Of a stretch of 64,000 nt of DNA, positions 1 to 64,000 are shown piece by piece; the first letter of the stretch is position 1; each line of letters starts with the position of its first letter. The position numbers and the translations under genes were made by a program. Under the pieces are notes generated by a model that did not search any database, was not told the DNA's origin, and saw only the letters and a program-made list of their open reading frames with translations. This DNA comes from Brachycybe producta (Eukaryota; Arthropoda; Diplopoda; Playtdesmida; Andrognathidae). The DNA is taken from contig JAUPFP010000001.1 in assembly GCA_036925085.1 (NCBI GenBank), positions 20,919,229 through 20,983,228 on the forward strand, given 5' to 3'.

Positions 1-384
1 AATTGCCCGTGATAAACTGTAGTTTAATTTTGCTACTATTATCGCCTCCCCTTTTTATACTTGAAAGAGAAAATGAGTTTTTCATTTTCTCTGGTGTGCG
101 CATGCGCGTCGTTTGTTCCTTTTTTACTTCTTTCATTTCAATTTCAGTCACCCCTCCCACTTTTTTTTCCCTCCACGTTTCTCTCTCCCCCTCTACACTT
201 TCCAACCTTTTCTCCTCTCCAATTTAATATCATGGGGTTCTTGGATGGGGAGTATGCAACATATAGTTGACCTTGAGAAAAAAAAAGCGGTTCATTTATT
301 CATTTAAATTTATATAAATTCCGACGTGCTTCAAGGTTTTTGTCGCTGTTTGTACAGCATTAATCACACACACACAGACCTGGC
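1..384 (-). mobile_element. Helitron-like non-autonomous element, truncated by window edge (copy H1)
   Basis: Shares the block running from a TGCC(C/T)GTGATAAACTG junction through a pyrimidine-rich tract and CGCATGCGCGTCG to ATTCCGACGTGCTTC and CA repeats ending GACCTGG. The same block recurs at 23.9-24.5, 54.8-55.4 kb and, inverted, at 7.6, 16.0 and 56.4-56.8 kb. Complete copies end in a hairpin followed by CTAG. The CTAG end of this copy lies outside the window. Strand follows the Helitron convention (TC end first). The short ORFs here are the repeat, not genes. Confidence 0.6.
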
Positions 385-980
385 TTAATGCCGCCCAAAA
401 CTCGTTTGACACCCTCGTGCAGTGCACGACCTAGCCACCCCCAAAGGCCGGGACTGAGTCTATTTTTAACTATGTGATAGCTTTGCTAAAAGAGGGCCTA
501 TGGAGGACCTCATTTTTCCTTCAACTTTTAAAAAACTGCTATTTTTGGCAATTTTATCAGAAAAAATAATTCTTGAGATTGTTGATATTTTATTAAATAA
601 AAGGAGATCTTTTCAATAAAACAATCTATTTTGATCTAGCTATTAGAATTTTTGACATAAAGTCAATTTTTTTTGGCAAAATTGATCTCAAAATGGCGGC
701 ATCAGTATTCATTTAATTTGTGCAAGTTGAGCAAACAAATATGCGTGTGACGTCAGCAGAAAAGTCTTCCTATGATGTCAGATGCATTGAACGTTATGTT
801 AAATAGTTGTTCAATGCTAAGCAGATCAAAAGATAGAAATGCTTAAAGTGTGACCATTAGGTTTTTACTTATAAATCTTGCTTCTAGGGTGGCGTTAAAA
901 TCGCTACGTGTCACCACATGCTATGGACGTGGCAAAGGTCAATTAGCGAGTTTGCCAGTAACCAGTATGGAGGGTTTTAA
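385..980. other. Gene-free AT-rich stretch
   Basis: No ORF with protein-like composition, no tRNA boxes and no clear repeat boundary seen on either strand. Confidence 0.5.
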
Positions 981-1182
981 ACAGCAATTAGAAATCGGGA
1001 CAAACAAGTTGGCTTCGCCCTTTTTATGACGAACGCCACTTCTAATTTTTTGGTTATGTAGTTTGACGTCACGTGCTCCGCCCTTTTCAACGTCGAACCA
1101 CACAACAAACCAATTAGAAGTTGCCAATCGTCATAAACAGGGCGGAGCCAACTTCTGTTTGTCCCGATTTCTAATTGCCTGT
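981..1182. mobile_element. MITE of the ACAGGCA...TGCCTGT family
   Basis: About 200-bp imperfect palindrome from ACAGCAATTAG to CTAATTGCCTGT. Inside are GCTCCGCCC, CCAATTAG and a TGACGTCA-like core, the hallmarks of the family defined at 22,348 and 42,171. Its right flank (GGTTTAATAACACT...) is the reverse complement of the flank left of the copy at 61,187, so both copies sit in a shared older repeat. Confidence 0.75.
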
Positions 1183-1754
1183 GGTTTAATAACACTCCCA
1201 AATCAGAAACTAGAAAAAGACTAGAAACTTCCCAAATTTGCAATATGGGTTGGATTGGAACTGTAATTTTTAGACATCACAATCTAAAAACCTTTTTTTT
1301 TTACGCTAAAATTCGCACATTGTCGAGTGATTTTATAGAACCACTGATGCTTTGGCGATAAGTAGTATTTTTTTTTTGTTCAAAATAGAAAAATTTCAAA
1401 AAAGATCTTCAGAAATTTTCTCCTTTCTTTTTTTTTTATAAATGGTTGAAAATTGAATTCTTTTTTTTAGTAAAAAAAACCGAAGAACTTGAAAAAATTT
1501 ATATAATATTTGAAATTTTCAATTGATATCCTTTAACGTTAAATGTTAACATTTCTTGTAGTTATTGGTTTGGAAATTGGTCGTTTTTGACAAAAAAAAA
1601 AGTAGAAGAACATTTGGAGGTTCTAGTGTTTTTCTAACCAATTTTTCTTTTTACTATTTCTTATATAACATAGGAAATTCCCTACAGATTTTTGTCTTGA
1701 AACTATATTTGGATTTTTGAGATGAGCGTGTTGTATTTTTTAGATATCTAAAAA

Positions 1755-1803
<49 letters not shown>

Positions 1804-2108
1804 TCCACCATAGAACCAGAGAGGTATTAAAAGATGGCAAACAATTTTTTTTTTTAAAAATGAAATACTTGTGAGAAAAAGAGTGGTTTTGTATAACTTA
1901 ACTAAATAGATATTTACTCCTTGAGGGTATACTTAAATAAAGTTATAATGGATGTAAAGATAAATAAAATTTTGGTTATTTCGTTTATTCTTGAAGCAAT
2001 TTTCGAAAAAAAAGAAATTCAAAGTACAGTTAAGTATTCGACTAAAGGCTTTCTTAGAGCTCAACAAACTTGGCTCTGAGAAAATATTTCTGAATTACAA
2101 ATCAGATT

Positions 2109-2167
<59 letters not shown>

Positions 2168-2295
2168 TATATAAAAGTGCTCCCTATAACCCCAAAAAAA
2201 AGTTCTGAAATTTTGAATGCCATCTAATGAGAGGATGATATAACAAATGGCAAAGTTGAAAGAACAACATGTGGTCGGGCCATGTTGGCCATTTA
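1183..2295. other. Gene-free region with two (TA)n tracts
   Basis: AT-rich sequence with poly-A/T runs and two long TA microsatellites, about 1757-1801 and 2113-2165. No gene is supported; a 78-codon ORF here simply translates the TA run. Confidence 0.7.
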
Positions 2296-2943
2296 TGCCT
2301 AGTTCTCACAACCTTCTTGTAGCTCGGGCTAAAATAACCTTGGCTAAATGTGTTCACATGTGAGCAGCTACATATGGGCTTCGTAAAATGCCTATAGGTG
2401 GCGCTCACTACAGGATATTTATTTCATTTTTACAAATGTGGCACTGGCCATTATGTGTGAACATTGTGCTGTGTATAGCCTGCATAATGTATACATAATT
2501 GGAGGGAAAATGGCTGATATTGTCCATACTAACAAAACAGAATTGCATGAGTCTTCATTGAACACACTAAATGCAACATATTTTAATTGTAGGTAGGTTG
2601 ATGATTTAGAGTTTATGGAAATAAGTAAATATTAAATAAAGATCACTTGATAATTTTAAATTATTTTAATAAATTAACAAATATACTGAAACATCTAACA
2701 ATGGAAATAGAAAATGAATGACGCCATTTTCTACTCAGATTTATGACCACCAGGTGGTGTACGATCAAGTTAACTTTGTCTTGCATTCACACTAAATAAT
2801 GTGTTGGCTACATATGGGTAACCAAGGCTACCTAACCAAAGCTAACATTTGACATTGACCACCATCTAGTGTGTGTTCTCACAACCCTTATACATAGGCT
2901 AAGTCCTTAGCCTGAGCTACATGAAGGTTGTGAGAACTAGGCA
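2296..2943. mobile_element. TIR element with TA target duplication
   Basis: Ends are about 40-bp imperfect inverted repeats, TGCCTAGTTCTCACAACCTT at left and its mirror ending AAGGTTGTGAGAACTAGGCA at right. Both sides are flanked by TA (2294-2295 and 2944-2945), as expected for Tc1/mariner-like insertion. The interior has no transposase-like ORF, so it is non-autonomous. The superfamily rests only on the TA duplication. Confidence 0.65.
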
Positions 2944-3181
2944 TAAGAATAGGGCTATGTCTTTCTATGTTTGTCAGGTCACGCTGCAGCAGTGTGACCC
3001 ATTTTTTTTATTATTTCAGAAGGTAATAATGTTAAAAACATTATATGAGAACCTTCTGAAAATATGACACCTTTTTAGAAGAAAAATAGTTCTAAAAACC
3101 ATCATTTCAGAAAGAACTGTTGAGCTCTAGGAAGGCCCTTAAATGGATGAGAGTTAAAAATCTGGTAAAAAAGTTAGTTTA

Positions 3182-3182
<1 letters not shown>

Positions 3183-3259
<77 letters not shown>
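3183..3259. repeat. (AAT)n microsatellite
   Basis: Runs of AAT/TAA triplets with one AAC interruption, ending right where the LTR-like relic begins. Confidence 0.95.
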
Positions 3260-3260
<1 letters not shown>

Positions 3261-3690
3261 TAACAAATACCGTATTTGATATTCTTACTCACCCTGTAAA
3301 AGTAGTTATTTTATACACGGGTTTCTCACCTCATGCTTCGTGGTTGCCGGGAGGCCATCTAGTCGATACCTCCCTGCCCGCCAGGATGAGATACAAAAGC
3401 AAAAGGCCTGTATCTTTGATTTGAATAGGATGTTTCCTAGAAGAATAAACGATGCAGATCTCTTGGCCAGTGAGAAATTAGTGGAGTTAGAAGTGGAATT
3501 AGTGGAGAACGAAAGGATAGGAGTATATCCTTTTTAATTGTTAGTCATTTATTTGAATCTTATAGATTTTATTGTTATACATATTGTTATCGTTACAAGG
3601 TCCTGGTTGTGTCCAAAAAACTTGGCCTTTGTTTTATGTATCACATGTTCCGTTGTAATTTTGTGTATAACTGAATAAATTGAATTCGAC
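3260..3690 (+). mobile_element. Diverged LTR (U3) relic related to the 31.9-41.5 kb retrotransposon
   Basis: Collinear with the minus-strand LTR. Shared blocks in order are CACCCTGTA, CACCTCATGCTT, CGATACCTCCCT, CAGGATGAG, CCTAGAAGAAT, TTGGCCAGTGA, GTGTCC, ACTTGG and CCTTTGTT. The AGGATA...TATCCTTT hairpin is also kept. A 65-codon ORF at 3340-3537 partly resembles the LTR-encoded tail (PRRI, LLASE), but a 1-nt indel breaks the frame relation, so this is nucleotide homology rather than a gene. No internal coding region follows; it is a fragment or worn solo LTR. Confidence 0.6.
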
Positions 3691-3776
3691 ATATTGTTTG
3701 TTTGCCCTTCACAGGGTTCTGTAGAACACGTCTATTATTTAAATGCATTTAAATTATCAGGTGTATACTAGGTATA
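3665..3776 (-). mobile_element. Partial inverted copy of the TTATACC...GGTATAA element (family T)
   Basis: Reverse complement of the first about 110 bp of the element at 4432, reading ACATATTGTTTGTTTG to CTAGGTATAAG. Together the two copies face each other across about 650 bp of AT-rich DNA. Confidence 0.7.
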
Positions 3777-4431
3777 AGTAACACGAATTACAAAGTATTT
3801 ACTAATTTGGTTACAGGTCTGTCCCAAACACTAAGAGCCAATCAAGATCATCTATCCTTGAAATGAGCCTGTCTTCAATACTATTCAATGAAGAGGCACT
3901 TATTCTAGAATTGTATCCCCCTTTAATATCGAAACATATAAACTTTAAAAAAACTTTTGTTTTATCGCCTCTATGCTATTAATATTATAAAAAAAATAAA
4001 CTTGAAAATCCTCTTAAGTGATTCAATAACTCTTCTAGCCTCTAAAACACTTTAAATTTATTTTTTTGATGTTATGCTTCTAAAACATCGAAATAACTAA
4101 AGTTATCAACTTAATGTGTAGTATGGCATCACATTATGATGCATCAAGCTGCGCTTAGCTAATTTACAACACATTTAAACTTCATTAATCTAATCTAACA
4201 TCACTAATTAATCTTTTTTAAGTATGTTCTAACAATACATGACTAATCAACATTTATCTGACACAACTAATTTCATTAACTACACTTTTTTTTTTTTTTT
4301 AAAAAAATACCTCTTCTAAATTGAATATTTATTACGCCACCTAGTGTGCAATTTAATCAACTGTTTTTTTACCAGAAAAAGAAATAAACATTATTTTAGG
4401 AACTGAGTTAAATGTTTACTTTTTCATTGGC

Positions 4432-4701
4432 TTATACCTAGTACACACCTGATAATTTAAATGCATTTAAATAATAAACGTGTTCTACAGAGCCCTGTGA
4501 AGGACAATTAATCTCAAAATATTGAGTTAATACTTAAATATAATCAGATAAACTATTTGACAAAATATTGATTATTTCAATTTAAAATATTAATAATAAA
4601 GTAAATTTTAATTTGGTTTACGTGTCCTTAACTGGATTCCGTATAATTCACCTAAACACATTTAATTTGAATTCATTTAACTCATGTGTGTACAAGGTAT
4701 T
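4432..4701 (+). mobile_element. Family T short element (TTATACCTAGTACACAC ... GTGTACAAGGTAT)
   Basis: About 270-300 bp AT-rich unit with short terminal inverted repeats TTATACC(T/A)(T/A)GTACACAC. Landmarks are TTTAAATGCATTTAAATAA, ACGTGTTCTACAGAGCCCTG and AACTGGATTCCGTATAATTC. Also at 28,941, 29,422, 31,626/41,462 (split by the retrotransposon) and 53,964. No coding capacity. Confidence 0.75.
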
Positions 4702-6167
4702 AGGTCTCTTTTTTTTCCATTTTTATTTATTATGTGTTCAAACAAAACCACTTCATAAATTTTCTGAGACAATATTTTGAGTGTGTTTTTGTGGCATTCT
4801 TCCACTTTTCTAGTTTTTAAGATATATTTATACAGTATGTCACAAAGTTTCTTTCTAGTTTCTAAAACACTTTCAATTTCTTCTACAGAACTCTTTATTA
4901 TTTTGTCTTTGAGGTGTAAAATGAAAAGAAACGTTGAAGTGTTTTTTATAAACTAGAAGAGTAGCACAATCACTTACGGGTATTTTCATGTTGATATTGT
5001 TCGAAATAAGCTTTTTACTTGAATTTGAACTTTTTTTTTAAAGACAAAAAGTCTATAAAAAGTTTATTTTGAAAGATATCAAACATGAAAATATTCTTAA
5101 GTGATTGAGCTACCTTTCTAGTTTCTAAAACATTAGTAGTTTCTCTTCATTTTGTTCAATAAACTGTATTAATTTTTTTCAAATGTGTAGCTTTTATAGT
5201 TTCTACGATACATTATTATTACATTTTAAACAATAGACTTGACTGTGTTATCTCTAATATACTTTGATACTAGATAGGGGGCGCTGCTTCTGACTCATAC
5301 TGTATACATGTATATACATTATATTGGTTGTCATGTAGATGGATAGATGGATTTTCCAAATGTTTCTTCCTTTCATAAGTTCGAACCTCTTTTTTTTTCT
5401 GTCTTGAAGAACAAAATGTAATAGAATTTATATTGTTGAATTTGAAAGAAAAGATACAGATTTGTGTTCATCTTTTAGTACTTTTTTTGCACAATTCAGA
5501 GTGAAACATAAATAAAAGAAGGACAATACAACTCCATTGTTTTAGCTTTTTTATATAAAGCTTTTAGAAGAGTCTTAAAGCTTTTTATAAACTAGAAAAG
5601 TAAAAGAAGAAACATACGAAAAAGTTCTTATCTTTTCTAAATTTAGTATTTGTTTAAAATAAATGTTATTAGAAATTTGTTAATAGCATAACTACACCTC
5701 CATGTTGTAGTTTTGAGCAGACAGCAATGAGACATATGAGTGTTACTATATATGGGTGTTACTAAAATTTCATGAAATAGTCTCACAATCGTTCAATGAA
5801 GATGCAGTAAAGCCCAAAATGCAATAGAAAGTATTGTTCATTAAGTGATTGCTTTATAGAAATTTTGAAAAGGTCCTTCTATTTTTAAATAATGTTTAAA
5901 ATCGTACATTTTTTGAACTCCATGTTAAATCCCATAGGACCAAAAACTAGTCCAACAAAAGTTTGAAGAACTCTTGGTTAAAAACGATTTAGAGCAATAA
6001 CATAATAATTAGCACGTGCATTAATGTATAGGCTTCATACTGATTGCTTTTTATAAGCTTAGCACGTGCAATCATTTTTATACCAAAAACGATCGCAGTG
6101 CCTACATTCGGAGAAGGTTTGTATCTAGGCTCTTAAGTAATAATATCAGAATAAAATCAGAAAAAAC
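4702..6167. other. Gene-free region with family Q hairpin repeat
   Basis: Contains both orientations of the dispersed CTAGTTTCTAAAACACTTTC / CTTAAGTGATTGAGCTACC repeat (about 4785-5175 and 5580). No coding region seen. Confidence 0.6.
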
Positions 6168-6556
6168 GTTTTTTGGTTCAAATCCTAAATTTTTTTCGAA
6201 TCCGAATCCGAATCCTAAAGAGTTCTCGAATTTCCCGAATCTCGAATCTCTCGAATCCTTCATATAAGAATCCTATATTATTCATTTAGAAGATACAAAT
6301 AAATGAAATAATAAATATTAAATTATTAATAATAAAAAAACATGTGTGACACTCAGGGTCGCACACAAGGTGATCTATTGGTGATCCGGATACCACCGAA
6401 ATTGCAACAATCTAAACTAAAGTTTTAACAGTTTTTTTTAGGTTAGGATTCGAAATATTTGTAAAAGACGAAAAAAGTGCGAAGATTCGAGTTTTCGAAT
6501 CTCGAATATTTTTCAAAATTCACTGGATTCGAGGATTCGAATGTCCCACCCCTATT
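6168..6556. mobile_element. GGATTCG-rich palindromic element (family P)
   Basis: Arms are rich in GAATCC/GGATTCG, starting near CGAATCCGAATCCGAATCC and ending GATTCGAGGATTCGAATG. The centre holds GGTGATCCGGATACCACCG. A second copy lies at 44,058-44,491 and a split one at 20.28-22.29 kb. No ORF. Confidence 0.6.
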
Positions 6557-7589
6557 TTTTCTATATGTAATTTTTTTAAATAAAAATTACAAAATAAAAT
6601 AATTTTTTTTTTTTGCTTTTCTAGTTTATAATAATTTAGTTTCCGATTGCACCCAAAACAACAAAAATCTTTTTCTTATCATCAATAATGGGGAAACTTC
6701 TTTTTTTTTGAGGAGTTTCTTCTTATTGATTTGTGAAAATAAGCCAATTTAAACGTTTGATGTTTGTCTTAGCGAGAAAATAACTGATTTGCATATCAGA
6801 ACTTTACGATTTTTTATATCATGTTTAAGCGGTGGGAGTGGGGGTGGGGGTGGGGTGGGGTGGTTGGTTCTAAATCAATTGTTTTTGTTGAAATTCATCT
6901 TGATGTGATTGCAAAACCATGTAGAAAGTATTTTTTCTTTATCTTATGTTTGGATAGTATTAACAAAAGTAATCTTTTTTGAGTTGTGTTTTGTGTTAAA
7001 AACGAATTTATCTATTATTTGAATCAGTCATACAAAGATGGCGCTGCGATTTTTTTTTTTTGGTTGTTTGTTTTTGTTTCTTCTTATCAATCTTAAGCTT
7101 TGTTAATTGAAAAATAAGCTTTTATTTTTTTTTTTGGTAATTGATATGTTTGTGTGTAGGATAGGACTCTTAACATACGAAATTGATTGAAAGAAGTTTG
7201 GATTCAAGTTGTTGTTAGCAGTGATTGCCTCTCTTCAGGGACACACAAGTTCATAAATATCTTTATTAACTTTAACGACCACATTAAACAAATAATTGTT
7301 TCTGTTTGTCAACTAATTACACAAATTCAAAAAAAAAAAACTTGGTACTTGTACTCTGAGTAGAGTTTCAACATAGGAAAAAAAAGCGCAACTCAAGAAT
7401 AATCAAATAAATTATTTTTTTTTTCTATGTTGGAACCCTGTTGAGAGGTTTAAAGTTCAAGTTCAAGTGCTAGAATCCAAATTTTTAAAAAAAAAGAAAA
7501 CTTGGTACTTGAACTTGAACTTGAACCCTCTGAGTAGATTTTCAACATAGAAAGAAAAAAAACGCAACCCAAGAATTATATATATAATA
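6557..7589. other. Gene-free region with G-quadruplex motif
   Basis: AT-rich, except for a G-run cluster on the + strand at about 6834-6860: five runs of 3-5 G separated by 1-3 nt. A short inverted duplication of a CAAGTTCAAG / ACTTGGTACTTG block lies at 7330-7570. No gene. Confidence 0.6.
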
Positions 7590-7740
7590 TCCCAGGTCTG
7601 TGTGTGTGTAACGTCGGAATTTGTATAAATTTGAATAAATGAAACGTTTTTTTCTCAAGGTCAACTATATGTTGAACTCTTAACATCCAAGAACCCCATG
7701 ATATTAAATTGGAGAGGGGAAAAAGGTTGGAAAGTGTAGA
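7590..7740 (+). mobile_element. Helitron-like 5' end fragment (H2), fused to MITE half
   Basis: Begins TCCCAGGTCTGTGTG after a host A, the TC-type 5' end of the family. It runs to AAAGGTTGGAAAGTGTAGA and switches abruptly to the inner half of an ACAGGCA-type MITE. Confidence 0.6.
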
Positions 7741-7883
7741 ACTTCTAATTAGTTTGTTGTGTGGTTCGACGTTGAAAAGGGCGGAGCATGTGACGTCAGA
7801 CTACATAACCAACCAATTAGAAGTTGCATTCGTCATAACAAGGGCGGAGCCAACTGAAGTTCTCCCCGATTTCTAACTGCCTC
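7741..7883. mobile_element. Truncated MITE, ACAGGCA family
   Basis: Starts mid-element (CTTCTAATTAGTTTGTTG), carries GACGTCA and GGGCGGAGCCAACTGAAG, and ends CTAACTGCCT. The left arm is missing at the Helitron junction. Confidence 0.7.
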
Positions 7884-8514
7884 TATTATTTAATACTACC
7901 GCACCCGTTGAAGACGGGCTTTCGTTCTAGTTTTAGATATTAAAATTAGTAAATTCTGAGAAGAAAAAAATTGTTATTCTAATTTATATATTTTTTTTCT
8001 TTATTTTAGGTACGTTGATTTTTATTTTCATCTCATTTCTGATGTTTGTCAATTTAAATATTGAAAGGAATTCTTGAGATTTTAATATCTGTAAGTATCA
8101 TAATTGATTTGACTGCTTTTATTAATGTCTTATGGAGGTTAAATCGCTAATTTCTAATAAATCTTTTAAGTTTCACTATGAAAAAATTCTTTCGTTCAGT
8201 ATTTTCAATTTTAGTTACTAATCTACAGGGTGGGCCATAAGTCACCGTACCCCTAGCTATTATTATCATAGACATTATCATTTATGTAACTTATAATTAC
8301 TTATAATGACTTGGAATACCACCTGGTGACAAATATAAGAGTGTTTTGCAAACATTTTGTAGCAGTGACAATGACCAAAAAAAAAAGAATTAAACATCGA
8401 GATATAGCGGGATCTTGAACTTAAGATGGCAGACGCGAGTAATTTTTCGATTGAAGAGTGCTTAGTTGCGAGTGTTTCAGGCAGACGGCATAATACTAGC
8501 GATGTTACGTAAAG
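7884..8514. other. Gene-free region
   Basis: AT-rich, then a sharper segment from about 8228 (GGGTGGGCCATAAGTC) that may be the end of an unrelated DNA transposon. No second end or transposase ORF was found. Confidence 0.4.
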
Positions 8515-9085
8515 GTGTCTTGTGGGTCTGGAGGTGCCTTAGGGTGGTTGGAGATGTCTTGTGTGTTTCCAGGTGTCTTGTGTGTCTCGAAGTGTCTTGT
8601 GTGTCTCGAAGTGTCTTGTGTGTCTCGAAGTGTCTTGGTGTGTCTCGAAGTGTCTTGTTGTGTCTCGAAGTGTCTTGGTGTGTCTCGAAGTGTCTTGTGT
8701 GTCTTGAAGTGTTTTGTGTGTCTCGAGGTGCCTTGTATGTCTCGAAGTGTCTTGGTGTGTCTCTAAGTGTCTTGGTGTGTCTCGAAGTGTCTTGTATGTC
8801 TCGAGGTGTCTTGTATGTCTCGAGGTGCCTTGTGTGTTTAGAGGTGTCTTGTGTGTCTCGAGGTGTCTTGTGTGTCTCGAGGTGTCTTGTGTGTCTCGAG
8901 GTGTCTTGTGTGTCTCGAGGTGTCTTGTATGTCTCGAGGTGCCTTGTGTGTCTTGAGGTGTCTTGTTTCTCAAAGTGTCTTGTGTTTCTTGAGGTGTCTT
9001 ATGTCTTCTCAAAGTGTCTTGTGGGTCTGGAAGTGTCTCAGTGTGTTTGGAGGTGTTTTGTGTGTCTCGAGGTGTCTTGAGTATC
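8515..9085. repeat. 19-20 bp minisatellite (GTGTCTCGAAGTGTCTTG)
   Basis: About 28 tandem copies of TGTGTCTCGA(A/G)GTGTCTTG with 19-20 bp period and single-base variants. Several frames on both strands lack stops, giving 80-204 codon ORFs of repeated CLEVS/CVSR-like words. This is composition, not a gene. Confidence 0.95.
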
Positions 9086-9315
9086 CGGAAGGCCCCCTTA
9101 GCAATCTATGGTCAATCATTGTGGCGACACAATGTGTTTCGTCAATTTCCGTGTGAAACCGGCCTTCATAGAAAAAAATATATTTCTTGTAATGCGATAC
9201 ATACTTGAGAAAAAATTGTGTATATTGGCATACATCATATTAAAGTAAATTTGCTTTTTTTGTGCAAAAGATTTAAATGTTTGGAATTTATATGGAAATG
9301 GTGGAAGCAAGAAAG

Positions 9316-9316
9316 T

Positions 9317-9345
<29 letters not shown>
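9316..9345. repeat. (GA)n microsatellite
   Basis: Uninterrupted GA dinucleotides. Confidence 0.95.
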
Positions 9346-9347
<2 letters not shown>

Positions 9348-9494
9348 GATGAGAAAGATGATTTTTGTGTCCTAAATTTCAAAATTCAACGAATCACAAT
9401 ATTTGACGCCAGATATGCTAATTTATTTTCCGTTTTATGACAACAACATACACAAATAGAAATAGGAAACGCACAAGAAACATTATGTAATAAG

Positions 9495-9788
9495 TAGGGC
9501 TCGGATTTGTATGCAATATCATGCTGTTGTTTCTCAATCTGTGTTTCAAGGGCCAATTGTGAAGTAACAATCTTGTTTAGCTCAAAACCAACATTTATGA
9601 TTTTTTTTTTCTCAATAAAAAATACTGGTTAGAGGCTAGAGTTTTCTACTTGACAATTGATAGTAACCATAAATCTAGCCTCTAACCAACCGTATTGGTT
9701 AGAAAAATGATGATTATTTCACAGTTGGAACTTGGAGCCACAAATTGAGAAACGCTTTGTTTGATATTGCATACAAATCCGAGCCCTA
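9495..9788. mobile_element. hAT-type MITE
   Basis: Terminal inverted repeats TAGGGCTCGGATTTGTATGC and its exact mirror ending GAGCCCTA. Flanked by a perfect 8-bp duplication GTAATAAG (9487-9494 and 9789-9796). The interior contains a second inverted layer (TAACC...GGTTA) and no ORF. Eight-bp duplication plus TAGGG ends fit the hAT superfamily. Confidence 0.85.
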
Positions 9789-10009
9789 GTAATAAGCTAG
9801 ACAACACACACATTTAGGAGAAACAAAATAGAAAATACACACACGCAAACGTATAGTTTTAGCAAACATCCCAAACGCCAATAGTGGATAACAAGAAGCG
9901 CGCTTGGCGGCTGAGTATCGAACGCGCCGCAAAAGAACCCAAAAAGAAAACTAGAAATATGTTTTTATGAACATTTGTTTTTCAAACTGTTGATTATTAT
10001 GGTTTTCAG

Positions 10010-10210
10010 AAGAGCAAAATTAAGAGAAAATAGGAAGTGTTTTTAGAAACTAGAATGGTAACTAAATCACTTAAAGCTGTTTTCATGTTGATATTTTTCA
10101 AAATAAACTTTTTATAGCCAAAAATTAAAAAAAAAATATTGTCTGCTTAAAGTTGTGTCATATTTAAACTCACATAAAAAGCTTATTTTGAAAGATAACA
10201 ACAAATGATA
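10010..10210. repeat. Family Q hairpin repeat
   Basis: Facing copies of AAACTAGAA...TCAATCACTTAA / ATGTTGATAT, part of the most widespread dispersed repeat in the window. Confidence 0.65.
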
Positions 10211-10260
10211 AATTCAGGCCACCATAATGAATCAATGATGGTGCTGGCTTGTATTCACAT

Positions 10261-10332
10261 TCCCATGTTGTCTAGTTTTTAAGATACCTGGATCTTACCA
10301 AGGAGTCCTGGGTTTGATTCCTAGTATGGGAT
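10261..10332 (+). pseudogene. tRNA-Glu-like pseudogene
   Basis: Collinear over 72 nt with the two intact tRNA-Glu genes downstream (TCCCATGTTGTCTAG ... TATGGGA). The D arm is altered (TTTTTAAGAT), the anticodon stem has mismatches (CCTGG against CAAGG), and the B box reads GGTTTGATTCC. Its 3' flank (TTTTGCAAATATTGAACATA) resembles that of the gene at 11,555, so it arose by a local duplication that included flanking DNA. Confidence 0.75.
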
Positions 10333-10774
10333 TTATATTTTGCAAATATTGAACATAAAGACCTTTCAGTCATTGGTTTTCTTAACCTTTCGATTTTTAT
10401 TGAATCTCCTTATTCTTCACAAAGTCCTAAGCAATTATTTAAAATTTACAAAAAAAAAATTCAAAATGTTAAAACCTCACTAATGGGGAATCCAGCCCCG
10501 GTCTCCCGCGTGACAGGCAGGGGATACTAACCAACTTCTATACTATTGAGGACTTAATGGTACTTTGTGCATGCCAATGTTAAGCTTTCAGAAATATTAA
10601 ATTATCGAACTGTATCACATTACATGAGCATTTATAAGGCTTAATTACAAAGTGTTAGCAAGAAATTAGCCTCACATACACAACATGGTGGCCATAATCA
10701 CCACTACGTAATAGTACAACCCATTATATAGGGAAATAACTCCACTATGACACCTTTTTTGGTTAGCAATGTAG

Positions 10775-10846
10775 TCCCATGTTGTCTAGTGGCTAGGATA
10801 CCTGGCTTTCACCCAGGAGGCCCGGGTTCGATTCCCGGCATGGGAA
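10775..10846 (+). tRNA. tRNA-Glu (anticodon TTC)
   Basis: 72-nt cloverleaf. The acceptor is TCCCATG paired with CATGGGA, followed by discriminator A. A box lies in TCTAGTGGCTAGGAT. The anticodon stem CCTGG/CCAGG encloses loop CTTTCAC with TTC at 10808-10810. The T arm is CCCGG-GTTCGATT-CCGGG type with B box GGTTCGATTCC. No intron; CCA is not encoded. A T-run follows at about 10876. Decodes GAA. Confidence 0.95.
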
Positions 10847-11554
10847 TTGGAAGCTGCATGGTTGATGTTTCCAAGTTTTTCCTTTTTTCTTTTTCTTTCC
10901 TTACTAATCTCACTTAAATTTATTGAAGAATTTAATAGGAAAAACAGACAATTATTCAAGAAGTTTTTTTTTAAATTAACAAAAATCTCATCTACAACCA
11001 AGAATCAACCCTTAGTAAATATGTGACAGGCATAGCTAGTAAAAATCACTTCCACATGAAGTTCCCCAAACAGTAAAGTCCTTCAGAAATCAGAAATTAC
11101 CAAATTTTATGAGTTCATATTATTACTTCATTTCAATATGTGGATGAAGTAAGTCATGAATATTCCAAGAGTTTACTCCTGGATGGTGTAAACTTGTATA
11201 CGGTCAACTTTAACACGAGTTTCTATGGAAGACGTGTGCCCCAGATCGGTCCCATTGAACCCAAAGAAACCCACGTGAGATTGCATTTGGGCACAGGTTG
11301 CCAGCATCCGATATGATACATCAACCAGCCTTGTACTGTCACCGCTTTTAAGACATTAATAAACGGGTTCAAGGTTTTGATGTTGTTGTCAAGTACCATT
11401 TACTGATTTTTGCTTTATATATTGTTAGATTCCCACACTTTGTATGGACTTATTCTAGTACATTTATAAATTTGTTAGAAATAAGTAACTCTGGAATAAT
11501 CAAATATCTGACAAATTCCCCATTGTGAGGACATGGGAGGTTTGGAGTGTGTGA

Positions 11555-11626
11555 TCCCATGTTGTCTAGTGGCTAGGATACCTGGCTCTCACCCAGGAGG
11601 CCCGGGTTCGATTCCCGGCATGGGAA
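11555..11626 (+). tRNA. tRNA-Glu (anticodon CTC)
   Basis: Same 72-nt body as the gene at 10,775 apart from the anticodon: loop CTCTCAC places CTC at 11588-11590. Acceptor, D, anticodon and T stems are fully paired. A TTTT terminator follows within about 10 nt. With the TTC gene it covers both glutamate codons. One base separates the two isoacceptors, so one may derive from the other. Confidence 0.95.
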
Positions 11627-11844
11627 CTTGTTTTGCACATACTAAACATAGACCTTTCGATTATTGATTTTCTTAAACATTCATTTTTACTCACGTTTTT
11701 AAAAAAACTAGAATGGTCATTTGTATTATTTAATAGTATTTTCACGTTAATATTTTTCAAAATAATAGACAAACCATAAAAAAATATCATTGGCTTAAAG
11801 TTTTTTAAGGTGGTTTTAAAGGGTAAATGAGGCCTCTTGAAGTC

Positions 11845-12097
11845 TGAATTATTTTCTTTCAGAAGTAAAAAATGGAGATAAAATTGAAATTGTCTTAGAA
11901 ACTAGAATGGTAGCTCAATCACTTGATGGTATTTTCCAGCTGATATCTTTCAAAATAAGCTTTTTATGTGAGTTTGAAAATGATCCAAATTATTTTGAAA
12001 GATTTCAACATGAATATACCCTTAAGTGATTGAGCTACCCTTCTAGTTTCTAAAACACGTTCAAATTTATCGTAATTCAGTTACTGAAAGACAGAAG
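11845..12097. mobile_element. Family Q hairpin element, near-complete copy
   Basis: About 250-bp palindrome. Left arm has TCTTTCAG, then AAACTAGAATGGTAGCTC and TTTCAAAATAAGC; the right arm mirrors it back to TTCTAGTTTCTAAAACACG and CTGAAAGACAGAA. Foldback structure without coding capacity. Confidence 0.65.
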
Positions 12098-12113
12098 AAA
12101 CAGATTTGGAGAG

Positions 12114-12302
12114 ACAGACAGTTAGAAATCGGAGAGAACTTCAGTTGGCTCCGCCCTTGTTATGACGACCGGCAACTTCTAATCGGTTGGTTATGTAGTC
12201 TGACGTCACATGCCGAACCACACAACAAACCAATTAGAAGTTGCCGGTCGTCATAACAAGGACGGAACCAACTGAAGTTTTCCACGATTTCTAACTGCCT
12301 GT
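12114..12302. mobile_element. MITE, ACAGGCA family, 9-bp target duplication
   Basis: Ends ACAGACAGTTAG / CTAACTGCCTGT, with arms of GGCTCCGCCC, CCAATTAG and TGACGTCA. Flanks TTTGGAGAG (12105-12113) and GTTGGAGAG (12303-12311) match at 8 of 9 positions. Confidence 0.85.
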
Positions 12303-14477
12303 GTTGGAGAGTTGTTTATACCTTTTAAAACCCACCTCAACCCCACACAGGGATACAATGTCATGTTTGCCATTCGCCTTATTGAACATATGTAAAAAAA
12401 GCAGATCACGTGATCCTATAAATGTTTATTTTTTCTTTCTAGTTTCTTAAGAATTTCGTCACCAAAAGATATCTGTCTGTGGTTCCTTTTTATGTTTTTT
12501 TGGGCAATAAAAGGTCAAAATTAATTTGTATGTTATTTCTATATAGAGATTCATACAAAATTGAATCTATCATATGTTTCCTCCCTTTAGCCTCCTCTTT
12601 TTAGCCTCTTTTTTTCTCCATAATATACACTTCAATGTTCATCACTCAAGCTGTATATATATAATATTTCAAGTTGGAAATTAATGTTTTCTGCCTCCGT
12701 TTCGAGTCATAAAACATCGATTTCTTTCTTCTCCTTTTTCTGCATATATTTTTTTTGTGTGCTTATTTTCAAAGGCAACAAAAGAATAAAATATAAGTTT
12801 ATTGTGTCTAAAAAAAGTCCTTTAAAAGTCATTTACTTCACACTTTAGGAAATCATTTGCCAAATTCTATTGACCATTATGAGAACAAATTTCTTTTCTT
12901 GTAAGGAATGGGGGGGAAAAAAACCCCAGCAACTAGCAATAGGTTTTTTATAGCACTCAGTTATTTAGCAGTAGATATTAAGTTGGGGTTTTTTTAGAAT
13001 ACCCTTAAGAGGCTACATCACAAAATTACTTCGAAAAATCTCCGCAAAGAGCGCAAGCATTGTTTTTCTATTGAGCCCATAGACCGAATGTTAAAGAAAA
13101 TACGTTAATTTTTAAAATTTACACAGTCGCGGCGGCAATAGGTTTATTTTTCATATTTAATGTTGTCCAATTTTGATGGTTCAAAGTGCAATGTGCACCT
13201 TAAATATATGCTGATCTAGTGATAGAATGACAAAAAATTGGTAAGTGCGGTTCTATTTTTAAAAACTTATTTCAAAATCGCGAATTTCTAACTCTTATGT
13301 TAAACTCCAATGAGTACGCCCAAATAAGAAAAAAAAAACATCCATTAAAATGCTCGTAAAAATACTTAAAAATAATTAAAACAAAATCACAATTAAACCA
13401 CAGTGAAGCAAACACATTGGCACAGGTGCTGATTTTTTTCTGGTTTTTATATATTTTTTAAAAGTTGTTAATTTATTTCTCAAAATTGTTGAATTTCATA
13501 CAAAATTGACTTTTTATTGACTTTGATTTTTTTTTGTGTTCACCTTGACGGATATTTCTGAAGGAATTTTCAGAGTGTATTTTTTTTGTTGTTGCTTATG
13601 ATGACGTCAAAACCAATCACAGTACGATTTGGTTCATTATCATTTTTGTGCACAGTCTCCCTATAGGCCTATTATAGCAATACCAACCGTTGAAGTTTTT
13701 CTCTCTCTTCGTTTTGTTTCCTTTTTCAGTTTGAATTTCGTTATCCTTATGGAAGGTTGTGCGTGATTTTTTCCCCCCTCGCATTCCATCTCACGTCAAT
13801 ACAGAACAACAAAAAGTTAATTTACTCTTCTAGTTTCTAAAAAATGCTTTTAATTTAACGGTGTTGATTGCAACAGTTAATTAATTAACGTGACGTTTGA
13901 TTGTTTTATTTATTTTTGGTGGTGGTGGTGATTTCTTATGGAAGTAATTAATTATTTTTAATTATCCACAAGAATGTTTTTTTCTCAACAACAACAACAA
14001 AAAAAGGTAAGAAAATCAGCAAAAGTTAACATTAACACAGTGGGTGCAATCGGAAACAGGTGATTTATTTCTGCATGTTTTGTAAAGAATCTACAAGGGT
14101 TGATTGTGCGCCACCTGTTTTTTTTTTTTAAAGTAAAGAAGGAAATTATTTCAATTATAAGGGTTGGTTCATAGATAGGCAGTTGCGCTCAGAGCAAATT
14201 CATCGTTTGCCCCGCCCTTTTTTGTGCATTAGCGACAGCTATAAATTGTTTTTGTTTTTATTGTGGGAGAAACCATTATAAAGGTTCGCGCAAAAACGCA
14301 ATGTTATTTTTATTTCATTAATTGTAATTTTATTTTTATTTTATTAATTTTTATTTTAATATATATATATATTTTAAATTATTTTAATTATTTAATTTTC
14401 GGCGACTTCCTTGTCACCGGTTGAAATTTTCAAAAAGTTGAAATTTTCATCCCAATATAAACAAGGCCTTAACATAC
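12303..14477. other. Gene-free AT-rich region
   Basis: No gene on either strand. At 12,999-13,110 lies a single-arm relative of the foldback at 46,265 (ACTTCGAAAAATCTCC, GAGCGCAAGCATTG). Confidence 0.55.
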
Positions 14478-14775
14478 AAACTACTGTTATAACGACTGTT
14501 TGGCATGCAAACTACTGTTATAGCTGTTTAGCATACAACTACTGTTATGACAACTGTTTAGCATACAAACTACTGTTAGAACAACCGGTTAGCATGTAGA
14601 CTATTGTTATAACAACTGTTTAGTATGCAAACTACTGTTATAACAACCGGTTAGCATGTAGACTATTGTTATAACAACCGGTTAGTATGCAAACTACTGT
14701 TACAACAACCGTTTGGCATACAAACTTCTGTTATTTCTACTGTTATAACACTTCTTTAGCATGTAAACTACTATT
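14478..14775. repeat. About 31-bp minisatellite with ACCGGTT palindromes
   Basis: Roughly nine imperfect copies of AAACTACTGTTATAACAAC(T/C)G(T/G)TTAGCATGC. Variants alternate between ACTGTTTAGC and ACCGGTTAGC. Confidence 0.85.
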
Positions 14776-15811
14776 ATGCAAATTTATTTGCAATATAGTA
14801 AATTTTTATAAGAAGTAGCTTTGTACTTGTTTAATTTGTAATGGTACAGTTAATTTGTATGACAATAAATTTTCTTCCTAAATTGAACATTGACTTTCCA
14901 TGGAAATATCTCTCTTATCATGAAGAAGGTTGGTAGGTGAGGTTAGAACCCTTTTATGTTTTATGCAAATTAGTTAGGTCGTGTTCAGGATTAAAGGACA
15001 AACATTATTTAGAAAATAAATTTAGATAAAGAAGAAGAGAGAAACAAGTTGACAAAAGGAACTTTTTTTTAAGTGAATTGAAAATGACAGCGAGAAAGGT
15101 CGTGAGGTGATTTTTTTTTTATGAATATTCTAGTTAATTAATAGCTAAAGTTCTAATTTTAGAAATGCGAAAAATGCAGCCGAATGAAAAACAATGGAAT
15201 TGAAAATTCTGGTTAATATCACATTTCATGGCCCTGTTTCAACTTGATGAAAAGATTTAAATGGAAGAGTAAAATGGGAACGTGGCCTTAAAAAGCAAAA
15301 CACACGGGCCACTTTGGTGGAGCGACAAAACGGGATCGAAGATTATTAGCTGACCACTTTTTATGCTGCAGTGGTGATGAGTGGTGAATGGCGACCACCG
15401 CTTGTTGTTTGTCAATGGTGTGGTGAACAGCATACTAAGTGAATCTACACTAAGTGGGTTCGTGTGAAGCAAGCCGCATCAACCACTTTGTGGTGGCACA
15501 AAGTGGTTCGTGTGTTTGAAGCCATTTTTAGAAACTAGAAAGAGTTAAGCGAATCACTTAAAGGTGGTTTTAAAGTGTAAACGCCTCTCCAACTCTGATT
15601 GAATGTGTTTTAGAAACTAGAAGGGTAGCTCAATCACTTAAGGGTTTCTTTTTCCCCGTCCCTTTTTCCCCTTTTTCCCCGCCTCTCTTTCAAAATAAGC
15701 TTTTTATGGCGACATTTGAAAATGACTCAACTTTAAGCAGGCGAAATATTTTTCATTTTTGTCTATAAAAGTTTATTTTGAAAGAAATCAACATGAAAAT
15801 GCGTCCTTAAC
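14776..15811. other. Gene-free region, family Q copy at right
   Basis: AT-rich. About 15,530-15,810 holds a two-armed family Q copy (GAAACTAGAAGGGTAGCTC). The AAGTGGTTCGTGTG / AACCACTTTGTGGTG block at 15,340-15,520 recurs near 52,270. No gene supported. Confidence 0.5.
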
Positions 15812-15935
15812 ACAGGCAATTAGAAATCGGGACAAACAGAAGTTGGCTCCGCCCCTTTTTATGACGACCGGCAACTTCTAATTGGTTTGTTGTGTGGTTT
15901 GACGTTGAAAAGGGTGGAGCATGTGACGTCAGCCT
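15812..15935. mobile_element. MITE left arm, truncated at Helitron-like sequence
   Basis: Starts ACAGGCAATTAGAAATCGGG and runs through GGCTCCGCCCC to GACGTCAGC, where it changes to Helitron-like sequence. Confidence 0.7.
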
Positions 15936-15952
15936 CATACTCATCCTTAGGC

Positions 15953-16286
15953 GCTGTGAGTGTTGTTGATTGTGTAGAGGGAGAGAGAGAGAAAGAAACG
16001 TGGAGGGAGAAAAAAGGGGGAGGGGTGACTAAAGTTGAAATGAAAGGAGTAAAAAAGGAACAAACGACGCGCATGCGTACACCAGAGAAAATGAGTTTTA
16101 GAGGATAATAGTAGCAAAATTAAACCAGTTTATCACAGGCAATTGTGCCCAGCATTAGAATTTCTTTTGCTCCGCCCTTTTATGAACGTCATCAATTTCT
16201 AATTGGGTTTGTTACTTGGTCTGACGTCATAAAAGGGTGGAGGAAAAGAAATTCTAATGTGAATTTGGCTCCCGTCATTTATGACG
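15953..16286 (+). mobile_element. Helitron-like fragment (H3) containing a truncated MITE
   Basis: Inverted relative to copy 1: GAGAGAGAGA, ACGTGGAGGG, CGCGCATGCG, then an ACAGGCAATTGTGCCC MITE from 16,135, then GGCTCCCGTCATTTATGACG. The terminal TTACCCCACTAG is missing and the MITE has an internal deletion. Confidence 0.6.
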
Positions 16287-18619
16287 TTTTTATAATCACG
16301 ACTGTCAAGTATAGAATTTCCAAAACTGATTGGAATATTTTATTTTTTACAGAATTTTAACAGAAATTGACATTTAATTTGAGATTTTTGAGAAGAGATT
16401 TCTCTGCATAATTAATTCAAATTTTTAATTTTTTTTATATTGATTTTAATTAATTGCAGACATCACACAAGAAAATGTCTCAAATTTTCTCTTGATTTTT
16501 TTTTTTATGAATGACATTTTTTTTTTCGAGGACAGAAATAAAAATTCGGCTTTTTTTTGTATTTTAATTAATTGCTGCAGCAATCTTTAATTATTATATT
16601 TGTGTTTTGTTTTCATTTTGCTTGAAATTTTAACAATGAAGAAACTGTATATTTGACTACATTAACAAAAATGAAAAGGGACTAATTTATGCAAATAAGC
16701 GTGACGTCATTATGTGGCGCGGTTCTGCAGTTATAAGTAGAAAAGAGAGAGGTGCATTAAAATGTGTGTAATTAGCCCACTTTTTTGTTTGTTTGTGGAC
16801 CTATTATTTTGGCTTGGATTTTCAAATAATGAAATGGAAAGTTTTTAATATTTATTATGTGTTGTTGTTGCGTGCAATTCGTTTGTGTTGAGTGTTGTGT
16901 TATAAGCTCATTTTACTAGTAAAACTTTTTTAAATTTTGAACCGTTGCACAGGATTCCTAACACAGGGAAACATTGAGATAGTCAATTGTTTAAAATTGA
17001 ATTACTTAGAAACAATGAAGGCTACGAGTTTTGAAATGATTTTAAAGTATAACCGCCTCTCGAAGTCTTGATTATTCTGTTTTTCAGGTGCAAAAATGAA
17101 GAAAAACTTGAGTGTTTTAAAAACTAGAAGATTAGCTCAATCGCTTAAGGATATTGATATCTTTCGAAGTAAAACTTTTCATAGACAAAGACTTTTCATA
17201 ATCGCCTTATTGTCTTTACTGTCGCTTTGGGATACTTCGTACCCCAAGTGCCATATTTCCTCCCCTCCTATCATTTTTTAAGACCCCCCAAAACACCAAG
17301 TCACATTCTGGTTCTGGGGTGCACCTGAGACGGTGTACACACTGTACACAGGCCCAAGGTATAAAGGTCCGTGTCTTGATTAACTCGTGGGCCATTCATT
17401 TTCTGATATCGAAACTATGAAGTAAACTACTCATTTGATGGTCCGGTGGCTGAACAACGCCACAGTTGTAACTCTTCTCTGTTCGTTGTACTTAAAACGA
17501 TTGTGTACAATAAATAAGTAAACCGAGAATCTGCATTTGTCTGTCCTGTCTACAATTATTCTTTTCCAGTAAATGCGTTCAACGAAATACCAAAGGGAAC
17601 GACCCTGGCACCGTTTGGACTCTTGTTTACATCACACTCTCTAACCAAAAGGTGCAAACTAAGAGAACATAAACCTGAGGCCCATAAAGAGCTCTACATT
17701 GTTAACAATATCGACATCACCTTTAAGTGGTTGAGCTACCCTTCTAGTTTCTAAAACACTTTGAAGTTATGTGAGTTTGAAAATGTACCAACTTTAAACA
17801 GGCGTTATTTATTAATTTTTGTTTATAAAAGTTTATTTTGAAAAATAATAAACATGAAAACATCCTTAAATGATTGAGCTACCATTCTAGTTTCTAAAAC
17901 ACGTTCAAGTTTTTCTTTATTTTGCACCTGAAAGACAAAATAAATTTAAATAAAATTCGCGAGGCATTTACAGGTTTTAAACCACCTTTGAGGGTGTTTC
18001 TATGTTGATATCTTTCAAAATAAACATTTTATAGACAGAAAATTAGAAAATATCATCCGCTTAAAGTTGGGTCATATTGAAACTGACATAAAAAGTTTAT
18101 TTTGAAAGATATCAACATGAAAAGACTTACGTGACTACTCTTCTGCTTTTTAAAACAATTTCTAGTTTTTTTAATGTTGCTTCTGAAAGACAATTATCTT
18201 AAATTTTAGTGTCTGTTACTTTAGTGACCCCTGAAATTTGTTTTTTCTGCTATACGTTCGTGTTGTGTTGTAGCTTTTATTGTTAACATTCAGGGGGTTT
18301 CTGAGTAATTCAATTATAAACAATTGACTTTACCACCCAAAATTGCTTTGATAATAAATTGGCTTGTTTCTTCTGAGACATATACTGTATATGACAAGAT
18401 TAAACATCATGTGGAACCGGCCTTAGAAATTAGATAGAAAAGAGAAACCTGTGAGTTACTTTTTTTTTTTTAAAAAAAAGAACTTGTTGAATATTTAATG
18501 GAATTTTAAATTCCTATCTCATAAAAGAGTCATAGAGTAAAACAACAGTCACAAAACAAGCACAAATTCGTGCAAAAATTCAAATAGCGAAAAGTGTGAT
18601 TAAGAGAGCTTCATAGAAA

Positions 18620-18900
18620 AAATACTTGTGTAAGTGCAAGATAGATGGCGCCTGCAACCTCCATAGGTGGCCAACTACACACGTGCCAATTAGTTGAAAT
18701 CGAATGCACCCTTTTAGCTGTAAAAGCGTCCAAAACGACATAAAAATCAGCACGTGACAAACTTACACAGAGCATAATAAGTGAAGAAAGAGCAGGTGTA
18801 GAAATAGTGATGTAATTCAAAGTTTGCCACGTGAAAAAAAAGGAAGAGTGTCAGTACATTTCTATGGGAGGAGGGCTAGTGGCGCCATCTAACGCTACAC
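18620..18900. repeat. Dispersed repeat with AGATGGCGCC ends and CACGTG boxes
   Basis: About 280-bp unit with inverted ends AGATGGCGCC / GGCGCCATCT and three CACGTG motifs. A second copy lies at 63,122-63,420. Confidence 0.75.
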
Positions 18901-19039
18901 GTACACAATAAATGATCTACTTTCATTCTTAAACGTTCTAAAAAAAAGCCTCAGTAAACACCAGAAGTTTTCAAAAGTTTTAAAAAGTATCTTAAATTCA
19001 ATAAAAAACTCAATACTCGAAAACTTGCAAACACAAAAA

Positions 19040-19700
19040 ATCCAATCGGCAGTGACGTATTAACCATACGGTAATTGTGGTTAAAAAAATATTGTGCCAT
19101 TGCAATTGAACTCACTGATGTGTTTGCATTATGGTTAATTTAATTATGTTTATTTCATCTTGAAATTAAACTGTGATTATATTTTTAACTGCAGTTAAAC
19201 TGCTACAACAGAAAATGGAATAAAAGAAGTTTGTGAGGACTAAATACAATTAAATTAAATCGTTGACACATTTAACTGTGATTAATTTAATCATTTTTTT
19301 TTTCTCCAGAAAATTAACTTTTATTATATTTTAAGTGAAGTTAATTTCTATAATGGAAATGTTGTAAAACAATTTTGTATTGGCCAATGCAATTAAGATA
19401 ACTGTATTGTTAGGAAATTTAACTGATTAATTTAATCACATTTGTATTCACTAAAATTAACTGTGATTAAGTTCACAGTGTTATATATATCTTTAAAGGA
19501 ACCGTTTTTTTAACTGCAATTAACTTTTACAAAAAATGATAAAACAATTTTGTGGTTTCTAATGTGATTAAGATAACTGCACTGTTGACAAATGTAACTG
19601 TGATAAATTAACCACATTTGTATTGACTAAAATTAACTGATTAATTTCATCATATTATGTTTTTGATGAATTAACTGTGGTTATCTTTTAATGGTAGTTA
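19040..19700. repeat. Degenerate about 150-175 bp tandem repeat, TTAACTG-rich
   Basis: Four diverged units, each with an AATTAACTGTGATTA-like word followed by AACTGCAGTTAA and an AATGGAA word, starting near 19,164, 19,310, 19,455 and 19,630. Confidence 0.5.
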
Positions 19701-20055
19701 ACTTTCAATAATGGAAGGTATAAGGGTAAAAGTGTTTGTAATTGGTTGATTCCTCTCTACTTTTGACGGTAACATAGGTTAACATAAATGACCACAGTTC
19801 CGGAGACAGACAGACAGACAGGTTTGACCAAATGGACATTGTACTTCCTCTATTCATTTGTGTGACAGATTTTTCTTTCTCTCCTTACTGAGTGGATTAC
19901 ATGTGCGGAGGAGGGAGAGGGAGGCCCTCATTTAATGCCTTTGATGGGTTAATTTCCTCTAACACCTAAATAAACTTTCTCACCAAAATAACCAATTCCA
20001 TTTTCAGAACCTTAAGGTGGCTGAATAGATATTTATTTTGCTTTTGTCTCTTTTT

Positions 20056-20058
<3 letters not shown>

Positions 20059-20102
<44 letters not shown>
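20059..20102. repeat. (TC)n microsatellite
   Basis: Uninterrupted CT dinucleotides. Confidence 0.95.
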
Positions 20103-20105
<3 letters not shown>

Positions 20106-20425
20106 CCCCCGTCCCATTGTCTGCTCAAAGTACTACCCATTTTCAAATTGACATAAAAAGTTTGTTTTGAATGATATTCAACAAGAAAATACCCTTAAGT
20201 AATTGAGCTACCCTTCTAGTTTCTAAAAAAAACACTTTCAACTTTTTTTTTCATTTAGAACCTCAAAGACAGAATAAATCAAGAGTTTGATATGACGTTT
20301 TATAATTTTTTTTCGTCTTTCATATTTTTAGAATCCTAACCTTAAAAAAACAGTTAAAAACTTTGGTAAAATTAGTATTAACTCCATTGACGTCCAATAG
20401 AAGCGTTCACTAACAAAAAATGGCG

Positions 20426-20478
20426 ATTGTTGCATTTTCGGTGATACCCGATCCGGGTATCACCGAAAATGCAATAAT
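20426..20478. repeat. 25-bp-arm near-perfect palindrome
   Basis: Arms CATTTTCGGTGATACCCG and CGGGTATCACCGAAAATG around a 3-nt loop ATC, extended outward with one mismatch. Confidence 0.9.
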
Positions 20479-20847
20479 CGACAGGCCACCTTGTGGCCTG
20501 ACCCTGAGTGCCACACTGTGTTTTTTTTATTATTAACTAGCTTTTATACTGGCTTTGCCAGGGTTTTAAAATCTCAAATTAATATCCCTGAAAAAGGTCA
20601 AAGAACATTGGTGCTAAGACATGGCCACTGTGACAAAAAATCCGCACCCCTTTCACAGCCAAAAAAAAAATTCTGCAGCTTTATATACATTTCTGCAGGT
20701 TCCTTGAATTCCCGCACCTCTTCAAAAATACATTATTTATGTGTTGGTATGGAATTCCGCAGAGGTGCATTGCCTATCTTAAGGTGTCGAAACTATTTTC
20801 CCCGTTTCAGATTCCTAATCTTTTTTAAAATAAAACGGTTTGCCTAT

Positions 20848-20985
20848 TAGGGATGGCCATCGATAGCATCGACATATCGATATTTCGATGTCGATCGATA
20901 TTCGATATTGAACCATCGATAGTGACCTCTTTGATATCACTATCAATGTCAATATCGATATTTAGCTTGCGAGGTCCCATCCTTA
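20848..20985. mobile_element. Short hAT-type MITE, TCGAT-rich
   Basis: 138-bp element, TAGGGATGGCCATCGA to GGTCCCATCCTTA, flanked by a perfect 8-bp duplication TTGCCTAT (20840-20847 and 20986-20993). The interior is ATCGATA repeats. Confidence 0.8.
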
Positions 20986-21018
20986 TTGCCTATATATGAA
21001 GACGCGCACCACGTGTAA

Positions 21019-21564
21019 AGGCCTGGTTACACTATATTACTAGTCACTGCAAAATAGTCATGCATGACTAATTTTGTTTGGAACATTATGTGTAACATAC
21101 TTTGTGACCTCTCTCTGACCAGGATGTGACTGGATGGTGACCTCAATTTTTTGAGTAGACCTCCATCCTAGTTTTTGATACACGTTAGTAGTGATTAGCC
21201 AATCAGGAATCAGGTAGAAGAGGAGAAATCATGTGACAACAAAGTTGCAAAGAAATTAAAAGGAAACATGGCGAATTTTTGGAGTGCTGAAAACGATGGT
21301 ATCTTAATCGATTTTTATAAAGATATGTTTTTGTTTAATTATGTTTGTTTCTATTTAAAATAAATACACACAAAAACGCGTACTTGCATGGCGCCATCTT
21401 GAATTTCTGTGCCTATTAATGATTGGCTAGTCTTCTGTGATATATCACAAAGAGTAGTCACTAATCTAACATGAAAGTCTTCAATAGGTTGAAGACTAGT
21501 CACTGACCAAGCTAGTCATGCATGACTATTTTGCAGTGACTAGTAATATAGTGTAACCAGGCCT
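21019..21564. mobile_element. PIF/Harbinger-type MITE
   Basis: 546 bp with about 50-bp near-perfect inverted ends beginning AGGCCTGGTTACACTATATT, flanked by TAA on both sides (21016-21018 and 21565-21567). The TWA target duplication is the PIF/Harbinger signature. The interior lacks a transposase-like ORF. Confidence 0.85.
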
Positions 21565-21787
21565 TAAAACTCGGAAAGGGAATGATGTAGCGAGCTGAAA
21601 ATAGTTGCATTAACTTGGAAATTCTGGAAAGAATAACCTGTGCAAATTTCATGCCAGCCCTCACCGTTCAAAAGCCTTTGATGTGCAAAGAAATATCGAC
21701 TTTGTTTTATATATAAGATAATTTAATATTTAATGTTATTTTATTTATTTGTACGAGCGTATCTTAATGAACAATATAGGATTCTTA

Positions 21788-22215
21788 AGGCGCATATTCA
21801 TCTGAGTACGAACGGAAATGAGGCAAGGCGAAGCCGAACGAATGCCTCGTTTCGTTGCCTCGGTCCGTTTTTTTAGTTGTGAACAAAGTCTGACGAGGCA
21901 ACGAACCGATCCATCCGTGCGGACACTGATCATTATTCCAACTCATTGTGGATTATTTTTGTGCAAACAATATAGTACCGTAAACATGACTAAACAGACG
22001 AGAGGCGAGGCAGTTGAAACGCACAAATGCCGTCCACATCTAACCAAATTTTTCTTTGAAGTACCGACTTGGATCGGATGGCATTGGAGGTGCCTCGGAC
22101 CGTGCGCCGCACAACCAAATGTAGCTTGCCGCGCCTCGATGACACGTCCACATAAGTATGATCGTTCGGCCTCGCCTTGCCTCGTTCCCGTTCGTGCTCA
22201 GATGAATACGCGCCT
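21788..22215. mobile_element. PIF/Harbinger-type MITE, GC-richer
   Basis: 428 bp with about 54-bp inverted ends starting AGGCGC(A/G)TATTCATCTGAG, flanked by TTA (21785-21787 and 22216-22218). Removing it restores GGATTCTTATATGAAGG, exactly as in the intact family P copy at 6.2 kb. ORFs of 62-144 codons in it are palindrome readthrough. Confidence 0.9.
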
Positions 22216-22347
22216 TTATATGAAGGATTCGAGGGATTCAAGAACCTTTTAGGATTCGGATTCGAGAAAATTTAGGATTCGTCCCACCTCTAATAATAAT
22301 TTATTTTACATCAGTCAATATACAAAGCTATATTTGTTGGTATAAAG

Positions 22348-22541
22348 ACAGGCAAGTGTGCCCAGCAGTAAAATTTTGTTGGCCCCGCCCTTTTATGAGC
22401 GTCAGACCAAATATCAACTAATTAAAAAGTGAAAAGGGCGTGGCATGTGACATCAGACCAAGTAACAAACCAATTATAAATTGATGACGCTCATAAAAGG
22501 GTTGGGCCAACAAAATGTTACTGCTGGGCACACTTGCCTGT
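22348..22541. mobile_element. MITE, ACAGGCA family, perfect 9-bp target duplication
   Basis: Ends ACAGGCAAGTGTGCCCAGCA / TGCTGGGCACACTTGCCTGT. Flanked by GGTATAAAG at 22339-22347 and 22542-22550. Contains CCCCGCCCTTTTATGAGCG and CCAATTA. Nine-bp duplication suggests a Mutator-like transposase source, by inference. Confidence 0.92.
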
Positions 22542-22597
22542 GGTATAAAGAAAGAGAGAGAGAAGCATGTCTATGTCAGATTCAAAGAGATTCAAAT

Positions 22598-22773
22598 CTT
22601 CAGAATTTCTTTGGCTCCGCCCTTTTATGAGCGTCATCAATTTCTAATTGGTTTGTTACTGGGTCTGATGTCACATGCCCCGCCCTTTTTTATTTCTAAT
22701 TGGTTGATATTTGGTCTGAAGCTCATAAAAAGGCGGAGCCAAAGAAATTCTGAAGCTGTCTACAGATGCCTGT
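22598..22773. mobile_element. MITE, ACAGGCA family, left end truncated
   Basis: CAGAATTTCTTTGGCTCCGC to GTCTACAGATGCCTGT. Same subfamily as 42,171 but missing the first about 20 bp. Confidence 0.75.
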
Positions 22774-23191
22774 GATTCAACCTGTGATTCAAAGTCATGT
22801 TGAAAAGCATAATCATAGGCGTTACAAACCAACTCTTTATTTCTCTCGCCAACATTTACTTAGGTCGATATTCGGTGCTTTTTGTAACAACATGTCCTGC
22901 GAATGGATTTCAAGGGGAAGTAAAGAAGAAAGAAAAACCTTTAGGCTTAATTTAACTTTCATGTTCTTTATTTAAAAAAAGACATTCTTTCCAAGTGGAC
23001 CACAGCAAAATAAGATGAAAAAAAGGCGGAAAAAAAAAACCCCCAGACACAATACAAAAATAAACAATGAAAAAAAAAATACCTTTGAGCTATAAGTAAA
23101 AAAAATACACCTTACGTTACAACAAAATGCTGTTTACTAAGTTTTTTATTTTGCAAAAAATACAATGTAAATACATTAGAATAAATGAATT

Positions 23192-23194
<3 letters not shown>

Positions 23195-23242
<48 letters not shown>

Positions 23243-23260
23243 TCACTCTCTCAATATTGG
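23195..23260. repeat. (TC)n microsatellite
   Basis: CT dinucleotides with a few CA interruptions toward the right. Confidence 0.95.
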
Positions 23261-23454
23261 TAAAATTGTCGATATATCGATATTTAGATAGTGGAATTAT
23301 CGTGCAATATTTTTTACAAAAAAAATATTGTAAAAAATCGGAAAAATCGGAAAAAAAAATTAAATATTAAAAATGTATGAATAGCCAATCGTTTTTTTAT
23401 TCAGTATGCAAATCGGTAGTAAGTAAGGTTACTAATGTACATGCATAATACGAT

Positions 23455-23779
23455 ACAGGCAAGTGTGTCCAGCTATAAAATTGTTAGCCCCGTCCTTTTA
23501 TGAACGTCAGATCAAATATAAACCAATTAGAAATTGATGATGCTCATAAAAGGGCGGGGCTAACATAATTTTACACAGAAATAGGAGAGAACTTCAATTG
23601 GCTCCGCCCTTGTTATGACGGCAACTTCTAATTGGTTGGTTATGTAGTCTGACGTCACATGCCGAACCACACAAGAAACCAATTAGAAGTTGCCGGTCGT
23701 CATAACAAGGGCGGAGCCAATTAAAGTTCTCCCCGAATTGTAACTGCCTGTAATTTTACTGCTGGGCACACTTGCCTGT
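23455..23779. mobile_element. MITE, ACAGGCAAGTG subfamily, interrupted
   Basis: Outer element ACAGGCAAGTGTG...CACACTTGCCTGT, flanked by TAATACGAT and TAATATGAT (8 of 9). Its right arm is split by the second MITE at 23,575. Confidence 0.85.
23575..23750. mobile_element. MITE nested inside another MITE
   Basis: ACAGAAATAGGAGAGAACTT to GTAACTGCCTG, with TAATTTTAC on both sides (23566-23574 and 23751-23759). Its left end lacks part of the GGCAGTTAG sequence. Confidence 0.85.
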
Positions 23780-23917
23780 TAATATGATTGGAATTTATTT
23801 AGTATTTTAAGTTTTCAAGTGTTGAATTGAGTTCTCTAAACACTGATGACAAAAAGAATAAATAGTATATAGGCCTACATGTATTAGACTTTTACTTAAT
23901 TTTTCTTTATATAAAAA

Positions 23918-24479
23918 CTAGTGGGGTGGTAACCCATCATAAATGACGGGAGCCAAATTCACAGGCAATTGTGCCCAGCATTAGAATTTCTTTTCCTCCG
24001 CCCTTTTATGACATCAGACCAAGTAACAAACCAATTAGAAATTGATGACGTTCATAAAAGGGCGGAGCAAAACAAATTCTAATGCTGGGCACAATTGCCT
24101 GTGATAAACTGTAGTTTAATTTTGCTACTATTATCCCCCTCCCCTTTTTATATTTGAAAGAGAAAATTAGGTTTTCATTTTCTCTGGTGTGCTCATGCGC
24201 GTCGTGTGTTCCTTTTTTTACTCCTTTTCATTTCAATTTCAGTCACCCCTCCCCTTTTTTCTCCCTCCACGTTTCTCTCTCCCCCTCTACACTTTATAAA
24301 CGTTTCCCCCCTTTCCAATTTAATATCATAGGGTTCTTGGATGAGAAGGGTGCAACATATAGTTGACCTTGAGAAAAAAAAAAGCTGTTCATTTCTTCAT
24401 TTATTTAAATTTATATAAATTCCGACGTGCTTCCAGGGTTTTGTACAGTGTTACTCCACACACATACACAGACCTGGGA
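23918..24479 (-). mobile_element. Complete Helitron-like non-autonomous element (H4)
   Basis: On the minus strand it begins TCCCAGGTCTGTG after a host A and ends with the hairpin CCCGTCAT..ATGATGGG, a short spacer and CTAG followed by T. This is the Helitron end structure and A|T insertion. 562 bp; no Rep/helicase ORF. An ACAGGCAATTGTGCCC MITE (23,961-24,102) is built in near the CTAG end. Confidence 0.7.
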
Positions 24480-25429
24480 TTTTATATATATAATTAAATA
24501 AAAATTGCTCTACATCTTTGAAATATACTTGCGTAAGGTTTACACTGATTATTAAATACTAGTTTAGTTTTTTTTTTCCGTTTTTTGATTGTTCTTGATT
24601 TTTCTCGATTTTTTCGATATTGTTTGTTTAAAGTTAGATGGATTATTTTCAACCTCAGATAAAATGCTTTATTTTAAAGGATGCGTTCCTATCAACATGA
24701 AAATACTCTTAAGCGATTGAGCTGCCCCTTCTTGTCCAGATTGACAATGACATGACATTAAGTTTATCTGGTCAATCAATACTCCCTTCTTATCTGCATA
24801 TAACCAATAAATAATGGGAATAATAGAGTAGTTGAGAGACTGTACAGCCACCACGCTCACAGACACATACATGCATAAAACATGGGTCCAGAAATACACA
24901 GATGCATCCAGACAGATACAGACGCATCCAGACAGACGCACAGGTGCATCCAGACAGATGTGCAGGTGACATGCCTGGATCTCGGTTAGAAAATCCAGGC
25001 AGTGTTCTTTTTTCTGTTTGCTGTTCTTGGGATCAGAAATTCCTATTTAAAGGAAAAGGGATGATTTTTTTTTTCTTGAAATAACTAATAATTTGACACG
25101 ACACACGGTTGAAAATATACTTTTTATATTGAAACTGACTACATGGTTGATGATACACACTTTGTACAAAAACCTACTAAAATCCAAAGCATGATGTGAT
25201 ACATGAATGCAAAGTCTGACACTTGGAAATATTTCTGAACTTCTCAGAAATATTTTTGAAGTTCAAAAAATGAAAACTTTAAAATGACAAGATTGACAAA
25301 CATGTCATCATACAACAAAACTGTGTCAGAGTCCTCTGAAACCGTTTTCAAGTGCCTAGAGCATGCCCTGTGTGGGTAGTGTTATTTTTTTGACCCTTTG
25401 GAGGGGCCACTGTCAACCAGGGCTCAATC
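24480..25429. other. Gene-free region with short tandem repeat
   Basis: At 24,895-24,962 a 14-18 bp repeat (GCATCCAGACAGAT) occurs about four times and shares its core with the array at 26,190. No gene. Confidence 0.6.
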
Positions 25430-25878
25430 ATAGGTGAAACTGACTATTGATTACAATTACAATTACTAGCAATTGCCAGCTCTGCTAGCAGCCAAATAGG
25501 CCTATGGCAGAGGGACATAAAAGTCCATATGCAGCATTAAGCATAGTCAAGCACATATACATGTATTGTACATGCACATATATAAAATCAAAATGAATAT
25601 ACAAATGTCAATCCCACAAAACAAAATTATCCCCATTCACCACTGCCTCAGGAAGAGAGATAATATAAGTCTGTCCTAGTATAAGTCGCCCTAATTTTCC
25701 TAGAGTGGTCAGCCCAGCCCATGTATAGTGCTTTATGAATATCACTGGGCTGCGGTTTAGGAAAATCACCACATTTAATTTTTCCGAACAATTTCAAACT
25801 TAACTCAGCCCTGTGATGTGCCAAACTATGTCATTGTAGCACTGACAGCATCTCAGTGACAATATCTGTAAATTTGTG
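25430..25878 (-). mobile_element. LINE 3' fragment (degraded)
   Basis: Parallel to the better preserved fragment at 30,415-30,905, with the block around CTTCCTCAGG and the shared 3' tail GGCAGAGGGACATAAAAGTCC. It carries a deletion in the RT tail. Ends abruptly at a truncated MITE. Confidence 0.65.
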
Positions 25879-25889
25879 CCTGCCACCTC

Positions 25890-26006
25890 GACGTTGAACA
25901 GGGCGGAGCATGTGACGTCAGACTACATAACCAACCAATTAGAAGTTGCGTTCGTCATAACAAGGGCGGAGCCAACTGAAGTTCTCCCCGATTTCTAACT
26001 GCCTGT
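25890..26006. mobile_element. MITE, ACAGGCA family, left arm missing
   Basis: Begins CGACGTTGAACAGGGCGG and ends CTAACTGCCTGT; includes TGACGTCA and GGGCGGAGCC. Confidence 0.75.
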
Positions 26007-26189
26007 GTAATTGATCGTGAGAAACTCTGAATTTTGTATTTAAAACTTCTAATTTCAGAAATTCCGTTTCTAAAATTAATCAAAATGTGTCAACAGGGCA
26101 GTTTGAGACACCATGGGGTGCCATCCTGCAAAAGGCTCTAGAATGTGTGGCCACATGCACACACGTGGTACACAGGTGTATCCAAACAG

Positions 26190-26275
26190 ATTTCTAGACA
26201 CATCCAGACAGATACATCTAGACACATCCAGACAGATACATCTAGACACATCCAGACAGATACATCTAGACGCAT
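26190..26275. repeat. 24-bp tandem repeat
   Basis: Three and a half near-perfect copies of CTAGACACATCCAGACAGAT+ACAT. Confidence 0.9.
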
Positions 26276-28310
26276 GACACCTCTAAACACATATAGATAC
26301 AGACCTACTGTATATCCACTGCAACACAAGAGACCACTAAGTGTTGCGAAACAAAGTGGCCCGTGTGAAGCAGGCCTTATACTTTCAAGAGACATAAACA
26401 CATAGCAACAGCTGCCACTCTCTCCACACCGTAATTTCGAGCATTTGCTGACACATGTCATGCTATATACATGTATATACTTTGGCAAAAGTTTCATTTG
26501 AAAAAGACCTGCCTGAAAACACTGAATTTTTTGCCGGATGTGCAAGTAATGTTTGACCATAGTGGTTCCCTCGGGCGCCTTCTACTTTTTTTTTGTTTGG
26601 TCTTCCAGACTGTATAGTTCATCAATTGTCGAATAACAAAAGCACCACCACAGTGTTACAGTATTCACTCAACTATTGATTCTTTTGGATGCAATTTGGT
26701 GTGGACGTAATTGCCAGCATTCTCTACACTTTATGAATTGTCACTGATGCGATCAAGACACGGCTCATTAATTGGTCATTTTTTTAAAATTTCTGCTATT
26801 TTTTTCTGCTTCTCCTTTAATGTTCATTTTCGTGTGGAACTTTTCCAAATTTCAGGAATCAGTTTTTTTTTCCTCTCATATAAATAGAGATCTTTCTCAG
26901 AAATTTATTTAAAAAAGGGTTTATTTAGCGCATTCATTTACTATTCTAGTTTATAACAAACATTTTTTCTTCTTAAGATGGTTTATGAACAGCTGATTTC
27001 GAATTTATGGCTTATTCTGCGTTTTATTATATATATTTTTTATATTGAAAGTGTTTTAGAAACTAGAAAGGGTGAAGCTCAATCATTTAAGGTTATTTTC
27101 ACGTTGATTATCTATCAAAAATAACCCTTCTGGATTCTAAAACACTTTTAAGAATCTTTTAATTTTGCTTCATAGAGACAGAATAATCAGAGGTTGAGTT
27201 GCGTTTACCCTTTAAACCCCCTTAAAGTTGCTATTGAAAAGCTTTTAGAACTTTTGTAACCCTGAGGATATTTTAGTTTTCCTGCAATACGTGAGTGTCA
27301 TGTTGTACCTTTTATTGTTACATTCAGGGGTCAATCTGCGTTTCATCAGCAACATAGATATTGAAAGATTTTTTTTATAAACTAGAACGGGTAGTGGAAT
27401 CATTTAATGCTATTTTCACGTTAAGGTTTTTCAAATTGAACTTTTTGACATTGTAGACAAATCATGAAAAAGTATCATTAGCTTACAAATTTTTTTCAAA
27501 CTTACATAAAAAGCTTATTTTTAAAGATATTATGAAAATATGTTGAAGCGATTGTAGAGGGGGGCCACCCTTCTAGTTTCTAAAACACTTTGAAGATTTT
27601 TTAATTGTGTTTCTTAAAGACTAGAATATAACCAGAGGTTGAGTAGCGGTTGTTACTCTTTAAACCCACCTTACAGTGTTACTTAAAAAAAAAAGCTTTT
27701 AGAACTTTTGTAACCCTGAGGATGTTTTTTTTCTGCGATACTTTGGTGTCATGTTGTAGCTTTTATTGTTACATTCAGGGGGTTCGAGATTTTTTTTTAC
27801 GCAAATTTTGTCTATAAAAAAAATAAGTAATGGAATTCTAAGTGGAGTAAATGTGAAATTGAGACAAACCTGAGTTTTCTTTTATTTCAGTACTGAGAAA
27901 AGGATGTCTTTGAACTTTTTTTTTAAGAAAAAAAAAAAGTTAAATTACACCAGAATTAGACCCCTACTTAAATATGTCTGCCAAATTTTTTTTTTCTCCT
28001 TTTGAACTTTTATCACTTTTTGTTTTCTTCATGTATTTTTTTTATTTAGTATTTCATAATCTGAGATTTACTTGCAAATGTTGTTTTATTGACTATAAAT
28101 TTCTACAGTATATTGGATGGTACTGCGTATATAATACAGTTTGGCACCGAATACTCGATTATACAGCAACCCATTGTGTGTATGTGTGCGTGTTGTATAT
28201 TGACTACAATTTCCTAGAAAAAGTTCCTATTTTTGGTGTGTTGCTGTGTTATCAGCAATATATAGACCTGTTTGGAATATTGCTGTTTTTGATGACACAC
28301 AAATGCGAAC
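26276..28310. other. Gene-free region with family Q copies
   Basis: Two divergent family Q copies at about 27,045-27,640, both followed by AGCTTTTATTGTTACATTCAGG. The 114-codon ORF at 27,974-28,318 is AT-rich with hydrophobic runs and no recognisable family; not called. Confidence 0.55.
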
Positions 28311-28504
28311 ACACTTAAACACACACACACGCACGCACGCATTGATCTAAACAGAATTTACAGTAAAGTTGATAAACGCATGCAATGTACATATGCAGTC
28401 TCACTTGGACATTTCTCACATACTGATTTAGTACGTGTGCAACACGTGTACACAAAGCGCATACGAAGTTCAAATGAAAGCGCACACACACATACATGAG
28501 GCAA

Positions 28505-28765
28505 GTGAAAAACACGAACACGCACACGAATACACGTGCACGAACACGCACACGAATACACGTGCACGAACACGCACACGAATACACGTGCACGAACACG
28601 CACACGAATACACGTGCACGAACACGCACACGAATACACGTGCACGAACACGCACACGAATACACGTGCACGAACACGCACGAGCACGACTGCACACGAG
28701 CACGTGCACGACTGCACACGAGCACGAGCACGACTGCACACGAGCACGAGCACGAACACACACTG
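28505..28765. repeat. 26-bp minisatellite grading into an 18-bp one
   Basis: About six perfect copies of CACGAACACGCACACGAATA+CACGTG, then copies of CACGAGCACGACTGCACA. Stop-free in several frames of both strands, which explains the overlapping 76-154 codon ORFs. Confidence 0.95.
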
Positions 28766-28940
28766 AAGAACACAGTCATACAGGCTGAGAGGCTAATACC
28801 TAATCTACACTTGAGTTAAACGCATTCAAGTTAAATGCATCAAGTTAACTTATACAGAGTCCAGTTGAGGACATGAACAAGATGAAATTAATTTTGTAAC
28901 ATAATATCTGAAGAAAATTAAATTATAAATCAGTATTTTG

Positions 28941-29246
28941 TTATACCTAGTACACACGTGATAATTTAAATGCATTTAAATAATAAACGTGTTCAACAGA
29001 GCCCTGTGAAGGAAAAACAAACAATATGTCGAATTCAATTTATTCACTTAATAATCTGAAAATATTGAGTTAATATTTAAATATAAAATATAAACTATTG
29101 ACAAAATATTGATTTTGTATTTCAATTTTAAAATATTAATAATAAAGTCAATTTTGATTTGGTTCATGTCCTTAACTGGATTCTGTATAATTCACCTGAA
29201 CACATTTAATTTGAATTCATTTAACTCGTGTATGTACAAGGTATAA
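28941..29246 (+). mobile_element. Family T element
   Basis: TTATACCTAGTACACACGTG to TGTACAAGGTATAA, with the ACGTGTTC(A/T)ACAGAGCC and AACTGGATTC landmarks. Confidence 0.8.
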
Positions 29247-29334
29247 CACTATAAACCCCCTTTATTTTGAAATACGAATTTAATATATTTAAATATTAAT
29301 TATTGAAATATATGGAGATGTTAACTGAATAAAC

Positions 29335-29421
29335 ATGAGTTTGACATATTGTTTGTTTGGCCTTAACAGTGCTCTGTAGAACATGTTTAATATTTAAATG
29401 CATTTAACTTTTAGGTGTATG
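29335..29421 (-). mobile_element. Family T fragment, inverted
   Basis: GACATATTGTTTGTTTGGCC to GGTGTATG, reverse complement of the family's first 90 bp, abutting the direct copy at 29,422. Confidence 0.7.
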
Positions 29422-29732
29422 TTATACCTAGTACACACACCTGCTAATTTAACTGCATTTAAATAATAAACGTGTTCTACGGAGCCATGTGAAGGACAAA
29501 CAAACAATATGTCGAATTCAATTTATTCAGTTAACATCTCCATATATTTCAATAATTAATATTTAAATATAAATATATAAACTATTGACAAAATATTGAT
29601 TTAGTATTTCAAATTAAAATATTAATAATAAATTAAATTTTTATTTGGTTCATGTCCTTAACTGGATTCCGTATAATTCACCTAAACACATTTAATTTGA
29701 ATTCATTTAACTCATGTGTGTACAAGCTATTA
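29422..29732 (+). mobile_element. Family T element
   Basis: TTATACCTAGTACACACACC to GTGTACAAGCTATTA. The two copies and the inverted fragment form a small cluster. Confidence 0.8.
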
Positions 29733-30277
29733 GGAAGTATAAGGGCCTTGGCAGACAGGAGGCGGGCGACTTTTAAAAAAATACTTTGCATCTTTAACAA
29801 AAAAAAAAGTCGTCGAAGGTGGCGAAGATGTCGTCGCGATGTATTTTCTGTTGAAAGACGCCAATCTTGGGCGACTTTTAAAACACTTTCCAAACCTTTT
29901 GACTTCCATTTTGTCGCTGTAAAAAAGGCCTTTTAAAAGTCGCCTATGTACAAAAGTTTTTAAGAAAAACATTCTAAAAAAGCAAAAAAAAACGTACGCA
30001 CACGCGTACATTTCATAAACGGAGAGATAAATGACAGCCACACGATAAAAAATACATACGCCACGCACATACAGTAGCCACTAAAAAAATATTACACACA
30101 TAACATTGGATATAATAATAAAGAAATGCCACCTATATGTTTTCTTGTTAATATTGGGTGTCATATGTTTTTTTTTTTCTTTTGTGGGTGAGTTATGAAG
30201 AATATTTCGTGTGAGTCCCCCCTTTCCTTCTCTTGATTTGGATTCTAGGCAGTTGGACCTGACTTGCCTATATACAT
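29733..30277. other. Gene-free region with inverted GGGCGACTTTTA blocks
   Basis: GGCGGGCGACTTTTAAAA and its relatives occur three times in both orientations at 29,760-29,945, implying a small hairpin element. The 94-112 codon ORFs over it are not protein-like. Confidence 0.45.
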
Positions 30278-31007
30278 TATATGTTACTGTCAATCTGCGG
30301 AAATCAGTCAATCTGCAGATTGGCTCGGCAATCTGCAAAACAACCACAAAAACTTGCTAGTGAATCGGCAAAATTCAATACAATTTTTAGGTGTTGAAAT
30401 TTTGCAGGTTACAATTACAATAACAATTGATACTCTGCTAGCAGCCAAATAGGCTTATGGCAGAGGGACATAAAAGTCCACATGCAGCATTAAGCATTGT
30501 CAAGCACATATATAAAAAACAAAATGAATATACAAATGTCAATCCCACAAAACAAAATGATCTCCATTCACCACTTCTTCCTCAGGAAGAGAGTTCCATT
30601 GTCTTATAACTCTAGGGGAGAAAAAAGACCAATAATATGAATCTGTTCTAGCAAAAATCTCCCTAATTTTCTTAAGAGTGGTCAGCTCTGCCCCATGTAT
30701 AGTGCTTTATGAATATCACGGGACTGTGGTTTAGGACAATCACAACGTGTAATTTTTCCAAAACAATTTCAAACTTAACTCAGCCCTGCGATGTGCCAAA
30801 CTATGCCATTGTAGCACTGACAGCATCTCAGTGACACAATCTGTAAATTTGTGCCTGGGCCACAAGTAAACCTAGCAGCTGCCTTATGCTGAACCATTTC
30901 AACTGAGTGAGTGAGCGTGACAGTTCACTATAGCAGGTTGATTGGTTTTTTTTTGTTCAGATTGCCTAGGCAATCTACAGATTGACTGATTTCCGCAGAT
31001 TGACAGT

Positions 31008-31014
<7 letters not shown>
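30278..31014. mobile_element. TIR element enclosing a LINE fragment
   Basis: About 45-bp inverted ends, TATATGTTACTGTCAATCTG at left mirrored by CAGATTGACAGTAACATATA at right, with CGGAAATCAGTCAATC inside both. 737 bp. The body is the LINE 3' fragment on the minus strand. The (TA)n tract to about 31,041 follows and obscures the target duplication. Confidence 0.7.
30415..30905 (-). pseudogene. LINE (non-LTR retrotransposon) RT C-terminal fragment
   Basis: Minus-strand translation gives pieces of the conserved tail that follows the reverse-transcriptase domain in CR1/L2-like LINEs. These are a VEMVQHKAAARF-like segment, an EMLSVLQWHSLAHRRAEL-like segment and SPRVIRQWNSLPEE, in that order but in different frames. 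Frameshifts separate them, so it is a dead 5'-truncated copy, followed by its 3' tail with GGCAGAGGGACATAAAAGTCC. Related tail pieces lie at 25.4 kb, 41.52-41.62 kb and 51.15-51.22 kb. Confidence 0.75.
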
Positions 31015-31045
<31 letters not shown>

Positions 31046-31625
31046 TGTAAATATGGCCGGACTGATAAGAGCTGTCTGTTTTTTTTTTATGAACACTTGC
31101 TTTTGTTTAACGCCATTTAACCGTCATAAAAGGTTTCCTTCTGACTGAAAAAGGAAAATGGTTGAAACCTAGATGATGAAAAGACAAAAAAAAAAAAAAA
31201 AGTAAAAATAGAAGACAATAAAGACCTTTTGAGTTAGACGGACATATTCTATAATTTACTGAGGGTCATTTAGAAAGCTAGAAAAGTCAGAAAATATATG
31301 AAGAAAAAAATATATAAAAGATAGCTGAGAGAATTTTCTTTTTCGTCAACAATTTTTGCTTCTCTTTTTTTTTTTTCTTGTAAACTTTGTATATTATTTT
31401 TGTCACGGTTTTGAACTCGGGAATTCAATCTAAATGGCACCTATAAATCAAAATGGTAAAAAAAATATTATTCAATTTGAGTAATGGCGGCCATTTTGTT
31501 GATTGTTATGGCAACTTTTTTTTTTCTTTTTATTACAATAGAAAATATGGAGTAATGTGTGTTTATATGCTTACACATTACTGTAGATGTAAAGGTTACA
31601 ATTGCAATTACAAACGATGCTCTGT
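31015..31625. other. Gene-free AT-rich stretch
   Basis: (TA)n to 31,041, a poly-A run near 31,190, otherwise nothing recognised. Confidence 0.6.
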
Positions 31626-31885
31626 AATACCCTAGTACACACACGTGATAATTTAAATGCATTTAAATAATAAACGTGTTCTACAGAGCCCTGTGAAGGC
31701 CAAACAAACAATATGTCGAATTCAATTTATTCAGTTAATATTCTGAAAATATTGAGTTAATACTTAAATATAATCAGATAAACTATTGACAATACAATAT
31801 TGATTTAGTATTTCAATTTTAAAATATTAATAATAAAGTCAATTTTTAATTTGGTTCATGTCCTTAACTGGATTCCGTATAATTC
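31626..31885 (+). mobile_element. Family T element, left part (split by retrotransposon)
   Basis: Starts TAATACCCTAGTACACACACG and breaks after GGATTCCGTATAATTC. The remainder resumes at 41,462 (ATTCATTCACCTAAACACAT) and ends at 41,522. Confidence 0.85.
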
Positions 31886-32785
31886 TGTAACATCCCCGTT
31901 TCCGTAGGGTTAGTAGAGAGATCTCTACTAGCCATCTAGAAGTGTCGAATGGATGTTGATGATTAAGTCTTTCGGTCTATTGGCTCCTGTGTTGCACACT
32001 TAACCACCAGGGACACAAGGGTCGGTACCTCAGGAGACCTGTGGTAGAGAATATTGTAGAGATGTCGTCTTACACTCGGCTGCTGGAGACTTCGTCGTCC
32101 GGTGGAAACATCGGCTACGTGGCGGCTATAATTCTAAGTCCCACTCCCATAAAATGACTGAGTCCACACATTGAATTCGTATGTTGAAAATGCTCTTTTA
32201 TTCAATAAACAGAGAGTCCTGTAGATTGAGAGATATCGCATCGGTCTTAAGCATAAAGACGGTCTGTCCGATCTGCCTGATCTATCCGATCTGTCCTCTC
32301 AATCTACAACCTCTTGTATTTATACTCAAAATACAATACAAACATCTGATTATGATAACAAAGGCTCCAGGTGTGTCCAAGTCTCTTGGACACACTCGGA
32401 CCTAGAAGTGAGCTATCACTTCACTAAAACGAAAACATCTATAAGATGTATAAATTATAACAATACAGAAGGATCTTCGTTGATCCTTCTTCAAACGATA
32501 ACAATACAATTTAATTACGAAAAGGACTTCTGTATCCTTTTCGTCACACTTGACCGGTGTTTCACTGGCCAAAAGTTCTATATCGTCAATTCTTCTAGGA
32601 ATTATCCTATAAGAATTGACGATACAATTCATTTGCCGTCTTTTCCTCATCCTGTAGGGTAGGGAGGTATCGTCTGGATAACCTCCCGCCCACCCCCAAG
32701 CATGAGGTGAAACCCATCGATCAAAATACTTAAAACTACAGGGTGTTTCAATACGACAACGAATTCTGACGATGAATTCGTTACA
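31886..32785 (-). repeat. 3' LTR
   Basis: 900 bp, TGTAAC...GTTACA. On the minus strand it starts directly after a GGGGGG tract. Positions 32,402-32,785 are also the last 127 codons plus stop of the pol-frame ORF. Contains the same TATA box (32,317-32,324) and AATAAA (32,197-32,202) as the 5' copy. Confidence 0.95.
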
Positions 32786-35700
32786 CCCCCCAACTAGTTT
32801 ATAAGCACGTCCCTGTGCTTCCAAAAATAAGACCTTGCAAAAATACCCATTGGTATAAAATTTAGGCATGCAGTAAAAATACAAAACGAAAAGTATAAAA
32901 ATACTAGAAATGTGTTCCGAATAAATGCAAGCGTGCATAAACAAAACAAGTAGGGAAATACTCAAAACGATAAACACAAGTATAAAATAGTACTTAAAAA
33001 TACAAAGTCCAAGGCCTCTAGTAGTCCAAAATGGCTCATCCTTGAGCAGGATCTTCTTTGCTCCTGCGCAAGTCTCTTTCCAGAAGGATGGCGGTTTCGG
33101 CAGACCTTCGGTGACTTCGGTGACTTTTGCGTTCCTCTGCATGACTGCTGGTCTCGTCAAAAAGGATGTAGGTCCAGGAGACGTTACAGAAGCCCTAGGA
33201 CTCCCAGGAGCTTCCATATTGCTCCTGGCGGTAGTCTTCGGCTCCGTTACTTCGACGTCGTCCTTGTATGTTGGCCCAGGCTCACGAGGGCGGACATCCT
33301 TCAGTTTTACTCGATTATTTGGCCCATGATGAGAGAAGCTGTGGATTTCCAACCTTAATTGATTCCTCAGGCCTCTGTTGAGTCGGTTTCGTTTGACGAG
33401 AGGCCTTCGTTGCCTCCAACGCCAAACTCCGCGAACCAACAGGTCTTCTGTGAGACCTGAGTTGGCAATCTCGACTGGAAGGGCAGCCCCCTTATTTTCC
33501 ATAAACCAGCCATCGTAATCGCACACGATGGTAAACCAAATTTGCATAAGTAAAACAAAACTTTTGATCCTTTCCGTAATCGAGCGATAGAAATTTTCAC
33601 AATTTTCCACGATGGATGGGTGAAAACTTTTCAAAACAAAAAGATGATGAGAAATAGTGCCTGTACATGTGTTCAACACATGGGCAAAGCTGTCAGTGAT
33701 GAAGAACATAAACAATAGGACCCGGATCCATAGTGGTGCGAGGCTAGTTGACAATTCACTGAATGTATCCCTCCGCCCACGTGTTTCTTCCATGCTTGGT
33801 AGCGTCATTGACCGCTCCCTGTTTACTTCCTCATTTGGGACGTCATTTCCATTTGTGGCGTCACTAGCATCGATATCATCGTCCATTTTTGTTGTTTCAT
33901 CGATAACTTCCGCGTTTTTCACCTCCATTTGAAATTCCATCGGCGAATTTACATCTTTTTCGTCGATTTTCATCGTTTCTTCAGGAATTTCGCTGATTTC
34001 TTCAACAAATCCAATGGTTTCCATGGTAAAATTCGTCTTGTTACCATATTCTCTGGTGAATTTCATCGCATCTTCGCCAGGTAAGTATGAGAATTGCTGC
34101 TGGTTATCGTCTGCTGCCATTTTTCTTCTAATTTCGACGTTACGGTCAGAATGCTTTCGGATTGCTTTCGTAATTATCTCAATTTCTTCTTCATCCTCAG
34201 AAGATTCGATCCAAGCATTTTGGCATCTGCAGTATCCACAACATCTCTTCTTACGCGAAGGTAAGTTTTTCTTCTTGACAAACGCTGTCATTTCTTTTTC
34301 TTTTGCAGGTTCCGATTCGGATTCTTCTGGCGATGAGTTACCCATGGACTCCAGGGTGTCTCCAGTCGTTGGAACATTGGGTCCGTCTTTTTGGTAAGTC
34401 TCATATAGTGGTCTCAGGTTTGCAACGTTTACAGAGTCCTCCACTAATCTTCCAGCTCGATTCTCGTAACTCAATCGGTATACGGTGTCCGATACCTTCG
34501 ACACAATCGTATATCCCTGTCTCCATTTCGTTAGGAACTTCTTGTTCTGTCCAGGCCTGATTCGCATGTCTCGTACAAGTACTTTCTGTCCGATTTGGTA
34601 CTCATAAGGCTTCTTATGCCTTTGATCGTAGTACTTCTTTCGACGATCATGTGCTGCTTTCAGGTTCGCCCTGGCTGTTCTTAGTTCTTCTTCTTGGCGT
34701 TCCTCCGCCTGTTGTCGAACGTCCACGAGGTTTCCTGCCTCGTTATCCACGATAACTGGTCGTTCTGGAACTAAGGTGTCTACTTTAGTTCTGGGCTCCC
34801 TCCCAAACATGAGTCTGTACGGCGTAAACTTCGTGGATGAATGTACAGATGAGTTGTACGATTCCAGAACTTCATCCAGGTTTGTAGCCCAATCAGTCTG
34901 GTTCTTCGCAGGAGTCAGATACTTTTTCATCGTCTGAATAATGCTTTTATTCGTCCTTTCGGCGAGACCATTACTCTGCGGATGGTATGCAGTTGTTGTT
35001 TCGTGCTCTATCTTGTTTATTTTCAAGAATTCTTGAGTGTTCTTCGCAACAAACGGCGTCCCTCGATCCGAAATGAGTTTCTCTGGTATCCCGAAGATTC
35101 TCTTTACGTCTTTTGCTAGGAAGTTCATTACGATTAGTGCGGTTGTGCTTTTTACTGCTTTAGCAACGCAATATCGAGTGGCGTAATCGACTGCCAACAA
35201 GATGTGCTTGTTTCCTCCAACCGACGGTACTAATGGTCCAATGAAATCCATTCCCCAGCAATCACAAGGCTTTCCAATGGGCATTTCTTGAAGGAACCCT
35301 TCAGGTTTCTCCGTACCCAACTTGTGTAATTGACAAATCTCACATGAGCGCACATATTCGAATATGTCGTGCTTCATGTTATTCCAATAAAATCTTTGCC
35401 TGGCTCGATTCCAGGTCTTAGTTTGTCCCTCATGACCAGCATCGGGCTCGTCATGGCATAATCTCATTACTTCTGGGATGAGATGTTTTGGCACCACATT
35501 CACGAGTGTGGGTACGGAACTTCCGTGAAACACACAAGCGAACAACTTGTTGTCGTAATCGCAAAACAACTTATGAAGAGGTGACTCTGGTTGGTTACGC
35601 AACTCCTCACGAATCTTCAAAATCTCGGGGTCCAATTTTTGCTCCACCTTCCAATCCCATTGTAAGGTTACATTAAAGATCACACTGTCATCTAGGTCTT

Positions 35701-38700
35701 CCGCTTCTGGGATGGCCTTCCAGTTAACAGGCACTCCTGCTGGATATCTTGAGAGGCAATCGGCTTCGACGTGAAGTTTCCCCTCTTTGTAGATGATTTT
35801 GTAGTCGTACTCCTGCATTAGCAGCTGCCAGCGACCAAGTCTTCCTTCTAGACGTGCTGCAGTTTTCATGTAGCATAATGCGTGGTGATCCGTCACAATT
35901 GTAAAGGGCTTCTGGAACAGGTACGGCCGGAACTTGGTGACTCCATAGATTACTGCTAGGCACTCCTTATCCGTCGTACTGTAGTTCTTTTCCGCGTCCC
36001 TTAGAACTCTGGAGACACTTCCAATGATCTCCTTTCTTCGTTTATCCTCTGACTTCTGGTAAAGCATTGCTCCAATTCCGTATCCACAGGCATCAGTATG
36101 CATAAATATTGCAGCCTTCGGATCATATACGGCAACCAATGGAGATTTCGACAACATATTCTTTAGCGTGCGGAATGCATTCTCGCAGTCAACTGACCAT
36201 TCGAACGGTATATCTTTACCCGTCAGGTCTGACATGGGCTTCGCTATGTTGGCAAATCCAGGTACATGCTTTCGATAATAACCCGCCAATCCAAGGAAAC
36301 TTCTGATTGCGGTTACATTGTCAGGAACTGGGAAGTTCTTTATGGCGACAACCTTATCTGGATCTGGCCGAATTCCATCAGGCGAGATCAGGTGTCCCAA
36401 ATACTTCACTTCTTGGAATCCAAAGAAGCATTTCCCTGGATGCAACTTCAGGTTTGCTGTCCTCAGCAGGTCCAAGATAGTTCTCAGTCTTTTCAAAAAT
36501 TCTTCGAACGTTCTTCCAAACACTACGATGTCATCAAGGTAGACAAGGCACGTTTCCCATTTGTGCCCGGCGAGTAGGATGTCTAATGCACGTTGCATAG
36601 TGGCAGGAGCGTTTCGGAGTCCGAAAGGCATTCTTACGAACTCGAACAATCCTCGATGAGATGTAAATGCGGTCTTCTCGATGTCGCTTTCTTCCATCTC
36701 GAACTGCCAGTATCCACTCTTCATATCCAGCGTTGCGAAGTAGCATGCTCCTCTCATGGAGTCTAATGCGTCATCAATCCTCGGTAATGGATAAGTGTCT
36801 GCCTTTGTAATCGCGTTCAACTTCCGATAATCTACACAGAAACGGTAGGAGCCATCCTTCTTCTTTACAAGGACGATGGGCGATGCATACGGCGATTTCG
36901 ATGGCCTTACAACCCCAGATTTCTTCATCTCCTCTAGCGTCTCATCAATTACGATGCGTTCCCCAGGCCCGCATCTTCGTAACGTGTCTCGAACAGGTAG
37001 ATTATCTCCAGTTTCGATCTTGTGTTTGGTCAGATTCGTAGCTCCCAGGTCCTTAGATGAAAAGGCGAAGATCGGTTGGAACTCCTTCAGTAGGATCGTC
37101 AACTCTTCTCTTTGATCATCTGTCAGTTCAGGACCAAGTTGAATTTCTCTTTCAAAATCAACGGGTGCTTCTCCGATGTCTCTAAAGTTTTCCTCTTCGG
37201 AAACTTTGCAGGCTTGCTCTTCTTCTAGTTCTTCTAGAAGTTCGAAGTGTCCAATAGTCTCGCGGTCTCCAATCCCCACGGACTCCAGTGTGGTATTCAG
37301 GAGTTGGACTTCCAGTTGTGATGTTCCATTCCCTTGTAGCACACTGCTGGCCACAACGATGCCTTTTCGATTAAAGAGACTATCGTTCGTTTCAATCATG
37401 AGTACTTCGTTTTCCTCAATGATCCGCCCTGCAGCTACTTTGAGGTTCAAAGCCTGGCCCGGATTTAACGTAATCCTTCCTTGGGCTTTTACGCAGCTTT
37501 CCTCTCTAGCTTTTATGGCATAGGAGTTATCCAGATGGCTATTCTGAGCACATCCCTCCTCTTTTAATTCTTTGAAGAAATTCCAGGGAAGGCTACTACG
37601 CGCACTTCCTTTCTTCAACAATTCTCGTGTTCCTTCGTAGAACATCTCATTAGCAAAGTAGATCTTGGAGGTCTTCATGGAAATGATGAGATCAAATGCA
37701 GCTCCCAGGTCTCTCCCCAGCAGTGCTTCTCGTTTTCCATCTATGATGAGCATCCTTGCCGTTACTTGCTTTCCGTTCAACTCGAACGTTGGCCACAACT
37801 GACCAAGTACCTTAATCGGTACCCCTCCTACTGCGCCTAATGCAGGTGCGTTCCGGATTGGTCCATATCGAAGTCCGTACTCTTTGGCCATTGTGCCTGA
37901 CAAGATAGTGAACCCAGTTCCGCTATCCGCCAAAAATCGAACTGGTGTGCCGTCAACCTGAATGGTAATCTTGGCAACATTCTCATCGGGCGTAGTATCT
38001 CCTACCTCGATGAGTTCGCATGAGGTGAGTAGGCTGTCTACAGTGATTTCGACACTCTTTCGACAACAAGCCCTACTCCTCAATAAATCTCCAACTTCAA
38101 CGGATTCAATAACCTCGCTGTTCGCAGGGATCCTGCTGGTATCATCTCCTCTACCGATAGCTGCATTTACAATAGCCTTCTTGGATTTCTTAGCATCAGT
38201 TTCGGCCTTGCCCGAGGCAATAACATTGGATGTTACATCTTGAGGGATTTCCTGAGCAACATTGCTTATCCCCGGTATACACGCCGCAGAATTCTGTTGG
38301 GTCCTTCCCTCAATTCCGACTGGCACCGCAGAATTCTGTTGGGTCTCTCCCTCAATTCTGTCTTGATTAACTCCAGTTTCCATGGCTTCCACAATTCTCT
38401 TTGCTTCCTCCAAGCTATTCGCGTAAACTACCATAGCTTTCGTAGGTGACCAGATGATGGGTTCCGGAAATATCTCCTCGATGATTTCTCCCCTTCGACC
38501 AGTATCCTTTCGCAGCTTCTTATATTTTCGTGAATTCCGTTGTCGTTTTCCATTCGTAATGCCGACTAACAACTCCGACGATTGCTCAGGGAGTCCTTGA
38601 GTGTCCAAATCACATGGTCTCTTCGGTGCTCCAGCCTTTGGTCTAGTTGTGGTGACATTCGAAATGCCGACTAACAACTCCGACGATTGCTCAGGGAGTC

Positions 38701-38920
38701 CTTGAGTGTCCAAATCGCATGGTCTCTTCGGTGCTCCAGCATTCCGTCTAGTTTTAGTGACATTGGTAGCTTCGCTCACGCCCCTATTCCCCCCCAACAA
38801 AGCTTTGTCCACAATGTTTTGGGAATTGGCGATCGCTGTTTCGTTTCGATTTTGTCGTTTTCCAGAGGGTTTTCCGTTCTTAAAGGGCGGTAGGCCCCTC
38901 TTTACTGCCACCCTTTCTAG
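32402..38920 (-). CDS. pol: Pol polyprotein with long C-terminal extension (retrotransposon)
   Basis: Reached by -1 frameshifting from gag; there is no ATG at the front, the first start-like codon being GTG at 38,911, from which residues are numbered (2169). Protease has D329-S-G and an LLGRDLG motif. RT (about 650-830) has YLDD at 791-794. RNase H has D940, E983 and D1008. Integrase has H1153, C1190 and C1193 of the HHCC finger and a D1222, D1282, E1318 triad with 35 residues between the last two. The C-terminal integrase module ends near 1502. No chromodomain is evident. About 667 further residues follow: an acidic stretch, a CCGYCRC cluster, hydrophobic segments near 1724-1744 and 1967-2013, and from 2043 sequence encoded by the 3' LTR. 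A 35-residue unit is tandemly duplicated at about 51-120. The extension's role is unknown; an envelope-like function is only one possibility. Confidence 0.95.
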   Translation of the reverse strand, partial: LERVAVKRGLPPFKNGKPSGKRQNRNETAIANSQNIVDKALLGGNRGVSEATNVTKTRRNAGAPKRPCDLDTQGLPEQSSELLVGISNVTTTRPKAGAPKRPCDLDTQGLPEQSSELLVGITNGKRQRNSRKYKKLRKDTGRRGEIIEEIFPEPIIWSPTKAMVVYANSLEEAKRIVEAMETGVNQDRIEGETQQNSAVPVGIEGRTQQNSAACIPGISNVAQEIPQDVTSNVIASGKAETDAKKSKKAIVNAAIGRGDDTSRIPANSEVIESVEVGDLLRSRACCRKSVEITVDSLLTSCELIEVGDTTPDENVAKITIQVDGTPVRFLADSGTGFTILSGTMAKEYGLRYGPIRNAPALGAVGGVPIKVLGQLWPTFELNGKQVTARMLIIDGKREALLGRDLGAAFDLIISMKTSKIYFANEMFYEGTRELLKKGSARSSLPWNFFKELKEEGCAQNSHLDNSYAIKAREESCVKAQGRITLNPGQALNLKVAAGRIIEENEVLMIETNDSLFNRKGIVVASSVLQGNGTSQLEVQLLNTTLESVGIGDRETIGHFELLEELEEEQACKVSEEENFRDIGEAPVDFEREIQLGPELTDDQREELTILLKEFQPIFAFSSKDLGATNLTKHKIETGDNLPVRDTLRRCGPGERIVIDETLEEMKKSGVVRPSKSPYASPIVLVKKKDGSYRFCVDYRKLNAITKADTYPLPRIDDALDSMRGACYFATLDMKSGYWQFEMEESDIEKTAFTSHRGLFEFVRMPFGLRNAPATMQRALDILLAGHKWETCLVYLDDIVVFGRTFEEFLKRLRTILDLLRTANLKLHPGKCFFGFQEVKYLGHLISPDGIRPDPDKVVAIKNFPVPDNVTAIRSFLGLAGYYRKHVPGFANIAKPMSDLTGKDIPFEWSVDCENAFRTLKNMLSKSPLVAVYDPKAAIFMHTDACGYGIGAMLYQKSEDKRRKEIIGSVSRVLRDAEKNYSTTDKECLAVIYGVTKFRPYLFQKPFTIVTDHHALCYMKTAARLEGRLGRWQLLMQEYDYKIIYKEGKLHVEADCLSRYPAGVPVNWKAIPEAEDLDDSVIFNVTLQWDWKVEQKLDPEILKIREELRNQPESPLHKLFCDYDNKLFACVFHGSSVPTLVNVVPKHLIPEVMRLCHDEPDAGHEGQTKTWNRARQRFYWNNMKHDIFEYVRSCEICQLHKLGTEKPEGFLQEMPIGKPCDCWGMDFIGPLVPSVGGNKHILLAVDYATRYCVAKAVKSTTALIVMNFLAKDVKRIFGIPEKLISDRGTPFVAKNTQEFLKINKIEHETTTAYHPQSNGLAERTNKSIIQTMKKYLTPAKNQTDWATNLDEVLESYNSSVHSSTKFTPYRLMFGREPRTKVDTLVPERPVIVDNEAGNLVDVRQQAEERQEEELRTARANLKAAHDRRKKYYDQRHKKPYEYQIGQKVLVRDMRIRPGQNKKFLTKWRQGYTIVSKVSDTVYRLSYENRAGRLVEDSVNVANLRPLYETYQKDGPNVPTTGDTLESMGNSSPEESESEPAKEKEMTAFVKKKNLPSRKKRCCGYCRCQNAWIESSEDEEEIEIITKAIRKHSDRNVEIRRKMAADDNQQQFSYLPGEDAMKFTREYGNKTNFTMETIGFVEEISEIPEETMKIDEKDVNSPMEFQMEVKNAEVIDETTKMDDDIDASDATNGNDVPNEEVNRERSMTLPSMEETRGRRDTFSELSTSLAPLWIRVLLFMFFITDSFAHVLNTCTGTISHHLFVLKSFHPSIVENCENFYRSITERIKSFVLLMQIWFTIVCDYDGWFMENKGAALPVEIANSGLTEDLLVRGVWRWRQRRPLVKRNRLNRGLRNQLRLEIHSFSHHGPNNRVKLKDVRPREPGPTYKDDVEVTEPKTTARSNMEAPGSPRASVTSPGPTSFLTRPAVMQRNAKVTEVTEGLPKPPSFWKETCAGAKKILLKDEPFWTTRGLGLCIFKYYFILVFIVLSISLLVLFMHACIYSEHISSIFILFVLYFYCMPKFYTNGYFCKVLFLEAQGRAYKLVGGCNEFIVRIRCRIETPCSFKYFDRWVSPHAWGWAGGYPDDTSLPYRMRKRRQMNCIVNSYRIIPRRIDDIELLASETPVKCDEKDTEVLFVIKLYCYRLKKDQRRSFCIVIIYTSYRCFRFSEVIAHF
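32786..32791 (-). other. Polypurine tract
   Basis: On the minus strand GTTGGGGGG abuts the TGTAAC start of the 3' LTR, where plus-strand DNA priming is expected. It is short, and also codes for the V-G-G of the pol-frame ORF. Confidence 0.6.
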
Positions 38921-38926
38921 TTTAAA
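38882..38926 (-). promoter_or_regulatory. -1 programmed frameshift signal, gag to pol
   Basis: Gag codons 562-565 read GAT TTA AAC TAG, so heptamer T TTA AAC (38,926-38,920) is in the canonical X XXY YYZ register, directly before the gag stop. The pol frame is -1 relative to gag and is open only from this heptamer (TGA just upstream). Downstream AAAGGGTGG (38,916-38,908) can pair with CCGCCCTTT (38,890-38,882) across a 17-nt loop, with one G-U pair. Confidence 0.85.
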
Positions 38927-40611
38927 TCAGCCGGGTTTTCCTCTCGCAGGAACTTCTTCTGCCCGTTCTCGCTGACGACAAAATACTGCTGGCCATTTTT
39001 CCCAGTGGCCATTCCATGTTGAACAAGTCCAACGGTTCCATCCGCGACTACTTTCTTTGGGCAGTTTCTTGAAAAGTGACCCTTCTCATGACAGTGATAA
39101 CACTCTACTGCGCTGAGATCTTTCAGGGTTTTACTTCCATCTTGCGTTTGCTGACCATTGTAGTTCTTCTTCTGCGGATATCTTTGGTTCCATTTACGAC
39201 CTTGTTGCTGATTCGAGTTCTGGTTGGTCTTCTGTTGCGCTTGGTCATTTGAATTTGATGGAGTCGAGTTGTTCGTTGGGTCCGCTTGATCTTGAGTAAC
39301 AACCGCGTAAGAACGTCCTCCGTCCATTACTGCTTGTGTCGGTTTGGCATTTTGGCGTTGGTTATTCTTCTGTGGACCCTTGGAGACCTGGGTCGTTGCT
39401 TGTTGACCCATCGTTCCTTCCGGTATCCATAACCCATCAGCCATCAAAACTTCCTCGGTATCCTTGATATATGTAGTGTACAGCTTCAGATTGCTATTCG
39501 GCGCATTCTGTGTAGCATTACGTATAATCGGATGAAGTTTCTGCCGAAATTCCACAATCCGGTATTTGTCGGTTACCCCCGGTAACACTTTTCTACTCAA
39601 GTCAAGGTAGCGACCCAAAAACTGATTGGTGTCCTCTCCTTTCCTTTGGAGCATGGTATCCAACCTCAGCTTCAGTTGCACTAACTCGTCTCGACGTCCA
39701 AATCTTTCAATTAACTCGCTCCGTATGAAGTCCCACGTGGTTTTCCCTCTATTCTCTTTGTAGAAATTGGATAACCAACGTACTACGTCCCCTTCTACCG
39801 CCTTACGTAGGTAGTAGGTCTTGTGGACGTTGCTCCAGTCCTCCAGATCTGCGATACTCTCGTAGTCCTCCAGAAAGGTGTATACAGACGTCAATCCTTT
39901 GAAGGTCTCCAGATTCCGGAGTGGGTGAAGACTCTTGTACTTCCCATCCAGCTCCTCACAGGTCCGATGACGATTGCAAATTGGATTTCCTTCCAGCTCT
40001 TCTACGCTGGGATCCTCACTTGTTAGGCTTTCATCCTCTAGCTGGTCCGGGTTCTCTCTCCGTAGAATAGGAGTCTCAGGTAGGCGACCTCTCTGGGTCC
40101 CTCCACTCTTCTTCAGCATGAGCGGCGTCTGGAATACATTAACCTGTCTTAGGTTTTCAGCGTGGGCCGACGAGGGCTCCCCTTCAGTGTCCAATCCAGG
40201 AATCACTGTATGACGCTGAGATTCAGCGTGGGCCGACAAGGGCTCCACTCCGGTATCCACTTCTCGGACTACCGTATGACGCTGAACTGTACTTACACCA
40301 CGCCCGCTCCGGAGTAACATCGATCCTGATGGTTGCTGGGCTTCGAACCAGGCCATCAGTCTCTCCCGTCTTTCAGCACTTAGATTTTGAAGGATACCTT
40401 CAAGTGGATCTTCTCCATCCATTTGGTTTGTATCGTCCTTCTCCCGTGTCTTCGACTTCGATTTCGGTCTGCCTTTCTTTCCTTTACCACCTGGTGTAAC
40501 TCCGACATCATTGGTATTCTCTACTGGATCTGTAGTGAGGTACCCCGCACCTCCACCATTTTGTAACATCCCCGTTTCCGTAGGGTTAGTAGAGAGATCT
40601 CTACTAGCCAT
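38917..40611 (-). CDS. gag: Gag polyprotein (retrotransposon)
   Basis: 564 codons from ATG at 40,611, which lies 50 nt inside the 5' LTR, to TAG at 38,919. The N-terminal region is basic (KGKKGRPKSKSK near 40-55). A 22-residue unit starting QRHTV is tandemly duplicated at 110 and 132. Residues about 228-380 form a helical Gypsy capsid-type domain. A Q/N-rich linker leads to one CCHC zinc knuckle: C504, C507, H512, C517. The frame from 40,611 crosses the LTR end and the primer-binding site. The next in-frame ATG after the LTR is near codon 65, so the true initiation codon needs testing. Forms the capsid that packages element RNA; stop is bypassed to make Gag-Pol. Confidence 0.93.
   Translation of the reverse strand: MASRDLSTNPTETGMLQNGGGAGYLTTDPVENTNDVGVTPGGKGKKGRPKSKSKTREKDDTNQMDGEDPLEGILQNLSAERRERLMAWFEAQQPSGSMLLRSGRGVSTVQRHTVVREVDTGVEPLSAHAESQRHTVIPGLDTEGEPSSAHAENLRQVNVFQTPLMLKKSGGTQRGRLPETPILRRENPDQLEDESLTSEDPSVEELEGNPICNRHRTCEELDGKYKSLHPLRNLETFKGLTSVYTFLEDYESIADLEDWSNVHKTYYLRKAVEGDVVRWLSNFYKENRGKTTWDFIRSELIERFGRRDELVQLKLRLDTMLQRKGEDTNQFLGRYLDLSRKVLPGVTDKYRIVEFRQKLHPIIRNATQNAPNSNLKLYTTYIKDTEEVLMADGLWIPEGTMGQQATTQVSKGPQKNNQRQNAKPTQAVMDGGRSYAVVTQDQADPTNNSTPSNSNDQAQQKTNQNSNQQQGRKWNQRYPQKKNYNGQQTQDGSKTLKDLSAVECYHCHEKGHFSRNCPKKVVADGTVGLVQHGMATGKNGQQYFVVSENGQKKFLREENPADLN
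40539..40558 (-). other. Primer-binding site, tRNA-Ala-like
   Basis: Three nt after the 5' LTR the minus strand reads TGGTGGAGGTGCGGGGTACC. Its complement, GGTACCCCGCACCTCCACCA, fits the 3' end of a eukaryotic tRNA-Ala plus CCA. The tRNA identity is from general knowledge and not checked against this genome. Confidence 0.75.
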
Positions 40612-40872
40612 CTAGAAGTGTCGAATGGATGTTGATGATTAAGTCTTTCGGTCTATTGGCTCCTGTGTTGCACACTTAACCACCAGGGACACAAGGGTCG
40701 GTACCTCAGGAGACCTGTGGTAGAGAATATTGTAGAGATGTCGTCTTACACTCGGCTGCTGGAGACTTCGTCGTCCGGTGGAAACATCGGCTACGTGGCG
40801 GCTATAATTCTAAGTCCCACTCCCATAAAATGACTGAGTCCACACATTGAATTCGTATGTTGAAAATGCTCT

Positions 40873-40878
40873 TTTATT
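40873..40878 (-). terminator. LTR polyadenylation signal
   Basis: AATAAA on the minus strand, about 115 nt after the TATA box, so it would lie in R. The functional copy for the genomic transcript is the 3' LTR one at 32,197-32,202. Confidence 0.6.
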
Positions 40879-40992
40879 CAATAAACAGAGAGTCCTGTAG
40901 ATTGAGAGATATCGCATCGGTCTTAAGCATAAAGACGGTCTGTCCGATCTGCCTGATCTATCCGATCTGTCCTCTCAATCTACAACCTCTTG

Positions 40993-41000
40993 TATTTATA
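40993..41000 (-). promoter_or_regulatory. LTR TATA box
   Basis: GAGTATAAATACAAG on the minus strand, predicting transcription start about 25-30 nt downstream near 40,965. The copy in the 3' LTR is at 32,317-32,324. Confidence 0.7.
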
Positions 41001-41461
41001 CTCAAAATACAATACAAACATCTGATTATGATAACAAAGGCTCCAGGTGTGTCCAAGTCTCTTGGACACACTCGGACCTAGAAGTGAGCTATCACTTCAC
41101 TAAAACGAAAACATCTATAAGATGTATAAATTATAACAATACAGAAGGATCTTCGTTGATCCTTCTTCAAACGATAACAATACAATTTAATTACGAAAAG
41201 GACTTCTGTATCCTTTTCGTCACACTTGACCGGTGTTTCACTGGCCAAAAGTTCTATATCGTCAATTCTTCTAGGAATTATCCTATAAGAATTGACGATA
41301 CAATTCATTTGCCGTCTTTTCCTCATCCTGTAGGGTAGGGAGGTATCGTCTGGATAACCTCCCGCCCACCCCCAAGCATGAGGTGAAACCCATCGATCAA
41401 AATACTTAAAACTACAGGGTGTTTCAATACGACAACGAATTCTGACGATGAATTCGTTACA

Positions 41462-41522
41462 ATTCATTCACCTAAACACATTTAATTTGAATTCATTTAA
41501 TTCATGTGTGTACAAGGTATAA
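41462..41522 (+). mobile_element. Family T element, right part
   Basis: ATTCATTCACCTAAACACAT to TGTACAAGGTATAA, completing the element interrupted at 31,885. Confidence 0.85.
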
Positions 41523-41693
41523 GCAGCTGGTTGGCCCATGGCAGAGGGATCTTAAGATCCAAGTGCTGCAAGATGCAGTGTCAACATATAATTATAAACA
41601 AAAAAATTAACCAAAAACATATTTGTTTTTTTTGTGATATTCGCTTTTATAAAAACGGTCTAAAAAGTTAAAAAAAATTGTAATCTGTTCTTG

Positions 41694-42075
41694 TCTTGTT
41701 GGTGTAGTGGTTAGTGTCTCAGCCTGTGGTTATATTGGTCATGGGTTGAATCCCGTGCCGTGTGAATTATTTTCAAATATATTTCAGAAGGTGGCAGTGG
41801 ACAAACTAACCAGTTATGAAGTTAAATAAAAGCGAGTAATAAAAGAACAAATTCTAATCTGTTCTTGTCTGGTTGGTGTAGTGGTTAGTGTCTCAGCCCG
41901 TGGTAATCTTGGTTCTTGCGGTGGGAATTGCGGTGGACAAACAAACAAATTATGAAGTTAAAGAAAAGCAAATAAAAACAAAACAAAAAATATAATCTGT
42001 TCTTGTCTTGTTGGTGTAGTGGTTAGTGTCTCTGGCCATGGCAGTGTTGGTCATGGGTTCAATCCCATGCAAATA
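41694..42075 (+). repeat. Three tRNA-like units (SINE heads or tRNA pseudogenes)
   Basis: CTTGT(C/T)TGGTTGGTGTAGTGG-type starts at about 41,694, 41,864 and 42,001. Each contains a TGGTGTAGTGGTTAGTGTCTC A-box region; units 1 and 3 have B boxes GGGTTGAATCCC and GGGTTCAATCCC, while unit 2 has lost its B box. Spacings are about 170 and 140 bp, with a shared AACCAGTTATGAAGTTAAA linker between units. Acceptor stems do not pair well, so none is called a functional tRNA. Confidence 0.6.
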
Positions 42076-42170
42076 TATATGTATAAAATGCTATATGTAA
42101 TTTCTGATCGTGATAAGTGGTTGATGGCACACAATGGTTGCTTGTTCTTTCTGCTCACCATACTGAGCAG

Positions 42171-42300
42171 ACAGGCATCTGTAGACAGCTTCAGAATTTT
42201 TTGGCTCCGCCCTTTTGTGAGTCTAATTGGTTGATATTTGGTCTGATGCTCATAAAAGGGTGGAGCGAAAGAAATTCTGAAGCTGTCTACAGATGCCTGT
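42171..42300. mobile_element. MITE, ACAGGCA family, perfect 9-bp target duplication
   Basis: 130 bp, ACAGGCATCTGTAGACAGCT to AGCTGTCTACAGATGCCTGT, flanked by ACTGAGCAG at 42162-42170 and 42301-42309. Shortest clean copy, with TGGCTCCGCCCTTTTGTGAG and ATTGG inside. Confidence 0.93.
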
Positions 42301-42309
42301 ACTGAGCAG

Positions 42310-43314
42310 AGGTATAGCCACTTACAGTAGTACTACTGTTGACAACTACCAATTGAGTGCCTGCAAATGCAGTGGTGGCGCTAGTGTAGTGTCACCAGCC
42401 TCTGTTGCTGGAAGGTAAGCTTGCATTGTTGCCTAATTTGCACCGGGCGTTAGTATTCTTGTTTTTTTCCAGTTTGACAAATTTAGTTGCATTTTTTTTT
42501 TCTGATTGCAAAGAAATACAGTTAAAAAAAAAAGTGATCTTTTAAGTTAATTTTGTTTGGCAAAAAAAAAAAAAAGTCTTTGAAATGGATTTGTGTAATT
42601 GACCAATTAGAAATCTCAAGTTTCTCATTGGTTTAGTTGGTTTATTGTGGTCAACTCCCAATATCCACTTAAATAAATAAATGTCCAGTACAGTAGTATT
42701 TTTTTTTGTCTATATTAATTTGATCTTTTTTTGAGCTGCGGGTAACTTCTTCTGAACAAGTCAATTTGATTAAAACTTAGTTTATTTGAGATTCTACTTT
42801 GACCAAGTCATGAGGAAACCTTTTTTTTTTTTTACCAAGTGGTCAATTTATATTTGTACAGATTTATATTTGGCCAACTTGACCATCAATAAATACAGTA
42901 TAGCCATATATACAGTATGTCTACATGTGGGGGTACTCATTACAATTAGTGTCATCATTTGTAAGACTTCAAAAATGCAAACACTGTAATATATATATAC
43001 GATATATGTATAACATGATAATGAAATCCTTCATATAGCTGTATTCTTGCTGATTGAAATTTGACATCAACCATGAATTGGGTTCATAATATAACATTGA
43101 GCTATGAAATTTCATTAGCTATCAGTATTTGTAATGAGATAACTAATTCAGTGAACAGGACTTAGAATTCGTCCCCCTCTCCCCCCCCCCCCCCAACAAA
43201 ATAAATATATCTACCATATGTGTGTAAACGAGGCAGATCACATTGGCGATATTTTGAAAAAAAAATATTTAATGCAATTGTTGTCCTTGAATTAATTGCA
43301 ATTGCTGATAGGCA
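42310..43314. other. Gene-free AT-rich stretch
   Basis: Poly-A/T and a poly-C run (43,177-43,194); nothing else recognised. Confidence 0.6.
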
Positions 43315-43774
43315 GTTATATATTATTAATTAATTATTATTTTATTAACCCTGGTACTAACCCTGGTTACTACATGTAATGTTCACAGCTAGTTTTATTG
43401 GGGGGGGGGGGGGGGTATTACGTTCCTATTGGCCAAAATCAAATCGACCAAAGCTAATAGCAACGACCCATCGAACTTTTGAAATAATGTTGGAACCTAG
43501 TGCAAAGGACAGGTAGTTACAAATAGGTGAAAACTTCAGTTGGCTCCGCCCTTGTTATGACGACCGGCAACTTCTAATTGGTTGGTTATGTAAAGACAGG
43601 AATTATTCTCGCCACACCCACCCAAAGGGTATAAGGGCTGGTTGGTTATGTAGTCTGACATCACATGCTCTGCCCCTTTTCAACGTCGAACCACACAACA
43701 AACCAATTAGAAATTGCCGGTCGTCATAATAAGGGCGGAGCCAACTGAAGTTCTCTCCGATTTCTAACTGCCTG
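43315..43774. repeat. Left arm of an inverted duplication, with MITE
   Basis: Reverse-complement match to 47,984-48,380: TTATTAATTAATTATTA, AACCCTGG, ACATGTAATGTTCACAG, a 16-G run, CCAAAATCAAATCGACCAAA, AATAATGTTGGAAC, GTGCAAAGG, then a MITE (43,509-43,774). The MITE carries an extra about 50 bp (GACAGGAATTATTCTCGCC... GGGTATAAGGGC) also seen near 60,460. Confidence 0.8.
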
Positions 43775-44057
43775 CTTGGGCTGACAAAATTTTCGATATT
43801 TTAATATTGTGATATGTCGAATAATATCGACACTCGATATATTGAAAAAAATCGAAAAATCGGAAAAATCGGAAAAACCAAAATATCGAAAAACCAAAAA
43901 GAATCGAAAAAAATCGTAAAATCGAAAAAAAAAAATCAAAATATCGAAGTAACGAAAATACATATAAAAAAAATATTTGAAGGTTTTTGCAATTCAATGT
44001 GCAAAATTGCTAGCATGTAAGTTAGTTCATGCATAATAAAGTTGGTAATTCTAGAGG

Positions 44058-44491
44058 TAGGGACGATTCCTAAATTTTCTCGAATCCGAATCCGAATAAT
44101 AAAAAGTTCTCGAATCCTTCATATAAGAATCCAATATTATTCATTAAGAAAATACAAATAAATGAAATAATATTAAATATTAAATTATTAATAATAATAA
44201 AACACAGTGTGGCTGCACTCAGGGTCGTCGCCACAAGGTGATATTCGTGATCCGGATACCACCGAAATTGCAACAATCGCCGGGTTTTTATTGTTAGTTT
44301 GAACGCTTCTTATTGTGGACGTCAATGGAGTTAAAACTAATTTTGCCAAAGTTTTTAACCGTTTTTTTTTTAGGTTAGGATTCGAAAGAATCGAACAAGA
44401 CGAGAAAAAAAAAGCGCGAAGATTCAAGTTTTTGAATCTCGAATATTTTTCAAGATTCGCGCGATTCGAGGTTTCGAATGTGCCATCCCTA
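44058..44491. mobile_element. Family P element, near-complete
   Basis: TAGGGACGATTCC to GTGCCATCCCTA, with GAATCC-rich arms and a GATCCGGATACCACCG centre. The TAGGG...CCCTA ends suggest hAT, but no 8-bp duplication is visible. Confidence 0.6.
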
Positions 44492-44639
44492 GCTATTTAC
44501 TATTTAGAATTTCAAGTTTTCAGGCGTTGAATTCAGCTCTCTAACCACTGATAACCATGATTTTTTTACTTTATATAAAAAATGAAATAAAAACTGCTTT
44601 ACATATTTAAATACATTTGAGTATGTTTACAATCATCAC

Positions 44640-46200
44640 AAATACTAGTTTAGATTAATTTTCGATTTTTTTTCGATATTTCGATTTTTTTTTTCGATAT
44701 TTTGATTTTTTTTTTCGATATTTCGATTTTTTTCGATATTTTGATTTTTTTTTTCGATATTTCGATTTTTTTCGATATTTTGATTTTTTTTTATATTTTG
44801 ATTTTTTTTTTCTCGATATTTTAATTTTTTTTTTTCGATATTTTGATTTTTTTTTTTTTTTCGATATTTTAATTTTTTTTTTTTCGATAGTTTGATTTTT
44901 TTTTTCGATAGTTTGATTTTTTTTTCGATAGTTTGATTTTTTTTTTCGATAGTTTGATTTTTTTTTCGATAGTTTGATTTTTTTTTTTCGATAGTTTGAT
45001 TTTTTTTTTCGATAGTTTGATTTTTTTTTTCGATAGTTTGATTTTTTTTCTTCGATAGTTTGATTTTTTTTTTCGATAGTTTGATTTTTTTTTTCGATAG
45101 TTTGATTTTTTTTTCTCGATAGTTTGATTTTTTTTTTCGATATTTTGATTTTTTTTTTCGATATTTCGATTTTTTTCGATATTTTGATTTTTTTTTTCGA
45201 TATTTCGATTTTTTTCGATATTTTGATTTTTTTTTATATTTTGATTTTTTTTTTCTCGATATTTTAATTTTTTTTTTTCGATATTTTGATTTTTTTTTTT
45301 TTTCGATATTTTAATTTTTTTTTTTTCGATAGTTTGATTTTTTTTTTCGATAGTTTGATTTTTTTTTCGATAGTTTGATTTTTTTTTTCGATAGTTTGAT
45401 TTTTTTTTCGATAGTTTGATTTTTTTTTTCGATAGTTTGATTTTTTTTTTCGATAGTTTGATTTTTTTTTTCGATAGTTTGATTTTTTTTCTTCGATAGT
45501 TTGATTTTTTTTTCGATAGTTTGATTTTTTTTTTCGATAGTTTGATTTTTTTTTTCGATAGTTTGATTTTTTTTTCTCGATAGTTTGATTTTTTTTTTCG
45601 ATATTTTGATTTTTTTTTTCGATATTTCGATTTTTTTCGATATTTTGATTTTTTTTTATATTTTGATTTTTTTTTCTCGATATTTTAATTTTTTTTTTTT
45701 CGATATTTTGATTTTTTTTTTTTTTTCGATATTTTAATTTTTTTTTTTTTCGATATTTTAATTTTTTTTTTTTTCGATAGTTTGATTTTTTTTCTCGATA
45801 GTTTGATTTTTTTTTTCGATAGTTTGATTTTTTTTTCGATAGTTTGATTTTTTTTTTCGATAGTTTGATTTTTTTTTCGATAGTTTGATTTTTTTTTTCG
45901 ATAGTTTGATTTTTTTTTTCGATAGTTTGATTTTTTTTTTCGATAGTTTGATTTTTTTTTTCGATAGTTTGATTTTTTTTTTCGATAGTTTGATTTTTTT
46001 TTTCGATAGTTTGATTTTTTTTTTTCGATAGTTTGATTTTTTTTTCGATAGTTTGATTTTTTTTCTCGATAGTTTGATTTTTTTTCTCGATAGTTTGATT
46101 TTTTTTTCGATAGTTTGATTTTTTTTTTCGATAGTTCGATTTTTTTTTTCGATAGTTCGATTTTTTTTTTCGATATTTCGATTTTTTTTTTCGATTTTAG
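44640..46200. repeat. TCGATAGTTTGATTTTTTT satellite with higher-order structure
   Basis: About 75 units of roughly 20 bp, each a CGATA(G/T)TTTGA word followed by a T run of 7-14. A characteristic variant cluster (TTTATATTTTGATT then CTCGATATTTTAATT) recurs at about 44,792, 45,235 and 45,658. The array is therefore built from three amplified blocks of about 420-445 bp. Confidence 0.95.
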
Positions 46201-46264
46201 ATTTTTAAATATGAAAAATAAACATTATTGCCGCCATGACTTACTTGGGGCCATGACTTACTCG

Positions 46265-46470
46265 GCCCAAAATTACTTCGAGAAATCTCCACAAAGAGCG
46301 CTAGCATCGTTTTCCTATTGAGTCCATAGATCCAATATGTTAAAAAAAAGTGTTAATTTTTGAAATACACTTTCAAAAATTAACACTTTTTTTAACATAT
46401 TGGATCTATGAACTCAATAGAAAAACGATGCTAGCACTCTTTGTGGAGATTTCTCGAAGCAATTTTGGGC
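46265..46470. repeat. 100-bp-arm foldback
   Basis: The left arm starts GCCCAAAATTACTTCGAGAA and ends TTAATTTTTGAAA; a 5-nt loop TACAC follows, then a near-perfect mirror to CAATTTTGGGC. Only a few mismatches. One arm resembles a single-arm sequence at 12,999-13,110. Confidence 0.95.
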
Positions 46471-46593
46471 TGTATAACCTCTTAAGCGATGTGTGTGTAG
46501 GCCTAACTGATAAAACTACTTTACGAAGAATACGATTCGAAGAAAATACAAAAATTAAAAAAAAAAGTTAAATATGCATCAATGAAGTGTAAT

Positions 46594-47736
46594 TCATTTA
46601 GCAGATATTGCTTTCCATTCCGGTAAAAAGAACAACTCGTATGGTATCATCTGTATAAACTGCGAATTCGGTGGCATATAATCAGAAAGGTAAACAGTTT
46701 CTCCACCAGCCAAATAAGCGGTGAAAAATCCGTAAGTTCCAACACTTACGATGGAATGGTTACAATTGGACAACATTGCAAAGTCATGAATCGGATCATC
46801 GACGTTCCCACGACCGGCAAAGTAGACATCGCCTTTGGAAGCATTTATGTTCGCTTTGCACCACGGCATGTCGTCGCTGGACACTACAAACAAAGCATCC
46901 TCATATCTGAATCGAAAATGGTCCATGGCTTTCTGAAAATACCCATTGTCTCCAACAGTGCCATTGCGACCTTTACTGGTATGGAGATCAATGTAGTCCG
47001 TCCTTCTAACGTGGACACCGACAAACGTCGTACTGATCCGGCCAACAGAAATCTCTTCCAAGTCTTTGGTGACTTTGTCTAAAATGTGGTCGTGGAACGC
47101 AAACTCGCGAAGGATGTCCGAACGGATTGGATCGTAGTACTTCCACGTCGGTGGCACTTGAATTATCATCCAGAGGAATTTCCCATTTACATTAACGCAT
47201 ACATCATTTCGACGATATTGTGTCACGTCGACTGTCGTCAGTATTCGTGTCAGCTTATTCAAATCTTCGTTTTCCATGACCCGTAACGTGACTTTAAAGT
47301 ACTTTTGGAGAGCTTTGGCCATCGTTGGAATCATAAAAGCTGGTCTCCTGTAAACTTTTGCAAGAGCATACAGAGTAGCATACTCTGATATCATGTTGCC
47401 GAGTCTTCCACTGGGCCTTGCGATGATGGCACAGTTGACGTCCGTGGAAGACGTTCCGACAAGAATGTCCGCAAATTCTTCCATGGTAGCGATGGACTTT
47501 CCTTTGTTTAAGAGGGTCTCGTTATGTGTGAAGCACAAGCATTTTAAGTGCTTGTGGTTGTCATGATAAGAACAGAATGGTGTGTACCACTTGTTGTCCA
47601 ATGGCACTGTTGCGTTTTCCAGAGTCTTTAGACTCAAGTCCTTCACTTGTACTAAACAAGATTGTAAAACGAGGTAGGTTGTGATGCAAAGCGCAGCAAC
47701 CACAATGACCAGTTTCCATATATTTAGATTTTTCAT
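46594..47736 (-). CDS. Galactoside alpha-1,2-fucosyltransferase (GT11 family)
   Basis: 380 residues in one exon. It would transfer fucose from GDP-fucose to the 2-position of terminal galactose on glycans in the Golgi lumen. Residues 1-8 form a short cytosolic tail and about 9-24 a signal anchor, giving type II topology. A Cys-rich stem follows (C55, C66, C68). The GT11 fold shows S109-G-R-L-G-N114 and the motif H242-V-R-R-T-D247 that binds the GDP-sugar. Near the C-terminus are DFAMLSNCNHSIVSVGTYG and AYLAGG. Sequons include N41-A-T, N72-E-T, NGT, NAS and NHS. Length fits FUT1/FUT2-type enzymes. The Met at 47,736 directly precedes the anchor, and all motifs are intact. A MITE ends about 250 bp upstream and a foldback and satellite lie just downstream. 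Family is secure; exact acceptor is not. Confidence 0.93.
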   Translation of the reverse strand: MKNLNIWKLVIVVAALCITTYLVLQSCLVQVKDLSLKTLENATVPLDNKWYTPFCSYHDNHKHLKCLCFTHNETLLNKGKSIATMEEFADILVGTSSTDVNCAIIARPSGRLGNMISEYATLYALAKVYRRPAFMIPTMAKALQKYFKVTLRVMENEDLNKLTRILTTVDVTQYRRNDVCVNVNGKFLWMIIQVPPTWKYYDPIRSDILREFAFHDHILDKVTKDLEEISVGRISTTFVGVHVRRTDYIDLHTSKGRNGTVGDNGYFQKAMDHFRFRYEDALFVVSSDDMPWCKANINASKGDVYFAGRGNVDDPIHDFAMLSNCNHSIVSVGTYGFFTAYLAGGETVYLSDYMPPNSQFIQMIPYELFFLPEWKAISAK

Positions 47737-47983
47737 TATTTTTGACTTATTTTTCTTCTGAAATTCAAAACTTGATCACCATATATTTGAGTGACAGTAG
47801 CAACCAACATTTGCAGTGAAACAAAATAACACTTTTGTTTAGTCCAAATGTATTTAAAATATACAAAATAACAGGTGCTTAGAGACAATGATTTTAATAT
47901 ACTGAATCATCATAAATATAAAGCTGGTTCTACACGACGCGTGCACTTGTTTCATCTGTTAAGCATGAGAGTATTCTTTGCAC

Positions 47984-48188
47984 ACAGGCAGTTAGAAATA
48001 GGAGAGAACTTCAGTTGGCTCCGCCCTTGTTATGACGACCAGCAACTTCTAATTGGTTTGTTGTGTGGTTCGACATTGAAAAGGACGGAGCATGTGACGT
48101 CAGACTACATAACCAACCAATTAGAAGTTGCGTTCGTCATAACAAGGGCGGAGCTAACTGAAGTTCTCTCCTATTTCTAACTACCTGT
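47984..48188. mobile_element. MITE upstream of the fucosyltransferase
   Basis: ACAGGCAGTTAGAAATAGGA to CTAACTACCTGT, flanked by TCTTTGCAC and CCTTTGCAC (8 of 9). Contains GGCTCCGCCC, CCAATTAG, TGACGTCA and GGGCGGAGC. It starts 248 bp upstream of the fucosyltransferase ATG. Confidence 0.88.
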
Positions 48189-48380
48189 CCTTTGCACTGT
48201 TTTCCAACATTATTTCAAAAAGGGGGGGGGGGGGGTCGTTGCTGATAGCTTTGGTCGATTTGATTTTGGCCAATAGAAACGCAGTAACCCCCCCCCCCCC
48301 CGCCCAATAAAACTAACTGTGAATATTACTTGTAGAAAAAAAGTTGTGAATAATAGGGTTAATAAAATAATTAATAATAT
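48189..48380. repeat. Right arm of the inverted duplication
   Basis: CCTTTGCAC, CCAACATTATTTC, a G run, GGTCGATTTGATTTTGGCC, a C run, CAATAAAACTA and AATTAATAATATAT, mirror image of 43,315-43,508. Confidence 0.8.
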
Positions 48381-48714
48381 ATCGGTAATTAGGTGGCGTT
48401 ACGTTAAATTAAGCTTGTTGCAGGCGGTCTGGTTGGCACAGACCCCTTCCCTCCCCCCCCCAAAAAACAAATGTAAAAAAAATAATGAAATGTTCATCTT
48501 ACAACACTGCAAGCGAAAAGCGGCTGTAGTTATTCTGTGTTAGAATACTATTTTTTCTGAAGAAGCGGATTTTTTATAAGGCTGCAAAAATAAATTACTG
48601 CGTTTTCTATTGGCCTAAATCAAATTAACCATAGCTATCGCCACCTTTTTCTAAAGTACTATTTGAAGCTGCCACAGCTGGTGCCTTGTACCACAATGGC
48701 AATGGTTGGTGCTT

Positions 48715-49070
48715 TTGTTTGTTAGTTGCTTAACGTCCCCATCAACATCGAGATCTTTTCAGGGACATACCAAACGACAATTCAATTCAAGTCATAGATT
48801 AATCAAACACACAAGTTATTATGAAATATAAGACAATTCTCAATACATACAAGTCATAAACCAAACACAAGTCTTCATGAAATACAAAGCCCATTCTTCC
48901 AATACAGGTCAATAATCGAGCAAGTCAAATTGAAACAAAATGACAACACAAACATCCGTGCCCACGCCCAGGATTCAAACCTGGAGACCACAATCGGAGA
49001 CCTTCTCAATTGCAACACCGAGGTTGGTCGGCAATGCTTGGTGCTAACCATGCTAAACAAACTGATAACT
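48715..49070 (-). mobile_element. SINE-like element
   Basis: On the minus strand: a tRNA-like head (TAGCATGGTTAGCACC A-box region and CCAGGTTTGAATCCTGG B box), a body of about 250 bp, and a 3' tail GGGGACGTTAAGCAACTAAC+AAACAAAAG. The GACGTTAA-type tail is common to several invertebrate SINEs. No flanking duplication identified. Confidence 0.5.
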
Positions 49071-50890
49071 GCACAACCAGCTGGGAAAATGACATTCATA
49101 CTAACATGTGTCTTATTTGGGAACACTTCTTTAAGAGACAACCTTGGGTGCCAGCCTGGCTACTTTTCTGGCTGTGGGGTTGCCCAGTTGATGGATACTG
49201 GTTTGGCGGGTGTACCCATGGGCATGGGTGGCCTAAAGCCTAACGGCAGGTGGGCCGAAGTCATATTTCACACTACCACTTGGCGTCCCTTCCTCTGTTT
49301 GTGTACGAATGTTCTTGGAAACACTACACACAACAGTAGAATCGTGACAATTAACCAGTATACACATATTTTGATTGGCTTCTTGGTAGTCCTACATAAG
49401 AGAGGGTCTCTCTTCCTCTCCAACCCACGATTTAGAGAGAATTTATATTTTTCAAGCGAACGTTTTTCATGAGAAACATAACGAAAAAAAAAATTCGGAA
49501 TGTTTTAGAAACTAGAATAGTTGCTGATAATGCTATAAGTTTTTTCAATGAATGATATCTTTCAAAATAAACTTTTTATGACAGTTTGAAAAAAAAAATC
49601 CGAAAATGTCAATGGAAAAACCAAAAAAACAGGATCGTTTTCAAACTGAACTATAAAATGTTTAGTTTTTGAAGATATTATGCTAAAAGCTTTTTTATGC
49701 CAATCTTTTACCATTCTAGTTTTGAAAACAATTTGATTTTTTTTTCATAATCTTTAAAAAAAAATCGTTCGCTTGATGTTTTTGCGTCCAAAACAATTCA
49801 AACCTCCGCCGTTTTCACGAGCAAAAAATTAAGTCAAAACTATGCAGCCACCTTAAATGTAGTGGCCAGGTACTTTTCAACCGACCCTTATGTTGTTAGC
49901 TGAAAACTTAACAATGTCAATGGAATTCATGTGTCCATGGACTGAAACTGAAAACCTAATTAATAAATTTAAAATCCTACATAGAACAAAGTATGTCGCA
50001 TCCATTATGGTGTAATTATCCATTACACGAAATGTACGTTCATTTCGCGAAATGAACATGAATCAGCCTGATGCAAAACGTGAAATGGACATACATTTGC
50101 GTGTAATGGACATTTACACCAATTGGATGCCGGGGGGGGGGGGACATAATACACATAACAAGGACACTTGTGTATTAAAGAGTGTGGACTGGATTATTCT
50201 AGTCCATATTTTTCATAATGTTTGTGTCCTTTTTATATACATTAATATTATTATGGTAGAAGGGTCAACTTTGAAAAAAAAATATGAAGGTTGGGCTTTA
50301 TTTTTTTAATGCCAAAAATGGATCTTAATTGCCACAACTATATATGATGGTTATGAATTATTTAAGCTGGTTATGAAATGCGAACAAATTATATAATGCA
50401 TCAGTTCGTTTTAAGTGCAAAAGGGAACATTATTATTAATATTTTGTTTGTCCATAATAATTAATATAAAATAGAATAAAAGAAGGGGATGACAAAATAA
50501 ATTTAGGCTAATCACTTTAAGTTACATTAAAATTCCATATTTTGTGTTGGAATTTAATTTTTTTATTTTTAGGTCATTGTTTTATTTTAAAAATGCAAAT
50601 GCAAAAATGCAAATTCATGTATAATTAATTAGCAAAATCAAGAAATAACATGAAAGAAATAAGATTCAAATATGCATAAGAATTTGTGGATAGGCAAGAC
50701 GTTATGCAAAAAAAAAAAAATTCGTGTTAAAAGAAGGGATTTTCAATAGATTTTTATGAAACAGATTAATTGTAGGTCACTAATTGACCTACATTTCAGA
50801 ACTGTAGAATTAGATAAACACTATACTTTTTTATATCCATGCTTAGGTGGGGTTACAGTAAGTTACGCTTGTTGCAGGGGCCCCAGAATG
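49071..50890. other. Gene-free region
   Basis: Family Q arms at about 49,495-49,740, a CATTTCGCGAAATG palindrome near 50,041 and a G run near 50,132. The 180-codon ORF at 48,930-49,472 starts in the SINE head and lacks protein-like features. Confidence 0.5.
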
Positions 50891-50894
50891 AAAA

Positions 50895-51135
50895 AAAGGT
50901 CACTGAGTGACCCACAGTTCATATCTAAAAGTGTAGGTCACTGAGTGACCCACAGCTCATATCTAAAAGTGTAGGTCACTGAGTGACCCACAACTCATAT
51001 CTAAAAGTGTAGGTCACTGAGTGACCCACAGCTCATATCTAAAAGTGTAGGTCACTGAGTGACCCACAACTCATATCTAAAAGTGTAGGTCACTGAGTGA
51101 CCCACAGCTCATATCTAAAAGTGTAGGTCACTTGA
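50895..51135. repeat. 38-bp minisatellite with GGTCACTGAGTGACC palindrome
   Basis: Six and a fraction nearly identical units AGGTCACTGAGTGACCCACA+GCTCATATCTAAAAGTGT. Looser relatives lie at 50,775 (GGTCACTAATTGACC) and 51,230-51,285 (AGGTCACCTAGTGACCT). Confidence 0.95.
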
Positions 51136-52078
51136 GTGTCCAAATTGACAATGCATCTTGCAGCACTTGGATCCTAAGATTCCTCTGCCATAGACCAACC
51201 AGTTGCTTGCAGAGTATTTTTTGTATTTGTAGGTCACCTAGTGACCTACAGTTCTAAAGTGTAGGTCACCTAGTGGCCTATCGATAAGTCTCCCGATTTT
51301 TATTCATGGATACGAACTTTTGATTAGTCTGTTTTTAAAGAACAAAATTAAAAGGAACTAGAAAGTGTTTTAGAAACTAGAACGGTTTATTTTGAAAGTA
51401 AACATTGAAAATACTCTTTAAGTGATTGAAGTTTTTGAAGATTGAGAGTTGAAAAAGCGTTTTACACTTTAAAAAAAAGCAACCTCAAAATTTCGTGTTA
51501 TCCGGTTTTCGTGTTAAACGGTTTTTAACTGTAAGCCTATAAAAAGGAAAGTTTAAAAAAGATAAAATTTCAAAAAAAATAAAGATATAATATAAATTTA
51601 ACTCTTTTTTTATACTCACTAACCCCCCCCCCCCTTTTCCATTTTTAGAAATGTCTGCAGAAAAAAATCTTTTCAGATGAATTGTATGGTTTTTTTTAGT
51701 ATTAAGTGTAATTTATGTGGTTTTTTATTTGTTCTTTTTTTCCACATTTGAATTTTCTTTTGCATTAGTTTAGCATTTCATCTGCATTTTATTTGACGTT
51801 TTTTGTCAACGCGAAAAAAATATGTAATTTATATTTCATTTTTGTCTGCATATTTATGTATGTGTGTTAGAAAGTGTATGTGTTATGTGCGTACGCGCGT
51901 TGCAGATAGAACTATGGGCCCCAACCGGCCACTCGCACCGAAAAATTCGCACAATAGTCTCAATTTTTTGAAGTCTTAAGGGGCAGAAAGTGGACGAAGG
52001 AAGGTCCTTGGAAATTTCTGAGTTTACATTAAGAAATTACAAGCCCATGTTGTCATTTCTCCATTTGCAGTGTTTGAC
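51136..52078. other. Gene-free region with a LINE-tail fragment
   Basis: At 51,150-51,215 the reverse complement of the LINE-type tail appears (GCAGCACTTGGATCCTAAG, CCTCTGCCAT). Elsewhere AT-rich, with a C run at about 51,625. No gene. Confidence 0.5.
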
Positions 52079-52274
52079 AAAGGCAAGTGTAGCCAGCACC
52101 AGGTTTTCGTTTGCCCCGCCCTTTTATGAGCGTCAGACCAAATACCAACCAATTAGAAATTGCTAAGGGCGGGGCATGTGACATCAGACCAAATAACAAA
52201 TCAATTATAGAAACTGACGACGCTTTTAAAAGGCTGGAGCAAACGAAAAGCTAGTGCTGACCACACTTGCCTGT
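52079..52274. mobile_element. MITE, ACAGGCA family, perfect 9-bp target duplication
   Basis: (A)AAGGCAAGTGTAGCCAGCAC to CCACACTTGCCTGT, flanked by GTGTTTGAC at 52070-52078 and 52275-52283. Contains GCCCCGCCC, CCAATTAG and GGGCGGGGCATGTGACATCA. Confidence 0.92.
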
Positions 52275-53963
52275 GTGTTTGACCACTTTGTGGTACTACA
52301 AAGTGGTTGACGCGGCTTGCTTCGCGCCGGCCACTTGATTATCATCAGGGCCGGACTGGCTAGTGGTTGGCCCCACCGGCTATGAAGTTGTGTTGGCCCC
52401 ATTTTTTAATTTATTTTTGGCCCCCATTTTCTTTTGGCCCCCAATTGACCGGCGATCGCCGGTCAGCCGGCCGGGCCAGTCCGGGCCTGATTATCATCAT
52501 CACTGACAAACAAGTAGTGGTCACCACTTGTGATAGGACTCGACCACTCATCTTTACTGTGGTGCAAAAAAAAATCTGATTACGGTGGCCTGGTGTGAGC
52601 AACCCTTAAGTACTCAATGTACTGCTGAAAGCAACCACTTTATGCTGCGCCACAAAATGCTATTTTGTCAAGCTCTGGCAGATACATGTGTGTATACATA
52701 CATTTATGCAAATTTATGCATATTAGAAAATTCATTGCACTTGAACCGTGGTTGCAATAAATTCCCAGAGATGTGTGCAAGACAAGAATGTCTTCTTCAT
52801 TTCCCGTGTGCTGCAATCTTGTGACTCAAATGATAGACCAGTTCAGAGTGGGCGTGGTTGAGGTGCTTCTATAGCTGTTCATGAGATTGCAAATTTTGGA
52901 AATTCATTGCACGTCGTGAACCAGAAGAGCGGGAATGGAAATGTTGAGTGCAATGCATTCCCAGTTAAGTCTGCAAGACAGTATTGTCTTCATTGTTAGA
53001 CCAATTCAGAGAGTGGGCATTGGGTTGAGGTATTTCTATAGATGCTCATGACACGCATGTGTGTAACCTGCGTGCGTTTTTTTGTGTGCACATGTTATTG
53101 TGCGTGCGTGCTTGCGTGTGCGTGTCTCTAAATATGCGTGTGTGCTTGTGAACGTGTTTGTGCGTGTGTTTTGCAAACAAAAAAAAAGTTTCTTGATCTT
53201 TTCTTCGCTATTTTAAAATAATGGTTTTGTTGGATTTAGTACAAAAAAAAAATACTAGAAAAAAAATAAAAATTGGTCTGACATCCGATTATATACCTAT
53301 ATTTCTTGTTCTTTTCTCTCTTTCTCTCCGATCTTTATGGGATTTGGCAACTATTATTAGTGCAAAATCGAAGAAAAGCGTTTTTTTGGTTGTGGAAGTT
53401 TTTTTTCTTCTTCTTTTTCCTTTTCTTGTCAGAAGTAAAAAAAAAATAAAAGTTTGAAAAAGAAAAATTACATTTGTGATTCATGATTTTTATCGCAGGC
53501 TCTGGGATTTTGAAAAAGCGAATTTTATTTTCCTTTGAGTCTTGATTTTTTTTTCCCTGTTATTATACAGTCTGTTTGTAAAGTGAGTTAAGAAGGTTTA
53601 AAAGCAGCCATTTGCAAAATATGCTAAGTGAAGAAGGAACAATGGATACAAATCTGAGATTCAGTTGCTCTTCTAGTTTCTAAAACACTTTGAAATCTTT
53701 TTCTAAGGTAGTTTGAAAGTGTAATCATCTCTTGAATTCTGATTATTTTGTCTTTCTGGCACACTTCTTCTATTACTTCTCCTAATTAGGGGCTTGTTCA
53801 GACTTAAGAGTGTGTGTGGCACCACCCACACCCGTGCACCAGCTGCACGTGTGAGTGTAGCCTCGCATACCTCAAGGCCATGGCACCTCTCGGTGCTCTA
53901 AATGGCCTCTGACGTCAGAAAAAATAATAGTCTGGAAAAAATTCTCATGGCTCTTGACAGTTG
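52275..53963. other. Gene-free region
   Basis: A small GGCCCGGAC/GGCCAGTCCGGGCC inverted unit lies at 52,348-52,490, a GT-rich stretch at 53,080-53,175 and a family Q arm at about 53,650-53,770. No gene. Confidence 0.5.
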
Positions 53964-54264
53964 TAATACCTTGTACACACATACACAGTTAAATGCATTT
54001 AAATATTAAACACGTTCTACAGAGCCCTGTGAAGGATAAACGAACAATATGTCGAATTCAATTTATTCAGTTAATAATCTGAAAATATTGAGTTAATACT
54101 TAAATATAATTTATAGAAACTATTGACAAAAAATATTGATTTAGTATTTCAATTTAAAATATTAATAATAAAGTCAACTTTTTATTTGGTGTTCATGTCC
54201 TTAACTGGATTCCGTACAATTCACCTAAACACATTTAACTTGAATTCATTTAACTCATGTGTGT
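53964..54264 (+). mobile_element. Family T element
   Basis: TAATACCTTGTACACACATA to CTCATGTGTGTA. Its intact GGATTCCGTACAATTCACC shows what an unoccupied insertion site of the retrotransposon looks like. Confidence 0.8.
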
Positions 54265-54776
54265 AGATCACGATTGGTGGGTGACAAGCAATAATTTTGG
54301 AAAAAAAATTCTCTGAAATTGTTTTTCCAAAAAAGGGGAAGTGTTTTGGAACCAGGGTCAATCATTGGCCAGTTTTATCTGTAATTGGGACTGAGCCCTG
54401 GGTGACAGTGGGCTCTCCCAAAAACCAAATGCACAAGGCGGGCTCGTAGCACGTTTTTGTTAGTACTTTTGGAAAGTTGTGATTGTGTAACCATGTATCA
54501 AATACTTACATATCCAACAAGTACAGATTTTATATGCAAAAATGGTGCAACAGTGGTGTGCGTTTCGAGCGGAATTAAAAATTTCCTAGACTGACCTCTA
54601 CAGTGGCCTACTCTAGACAAGATTCGGACCATAGCGGCCCAAGCTGAACACATCTTTGGCCATCCTTGGAATTTCGAAATCAAGAAGTCCAGGGATGCCA
54701 CAGTAGCCATGTCAACATGTCAGTCATGTCGTGCTTATCTATATGATTTTGCCATTTAATAAACTACTATTATATA
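54265..54776. other. Gene-free stretch
   Basis: No repeat or gene recognised. Confidence 0.5.
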
Positions 54777-55327
54777 CTAGTGGGGTAACCCGTCATAAAT
54801 GACGGGAGCCAAATTCACAGGCAATTGTGCCCAGCATTAGAATTTCTTTTCCTCCGCCCTTTTATGACGTAAGACCAAGTAACAAACCAATTAGAAATTG
54901 ATGACATTCATAAAAGGGCTGAGCAAAAGAAATTCTAATGCTGGACACAATTGCCTGTGATAAACTGTAGTTTAATTTTGCTACTATTATCCCCTCCCCT
55001 TTTCTATATTTGAAAGAGAAAATGAGTTTTATTTTCTCTGGTGTGCGCATGCGCGTCATTTGTTCTTTTTTTACTCCTTTCATTTCAATTTCAGTCACCC
55101 CCTCCCACTTTTTCCCCCTCCACGTTTCTCTCTCTCTCTCTCTCTCTCTCCCCCTCTACACTTTCCAACCTTTTCCCCTCTCCAATTTAATATCATGGGG
55201 TTCTTGGATGGGGAGTATGCAACATATAGTTCACCTTGAGAAAAAAAAAGCGGTTCATTTATTCATTTAAATTTATATAAATTCCGATGTGCTTCAAGGT
55301 TTTTGTAGTGTTATATCCACTCACACA

Positions 55328-55364
<37 letters not shown>

Positions 55365-55369
55365 CTGGC
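54777..55369 (-). mobile_element. Complete Helitron-like element (H5)
   Basis: The minus-strand 3' end is the hairpin CCCGTCATTTATGACGGG, then TTACCCCA and CTAG before T. An ACAGGCAATTGTGCCC MITE sits at 54,817-54,958. The far end finishes in (CA)n (55,329-55,360) and GACCTGGC instead of GACCTGGGA, so its 5' TC is not preserved. Confidence 0.7.
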
Positions 55370-56437
55370 TTAATATATATATAATGTTTATGACAAGGTC
55401 AACCAAGAATCTAACAGTAGCGACTATCTGAAGACCTAAAGGCTTGTTCAACCAGATGGTCCGATCACATGTAGCGCAAAAGAAAAGAAGAAAAAAAAAA
55501 CATTTTTCTAGTTAATGTGCTGATTGACTACTGTGTAGGTGCTTTTTTTTGTGTAAATTTACTAACAAATTTGCAAAATAACTGATTTTATACTTAGATG
55601 TGTTTAAACATACGTCTGTTGGATATGTAAAGTGAGTTAAAGATAGAAAATAAGTGTGTTGGATAATAAATGTGTTTGTGGCGCCCACATTTTGTCTCTC
55701 TTCATTTTAATGCAATCCTCTTATGTGTTTTGTGTTTGTTTGTGTGTGTCTGGGTCAGAAATAGAAACTGAAGTTTGGCCAATGGTCAATAAGTCTTCTG
55801 TGTAAAGGTCACTTAAGGTGTATTTTTTTGTTTCTAATATTTGATGGGTTTTGAATCAATGATCAATCAGATTAGTTTGATACATTCATCCCAACCCACC
55901 ACTCACCTACACACAACACAACATATCAGTAAATTACAGTATGTTTGTAATGTGTGTGCATTTGGCATACTTGACTTCTGTCTGTCTGTCTGTATGTTTG
56001 TGTGTAGGTGGATGGATGGGTGGGATGGTATGTAAAAAAAATCTTCATAGATAAATTGATCGGATTGATCTCAAAAGTTTTCTGAAACCTATCAAAATTA
56101 GATCAAATGGATGACAAAATTATCAAAGAGCATTAGGATGTTTTGTCTATTTGTAAAAGTGCATATCCACCTACACTGAATATATGTTAGGCCTGGATCA
56201 CACATGCATAAAAACAAGCAGAAAATGGAAAAGGAAACTGCAATTTTAACTAAGGGACAGAATTACACATACATGATGGAAAAAAAAATCCTAGTTTCAC
56301 TTTGTTAGGGTAGGTTTATACTCCAAACTTTGCTAAGCTTTGAAGTTCTGTAAAATTAGCTCCCCAAAGCTTAGCTTGTTCACACATACATGTGGTCTTG
56401 AAAAGTTTACCCTATTTTATAACCTTTATACCCTCTA
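55370..56437. other. Gene-free stretch
   Basis: Includes, at about 56,310-56,437, part of a TAGGTTTATA...AAAGCTTAGCTTGTTC repeat shared with 58,936. Confidence 0.5.
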
Positions 56438-56808
56438 GAGAGAGAGAGAGAGAGAGAAACGTGGAGGGGGAAAGTGGGAGGGGGTGACTGAAATTGAAAT
56501 GAAAGGAGTAAAAAAGGAACACAAACGACGCGCATGCGCACACCAGAGAAAATGAAAAACTCATTTTCTCTTTCAAATATAAAAAGGGGAGGGGACAATA
56601 GTAGCAAAATTAAACTAGAATTTATCACAGGCAATTGTGCCCAGCACTAGAATTTCTTTTGCTCAGCCCTTTTATGAACGTCATCAATTTCTAATTGGTT
56701 TGTTACTTGGTCTGACGTCATAAAAAGGCGGAGGAAAAGAAACTCTAATGCTGGGCACAATTGCCTGTGAATTTTGCTCCCGTCATTTATGACGGGTTAC
56801 CCCACTAG
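56438..56808 (+). mobile_element. Helitron-like element, 5'-truncated (H6)
   Basis: From GAGAGAGAGA/ACGTGGAGG through CGCGCATGCGC, a MITE (56,627-56,768), then CCCGTCATTTATGACGGG, TTACCCCA, CTAG and host T. The clearest view of the Helitron-type 3' end in the window. Confidence 0.72.
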
Positions 56809-59800
56809 TTATTTTAGAATAGGAGGTGTTGTGCATAGATCTCACATATGTGAAAAAAAAAGCAGAAAATAGAAATAAAAAATTACAATAACGTTTTCTG
56901 CTACATTTCTGCTTTTCTTTGCGTTCAAAGCATCCTCACACATAGAATTCTTTGAATGGACGCTTTACTATTGGTTGAATATAAAATATAATTTTGTGTG
57001 GCCAAACAGAAAAAAAAAATTTAAACGCTTTTCGGCTTCTACTTTTCTGCCAAATAAATAGAATAGATTTAAATTAAATTCCTTTTTCAAATTGCATTTT
57101 CAAATGAAATTTCTGTCTCTCTGAAACCTTGGCTCTATAATTGTCAGTTTAATGTTGACCTAGATGGTCAAGCTTTATGACGTCATTGTTGTTATATTAC
57201 ATGCGTAATCTTGATGTCACTTTGCAAAAGGGATATAAAAAAAAAGCGAATCTCTTATGTGCTGCTGTCAAATCAATTTCGTGTACATATAAATACGTTC
57301 ATAGTTATTCTAATATATATTTGGTATGGATTGTATGAAATATTTTGGCCAAGTGCAGAAAACGTGAAGAAAACAGATTTTATTGATTTTTTTTTTTTTT
57401 TTTTTGGAGGAAAAAGGACCAAATACTTGTTTATAATATGGCGTTTCCATTCCTTTCTATATATACGTGCTTATACTGTATATATTATTATATGAGGCAG
57501 AGGTCTAGTTCTATAGAGTTCTTATGTGTTTTCAATTTTCTCTTTATTTTTCTGTCCAAAAAAAAAAATCAGCTTTGCCCATGAATATTTCTCATACTAT
57601 TGATAAATTCCTGGTTTGCAAATTTATAGATTTTGAGTAGTCTGCGCCTCTGAACATTTTTTTTCCCCATTTACTGATTTTAGTTGACATTTATACATTT
57701 TAATTTAACTGGAAAATCAAATCTCTCTTTCTCTTTTTCTCTCTTTCTCTCTCCCTTGCGATTCGGAACAAAATTTACATTTTTTTTTTTCTCTTTCAAA
57801 CTTTTTTTTCAGGAGCCAACATAAACTTAAAAATGCAAGTTTGTTTTAGAAACTACTGTAAAATAGTAGACCTGATAATGGATGGAATCAGAAACTTTAG
57901 CATATTTCTTTAGCTGCAAAGAATCTAGATGATTTTTTTTTAACACAAAAGAATTTCCGGATGTGCTTGATTTTGTCGTTTCCTTCTCAAATATGAGACC
58001 CATATATAGAAAGCCTGAAAATAAGGAAGCGGCCATTAATCAGTGCATGCAATCAGTTATTTTGCTTTTAATTTCTGCCAAATAATCAGAATAGATTTAT
58101 TTTTGATTAAGAGGTTAGGGTTAGGTTCCACTTTTTGACACTAAAGAGCAAGAAGTCGACAGATGGCAATGGATTCTCTGAAAAGCAATGAAACTCCACA
58201 AAAAGGTGGTTGCCACCGTTTTTGACCGTTTATCTGATGCTCCACTAGGGTATTTTACCTCCTTTTTCCTGTGGTGCCTTCGGACGATCTAGAAGAAGTT
58301 ACATACGAAAAGACCAAGCCACTGCCTGTTGAATACACTTTATTCTCTTTGCATCAGAAATATTCAAAAAAGTGAATAGTTATATTTAAAAATGAAGGAC
58401 ATGTGACATGTGTACACCTATGCGGTGCAACTAGTTTCAAGTGACTGTGTGCCCTGAAGGAGATATTCCTCTGCAAGGCAAGTTTATAAATGGGGCAGAG
58501 GGAGGGATGGCGGGAAGGTATGCACCCCCAAGGCATTTACAGAGAAGATCATGAAATTCCAGGTGTTACAAATTCTATATTCAGTCGCATATTCAGTTTG
58601 TGTTTTCTGCGTGTCGGATCTTTGGGTGGACTCGCATACACTATGAATAAAATTCCACTGAATTTCCCTTTGTAAGGCATTTCATAGAAGCATCATATAT
58701 CTTTCAGTGCCAAAGACCATAAAAATACACTATTCCGATTTTAAATTTCTGTTTCTACTTTCTGCTTGTTTTTCATGTGCATGTTTTACACATGACTGAA
58801 AAACCATCAGAAAATAAAAACAAAATTCGGCATTTTTTTGCACTCAAGGATAGGACACTTCTGCTAAATGCCTTACAAAGTAAAATTCAGTGGGGATAAC
58901 TGGAATTTTTATTCAGTGTGTTTGATTCTTCTCTTAGGGTAGGTTTATATTCCATACTTTGCTAAGATTCTCAAGCTTTGAAGAAGCTCCTAACAATTAG
59001 CTTTCCAAAGCTTAGCTTGTTCATAGAAACATGTGGTCTTGCAAAGTTCAGAATATTTTCTAACCTTTTTATACCCTGTAAAACAGATAATACAAAACAA
59101 TAGAACCCTTCCCCTTCTGGAAGCAAAAAAGGTGTCACTTGTTCACCCCATTTGTGTATCCCATTTCATTTTTGTTGCTTTGAGTTGTGCTAAGCTTTGA
59201 AAAGTTGAACAAATTTCAAAGCTAGCTTTATGCTCTGGCAAAGGCAAAAACCTGAATTTCTGACGTCATTTTTGAAGCTTCGCAGGCTGCTTAGCAAGAA
59301 GGGGGTATAAACCAACCCTTTAGAACTCTTGAAAGCGCCAGAAAGCAAGAAATCTTTTCTTCTGATTCATTTTCTATTTGCTTAAACATTTATGCTTCTG
59401 AAACAATTATTCAAACCATCTTAAATCATACAAAAGTACACATAAGAGGGTTTTTTTTTCTTCTTCCATTTAATAAGCAAACAATTTTTCAGCATTTTTT
59501 TATGCTGAAACCAATAAAAAAGTTCATATTTTAAGATGTTTTTTTTTTTAAATTTCGGATCTGAAGAAATTTTTTTTTACTAACTTCAGTATAATACATG
59601 AAAATTTTCATATGAATATATTTACTAAAAAGCTCTTATCAGTATTAAAGCATAAATCTGACTTTTTTTAGTTTGAAATCTTTTGCATTCCATGTTTATA
59701 TTTAAATATATGATTTTTTTTTTAGAAAACTTTTCGAGATTTTTTTTTCTTTCTCATCTTTTCTTATCTATTTTACATAATACTTTTTTTTTATTAAATC

Positions 59801-60305
59801 TGTATATTCAGTACATGAAAAGGCCACGAACTTGGCCGAGTTTTTATTATATAGCACTTGAGGCTCTACTTGGCACCATATTTTAACCAATCAACCTTCT
59901 CTTCCTCCTCTTAACCCTTTCTTCTTTTTATATGAAAATCTTATAAGAAAAATAAGAAGAAGGAAAAAAAAAAAGCTTATGTTTCCTCCCTTTAACACCG
60001 AAATCTAATTTGAGATTTTTTTTTGTCATTCTTATTTTGTAACTTGTGCTTCAAGCAACTCGAATTTATATATATATATTTTTCTGGTTTCTATTTTCAG
60101 TTATTTTACTTCCTCCCTTCCCTCCCCCCCCCAAAAAAAAAAAACTCTAAAACACTTTGCTTTTTTTTGATACAGTGAAAGTTTTGATGAAGAAAGCTTT
60201 TTTTTTCTTTCTTTCTTCCTTATTTTGAATACAAAAAATGTAGAAAAGTTATTTAAAAACTAAATATAAATACTGTATATAGAGGTAGCTCAACTAACAG
60301 TAAAA
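56809..60305. other. Gene-free AT-rich region
   Basis: A TIR-like element lies at about 58,938-59,322: GGGTAGGTTTATATTCC to GGTATAAACCAACCC beside TTA/TTTA, possibly Harbinger. Otherwise poly-A/T-rich with no coding region supported. Confidence 0.5.
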
Positions 60306-60455
60306 GTCATTTGCCCCGCCCTTTTATGAGCGTCATACCAAATATTAACCAATTAGAATTTGAAAAGGGCGTGGCATGTGATGTCAGACCAAATAACAAA
60401 CCAAGTAGAAGTTGCTGTTCCTCATAAAAGGGCGAGGCAAACGACTGTGCCCTTA
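60306..60455. mobile_element. MITE, ACAGGCA-related, degraded ends
   Basis: Contains TTTGCCCCGCCCTTTTATGA, AACCAATTAGAA and AAAGGGCGTGGCATGTGATG, mirrored by CTCATAAAAGGGCGAGGCAAA. Terminal ACAGGCA/TGCCTGT are lost. Confidence 0.65.
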
Positions 60456-60583
60456 TACCCATTTGGGTGGTTGGGGCGTAGAATCATTCCTGTCCTTATT
60501 TGCTGGCCCTTATACCCATATTTTGAGTGCATTTGGTGGTTATTTTTAGAAGAGAAAAAAATGGAATATCATATTTGTAAAAA

Positions 60584-60696
60584 GTGTTGCTCAAAATTAA
60601 GAAGAAAACTTAGAAATTGAACTTCAATTTGAACTGAAAAAAAAGTTCAAATTGAAGTTCAATTTCTATGGTTTCTTCTTAAAATTTGAGCAACAC
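60584..60696. repeat. 50-bp-arm foldback
   Basis: GTGTTGCTCAAAATTAAGAA ... TTCAATTTGAACT, a short A-rich loop, then the mirror ending TTTGAGCAACAC. Confidence 0.9.
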
Positions 60697-60813
60697 AACA
60701 AAATCCAACACACAAAAAGCATCATTTTTAAAGGTAGTTTTAAAGTGTAATCGCCTCTCGAACTCTTTATTCTGTCTTTCAGGAGAGCAAAAATAAGAGA
60801 AACCAAGAAAGTG

Positions 60814-61020
60814 ACATCCAATTAGAAATCGGGACAAACAGAAGTTGGCTCCGCCCCTTTTTATGACGAACGCAACTTCTAATTGGTTGGTTATGTAGTC
60901 TGACGTCACATGCTCCGCACTTTTCAACGTCAAACCACACAACAAACCAATTAGAAGTTGCCGGTCGTCGTAAAAAGGGGCGGAGCCAACTTCTGTTCGT
61001 CCCGATTTCTAATTGTCTGT
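60814..61020. mobile_element. MITE, ACAGGCA family
   Basis: ACATCCAATTAGAAATCGGG to CTAATTGTCTGT, flanked by AGAAAGTG on both sides (60806-60813 and 61021-61028). Confidence 0.85.
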
Positions 61021-61186
61021 AGAAAGTGTTTTAGATTTTTAGATTGTGGTGTCTAAAAATTACAGTTCCAATCCTACCCATATTGCAAATTTGGGAAGTT
61101 TGGGAAGTTTCTAGTCTTTTTCTAGTTTCTAGTTTTGGAAGTTTCTAGTCTTTTTCTAGTTTCTAATTTGGTAGTGTTATTAAACA

Positions 61187-61399
61187 ACAGGCAATTAGAA
61201 ATCGGGACAAACAGAAGTTGGCTCCACCCTTTTTATGGCGACCGAGCAACTTCTAATTGGTTTGTTGTGTGGTTCGACGTTGAAAAGGGGGCATGGGACG
61301 TCATGTGACGTCAGACTACATAACCAACCAATTAGAAGTTGCGTTGGTCATAAAAAGGGCGGATACAACTTCTGTTCGTCCCGATTTCTAATTGCCTGT
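61187..61399. mobile_element. MITE, ACAGGCA family, in a duplicated context
   Basis: ACAGGCAATTAGAAATCGGG to CTAATTGCCTGT. Carries a doubled GGGACGTCATGTGACGTCA. The left flank (61,035-61,186) is the reverse complement of the flank right of the 981-1182 copy. Confidence 0.85.
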
Positions 61400-62187
61400 A
61401 TAAATGTTTTAGAAACTAGAAGGGTAGCTCAACGACTTAAGATGTATTTTCATATTTTGCAGCTTTTAAAATAAGCTTTTTGTCTTTCAGTAAAGCAAAA
61501 ATAAGAAAAACTAGAAAATGTTTTAGAAACTAGAAGGGTAGCGCAATGACTTAAGTTGTATTTTCATATTTGATATTTTTAAAATGAGCTTTTTGTTTTA
61601 TTGAGATTTGAAAATGACCCAATTTTAAACAAACGTTATTTCTTCACATTTTTGGTTTAATTTAAAAGATATTAACATGAAAATACTATTAAGTGATTCA
61701 GTTAGCATTCTAGTTTCTAATGTTTTTTTCAGTTTCTTTTTAGTGTATCTTCTAAAATGCAGAAAGAAGAACTTGAAAGTATTTTAGAAACTAGAAGAGT
61801 AGCTCAATTCACTTGATTGTATTTTCATGTTGATATCATATGGTATTTTTTAAATTTTTGTCGATAAAAAGTTTATTTTGAAAGATATCAAAATGAAAAT
61901 ACTATTAAATGACTAAGCCGCCTTTTCTAGTTTATAGCAAACTTTCAATTTCTCTTTAGTGTGCTTCCTAAACACTTTTAATTTTTCTGTGCAGAGTTCG
62001 AAAATCAGTTGTCCAGATTGATAGCAGTGATTGCCTATCTACAAGGGGCAACCACCTGTGTAGAACTTTTTAAAATTTTCCAAAATTATTTCTATTAACT
62101 TGAGAAATAAAATTGAAAAATATGGTTAAAAACTAGATTGGTAACTGAAAGGATTAATTTCTTTATGATGAATAGTCATAGTGATAA
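61400..62187. repeat. Cluster of family Q arms
   Basis: Repeated TTTTAGAAACTAGAAGGGTA and the mirror TTCTAGTTTCTAA in alternating orientation. Confidence 0.6.
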
Positions 62188-62395
62188 ACAGGGCAGTTAG
62201 AAATAGGTCAAAACGTCAGTTGGCTCCGCCCTTGTTATGACGACTGGCAACTTGTAATTGGCTGGTTATGTAGTCTGACGTTGAAAAGGGCGGAGCATGT
62301 GACGTCAGACTTCATAAACCAGCCAATTAGAAGTTGCCAGTCGTCATAACAAGGGTGGAGCCAACTGAAGTTTTGACCTATTTCTAACTGCTTGT
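62188..62395. mobile_element. MITE, ACAGGCA family, 9-bp target duplication
   Basis: ACAGGGCAGTTAGAAATAGG to CTAACTGCTTGT, flanked by TAGTGATAA and TAGTGATTA (8 of 9). Two TGACG elements and GC boxes are inside. Confidence 0.88.
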
Positions 62396-63121
62396 TAGTG
62401 ATTATTGCAAGGTAGTTATGACAATTTGCTGTCTATATGACAGTCTTTATTTATTTTCTTCAATTAAACTCCCTCAGGGTTTCGACAAGAAGAAAAAAAA
62501 ACCCCTTCTTAGAGGCTACATAATTAAAACATTGGTTTTCTGTGTTGGATTTTCTGTTTATAAAGATTCAAGTGAAAAGTACCAAGTATTAAGTTTTTTT
62601 TTTCCTTTTTCTTAAATTTTGTGCTTTTAACGCTATGTATGTTAATTAAAGGGTTAGCTTCTTAATAGGTTTATTCTGCTCTAATAAACTGAAAACAGTG
62701 ATTAGCTAATTTATACCGCTTTTTACATTTGGAAAACTGTGGTAAAAGTAATTTAAATGGAGCAGCAGCTCTGCTCACATATGAAACTTTCAGCCGCATA
62801 TGTTATTTAAAATTAAAGCTAAGCTTTAAAATATGACACAAGATGGTGAGTTTATGGAAAAAAAGGTCTTAAGTTTAACTTTGTGGAAAACATAATAAAT
62901 GGCCGTTAGTGGTTAAAAAAATGGTTTAAAATGGTTTATAAACAGCTGATTACTAAAGTCTTGATTATTCTGTCTTTCAGAAGAGCAAATTTAAGAGAAA
63001 CTAGAAAGTGTTTTTAGAAACTAGAAGGGTAGCTTAGCTCACTTAGCGGTGTTTTCAAAATATTTTTTTTTATAGATCTAATTTTTAAAATATTGTCCTC
63101 TTAAGAGGAGGCTCCAATAGA
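62396..63121. other. Gene-free region
   Basis: AT-rich; a family Q arm lies at about 62,950-63,060. Confidence 0.5.
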
Positions 63122-63420
63122 AAAATACTTGTGTAAGTGCACGGTAGATGGCGCTCTGCAACCTCACATCACTCCACACGTGCCAATTAGTTGAAATAGA
63201 ATGCACCCTTTTTAGCTCTAAAAGCGTCCAAAACAACCTTAATTATCAGCACGTGGACAAACTTACCCTGAACATATAAGTGAAGAGAGCACGTGTAGAA
63301 ATAGGGATGACGCAATTAAAAGTTTGCCACGTGCAAAAAAAGGAAGAAGGTGAGTTAGAGTTGAAGAGTGTCAGTACATTTCTAATGGGAGGAGGGCTAG
63401 TGACGTCATCTAATGCTACA
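63122..63420. repeat. Second copy of the AGATGGCGC / CACGTG repeat
   Basis: Collinear with 18,620-18,900. Has four CACGTG-type boxes and the same GGAGGAGGGCTAGTG stretch before its end. Confidence 0.75.
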
Positions 63421-63563
63421 CACACAAACTTGCATTCTTAAAGTTGGGGGCATTTTCAAACTGACATAAAAAGCTTATTTTTAAAACATAACGACATGAA
63501 AATATGCTTAAGTTATTCAACTGCCCTTCTAGTTTGTAAATCACGTTCAAGTTTCTTTTCATT

Positions 63564-64000
63564 ATGCACCAAGCTTCAGCTTGGTTTGGAATTTGCACCA
63601 AGCTTCAGCTTGGTTTGGAATTTGCACCAAGCTTCAGCTTGGTTTGGAATTTGCACCAAGCTTCAGCTTGGTTTGGAATTTGCACCAAGCTTCAGCTTGG
63701 TTTGGAATTTGCACCAAGCTTCAGCTTGGTTTGGAATTTGCACCAAGCTTCAGCTTGGTTTGGAATTTGCACCAAGCTTCAGCTTGGTTTGGAATTTGCA
63801 CCAAGCTTCAGCTTGGTTTGGAATTTGCACCAAGCTTCAGCTTGGTTTGGAATTTGCACCAAGCTTCAGCTTGGTTTGGAATTTGCACCAAGCTTCAGCT
63901 TGGTTTGGAATTTGCACCAAGCTTCAGCTTGGTTTGGAATTTGCACCAAGCTTTAGCTTGGTTTGGAATTTGCACCAAGCTTTAGCTTGGTTTGGAATTT
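63564..64000. repeat. 29-bp satellite, each unit a hairpin
   Basis: About 15 near-perfect copies of GCACCAAGCTTCAGCTTGGT+TTGGAATTT, running off the window. Every unit holds CCAAGC-TTCA-GCTTGG. The last two copies carry the C to T variant (AAGCTTTAGC). 130-codon stop-free frames here are the repeat. Confidence 0.97.

What the first reader, a model, noticed from the sequence alone, without database searches (positions are those of the whole stretch)
38882..38926. Canonical -1 frameshift cassette joins gag and pol
Seen: gag reads GAT TTA AAC TAG, pol is in the -1 frame, and the pol frame is open only from the T TTA AAC heptamer because a TGA precedes it. A 9-bp stem (AAAGGGTGG with CCGCCCTTT, one G-U) starts 3 nt beyond the heptamer; if the first A-U pairs breathe, the spacer becomes about 6 nt. 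Known: U UUA AAC is among the most efficient -1 slippery sites. Having the gag stop as the very next codon is an elegant two-outcome design.
Basis: partly seen in the sequence, partly recalled or inferred. Interest (0 to 1): 0.8.

Follow-up and report, generated by a model that had tools for sequence, protein, structure and literature searches.

The report
Millipede retrotransposon's gag-pol frameshift signal
A young jumping gene in what is most likely a millipede genome carries a well-conserved signal that makes some ribosomes slip back one base between its two genes, a known trick of retroviruses and their relatives, here with a likely knotted RNA helper structure.

Summary
Confirmed. The window holds a Ty3/gypsy-type LTR retrotransposon on the minus strand (31886-41461, identical 900-nt LTRs). 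Gag ends GAT TTA AAC TAG; pol (2174 codons) lies in the -1 frame and opens at T_TTA_AAC, right behind a TGA; its first AUG is codon 165. A 9-bp stem starts 3 nt downstream. By COX1 the host is a myriapod, most likely a millipede. The 19-nt core occurs 112 times in its genome. Among diverged relatives (68-79% identical to relative L003) the heptamer is exact at 27 of 30 places fetched; a stop follows it in 24 of 25 aligned rows. The first 12 pol codons show 3% synonymous difference against 23-26% around them. Two further families (one measured at 60% RT identity) use G_TTA_AAC, pol in -1, a 5-nt spacer and another stem, differing between them by three compensatory changes. New member of a known kind; frameshifting was not measured.

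The parts
38920..38926 (-). slippery heptamer T_TTA_AAC
   Evidence: exact at 27 of 30 diverged places; zero synonymous differences in pol codons 0-7
38927..38929 (-). TGA closing the pol frame just upstream of the heptamer
   Evidence: TGA in 24 of 25 rows
38917..38919 (-). gag stop TAG, the codon right after the heptamer
   Evidence: stop in 24 of 25 rows: TAA 22, TAG 2, TAT 1
38902..38904 (-). second gag-frame stop TAA in the hairpin loop; closes the zero frame against readthrough
   Evidence: TAA in 25 of 25 rows
38908..38916 (-). stem 1, 5' arm AAAGGGTGG
   Evidence: 98.3% of cells paired in 39 distinct rows; all pairs in 35 of 39 rows
38882..38890 (-). stem 1, 3' arm CCGCCCTTT
   Evidence: one compensatory change (L080)
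38896..38901 (-). candidate stem 2 of a pseudoknot, 5' arm AGAGGG in the hairpin loop
   Evidence: 94.8% of cells paired, all pairs in 27 of 39 rows
38864..38869 (-). candidate stem 2, 3' arm CCCTCT
   Evidence: pol codons 18-22, which hold it, synonymous difference 0.05
38920..40611 (-). gag ORF, 564 codons without the stop, CCHC zinc knuckle; its first ATG lies inside the 5' LTR
32402..38926 (-). pol frame, 2174 codons: protease, RT, RNase H, integrase; the last 633 codons match no Pfam family; ends inside the 3' LTR
40562..41461 (-). 5' LTR, 900 nt, TGTAAC...GTTACA
31886..32785 (-). 3' LTR, identical to the 5' LTR; ATTC on both flanks (4-bp target duplication)

Best explanation
It is a programmed -1 ribosomal frameshift signal between gag and pol of a recently active Ty3/gypsy-type LTR retrotransposon of a myriapod, most likely a millipede. 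Most ribosomes read UUA AAC and stop at the adjacent UAG, giving Gag. A minority, held up by the RNA structure downstream, let the two tRNAs on U_UUA_AAC slip back one base (to UUU AAA), miss the stop and go on into pol, giving Gag-Pol. Shown here: the frames, heptamer, stops, possible stem pairing and their conservation in relatives. Inferred: that slippage occurs, its rate, and that the stimulator is an H-type pseudoknot (stem 1 of 9 bp, stem 2 of 6 bp; about 0.75 likely).
For: Geometry. 112 exact matches of the core, control 0. Heptamer exact at 27 of 30 diverged places. Synonymous difference 0.030 in pol codons 0-11 against 0.229 (codons 23-65) and 0.256 (gag upstream); lowest other 12-codon window 0.102 in pol, 0.186 in gag; permutation p 0.0005. 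Stem 1 98.3% of cells paired. Two more families with G_TTA_AAC, pol in -1, 5-nt spacer, hairpin and loop-downstream pairing, with three compensatory double changes in the stem, 0 of 500 shuffles, which 12 of 12 further family-3 copies carry. Zero frame closed by two stops, +1 frame by a TAA within the heptamer.
Against: No translation data. The nominal spacer is 3 nt, short of the 5-9 nt most studied (PMC5009743 passages); it needs the first A-U pairs open. In the window's family most stem-1 changes are one-sided, one is compensatory, and whole-structure counts do not beat column shuffles (50 to 193 of 500 as high). Stem 2 has no compensatory change there; it is incomplete in 12 of 39 rows, 4 of them one subfamily of about 10 places with a mismatch or bulge. 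A competing hairpin keeps 93% of its cells. In family 2 (L113) the pol frame has a Met at codon 17, so initiation there is not excluded for that family.
Confidence: 0.93

Rival explanations
1. Frameshifting occurs, but the stimulator is only the stem-loop; the loop-downstream pairing (stem 2) is chance or a by-product of the pol code.
For: Stem 2 in family 1 is complete in 27 of 39 rows, no compensatory change; the same geometry gives 6 bp at 625 of 8147 positions (7.7%) in gag-pol.
Against: Pol codons holding the stem-2 3' arm have low synonymous difference (0.05); 2.1% of synonymous redraws give 6 bp; families 2 and 3 have another loop arm and another matching downstream arm at the corresponding place.
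Confidence: 0.25
2. Pol is made from a spliced or separate RNA, and the heptamer is not used.
For: Nothing here excludes spliced RNAs; no RNA data.
Against: Nucleotide-level conservation centred on the heptamer and stem; the window's pol frame has no AUG for 164 codons; the same layout in three families.
Confidence: 0.04
3. Gag stop readthrough leads into pol.
For: A stop codon followed by a structured RNA is also the layout of readthrough signals (recalled).
Against: Pol is in the -1 frame, not the zero frame, and a second zero-frame stop follows 5 codons on, TAA in 25 of 25 rows.
Confidence: 0.01
4. The frame offset is a random indel in a dead copy.
For: Some relatives are decayed (for example L003).
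Against: 112 exact matches of the core; LTRs 100% identical; copies read from three families have the same offset.
Confidence: 0.01

Closest known systems
Gag-pol -1 frameshift sites of animal LTR retrotransposons (2003 survey, as told in PMC5009743)
   Same: Pol in the -1 frame, heptamer near the end of gag; 28 of 51 animal elements surveyed had pol in -1, many with classical heptamers (passages).
   Different: Host group (myriapod); comparative support for a pseudoknot; stop adjacent to the heptamer. I did not see the survey itself.
UUUAAAC / GUUAAAC frameshift signals of coronaviruses and arteriviruses
   Same: Same heptamers with H-type pseudoknots; tabulated spacers 3-7 nt (PMC3835772, part of Table 1 seen).
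   Different: Works like them; no relation by descent was tested or is claimed. Here the element is a retrotransposon with gag and pol.
[quoted passage not shown]
   Same: A stop codon stands directly after the slippery heptamer (PMC4373837 passages).
   Different: Different hosts; the heptamers and stimulators were not compared here.
CsRn1-like Ty3/gypsy elements (PwRn1, AgCR)
   Same: Ty3/gypsy elements; of 14 AgCR elements analysed nine have gag and pol overlapping by -1 frameshifting (PMC2582038 passages).
   Different: Clade membership of the window's element was not tested.

Membership tests
programmed -1 ribosomal frameshift signal | X_XXY_YYZ heptamer in the correct zero frame | tested here: met
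   T_TTA_AAC in gag frame; exact at 27 of 30 diverged places
programmed -1 ribosomal frameshift signal | downstream ORF in the -1 frame, without a start codon of its own near the junction | tested here: met
   window: first Met codon 165; in other families first Met at codon 17 (L113), 89 (L114), 110 (L117)
programmed -1 ribosomal frameshift signal | stimulatory RNA structure at about 5-9 nt | tested here: inconclusive
   stem present and conserved, but nominal spacer 3 nt in family 1; 5 nt in families 2 and 3
programmed -1 ribosomal frameshift signal | selection on the nucleotide sequence beyond the code | tested here: met
   permutation p 0.0005
programmed -1 ribosomal frameshift signal | measured frameshifting | not testable with these tools
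   needs a reporter assay or profiling
H-type pseudoknot | stem 1 supported by covariation | tested here: met
   families 2/3: three compensatory pairs, 0 of 500 shuffles, all in the one family-3 row; window's family alone: one compensatory pair, 112 of 500 shuffles as high
H-type pseudoknot | stem 2 supported by covariation | tested here: inconclusive
   no compensatory pair within families; arms differ between family 1 and families 2/3 and still match, but the correspondence across that gap was made by eye
Ty3/gypsy LTR retrotransposon | LTRs, CCHC gag, order protease-RT-RNase H-integrase | tested here: met
Ty3/gypsy LTR retrotransposon | RT falls in a named clade by phylogeny | not tested
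   120 best listed relatives 37-56% identical; names given by sources include Ty3-G, 297, 17.6 and 412; no tree made
Ty3/gypsy LTR retrotransposon | tRNA primer binding site after the 5' LTR | tested here: inconclusive
   no tRNA 3' end with up to 1 mismatch for the one register tried; other registers and primers not tried

The most novel reading that the evidence does not exclude
The three families are a natural series in which one shift site is kept while the gag stop moves: 21 nt downstream inside the pseudoknot loop (families 2, 3), or to the codon right after the heptamer with a conserved second stop still in the loop (family 1). The stop position may thus be a natural tuner of the Gag to Gag-Pol ratio, coupling termination to unfolding of the stimulator. 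Which state is ancestral is not shown.
Probability: 0.35. Interest if true: 0.5.

Novelty: new member of a known kind. Interest (0 to 1): 0.35.

Why it matters
It is a clean, comparatively supported frameshift cassette in an animal group for which my one search naming that group listed no such paper (12 of 438 papers listed, none holding the word millipede). The families in one genome give ready-made natural variants (heptamer U or G, stop at 0 or 21 nt, spacer 3 or 5 nt, different stems) for testing how stop position and structure set frameshift rates. It does not change what is known about how such elements express pol.

Tried and rejected
Wrong frames were translated at first and redone. 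IMG/VR gave no relative of the RT. Energy folding alone does not single out the stem in the window. A pseudoknot-folding routine was not available. Nematode host considered and set aside: no SL1 leader with up to 1 mismatch, and COX1 best hits are millipedes (Antrokoreana and Abacion 85%, both Diplopoda), with centipedes, insects and others at 79-83% among the 120 listed. The tRNA primer was not identified. The competing hairpin was counted: all pairs in 24 of 39 rows against 35 of 39 for stem 1. L115 was checked as a possible fused gag-pol: it is a family-3 copy with the cassette deleted, and its pol is still in another frame than gag. Readthrough, random indel and +1 shift rejected as told.

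Rows dropped before counts: 25 of 32 rows were used: window, L003 and 23 of the 30 fetched places (dropped: L094 without junction, and L092, L093, L098, L106, L107, L109, whose junction segments equal others'). Alignment A1 holds 39 distinct 131-nt segments; identical segments were merged, loci without the motif left out, and several loci overlap one place, so rows are not copy counts. The 30 diverged places come from the 50 rows; of the other 20 rows, 1 is L003 itself, 7 are young copies of the window's family, 10 are second pieces of other places, and 2 diverged places were not fetched. That search starts from junction DNA and so favours relatives that have a junction. In one search, 2 of 34 loci (L028, L070, one place) had no junction match.

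Full report
What is there. Two identical 900-nt direct repeats bound 31886-41461 (one search had shown 300 nt of them), begin TGTAAC and end GTTACA on the minus strand, and are bordered by ATTC on both sides. Between them, on the minus strand, lie a 564-codon gag frame with a CCHC knuckle and a 2174-codon pol frame with aspartic protease, RT, RNase H and integrase in the Ty3/gypsy order. The RT piece has 7148 relatives among the 7982 candidates scored; the 120 best listed are 37-56% identical, and names given by sources include Ty3-G, 297, 17.6 and 412. The genome has 295 Mb in 442 contigs. COX1 from it is closest to millipedes (Antrokoreana 85%, Abacion 85%, Narceus 83%; the first two are Diplopoda), while centipedes reach 82-83% in the same list, so the host is a myriapod, most likely a millipede; the species is not identified.

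The junction. Gag reads ...GAT TTA AAC TAG; pol is in -1 and opens with the TTT of the heptamer, directly behind TGA. The pol frame has no Met before codon 165, so AUG initiation near the junction is excluded here. The zero frame is closed twice (TAG, then TAA 5 codons on) and the third frame by the TAA inside the heptamer, so only a -1 (or +2) shift at the junction joins gag to pol.

Conservation within the family. The 19-nt core occurs 112 times exactly, reversed control 0; a 23-nt downstream piece with up to 2 mismatches 158 times, control 0. The 40 scored DNA matches (of 161 candidates) and the 86 scored RT matches (of 3150 candidates) are all 99-100% identical, so those copies are young and say little. 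Searching with the DNA of a decayed relative (L003) brought in diverged copies, 68-79% identical to L003. Of 30 such places fetched, the heptamer is exact in 27; L086 and L104 have single changes, L094 has no junction. In 25 aligned rows (7 dropped, see Tried and rejected) TGA precedes in 24, a stop follows in 24 (TAA 22, TAG 2, TAT 1) and the second stop is TAA in 25. Synonymous difference is 0 in pol codons 0-7, 0.030 in codons 0-11, 0.216 in codons 12-17, 0.05 in codons 18-22, 0.229 in codons 23-65 and 0.256 in gag upstream; the lowest other 12-codon window is 0.102 in pol and 0.186 in gag; a permutation of codon positions reaches the observed value with p 0.0005. Some rows are decayed copies, so this reflects mostly constraint on their active sources.

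Structure in the family. Stem 1: 98.3% of cells pair in 39 distinct rows; the changes are mostly to G-U or U-A, one is compensatory (L080). The whole-structure counts do not beat column shuffles (50 to 193 of 500 as high), because little varies, although percent paired and covariation score beat the slid versions (one slid version has more two-sided changes). A loop arm AGAGGG can pair with CCCTCT downstream (stem 2): 94.8% of cells, complete in 27 of 39 rows, no compensatory change; one subfamily (4 rows, about 10 places) has AGAGAG, a mismatch or a bulge. The chance of 6 bp there is 0.9% by base shuffle, 2.1% by synonymous redraw and 7.7% by position in gag-pol. Energy folding of one strand, which cannot make pseudoknots, prefers another fold of the window's sequence in 57 and 74 nt.

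Other families. A search with a Trichinella RT (P0009) brought up a second family (RT 60% identical to the window's over 351 residues). In its copy L113 gag (631 codons) and pol overlap by 78 nt with pol in -1; the gag frame has G_TTA_AAC, then 5 nt, then a hairpin with z -3.69. In L113 the pol frame has a Met at codon 17, so initiation there is not excluded. Its core occurs 128 times with up to 2 mismatches, control 0. A third family has the same layout with a different inner stem: L114, and 12 of 12 further copies fetched out of 39 other rows listed. On 25 rows of families 2 and 3 there are three compensatory double changes; 0 of 500 shuffles reach this. All three stand in the one family-3 row, so they are one lineage's changes, not three independent lineages. 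In both families the gag stop UGA lies in the loop, and loop CUGAG can pair with CUCAG 13 nt after the hairpin: all five pairs in 22 of 25 rows, L127 and L140 lack the last pair, L124 is rearranged. In L113, L114 and L117 the pol frame is -1 and open as far as each piece reads. No relative with gag and pol in one frame was seen among those read. L115 (family 3) has lost the whole cassette by deletion, and its pol is still in another frame than gag; L028/L070 is truncated before the junction.

Reading. The signal is a -1 frameshift site with, most likely, an H-type pseudoknot. With a stop in the next codon, eRF1 competes with frameshifting in a modified HIV-1 site (PMC4373837 passages), and the distance of the zero-frame stop affects frameshifting in coronaviruses, where it has moved stepwise and an old stop can still be seen (PMC8499926 passages). 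The second stop of family 1 may be such a relic; it lies close to the place of the gag stop of families 2 and 3, but I did not polarise the change.

What is known. -1 offset between gag and pol was found in 28 of 51 animal LTR elements surveyed in 2003 (PMC5009743, passages; part 1 of 2 of section 11 read). U_UUA_AAC is among the shiftiest sites on mammalian ribosomes (same paper). A stop adjacent to the site occurs in RSV and BYDV. Six literature searches were answered; only named millipedes, and none of the 12 papers it listed (of 438) holds the word. Except for the passages named, only listings were seen, and most subscription papers are not in the library. So: a new member of a known kind.

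Noticed in passing
31886-33651, against L110 (G000:C1:10659900-10663300): The window's copy shares 97% of pol with another copy down to about 33652; beyond that 1391 nt of the other copy are unmatched, then 344 nt match at 78%, then only a 33-nt match; the other copy's LTR was not delimited. Pol frames among the scored copies include a group of 2170-2174 and a group of about 2560-2582 codons, as if 3' modules had been exchanged between subfamilies.
   Followed up: partly
40562-40611: The first gag ATG lies inside the 5' LTR (50 nt from its end), and the pol frame ends 384 nt inside the 3' LTR; the sequence 3 nt after the 5' LTR, TGGTGGAGGTGCGGGG, matched no tRNA end in the one register tried.
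   Followed up: partly
32405-34303: The last 633 codons of the pol frame are open but match no Pfam family; hydrophobic stretches are visible by eye.
   Followed up: partly
38551-38760 and 40156-40285: Tandem repeats in the coding regions with spacings divisible by three: 105 nt twice in early pol (93%), 66-nt spacing twice in gag (80%).
   Followed up: no
L028 / L070 (G000:C5, about 263664-269000): A copy of pol truncated near its 5' end is joined to other sequence in an open frame reported as 4082 codons.
   Followed up: partly
41661-42070: Three copies of a roughly 98-nt unit resembling a tRNA-derived SINE (GTTGGTGTAGTGGTTAGTG...; the resemblance is recalled).
   Followed up: no
43401-48301: Two inverted arms (for example 43675-43774 and 47985-48084, 95%) enclose a 4-kb stretch rich in T-runs and an ORF of 393 codons: possibly another mobile element.
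   Followed up: no
L112 (G000:C1:12697416-12698753): A nearly full COX1 copy with one TAA lies in a 22-Mb contig, probably a nuclear copy of mitochondrial DNA.
   Followed up: no
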